A stretch of 13,122 nucleotides of DNA, from assembly GCA_031287505.1 (NCBI GenBank), contig JAITSW010000032.1, positions 1-13,122 on the forward strand, given 5' to 3'. Made by a program: the position numbers and the translations under genes. Shown piece by piece: positions 1-13,122 of this stretch. This DNA comes from Propionibacteriaceae bacterium (lineage in GTDB: Bacteria > Actinomycetota > Actinomycetes > Propionibacteriales > Propionibacteriaceae). The notes beneath the pieces were generated by a model, which saw only the letters and a list, made by a program, of their open reading frames with translations, searched no databases and had not been told where the DNA came from. Positions within the stretch are counted from its first letter, which is position 1. Every line of letters starts with the position of its first letter.

Positions 1-2501
1 GTCTTTGCCTTGGCTTCGCTGCGGGCCGCGCGGCCCAACTCAACCAGGCGTTTAGTCAAATTCCTCGCCTTCATTAGGCCGGTGTCGATCTCGGACGCAT
101 TCGCCGCCGGCCAGGAAGCCAGGTGTACCGACTCGGGAGCACCGGGGGTGACTGGGACGATCAGATCCAGCCAGACACGTTCGGTGACAAACGGCACCAT
201 GGGGGCCATCAGCCGCACCAAGATGTCGATGGTCTCGTGCAACGTCCACAACGCGTCCGGATTGCCGTCCCAGAAACGGCGGCGGGAGCGCCGGACATAC
301 CAGTTAGAAAGCTCGTCGATAAACGATGAGAGCAGGTTGCCGGCCAGTTGGGTGTCGAAATCATCGAGGGCAGCGGTGACTTTTCGAACCAACTCACCGC
401 GGGTCGAGACCAGCCAGCGGTCAAGGACGTGACGTTCGGCAACCGCAGGTGCAGCCCCGCCGGCAGGCGACCAGTCATTAGCCCGGGCATAAAGACTCTG
501 GAAGGCAACCGTATTCACCAGCGTCATGATGACCTTGCGGACGGTTTCCTGCATCGTCTGGTGCCCTACCCGGCGGCTGGCCCAGGGGGACCCGCCGGCT
601 GCCATAAACCAACGGACGGCGTCCGCGCCATGAGCGTCCATCAGCGGGATAGGCTCCAAGATATTGCCCAGGTGCTTACTCATCTTGCGACCGTCCTCAG
701 CCAGGATGTGCCCTAGGCAAAGCACGTTTTTATAAGACGAGAGGTCAAACACCAATGTGCCGATGGCCATCAAAGAGTAGAACCAGCCCCGGGTCTGGTC
801 GATGGCCTCACAGATGAAATCTGCCGGATACGAGCGCGCGAAAGCCTCCACGGAACCGTCCAGATAGGGGTAGCCGAGCTGGCCAAAAGGCATCGAGCCG
901 GAATCAAACCAGGCGTCAACCACCTCGGGAACCCGATGAGTGGCAAGCCCGCACGTCGGGCAGGGGAAAGCCACGTCGTCCACAAACGGACGGTGCGGAT
1001 CCAGCTGCGAATAGTCTTTGCCGCTGAGCTCGCTCAGTTCGGCGCGGGAACCGACACAAGTCTGGTGGCCTTGGCTGCAACGCCAGATCGGCAGCGGCGT
1101 GCCCCAATAGCGGCTGCGGGACAGCGCCCAGTCGATGTTGTTGTTTAGCCAGTCGCCATAGCGTCCGTCCTTGATGGTCTCGGGGTACCAGGCGGTGTTG
1201 GCATTCTCGCGCAACAGCTCGCCCTTGACGGCAGTGGTGCGGATATACCAAGAAGGCTGGGCGTAGTAGATCAGCCGGGTGTCGCAGCGCCAGCAGAAGG
1301 GATAGGAGTGTTCAACCGGGGTTGCTTCGAAAAGCAGGCCGCGAGCCTTCAAATCAGCGATGATTGGAGCGTCGGCATCCTTGAAAAACAGGCCTCCGAC
1401 TAGGGGTAACGCCGGGTCGAAGGTGCCGTCTGGGAGTACGGGGTTGACCAGCGGCAGGCCATATTGGCGGCAGAGGATCATGTCGATTTCACCAAACGCC
1501 GGAGCTTCGTGAACCAGACCCGTGCCGTCGTCGGTGGTGACGAAATCACCCATCAAGATGTGGTTGGTGCCGCCGACAACCTCGGGGAACTCGACAAAGT
1601 CGAAGGGGCGCGAGTACTTCCAGAACTCCATCTCGGAGCCTTTGACCGTCTTGCCGAGCAGCCAGTTGTCGCCGAGCACCTTCTCGGCCAGTGCCTCGGC
1701 GACGAATAGGGTTTCGCCTTCTGGCTCATCCTTGGCAGCCAGCACATAGGTGACGTCTGGGTGCACGGCGGCAGCGGTGTTGGAGATCAATGTCCAAGGC
1801 GTAGTCGTCCACACCAAAAGGGAAGCCCTGCCCGCATATGGGCCAGACGTAAGCGGCATCCTGACGAAGACGGAGGTGTCTGTGACATCTTGGTAGCCCT
1901 GAGCCAGCTCGTGGTCGCTCAGCGTGGTGCCGCAGCGGGGGCAATAGGGGGCGACGCGGTAATCCTCAACGAGCAGGCCTTTGCCGTGGATCTGCTTGAG
2001 CGCCCACCACACCGACTCGACGTATGAGGGGCTCATCGTCCAGTAGGCGGAATCGAGGTCTACCCAATAACCCATCCGGTTGGTCAGCTCGGTGAAAGCG
2101 TCGACGTGCCGGGTGACAGATTCGCGGCATTTCTTATTGAACGCCTCAACGCCGTACGCCTCAATATCGGGCTTGCCGTTGAAGCCAAGCTCCTTCTCCA
2201 CCGCCAGCTCAACCGGGAGCCCGTGGCAATCCCAGCCGGCGCGACGTTCCACGTGAAAACCCTGCATGGTTTTGAAACGCGGGAAGACATCTTTAAAGAC
2301 CCGGGCTTCAATGTGGTGGGTACCCGGCATGCCGTTTGCGGTAGGCGGCCCCTCGTAAAACGTCCAATCCTGCCGGCCTTCGTTTTGTGCCAGCGACTTG
2401 GCAAAAATGCCATGTTCGTCCCAGAATCTTAGAACGTCGTGCTCCATCGCGGGCAGATCGATCTGTGCGGGCACACTGTTATACATCGGTTTGGTGGTCA
2501 T
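1..2501 (-). CDS. ileS: Isoleucine--tRNA ligase (IleRS), 3' end beyond window
   Basis: Cytoplasmic class I synthetase that charges tRNA-Ile with isoleucine. About 833 codons are present from the ATG at 2501 and the frame stays open to base 1, so the C-terminal 200 or so residues are missing. Visible motifs are the ATP-binding signature in the variant form GTHH (residues 60-63, after PPTANGMP), the stretch GWDCHGLPVE, the cysteine pairs YCPRCG and FCWRCD in the insertion regions, LVWTTTPWTL at the start of the editing region, DAWFDSGSMPF, and KMSKH (residues 606-610, bases 672-686). The anticodon-binding region follows, with RRSRRRFWDG near base 280. The start is supported by GAAGGAAGA 4-12 bases upstream and by the T-box leader in front. 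The GxHH arrangement and overall layout fit the long, eukaryote-like IleRS2 type common in actinobacteria. Identification is very secure; the type assignment is from motif recognition. Confidence 0.97.
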   Translation of the reverse strand, partial: MTTKPMYNSVPAQIDLPAMEHDVLRFWDEHGIFAKSLAQNEGRQDWTFYEGPPTANGMPGTHHIEARVFKDVFPRFKTMQGFHVERRAGWDCHGLPVELAVEKELGFNGKPDIEAYGVEAFNKKCRESVTRHVDAFTELTNRMGYWVDLDSAYWTMSPSYVESVWWALKQIHGKGLLVEDYRVAPYCPRCGTTLSDHELAQGYQDVTDTSVFVRMPLTSGPYAGRASLLVWTTTPWTLISNTAAAVHPDVTYVLAAKDEPEGETLFVAEALAEKVLGDNWLLGKTVKGSEMEFWKYSRPFDFVEFPEVVGGTNHILMGDFVTTDDGTGLVHEAPAFGEIDMILCRQYGLPLVNPVLPDGTFDPALPLVGGLFFKDADAPIIADLKARGLLFEATPVEHSYPFCWRCDTRLIYYAQPSWYIRTTAVKGELLRENANTAWYPETIKDGRYGDWLNNNIDWALSRSRYWGTPLPIWRCSQGHQTCVGSRAELSELSGKDYSQLDPHRPFVDDVAFPCPTCGLATHRVPEVVDAWFDSGSMPFGQLGYPYLDGSVEAFARSYPADFICEAIDQTRGWFYSLMAIGTLVFDLSSYKNVLCLGHILAEDGRKMSKHLGNILEPIPLMDAHGADAVRWFMAAGGSPWASRRVGHQTMQETVRKVIMTLVNTVAFQSLYARANDWSPAGGAAPAVAERHVLDRWLVSTRGELVRKVTAALDDFDTQLAGNLLSSFIDELSNWYVRRSRRRFWDGNPDALWTLHETIDILVRLMAPMVPFVTERVWLDLIVPVTPGAPESVHLASWPAANASEIDTGLMKARNLTKRLVELGRAARSEAKAK

Positions 2502-2504
2502 ATT

Positions 2505-2672
2505 CTTCCTTCGTCTACTTGAAGGGACGAGCCTCACACCCGCGGTACCACCCTTCTTGGCCTGAAGACCCGCTCAAGTGAGTGTTTGCTGCCAGTTCTA
2601 ATGAGCACCCTTAGCGGACGCCGTTCTGCTGGCGGCTCCGAGGTGATAGCCCCATCATCGCCTTGCAATCCG
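2505..2672 (-). promoter_or_regulatory. T-box riboswitch of ileS (translational, short Stem I type)
   Basis: The leader in front of ileS carries the conserved T-box sequence AGGGTGGTACCGCG (bases 2554-2541). Its TGGT (2550-2547) would pair with the ACCA end of uncharged tRNA-Ile. Further upstream is GGGCTATCACC (about 2654-2643), whose ATC (2647-2645) is an isoleucine specifier codon. No terminator with a T run follows. Instead CCTTC (2525-2521) can pair with the Shine-Dalgarno GAAGG (2512-2508) across an 8-base loop. The same bases can pair with AAGGG of the T-box (2555-2551) in the competing fold. This is the sequestrator/antisequestrator layout known for actinobacterial ileS T-boxes: uncharged tRNA frees the ribosome binding site. 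Motifs and pairings are read directly; the mechanism is from the known family; the 5' boundary is approximate. Confidence 0.93.
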
Positions 2673-2677
2673 GAACG

Positions 2678-2683
2678 ATTCTA
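2678..2683 (-). promoter_or_regulatory. Candidate -10 box for ileS leader
   Basis: TAGAAT read on the minus strand lies just upstream of the T-box leader and would place the transcript start near 2671, immediately before the leader folds begin. No good -35 hexamer is visible at 17 +/- 1 bases, so this is only a candidate. Confidence 0.35.
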
Positions 2684-2943
2684 GCGCGTGTGTCTGCGTC
2701 GAGGGGAATTGTGTTGGTGAGGTTGTTGCTTTCATGTGCGCCAGCCGCAGATCCGTCTTTAGGCGCTTGCGTAAGCATGCGGAAAGGGAAAATGTGCCGA
2801 GAGAGTGGGACGAACGAGGGCAACACCAAAGGCAAACGACGCATGTCGGGCGGTTCACCCAATCGACAACATCCACTGGGCGGTTCACATCTTTTTTAGG
2901 CGGCCGTCCCTACACGCTTGACGGAGACTGTTGACTGGTTTAT
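2684..2943. other. Gene-poor interval with a GGGCGGTTCAC direct repeat
   Basis: About 260 bases between the ileS leader and the truncated ATPase. Short open frames exist on both strands, but none has a recognisable protein or a convincing ribosome binding site. The only structure seen is an 11-base direct repeat, GGGCGGTTCAC, at 2848-2858 and 2878-2888 (30-base period). It may be decayed mobile DNA, but no insertion-sequence gene is recognisable. Confidence 0.5.
2848..2888. repeat. Direct repeat GGGCGGTTCAC x2, 30-base period
   Basis: Two perfect copies of GGGCGGTTCAC at 2848-2858 and 2878-2888. Copies at short intervals can be protein-binding sites at a transposon end or a promoter. No adjacent transposase is visible, so the role is unknown. 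Confidence 0.6.
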
Positions 2944-3588
2944 TTACGCCCCGAGCAAAATAGCGGGGATGACGTGGACTTTATCTGGCCTAGTGTAAGC
3001 ATAAGGACCGGGTGTGATAATGATTTTCGTGACGTTATAGGTGGCGAATGCTTCAGCGAACCAATTCAGATGCCTGACATCTGAGGTATCAACAATGGGA
3101 TTGAGCTTGACTTCTACAGCGATGACATCTCTGCCCCGCGCAATTACGAAATCCACTTCGCGTTTGCCCTCTTTCAACCGCAGATGGCCAAGTCTCGCAT
3201 CGTTAACTGCTGCGTACGTGTGCAAACTCTGCACCACTAACGCTTCAAAGAACCTTCCCAGTAGAGTGCTTTGCTGTGGACCGAGTGGATCAGGAGTACT
3301 TCCCCGCAAGAGATTGTCCGCAGAAAGATCTAATAATCGGGCAGCCAAGGCTGGATCGGCCAGAAAGTGCTTGGGGGATCTCGTCAGAGTTGGGAGTGAA
3401 CTACCTACTGGAAGCCAAGGATCAACCTCGTCGGTGAGCCAGGCTCCTGCAAGTGCGTCACGATAGACCAAGGTTAGATCCTTCGATGGCTTGTCTGGCT
3501 GTCCAGCAGTGGCGGCGTTAAGAATCTGGGTGTAGTTCGCTGTAGCATATCCGTCGTTTCGCCACCGAGAAATCCGTCGTTTGGACAC
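2944..3588 (-). pseudogene. AAA_14/DUF4143 ATPase, N-terminal half lost
   Basis: A 214-residue frame from a GTG at 3588 to TAA at 2944. From about residue 13 on (YATANYTQILNAATAG) it matches the C-terminal half of the ATPase at 11943-13122. Shared landmarks are KPxK, YRDxL, SPKHxLADPA, the nuclease-like KREVDF (E144, D146) with VEVK (E159, K161), and RHLNW. By alignment with that gene the break corresponds to its residue 217 or so, so the P-loop and Walker B are absent and it cannot be a working ATPase. The first 13 or so codons, including the GTG, are translated 23-bp repeat sequence rather than ATPase. The PD-(D/E)XK-like residues survive, so an orphan C-terminal domain protein cannot be excluded, but no Shine-Dalgarno is evident. 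Most likely a decayed gene with an internal deletion, or one cut by a repeat-bearing element. Confidence 0.85.
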
Positions 3589-3610
3589 CGAGTTATCCGT
3601 CGTTTGGACA
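3549..3610 (-). repeat. 23-bp tandem repeat array, 2 full and 1 partial unit
   Basis: Read on the minus strand, units start at 3610, 3587 and 3564. The first two share the core TGTCCAAACGACGGAT followed by 7 bases ending CTCGG. The third, TGGCGAAACGACGGAT, has two changes and runs straight into the ATPase remnant. The period equals that of the array at 11875-11939 in front of another DUF4143 ATPase, although the sequences differ. Short repeats beginning with TG also recall the multi-repeat ends of IS21-type elements; no transposase is present here. The outer edge overlaps a perfect palindrome, GACACTAGTGTC (3607-3618). Confidence 0.9.
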
Positions 3611-3637
3611 CTAGTGTCACCCGATACACCCCGTCAA

Positions 3638-3667
3638 AACGTTATTCGTAACGTTATTTGGAACGTT
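3638..3667. repeat. AACGTT repeat, three copies at 12-base period
   Basis: AACGTT occurs at 3638-3643, 3650-3655 and 3662-3667. The first two copies are extended by ATT. The hexamer is itself palindromic and the copies sit about one helical turn apart, which would suit a cooperatively binding protein. It lies between the MarR gene's stop and the 23-bp array; its function is unknown. Confidence 0.6.
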
Positions 3668-3679
3668 GGGATCTGGTTC

Positions 3680-4120
3680 TCACTCTGGTGTCAGTGTTTG
3701 AAGCAGTGCTGTCAGGATGTTTTTGTCTGCTCCAAGAGGCCCAAAGAATGCATCGTCGACATCTTCGACTGCCAATATTGCTTGATTTACTTTTGATAGG
3801 CCTTGGGGTGTGATTACGACGCTTCTGGCTCGACCGTCAAAAGGATGGGCACGCCGCTCCACCCATTCCAGGGTTTCCAACGTGCGAAGTACCTGCGACG
3901 TCATCATGACATCTGCTCTGATGTAGGTGGCAAGGGCGCGTTGAGTGAGTGGTTCGTCTGTGGGAAGATGCGCTAACGCGGCCAATAACACGAACTGCAT
4001 ATGCGTTAAGCCGAAGGGCTCTAGGGCTGCCCGTTGAGCTGCCTGCCAGCGGTTGGTTGCCCGCCACAGCGCAAGCCCGGTCGATTCCTCTTCGTGTGGG
4101 TAGCGGGTGGCCAGACTCAT
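3680..4120 (-). CDS. MarR family transcriptional regulator
   Basis: 146 residues from the ATG at 4120 (MSLATRYPHEEE). A dimeric winged-helix DNA-binding repressor is expected. The helix-turn-helix and wing span about residues 58-105 (LTQRALATYI, then VMMTSQVLRTLETLEWVER and the wing DGRARSVVITPQG), the classic MarR pattern. The start is chosen because the ATG overlaps the stop of the upstream SRPBCC gene in ATGA and has AGGAG upstream. A longer frame to 4213 would add 31 residues that translate the SRPBCC coding region. Co-transcribed and probably translationally coupled with that gene. It likely represses the operon through the palindrome at 4547-4566. The ligand is not deducible. Confidence 0.92.
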   Translation of the reverse strand: MSLATRYPHEEESTGLALWRATNRWQAAQRAALEPFGLTHMQFVLLAALAHLPTDEPLTQRALATYIRADVMMTSQVLRTLETLEWVERRAHPFDGRARSVVITPQGLSKVNQAILAVEDVDDAFFGPLGADKNILTALLQTLTPE

Positions 4121-4542
4121 ATCGTTTGGCTCTCTCCTTGTGCCACGAGAGTGTCTAAACCTTCTTGGGCGGAAGCCGCAAGCCCTGGCCCGATAATACG
4201 CCGCCATAACCATCCCAGCGGGCCAGCTACTTCCACGGTGACCGCCAGGTTGGTGATCCCGGCATTGGACTCGACAACGTGCCGAAAGGTCACGCGGGCT
4301 CCAGGCATGTTCGACACATTCGTGAATTCGCGTTCCGGGTCGAACACAGTGATCTCAAACGATGTCTTTGGGCCGTTTTTGGGTTTGAGGCTCCCCGTAA
4401 CCCCCACTGCAGGATGTCCGTTCAGAGAAGCTGACTCACAGGTCTGATCCCAAGTCGGCCAAGAAGCCACATCTGCCCACCGTTCGACAAACCAGTTCGG
4501 ACGAAGAGTTGAAGTAGCTGTGGCCCGGGTTATCTCACTCAT
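4117..4542 (-). CDS. SRPBCC family protein (START/polyketide cyclase-like fold)
   Basis: 141 residues from the ATG at 4542 (MSEITRATATSTLRPNWFVERWADVASWPTWD). The opening, in which a residue pair such as VERWADV is followed by WPTWD, and the later PEREFTNVSNMPGARVTFRHVVE are typical of SRPBCC small-ligand-binding or lipid-transfer-like proteins. No membrane segment or signal peptide is seen. Substrate and reaction are unknown. The frame extends 18 codons further upstream to 4596, but that stretch is the promoter/operator region. The ATG at 4542 lies where transcription should start, so a leaderless message is likely. It forms an operon with the MarR regulator (ATGA overlap), a pairing common in actinobacteria. 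Confidence 0.85.
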   Translation of the reverse strand: MSEITRATATSTLRPNWFVERWADVASWPTWDQTCESASLNGHPAVGVTGSLKPKNGPKTSFEITVFDPEREFTNVSNMPGARVTFRHVVESNAGITNLAVTVEVAGPLGWLWRRIIGPGLAASAQEGLDTLVAQGESQTI

Positions 4543-4546
4543 AAAT

Positions 4547-4578
4547 ATAGTATGCGCGCTTACTATTAATAGAGTCAA
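4547..4578 (-). promoter_or_regulatory. Promoter and MarR-type operator of the SRPBCC-marR operon
   Basis: Bases 4547-4566 form a 20-bp near-perfect palindrome (arms ATAGTA and TACTAT around a GCGCGC core, one mismatched pair). On the minus strand TTGACT (4578-4573) is a good -35. A -10-like CATACT/TACTAT lies inside the palindrome, with a spacer of 18-20 bases. Transcription would begin at or next to the ATG at 4542. The palindrome over the -10 is the expected position for a MarR repressor; binding by this operon's own MarR is inferred. Confidence 0.75.
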
Positions 4579-4656
4579 ATCGTTCCCCATAGACAACAGG
4601 ATTGTTGAGCCGGTGTATTTCGGTGTTTGGGCTGATCAAAAAGTGCTGGCAGATTC

Positions 4657-5892
4657 CTACACCTCTAGCAACCACTCCAAAACATTGAGCTGTTGGATTC
4701 CCTCGTGGGAAATTGGCGGAGCCGTGTCTAGTGTTAAAAGCACGCGTCGGTTATAGTCTCGGATGGCCTGCAAGGGGGCAAGCTCACGCTGAAGTGTTTT
4801 GTCGTCTCGTACTGTTGTGGAGACTTGGTAGTAAGTAGTTGCGTCATTGCCATTAGCGACAAAGTCAACTTCCTTAGCATTGATGCGGCCAACATGAACC
4901 TCATGGTTGCGGCGCAGCAATTCCAGATAGACGACATTCTCTAAGATTTGACCTTCGTCTGTACGGGCTGACCCGAGCAGCATGCGTCTGAGAGCCGGAT
5001 CCACGAGGTAATACTTGTCTGGTGAACTGAGAAGCCGAGAGCCCGAAAGATCTAGTGGACGTGCCTGGTAGAACACATAGGCGTCCGTCAATCCTTTGAG
5101 GTAACTCTCTACGGTGTGTCTGCTGATTTTCGTGCCTGCCGTAGTGAGGGTGTCACTGATGCGTTTCACCGAGGTCAGGTTTCCAACATTTGAAGCAAGG
5201 AAATCGACCACTCGTCCCAAAGTGGCAGTGCTGGCCACTTTTTGAGCGGAGGCAACGTCCTGGAAAAGGACAGTGCTGAGGATTCCCCGTAAGTAGGTGT
5301 CAATCATGGGCAGGTTGCCGCCGAGTTGCAGGGTTCCCGGGAATGATCCGTTAGTGATGTAATCCCGGTATAGCTCTTCACGGGTGGGTGAAAACTCTGG
5401 CTTGCCGTCCATTGCGGAAACCCCAACTCTCCCCGATACATATTCGCTAAACGACAGGGGGAGCATGGGCAACTCGACATACCGCCCGGAAAGCAAAGTC
5501 GCGAGTTCCCCCGAGAGCAGATGGGAGGAGGAACCGGTGAGGTAAAGATCGATATTTTTTTTCAGGCGCAATCCACTAACAAGTTTCTGGAATTCATTCA
5601 CCTGTTGGATTTCATCAACGAACACATAGTTCATCGCATCTGGGATAAGTCGAGACGAAACGTCGTTGTAGAACAACCTCCAATCGTCCACATATTTGTC
5701 GTTATCAGGGTCTTCGAGATTAACGCTGTGGATGTTGGACGCGGCCACCCCATCGCGAAGCAGTTGATCAGCGAAAACCTCCATAATCGTAGATTTTCCG
5801 CATCTCCGAACTCCCGTTATGACCTTGATTACATCTCTGTCTCGCCAGTTAGTGAGCCATGCCAAGTACTTTGGACGATCGACAAGAGTCAC
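4657..5892 (-). CDS. AAA_14/DUF4143 ATPase, intact
   Basis: 411 residues from a GTG at 5892. Walker A GVRRCGKST (residues 27-35), Walker B YVFVDEIQ (89-96) and sensor-like LTGSSSHLLSGE (118-129) form the AAA_14 domain. The C-terminal DUF4143 part contains YYLVDPALRRMLLG, ENVVYLELLRR and the nuclease-like EVDFV (341-345). At the position where relatives carry ExK it has YQVS (about 355-358), so the PD-(D/E)XK centre looks incomplete. The GTG is preferred because AGGAG sits 7 bases before it. The TTG at 5913 lies inside a palindrome at the predicted transcript start and has no such site. Members are predicted soluble P-loop ATPases whose biological role is not established. It belongs to a different subgroup from the other two ATPase loci here. 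The promoter is flanked by two identical palindromes. Confidence 0.93.
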   Translation of the reverse strand: MTLVDRPKYLAWLTNWRDRDVIKVITGVRRCGKSTIMEVFADQLLRDGVAASNIHSVNLEDPDNDKYVDDWRLFYNDVSSRLIPDAMNYVFVDEIQQVNEFQKLVSGLRLKKNIDLYLTGSSSHLLSGELATLLSGRYVELPMLPLSFSEYVSGRVGVSAMDGKPEFSPTREELYRDYITNGSFPGTLQLGGNLPMIDTYLRGILSTVLFQDVASAQKVASTATLGRVVDFLASNVGNLTSVKRISDTLTTAGTKISRHTVESYLKGLTDAYVFYQARPLDLSGSRLLSSPDKYYLVDPALRRMLLGSARTDEGQILENVVYLELLRRNHEVHVGRINAKEVDFVANGNDATTYYQVSTTVRDDKTLQRELAPLQAIRDYNRRVLLTLDTAPPISHEGIQQLNVLEWLLEV

Positions 5893-5898
5893 GCTATA

Positions 5899-5904
5899 TC
5901 TCCT
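5899..5904 (-). promoter_or_regulatory. Ribosome binding site that fixes the GTG start of the ATPase
   Basis: AGGAGA on the minus strand lies 6-7 bases upstream of GTG 5892. This near-consensus site favours the GTG over the upstream TTG at 5913. Confidence 0.8.
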
Positions 5905-5907
5905 AGG

Positions 5908-5963
5908 TGGCAACGTATTGCCAATACTACTTGATATCTTTTACACATGGCAACGTATTGCCA
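5908..5963 (-). promoter_or_regulatory. Promoter bracketed by two identical 16-bp palindromes
   Basis: TGGCAACGTATTGCCA occurs at 5908-5923 and again at 5948-5963, exactly 40 bases apart; the distal copy extends to 18 bp (5947-5964). Each has arms TGGCAA/TTGCCA around a 4-base centre. On the minus strand the distal copy supplies a -35 (TTGCCA, 5953-5948). TAGTAT (5929-5924) is a candidate -10 with an 18-base spacer. The proximal copy covers the predicted transcript start. This is a typical double-operator repression layout. The regulator is not in the window as far as can be told. Confidence 0.8.
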
Positions 5964-6020
5964 TGCAAAAGTGACATATCGCTGACGGGAATTGTTTTGG
6001 TTTGAGGTTGGGGCCGGGAG

Positions 6021-6869
6021 TTAGACAGTTCGGGCTTGAAGAATCTTCTCAATGAGAACGGCAACGCCGTCTTCTTTGTTCGAGGCGGTAATGCCATCTG
6101 CGGCAGCCTTTGTCTGAGCTGCGGCATCGGCCATGGCTGCTCCGTAAGCCGCCCATTGGATCATGTTGATGTCGTTGCGGGCATCACCGACAGTGACGAC
6201 TCCTTCGCGGGGAATCTTCAGGGCTTTGCAAAGCTTTGCGATACCGGTGGACTTATCGACTCCGTGGGCGGCGATCTCAACGAAGGGCGCTCCGGACGTT
6301 GTCGCCGTGTAGCCGTCGATATCCGATTTTTCCAACGCCTCGAAAAGTTCATCTGAAGTGACCTGCGGATGGCGCGCGGTGAATTTAACGGCCGTCTTCG
6401 ACATGATCTCGGCGATCTCGACGATTTGGAGCGAGAAGTCGGGAGGATAGTTGTCTTCTTTCATGGCGAACTCGTAGTAGTCCTGCTCGACCAACATCGT
6501 CGCTCCGGCATCTTGGGATGATCCGAACGTGACTCCTGGGCAGATGTCGGTGAGATAGTCGACAATCTTTGCGATCACCTGCGCCTCTAGGTAGGTGGCG
6601 AAAAGGACATCATTCGTCTTAAGGTCGTACCCGACGGCTCCATTCGAGGCAATGGCGTAACGCACCTCGATATCGCGCAAAGCGTCTGGGAAGTAGGAAA
6701 CTGCTCTGCCAGTAGCTGCCACTACTTGGATGCCAGCCGCGTGTGCAGCGCTAACAGCGGACTTCACCCGTGGCGAAAAAGTAGAGTGCCCGTAGAGCAT
6801 GGTGCCATCAAGATCGCTGGCAATAAGCTGAACCCTATTAGCCAGCTCCGGCGAGATTTCGAGATTCAC
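6021..6869 (-). CDS. Cof-type HAD-superfamily hydrolase
   Basis: 282 residues from a GTG at 6869. All HAD phosphatase motifs are present: motif I DLDGTM (nucleophile D19, acid/base D21), motif II ATGR (52-55), the motif III lysine in GVDKSTGI (K206), and motif IV VGDARND (227-233). The large C2-type cap between motifs II and III marks the Cof/YbjI-like class, Mg-dependent phosphatases acting on sugar phosphates, FMN or similar small phosphates. The actual substrate cannot be read. The GTG overlaps the stop of the TfoX-like gene (GTGA), so it is translationally coupled and is the last gene of the dnaX operon. No clear terminator follows it. Confidence 0.94.
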   Translation of the reverse strand: MNLEISPELANRVQLIASDLDGTMLYGHSTFSPRVKSAVSAAHAAGIQVVAATGRAVSYFPDALRDIEVRYAIASNGAVGYDLKTNDVLFATYLEAQVIAKIVDYLTDICPGVTFGSSQDAGATMLVEQDYYEFAMKEDNYPPDFSLQIVEIAEIMSKTAVKFTARHPQVTSDELFEALEKSDIDGYTATTSGAPFVEIAAHGVDKSTGIAKLCKALKIPREGVVTVGDARNDINMIQWAAYGAAMADAAAQTKAAADGITASNKEDGVAVLIEKILQARTV

Positions 6870-7192
6870 TTTTTTGCCGCCTTTTTTCTTGGCTTGGGGA
6901 CGTCGGTGATTGGCTCCAACGCGCCAACGACGGCTTGGGCAATTTCTGAGTCGTCTATGGGAAGAACATAGTGTTCTTTGGCACCCTCATATGGGAAGCC
7001 GGTTTCAGCGTCGGGAAGTAACTGCGCCACTTGCGGGAGCATCTTTACGAAAACCGTGTTGTCGCAAATCAACAGGATTGGCTTGTCATTGACATAGACC
7101 AGGTATTCGCCGAACATTTTGCGATAGCGCAACTCCCAAGGACCCTGCACTTGGTCGATGACGAACAAGACGAAATCCTCACCGGTGGCCAT
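6866..7192 (-). CDS. TfoX N-terminal-domain family protein
   Basis: 108 residues. The pattern [27 protein letters not shown], followed by [13 protein letters not shown], is the TfoX/Sxy N-terminal domain. The family includes competence regulators in gammaproteobacteria, but stand-alone N-terminal-domain proteins like this are widespread and mostly uncharacterised, so a competence role should not be assumed. It ends in a lysine-rich tail ([10 protein letters not shown]), possibly nucleic-acid-binding. It overlaps the 3' end of recR by 14 bases and its own stop overlaps the GTG of the HAD gene, placing it firmly inside the dnaX-recR operon. Confidence 0.85.
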
Positions 7193-7793
7193 CGCTCACC
7201 ACTCTCCTTCCGGCAAAAGCCCTACCGAGGGTGACCTCGTCGGCGTATTCCAGATCGCCGCCAACAGGCAGGCCACTGGCCAGCCGCGAGACAGTGACAC
7301 CCATTGGGCCGATTAGCCGCGACAGATAGGTGGCGGTCGCCTCGCCCTCGAGATTTGGATCGGTGGCCAAAATGACTTCGGTAACAGTGTCGTCCGCCAG
7401 CCGCTGGCAGAGCTCTCGGATGTGCAGATCTTCCGGCCCGATGCCGGCGATCGGGCTAATCGCCCCGCCGAGCACGTGGTACACGCCCCGGAACTCGTGG
7501 GTTCGTTCGATGGCGGCCACATCTTTGGATTCCCCAACGACGCAAATTGCGCTGTGGTCGCGACGCGCATCGGCGCAAATTCGGCAGATGTCGTCGGCGC
7601 TAATCAGGAAACAGCTCGAACAGAAATGAACCTTTTGGCTGACTTCAATCAACGAGTTTGCCAAGGACGCGACCTCTTGCGGGTCGGTATGGAGGATATG
7701 GAAGGCGATGCGCTGGGCACTGCGCGGCCCCACTCCGGGCAGCCTTCCCAACTCGTCAATCAGATTTTGTATCGGCCCTTCAAACATTCTCAC
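7179..7793 (-). CDS. recR: Recombination mediator protein RecR
   Basis: 204 residues, the usual length. RecR works with RecF/RecO to load RecA on gapped DNA. Helix-hairpin-helix [11 protein letters not shown] (18-28), a four-cysteine zinc finger (C58, C61, C70, C73), and a Toprim domain beginning [14 protein letters not shown] (83-96) with [12 protein letters not shown] are all present, ending in the conserved [20 protein letters not shown]. The start is GTG at 7793, overlapping the dnaX stop as GTGA. An ATG two codons in (7787) gives the more usual MFEG opening and is equally possible. It is directly downstream of dnaX, the standard arrangement in many bacteria. Confidence 0.98.
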
Positions 7794-10117
7794 GCCTGCC
7801 CATCGTCGGCGATTAGCTCGCCGCCCAATTCAGCGACGATGAGTTCTTCTGGGTCAATAGAGTCGGTGCTGTCAAGGGTGAGATCGTCAGGGCTGGGAGT
7901 GTCGTATTCAGCTGGGCTGGGTTGCTTGGCGGCTTCTTTGGCGAGTTGTGCGCCAGTAGGGTGGCCGACAGGCCGTTTCGACGCCGGCGAAGACTTCGCA
8001 GAAGCCGCTAGAACATCGGGCGGCTCGGTGGCTGAAGCCGGTGGGGGTGAGGACGTCGGTGGGGATGAGGGTGCCGGCACCGGTGGGGATGAGGACGCCG
8101 GCACCGGTGGAATCTGCGTTGGGGGAACTGGTGCGGGCTCTGAAGCTGCCTGGGGAATATCCGCTTTTTGGGCTTGCCCAAACGCGGCTGCCCTGGGCAA
8201 GACGGTAGTGGCTTCGTCCAAACCGCCAACCGTTACCGCATTCACCGAGATCTTGACGCGCAAAGTCGCCAGCAGAGCTTCTTCGAGTACTTGGACATGG
8301 TCGGCTCCAAAAGCCTTACGCGCCTCGGGTTTGATCCCCAGGGTGAGAACGTTGTTAGTTATGTCAACCACATGGGAGTTCTGGCTCACCAGAATCCAAG
8401 TAACCTTGCGACGCTCTTTTACCGCCTCGAGAATGTCTGGCCAATGTCTACGCACATCGGCTGTGGCAAGCGCGCTGAGCGGTATGCCTTGGTTACCCAG
8501 CCCGGCTTTTGGCGTGTTGGTAGTTGGCGCCGGTTTCGCGGCCACAGGCTCAACCGCAGCGGGAGCATCCGGTGGCGGGAAGAGCGGGCGTTCATCACTT
8601 TGAGCCGGGGGGGTAGACGCGACCGGGGGGGCAGACGCGACCGGGGGGGCAGACGCGACCGGGGGGGCAGACGCGACCGGGGGCGGGGAAAGCCGAGATT
8701 CGTCATTTTGGTACTGTGAAGCAGGCAGAGCGGTGAGGTCGCGGGCACCGCGACCCGGAATCTCAGCCGCCACCGGCTGGCCGTCATTCAAAGCCACCCC
8801 CTGCGCAAGCTGACGCTCAACTTTCGCCAGCCGGGCCGCCAATCCACGTTCGCCGGCATCAGCCGAGGGCAGCAAAACCCGCGAACACATAAGCTCTAGC
8901 TGCAACCTTGGAGCGGTGGTGCCCCGCATTTGCTGCAACCCGTCGGCGGTGATTTCGGCGGCGCGCGTCAACTCGGCTGGCCTGAGCGCCGCAGCCTGCG
9001 AGTGCAACCGCTCGGCTTGATCGGCCGGGACGTCGATCAAGCCATTGTCGACTGCCTGGGGGACAGCCGAAACCAAGATCAGATCTCGCAAGCGCCGCAG
9101 CAGGTCTTCCGCAAACCGCCGCGGATCAAGACCAGACTCAATCACCTTGTCGATACACTCGAAAACGCTTTTGGCATCACCGGCGGCAAAAGCGTCCACA
9201 ATCTCGTCCAACAAGGAATCTGGGGTATAACCGAGCAGGCTCACCGCCTGGGCATAGCTGATACCCGACGTATCGGCACCGCCAAGCAGCTGGTCGAGCA
9301 CCGACAAGGCATCACGCACCGAGCCGGCGCCGGCCCGCACTACCAGCGGCAGCACCAGCGGCTCGACCTGCATCCCTTCGGCTTCGCACACTTTAGCCAG
9401 GTAGGCGCTCAAGATCTTCGGCGGCACCAGGCGGAACGGATAGTGGTGGGTGCGGGAGCGAATCGTCCCGATCACTTTGTCTGGCTCGGTGGTGGCGAAA
9501 ATGAACTTCACATGGGGCGGCGGCTCTTCCACTACCTTCAGCAACGCGTTGAAACCCTCTTTGGTGACCATATGCGCTTCGTCAATGATGTAGATCTTGT
9601 AGCGGCTCTGCACCGGCGCGAAAAAGACGCGTTCGCGCAAATCGCGGGCATCGTTGACACCGCCATTGCTGGCCGCGTCCATCTCAATCACATCGATACT
9701 GCCCGGCCCGCCGGTGGCAAGCTCTCGGCAGGACCGGCATTCCCCGCAGGGGATAGGGGTCGGGCCTAGCTCGCAGTTGAGCGCCCGCGCCAGAATCCGA
9801 GCGGAAGAGGTTTTGCCACAGCCGCGGGGGCCGGAGAAAAGATAGGCATGATTGACGCGATTATTGGCCAAGGCCCGCTGCAAGGGCTCGGTGACCTGCT
9901 CTTGACCGATAATCTCAGCAAAGGTGTCGGGACGGTAGCGCCGATACAGCGCCAACAGCGGCTCTGCATCGGTTGAAGAATTAGGCGAAGCGGGTGCCTG
10001 GACAGCGTCGAAAAGACCCTGCGCAGGATCGTCCCACTCATCTCGAGGGTCAAGAGAATCTGCAATACCCAAGTCTTCTTCGTCCACAAGCTGAATCTTA
10101 CGGGGTGCGGGTGACAT
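7790..10117 (-). CDS. dnaX: DNA polymerase III subunit gamma/tau
   Basis: 775 residues; the clamp-loader ATPase of the replicative polymerase. About 53 acidic, low-complexity residues precede the usual opening [12 protein letters not shown]. Then come Walker [10 protein letters not shown] (96-104), zinc cysteines C115, C124, C127 and C130, Walker B IIDEAH (177-182), the sensor [11 protein letters not shown] and SRTHHYPF (arginine-finger position R222). Domain III is followed by a proline/alanine-rich linker containing PPVASA repeats, a tau-like segment ([31 protein letters not shown]) and a second proline-rich stretch with an acidic tail. The ATG at 10117 has only a weak AGGG upstream, and no internal ATG lies between it and the conserved core. 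It heads the operon with recR. No A-rich slippery heptamer like that of E. coli dnaX was seen. Confidence 0.97.
8607..8678. repeat. 18-bp tandem repeat (x4) with G7/C7 runs inside dnaX
   Basis: Four units of GGGGGGG followed by an 11-base AGACGCGACC-type segment start at 8607, 8625, 8643 and 8661; the first differs by one base (TAGACG for CAGACG). They encode the PPVASA repeats of the DnaX linker. Unit length is a multiple of three, so gain or loss of units keeps frame, but each C7 run in the message is a potential slippage point. Confidence 0.95.
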
Positions 10118-10210
10118 TTTCCCTAGCCGGACGAGGAGTTGTAACCCATGGGCTCAATGAAGTGGGAAACTCCGCCGCCGCATGTCCACCCCCGGCACCT
10201 TCCATATCAG

Positions 10211-10253
10211 AAAAAAATGATGCGCCAGAGACGGAAAGGGACTCTGGCGCATC
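10211..10253 (-). terminator. Rho-independent terminator of the GH2 gene
   Basis: A perfect 12-bp inverted repeat (GATGCGCCAGAG at 10219-10230, CTCTGGCGCATC at 10242-10253) with an 11-base loop is followed, in minus-strand direction, by seven T residues (10217-10211). The stem overlaps the GH2 stop codon. It insulates dnaX from upstream transcription. Confidence 0.93.
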
Positions 10254-11874
10254 ACCGGCGTTCTACTTTGATGAACGGTGATTGCCCCCGAAGTGCGGTG
10301 TTGTCACCAGGAGCAGGTTCAACAGTGGCAAACTTGGTACCGTCATCGGTAAACACCGTGCCGTTAGCCGCAGTTTGGGCACTGAGGACAAGATACAGAT
10401 CGTCAGCGGACTTCGGAACGGTGAAGGTGATCTCGTGGTCTTTGTCACTTCCACGTGGGATGAAAAGATCTTTTGAGCCAGATGCCACGATGTCACCAGT
10501 TGCAGATCCGGAGCGCACTGCCCAATTCAACGTCACATTATCGGTATTGAGTAGATCGTTGAATACTGTAAGAGTTCGAGTCACTGAGGCACCGCGCTCA
10601 AGGGCAACTGGAACAGCCGGCCAAACCCCTGCGGAGTTGGAGCGCTTGTTGGCATCCCAATAGGCGTTATCGGAAACCAATAACGGAGAGAAGGCCTTTT
10701 GTATCCGTTGCACCGTTGGATGGCTCCAAGGATCGGGAAGGTTGTCTTCGCCGTATAAGGGCTTGAGATTGCCTTCAATCGTCATATCTGTCGATCTCAC
10801 ACCTGGCACTAAGCTTGCCCAAGCAGAGAGCAACGTGTATGGCCTGATGTCAGCCGCATCATTTACCCGCATACGCTGGGTGCTAGTTGCGAACTGCATG
10901 AACCCTCTGGGGGTGTTGTCGGTGTTCCAAATATGCTCGCCAGAGCCATGGGGCTTTCCCGGGAGTACGGCTTCAGGGCAAGTTGACTCAGTGAAACGAT
11001 CCGGGTTAGACCAGCTCACATCCCAGTAATGGCAATAGACGGTGTAGTTGTCATAGTCAAGATCGGGCGAGTTTCCATCCGTGCTGATCGGACGGGTGTC
11101 GTCTAGAGCCATGACTGCTTTGTATAGCTCGCGGTCGAAACCGATGCTGTAACCCGGGGCGGGGAATGGCGACTGGGTGCCAGTAGTTGGCTCATTCGCC
11201 TGAGACCAACGCAATACGGAAGCGTGGTTGCGGTCGCGAAGCACCAGGTCTTGGACATGCTTGACCATGTTGTCTCTACCAGAGAACAGGCTTTCCCTTC
11301 CGTTCGAGCCGCGGATAGCGGACTCGTCCATAAGGATCATTCCCATTTCGTCGGCAACATCGAGCATGTACGGGCTTGCCGGCTCTTGGTGGATGCGCAC
11401 CGAGTTGTAGTTTAGGCGCTGATAGTTGTCAATAACCTTTTCCCAGCCCGGATTCGAAGCACTCGGCCGAAGGAAACCGGGAAGCGTGTCGAACGCATCG
11501 CCACGACCGTAGTTGTCGATATTGTCATAGTCGGCACCCTGGGGAGAATCGCCGCGGAAGTTGATCGGAACGCCGTTGAGTTCAAATCCGTCACCGACCT
11601 GCTCTATCTCGCGGAACCCAAACCTAACGTGTGACGTTGATGGTTCGCTTCCGACAACGGTCGCGGTCACATCTAGGTTGTGAAGCTGCGCCCGATATCC
11701 CTCAACATAGGGAATGTTGGGCCACCAAAGCGAGTTCGGAACGATCCAACTGACCGGGCCCACGGTAACCTTCTTAGTCTGGCCTGCTGGCACAGTGATC
11801 CTCTTGGCGAGAATCATCGGGTACTTCGCCGTATTGCCTGACGCAGTGGATAGGGAGCCGGTGAGGTTAACGCT
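10252..11874 (-). pseudogene. Glycoside hydrolase family 2 protein, 5' end lost
   Basis: The first available start is ATG 11817 (521 residues), but clearly coding sequence continues in frame upstream (VNLTGSLSTASGNTAKYP) to 11874, where it meets the 23-bp array; a TAG lies just beyond the array. What remains is part of the immunoglobulin-like domain (PGQTKKVTVGPV, LWWPNIPYVEGYRAQLH, VRFGFRE), the TIM barrel and a C-terminal beta domain. In ATG numbering the acid/base is probably E209 in RWSQANEP and the nucleophile probably E294 in SGEHIW. The sugar-binding N-terminal domain and any signal peptide are missing, perhaps 300 residues or more judged from typical GH2 size. Substrate is uncertain (exo-beta-glycosidase class). 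It is probably inactive or unexported. The catalytic residues are intact, suggesting recent truncation. Confidence 0.85.
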
Positions 11875-11939
11875 CTGCGATCTGTATGATAGAAATCCTG
11901 CGAATTGTATGATAGAAATCCTGCGATCTGTATGATAGA
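11875..11939 (+). repeat. 23-bp tandem repeat array (almost 3 units) upstream of ATPase
   Basis: Units start at 11875, 11898 and 11921, each CTGCGA, 2 or so variable bases, then TGTATGATAGA and AATC (AATC absent in the last). The array begins where GH2 coding stops and ends four bases before the ATPase ATG. Each unit carries TATGAT, a good -10 hexamer. The period matches the array at 3549-3610. Confidence 0.92.
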
Positions 11940-11943
11940 TCTA
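11931..11943 (+). promoter_or_regulatory. Candidate leaderless promoter in the last repeat unit
   Basis: TATGAT at 11931-11936 is followed by AGATCT and then the ATG at 11943, so transcription should begin at the start codon itself. No Shine-Dalgarno is visible. The two earlier units offer further TATGAT boxes at 11885-11890 and 11908-11913. No clear -35 at standard spacing. Confidence 0.5.
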
Positions 11944-13122
11944 TGGAGTACTCCCCGCGAGTTGTCGACGCTGAGCTAGATCGCCTGTTGGCAGGTCTAC
12001 CCGCAGTGGCAGTTGACGGTGCCAAGGGAGTGGGAAAAACCGCGACTGCCGCCCGCCGGATTACGGATGAGATACGCCTAGACCGTAAGCGCATCCGACA
12101 AAATGTTGAAGCTGATCCAGAGATGATTTTGACGCGTAAGCGGCCACTCTTGATCGACGAATGGCATTTGGCACCTGAACTTTGGGACGTCGTTCGCCGA
12201 GCCGTCGATGATGACCGAAGCCCCAATCAGTTCCTTTTGACAGGTTCTGCGCTCCCCCCAAAAGATGCCCGCATTCATTCTGGCTCTGGTCGAATAATCC
12301 GAATGATAATGAGACCAATGATTCTGCCTGAGCGGGGCATAACTGAGCCATCCGTGTCCTTTGCCGATCTCTTAAGCGGTGGCAAACCGAGCCTTAGCGG
12401 CACAACGGACTTCAACTTGGTCGATTACACTCGGGAGATCATTGCGTCGGGATTTCCTGGCATCCGTCGCGACCCGCAAGACCTTCGACCGTTGACTATG
12501 GCGTCTTATATCGATGAGATGCTGGATCGCGATATTCCCGAGATTGGTGTTTCCGTGCGTAGGCCGCAAGCTTTAAAAGCGTGGCTGAGCGCATATGCCG
12601 CTGCGACAGCCACCACAACCTCCTACCAAGAGATCCTGAACTCCGCCACCCCAGGTGATGCTGGCAAACCTGCCCGTTCCACAGCGGAGGCATATCGTGA
12701 ATTGCTCCAACGGATGTGGATTCTCGATCCGCTGCCTGCCTGGATTCCCGCCTTCAATCCTCTCAAACGCCTTGCCCAGTCCCCTAAACACCACTTGGCT
12801 GACCCGGCGATTGCGGCCAGCCTTCTAGGAGCTACTGAAGAGTCGTTGCTCTTGCCGCTTGACGAAGTTGTGAATGCCAAGCGAGAAGGAACCCTATTGG
12901 CGGCTCTGTTCGAATCCTTAGCGGTATTGACGATCCGCGTCTTGGCACAGCCCCTGCAAGCAAAGACCTCGCATCTACGTACCCGAAACGGCGACCGGGA
13001 GATCGACATTATTGTGGAGCGCCCCGACCACAAAGTGCTGGCAATCGAAGTCAAGTTATCTGCAACTCCCGGTCTTTCCGATGCTAAGCACCTCAATTGG
13101 CTGGAAACTGAACTCAACAACA
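11943..13122 (+). CDS. AAA_14/DUF4143 ATPase, 3' end beyond window
   Basis: The frame is open from ATG 11943 to the window end (393 codons). Walker A GAKGVGKT (26-33), Walker B LLIDEW (69-74) and sensor-like FLLTGS (97-102) form the ATPase domain. The DUF4143 half contains AYAAATATTTSYQEIL (217-232), SPKHHLADPA and a complete PD-(D/E)XK-like centre, REIDII (E353, D355) and IEVK (E369, K371), then KHLNW. Perhaps a few tens of residues are missing at the C-terminus. It is closely similar in layout to the truncated copy at 2944-3588. Family members are widespread, often present in several copies, and lack an established role. It lies directly behind the 23-bp array and divergent from the broken GH2 gene, so it probably arrived with the array. 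Confidence 0.92.
   Translation, partial: MEYSPRVVDAELDRLLAGLPAVAVDGAKGVGKTATAARRITDEIRLDRKRIRQNVEADPEMILTRKRPLLIDEWHLAPELWDVVRRAVDDDRSPNQFLLTGSALPPKDARIHSGSGRIIRMIMRPMILPERGITEPSVSFADLLSGGKPSLSGTTDFNLVDYTREIIASGFPGIRRDPQDLRPLTMASYIDEMLDRDIPEIGVSVRRPQALKAWLSAYAAATATTTSYQEILNSATPGDAGKPARSTAEAYRELLQRMWILDPLPAWIPAFNPLKRLAQSPKHHLADPAIAASLLGATEESLLLPLDEVVNAKREGTLLAALFESLAVLTIRVLAQPLQAKTSHLRTRNGDREIDIIVERPDHKVLAIEVKLSATPGLSDAKHLNWLETELNN

Follow-up and report, generated by a model that had tools for sequence, protein, structure and literature searches.

Operator-like Repeat Arrays That Follow the ATPase Clade Lie Upstream of Many AAA_14–DUF4143 ATPase–Nuclease Genes

The window, by which we mean the whole stretch of 13,122 nucleotides that was analyzed, is the entire contig C236 of a Propionibacteriaceae draft genome that is 71% complete. 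Three AAA_14/DUF4143 loci, each with its own repeat, had been proposed here in an earlier note, and their positions were borne out by the repeat coordinates and a domain search of the open reading frames. Copy 3 (11943..13122, plus strand) was identified as an ATPase–nuclease gene by Pfam and by the PADLOC models for PDC-S01; its 3′ end is missing because position 13122 is the end of the contig. Copy 2 (4657..5892/5913, minus strand) carries the same two Pfam domains and belongs to a different clade, with PDLC04787 as its best model and a long branch in the tree. Copy 1 (2944..3588, minus strand) consists of a C-terminal part of DUF4143 (profile positions 29–159) joined to an array; the AAA part is missing, no AAA_14 match was found with Pfam, and from its sequence the copy is a deleted remnant. 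The claim that all three loci encode the same ATPase plus nuclease-like architecture is thus true of copies 2 and 3 only, since copy 1 has just this portion of DUF4143. The E-values against the PDC-S01 models were 3e-139 for copy 2, 1e-65 for copy 3, and 5e-24 for the partial copy 1.

Residues G26, G31, K32, D72, E73, G101, and S102 of copy 3 (Walker A/B and sensor) are invariant in an alignment of 56 sequences, and the nuclease residues D355, E369, and K371 are present. Across the same alignment the catalytic D and K do not vary and the E hardly does; in copy 2 the E-x-K of the nuclease site is replaced (EVD...QVS). We take the DUF4143 fold to be that of a PD-(D/E)XK nuclease. The structure predicted for copy 3 has a pLDDT of 89.9, and in this model residues 1–296 match the fold of 2qen and residues 1–295 that of 2fna, which places an AAA core before a winged-helix domain. 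In copy 3, represented here by 393 residues without its last ones, no TPR, WD40, or LRR sensor repeats were found, and Pfam returned AAA_14 and DUF4143 only. NCBIfam assigned no family, and L001 had no credible match when its sequence was searched against the PDB. In viral contigs no copy 3 relative was confirmed, and the window has no match to Rfam or in a tRNA scan.

The array of copy 3 (11875..11942/11943, plus strand) is composed of three 23-bp direct repeats at 11875–11897, 11898–11920, and 11921–11942 and extends up to the start codon. The array of copy 1 (3548/3549..3611, minus strand), which has been kept in the remnant and overlaps the start of the listed reading frame, also has three 23-bp repeats, with cores at 3595–3610, 3572–3587, and 3549–3564. 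Copy 2 is preceded by two operator-like palindromes, identical 16-mers (TGGCAACGTATTGCCA) spaced 40 bp apart. One, at 5908..5923, lies directly downstream of a predicted –10 element, and the other, at 5948..5963, overlaps a predicted –35 element, TTGCCA (5953–5948). The –10 element is TAGTAT (5929–5924, minus strand), and the predicted promoter is a consensus match from a scan that found 2 where 1.9 were expected by chance. The repeats differ from locus to locus as had been claimed, with two different 23-bp arrays and one 16-bp palindrome pair. The copy 3 unit was matched three times in the window versus zero times in 200 shuffles, and the copy 2 palindrome twice versus a shuffle mean of 0.10, with 2 of the 200 shuffles equally high. 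In the 1.64-Mb source assembly, full-strength matches to the copy 1 and copy 3 units and to the palindrome were found only at their own loci; elsewhere there are a few scattered matches with two or three mismatches. Arrays with a spacing of about 23 bp occur at more loci of the source genome than had been seen before. On contigs C59, C65, C32, and C225, DUF4143 ATPase loci were found by eye to have about three such repeats before the start, all different in sequence from one another, and those on C59, C65, and (weakly) C32 were also picked up by scripted scoring.

Upstream repeats proved to be far commoner than in control genes, the comparison that the earlier note had set as a check. Among same-family genes from the Propionibacteriaceae, 76 of 113 have three or four direct repeats with a 22/23-bp period just upstream, versus 6 of 135 controls, and in loci from many phyla the 22/23 array was detected in 32 of 79, versus 7 of 152 controls. 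Each other pair of periods tested was found in 0–2 of 114 genes, except 32/33, which was found in 10. There is no clear 22/23 array in 37 of the 113 family genes and 47 of the 79 cross-phylum genes; some of these genes have palindromes and others nothing visible. The sample is nonrandom, being the top-scoring matches and part of those listed. The 140 profile matches were reduced by 18 partial and 9 duplicate entries, and the partial locus on C65 was restored as case 114. The fraction 76/113 is used instead of 77/114 because the inferred start of L095 lies outside its contig and its "array" is an artifact; L095 is still among the 77 arrays of the Mantel, same-genome, tree, and 12-column-window analyses. 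From these 77, subsets of 59, 38, and 61 entered the mutual-information analysis, the far-end search, and a further analysis, respectively. Start codons were chosen by rule, 2 of the 114 genes were left out because their translations from that codon contained stops, and the cross-phylum set comprises 79 of 80 loci, L187 having no Walker motif. Among the matches listed, some genomes have 23 domain matches.

Within the arrays a core of about 14 bp is kept and the spacers are free to vary, and the repeats all fall on one face of the DNA because a spacing of 22/23 bp is about two turns. The array ends no more than 35 bp from the start codon in 65 of 76 genes, a distance taken from the array ends, since core-to-start distances are partly fixed by the phasing rule. 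The last repeat of the copy 3 array contains a –10-like hexamer, TATGAT (11931..11936, plus strand), at positions –12 to –7 relative to the ATG, and a leaderless promoter is predicted there. The pattern TAnnnT at –12/–13 was found in 67 of 108 family genes (108 of the 114 were tested) versus 11 of 135 controls; across phyla the signal is weaker, with this leaderless –10 in 22 of 79 genes versus 7 of 152 controls and in 8 of the 32 array genes. By the array-end and –10 counts, the operator-like sites adjoin the gene's own promoter, as is expected of a self-regulated unit.

The second check named in the earlier note, an association between repeat and ATPase clade, also turned out positive. Array similarity was correlated with protein similarity (Mantel rho 0.40; maximum of 0.12 in 500 permutations), and the repeat type changes 24 times on the tree versus 47.4 times when shuffled, with none of 200 shuffles as low. 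The tree was built from 110 of 112 sequences by a quick method, with long-branch warnings that include window copy 2; the small group with a 32/33 period is not clustered on it. One alternative is that all of the arrays are read by a single host regulator or by a small number of them. The cores share a weak family resemblance, and at equal protein identity arrays from the same genome are slightly more alike than those from different genomes (p = 0.03). However, arrays within one genome differ widely and track the clade of the ATPase more closely than the genome they come from, as judged from these sequence comparisons, and in the source assembly the three window repeats reach full strength at no other locus. 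A host regulator is therefore very unlikely, and an array that is read by the ATPase's own product fits the sequence data best. No credible site for DNA-reading residues emerged from partial correlation over 12-column windows, where the best windows fell in the AAA core and the winged helix was among the lowest, or from mutual information with phased repeats, for which the effective n was only 16 (59 of 77 arrays); neither analysis singled out the winged helix.

The suggestion that the unit is mobile stands insofar as it is compact and has been acquired or lost intact in two lineages; this does not extend to self-mobility, as no transposase is annotated in the shared block and 36 of 38 units tested have an array at one end only. 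In Corynebacterium the array and gene are present or absent as one piece. They are absent whole in three relatives, and in a sixth genome, G272, both flanks lie 1.8 kb apart. In Agrobacterium a 1.49-kb unit of array and single gene was found at five unrelated sites, adjoining T-arm-like sequences. The shared block has no annotated transposase, replication, or partition gene. In Agrobacterium it begins well outside the array, with T-arm-like sequences at that point in four of the five sites, and the border in this lineage is thus not the array. The sequence GTTCGANTCC was found near the ends of units at 1 of the 191 loci and is thus, as far as seen, a feature of the Agrobacterium lineage only. 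Two general rules were tried and rejected: a tRNA beside the units (15 tRNA genes in 191 loci, following no clear rule) and a further array at the opposite end (2 of 38 units). No empty site for L134 was found in its genus, where the sole other genome with both flanks also holds the unit. No clean empty site was found for the Agrobacterium unit L300, as the joined-flank query was not covered to 80% by any plasmid record; its right flank alone, without the unit, is found in L305 and L306.

The array could instead mark the left terminus of a mobile element and be required for excision or insertion, its proximity to the promoter being secondary. A glycoside hydrolase family 2 gene (10252..11874, minus strand) is broken at the copy 3 array by comparison with its homologue. 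About 270 N-terminal residues are missing, the homologous region begins some 10 bp away from repeat 1, the missing part is not in the source assembly, and relatives within the genus are distant ones only. This break, the three Corynebacterium relatives, and the five Agrobacterium sites would agree with such an end. Direct repeats flanking the unit with a score of at least 16 were found for 13 of 174 units versus 2 of 104 control genes (one-sided Fisher 0.04), the control genes being used since a mismatched-pair null is too lenient. The excess falls to 11 of 172 (Fisher 0.07) when L063 and L131 are removed because their flanking repeats are the arrays themselves, and at a score of at least 11 the counts are 34 of 174 versus 15 of 104; as a sign of mobility the flanking repeats are suggestive only. 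With a second array so rare, the Agrobacterium border so placed, and the promoter-side position being what an operator needs, we regard an element end as unlikely. Leftovers of a plasmid origin, as iterons or centromere repeats, are hardly credible. Plasmid iterons have a period and copy number similar to those of the arrays, and relatives are found on 365 plasmid records, but the shared block lacks replication and partition genes, several arrays sit in megabase contigs (e.g., G041:C1, 5.68 Mb), and an array recurs with each gene, beside that gene's promoter. Iteron replicons combine an initiator gene with an origin, and no plasmid Rep protein was found by a Pfam scan of the ten window reading frames.

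The arrays, their position, their core and spacer structure, their agreement with the clade of the ATPase, the restriction of the three window repeats to their own loci in the genome, and the fact that in two lineages array and gene are either both there or both missing can all be read directly from the sequences. The unit is probably a compact, mobile STAND-like ATPase–nuclease gene with its own operator, which the gene's product probably reads. It would comprise a single gene, in which an AAA and winged-helix ATPase is fused to a PD-(D/E)XK nuclease, and an operator of three or four direct repeats at 22 or 23 bp in most clades of the sampled family or a palindrome in others. Several molecules of the product may sit next to one another on the repeats and act as a repressor of the gene. 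Removal or activation of the protein, for example by phage DNA or phage proteins, would then lift the repression, and the ATPase–nuclease could act. Separate operators would allow many units per genome without silencing one another. DNA binding, repression, and phage defense are the activities that we infer for the unit. In a more speculative and rather doubtful form, the arrays would be private docking tracks of an immune ATPase that recognizes itself. Protomers aligned on their own 22/23-bp repeats would keep the gene silent and the protein off, an invader that pulled them away from the repeats would free both promoter and nuclease, and the cassette would move with its track, giving many orthogonal sentinels per genome.

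Alternatively, the array may be a self-mark for the nuclease, on which the protein is held inactive or assembles, with transcriptional control as a by-product. The conserved catalytic residues noted above, the multimerization described for STAND proteins once switched on, and a regular 22/23-bp spacing that fits head-to-tail assembly are consistent with this. Simple control is enough for an array beside the promoter, however, some clades have palindromes, and copy 2 lacks E-x-K yet has its operator-like pair; we consider a self-mark quite unlikely. A self-read operator remains our preferred explanation.

AAA_14–DUF4143 genes are among the most abundant prokaryotic candidate defense genes, as stated in the passages on PDC-S01 in PMC12988326. 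An operator-like array in two-thirds of the sampled family and about two-fifths of the cross-phylum sample would be a probable means of silencing them. Each array is a candidate DNA ligand for its protein and a concrete switch to study, and private operators suggest how many copies may share one genome. The arrays also help to annotate start codons and unit borders.

No published description of these arrays, and no published trigger or mode of action of AAA_14–DUF4143 proteins, was found in the literature searched. The ends of Tn7 carry transposase-binding repeats, and Tn7-like transposons have repeats at both ends, unlike 36 of the 38 units tested here. The single-gene unit of Agrobacterium, beside T-arm-like sequences, is similar to gene cassettes and tRNA-directed integrative elements such as integrons and tycheposons, but it has no integrase, and no intact tRNA was found in the loci scanned. 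The STAND ATPases include CED-4, the plant NLRs, and the archaeal proteins 2qen and 2fna, with MalT as the transcription-factor case. Unlike these, the family described here has no sensor repeat domain and has a PD-(D/E)XK nuclease domain in its place. Matches to the models of the PADLOC candidate PDC-S01 were obtained for all 56 aligned relatives and for copies 2 and 3 in the window. The passages on this system in PMC12988326 describe an ATPase fused to a PD-(D/E)XK domain that ranks fourth in frequency among prokaryotic defenses, most PDCs still awaiting validation; those passages contain nothing on repeats, promoters, or a mobile unit, which are added here. A similar promoter layout is that of RptR, described in PMC12255303 as a phage-defense island repressor that silences a defense promoter by binding to a set of three direct repeats, two of them overlapping the –10 box. 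RptR is a separate repressor of 9-bp repeats that hold a 6-bp palindrome (PMC12255303), whereas the arrays reported here have cores of about 14 bp every 22/23 bp, are gene-specific, and belong to a unit without a separate repressor gene.

The window makes up all of contig C236, which belongs to a draft genome of 1.64 Mb (267 contigs, 71% complete). The earlier note had placed a repeat directly upstream of each of three ATPase loci in this contig, and all three repeats were found where claimed. Copy 1 (2944-3588) has a 23-bp array at 3548-3611; Pfam detects DUF4143 alone, starting at profile position 29, and this copy is a remnant in which the C-terminal part of the gene abuts the array. At copy 2 (4657-5892) a 16-bp palindrome occurs twice with identical sequence, at 5908-5923 and at 5948-5963. 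Copy 3 (11943-13122), which is truncated by the contig end, has a 23-bp array at 11875-11943. Both AAA_14 and DUF4143 are present in copies 2 and 3 (Pfam). The best PADLOC models for copies 2 and 3 are PDLC04787 and PDLC04790, respectively, and copy 2 belongs to a different clade from copy 3; its nuclease E-x-K position holds QVS. When the assembly was searched with each of the three repeats, a full-strength match was obtained at its own locus only. The TATGAT hexamer of copy 3 (11931-11936) falls within the last repeat. At copy 2, one palindrome lies over the predicted -35 and the other after the predicted -10, these promoter matches being at chance level.

A GH2 gene of the window is broken at the array of copy 3 (homologue P0002, 64% identity). 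Homology to P0002 begins at query residue 4, some 10 bp away from the first repeat. About 270 residues from the N terminus of the homologue are matched neither here nor elsewhere in the assembly. The stretch separating copies 1 and 2 contains a MarR-type regulator that adjoins a Polyketide_cyc2 gene (3680-4596). The dnaX gene contains internal repeats of 18 and 24 bp (8605-8694 and 8038-8110), which are likely the low-complexity tau linker. The large minus-strand ORF at 3-2537 looks by eye like ileS, and upstream of it, at 2510-2690, is a T-box-like sequence; Rfam at its threshold returned no match for it. AACGTT clusters, with a few bases between copies, occur at 3638-3667 and on contigs C59 (L020), C225 (L027), and C223 (L295) of the same genome. 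AACGTT pairs 4-20 bases apart are found on six contigs of the assembly, three of which have them immediately before ATPase arrays; the control pattern is found on none.

Nine DUF4143 matches are present in this genome. The loci on C59, C65, C32, and C225 have about three repeats at a spacing of about 23 bp before the start, with a different repeat sequence at each. The domain is carried by 91 of 147 genomes of the same bacterial family, with 23 matches in some. Loci from the top matches listed (30 returned, 80 stretches fetched) and from this genome gave 114 genes, and the best three-copy self-match in the 120 bp upstream was compared with that of 135 control genes. The self-match peaked at period 23, where its mean was 0.521 (controls, 0.363), and also at 22, the only further peak being a weak one at 32-33. 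Arrays with a 22/23-bp period above the strength threshold precede 76 of 113 genes, the artefactual array of L095 being left out, versus 6 of 135 controls, 4 of which sit on a unit's own array. The remaining period pairs tested gave 0-2 of 114 each, except for 10 at 32/33. In the cross-phylum set (79 of 80 loci used), arrays were found at 32/79 loci versus 7/152 control genes, and at 26 versus 1 with a stricter cut; alternative period pairs gave 0-5/79, and block-shuffled cases averaged 2.55. Strong palindromes (score ≥10) precede 18/113 genes versus 4/135 controls, nearly always in genes without an array. Direct repeats spaced 32-33 bp were seen at L136, L105, L130, L109, L090, and L107, outside the 22/23 clades, some also with palindromes.

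In 65 of 76 genes, no more than 35 bp separate the end of the array from the start codon. TAnnnT is found at position -12 or -13 relative to the start codon in 67/108 genes versus 11/135 controls; Shine-Dalgarno-like sequences are not enriched over controls (14/108 vs 15/135). Because of this combination, transcripts in the sampled family most likely start at the start codon, which would make the array overlap the promoter or lie immediately before it. The -10 signal is weaker across phyla (22/79 vs 7/152; 8/32 among array genes). In 61 arrays, with the measured copy held out, agreement between repeat copies was 0.71-0.77 in the 14-bp core and 0.43-0.49 in the spacer, which resembles binding sites kept by selection and separated by free spacers, not fresh tandem duplications.

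Repeat similarity tracks protein identity (Spearman 0.40 for 2926 pairs; maximum of 0.12 in 500 permutations). With protein identity held equal, arrays of the same genome are slightly more alike than those of different genomes (excess 0.013, p 0.03); for comparison, array similarity climbs from 0.13 to 0.35 with protein identity. The slightness of this same-genome excess speaks against a single host regulator. In a quick tree built from 110 proteins, operator type requires 24 changes versus 47.4 when shuffled (0/200 shuffles as low). Clustering is seen in each of the 22, 23, and palindrome groups and is absent from the four 32/33 genes. Residue-repeat covariation revealed no repeat-reading residues, and the winged helix was not favoured.

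At L140 of Corynebacterium minutissimum the unit sits between two genes, and both flanks lie close together in six genomes, its own included, among the matches listed from 151 searched. The near relative G252 has the unit; G199, G288, and G318 (about 80% identity) have 97-153 bp in its place, and the sixth genome, G272, has its flanks 1.8 kb apart. In Agrobacterium, one 1.49-kb unit (96-99% identical) occupies five sites, of which four are on plasmids and the fifth is on a genome contig; their flanks of about 1 kb have no similarity in 10/10 pairs. At four of these sites a GGTTCG-type sequence precedes the left border, and the right end carries GTTCGATTCC or a close variant, with final bases that vary by site. 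These sequences resemble tRNA T-arms; no intact tRNA was found in the loci scanned. The Corynebacterium presence/absence pattern and the five Agrobacterium sites show that array and gene travel together. Direct repeats occur near the ends of 13/174 units versus 2/104 control genes (Fisher 0.04, or 0.07 once the two units are excluded in which the arrays themselves form the repeats).

The L140 unit is framed by two parS-like GTTTCACGTGAAAC sites, near 3868 and 5303, and the relatives without the unit retain similar sites. At L063 and L131 the same array flanks the ATPase gene on both sides, with no change of orientation; if the two copies recombined, a solo array would remain. The units at L115, L067, and L125 lie between long imperfect direct repeats, of which the left copy at L067 resembles a gene's 3' end, as is seen at integration sites.

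Among the open-access papers listed on DUF4143, COG1373, AAA_14, the PADLOC candidate PDC-S01, and related repeat, leaderless-promoter, STAND, and defence topics, none describes in its title or abstract the arrays beside these ATPase genes. The best-supported reading is that each unit is a compact, mobile gene that has its own operator and is probably autoregulated.
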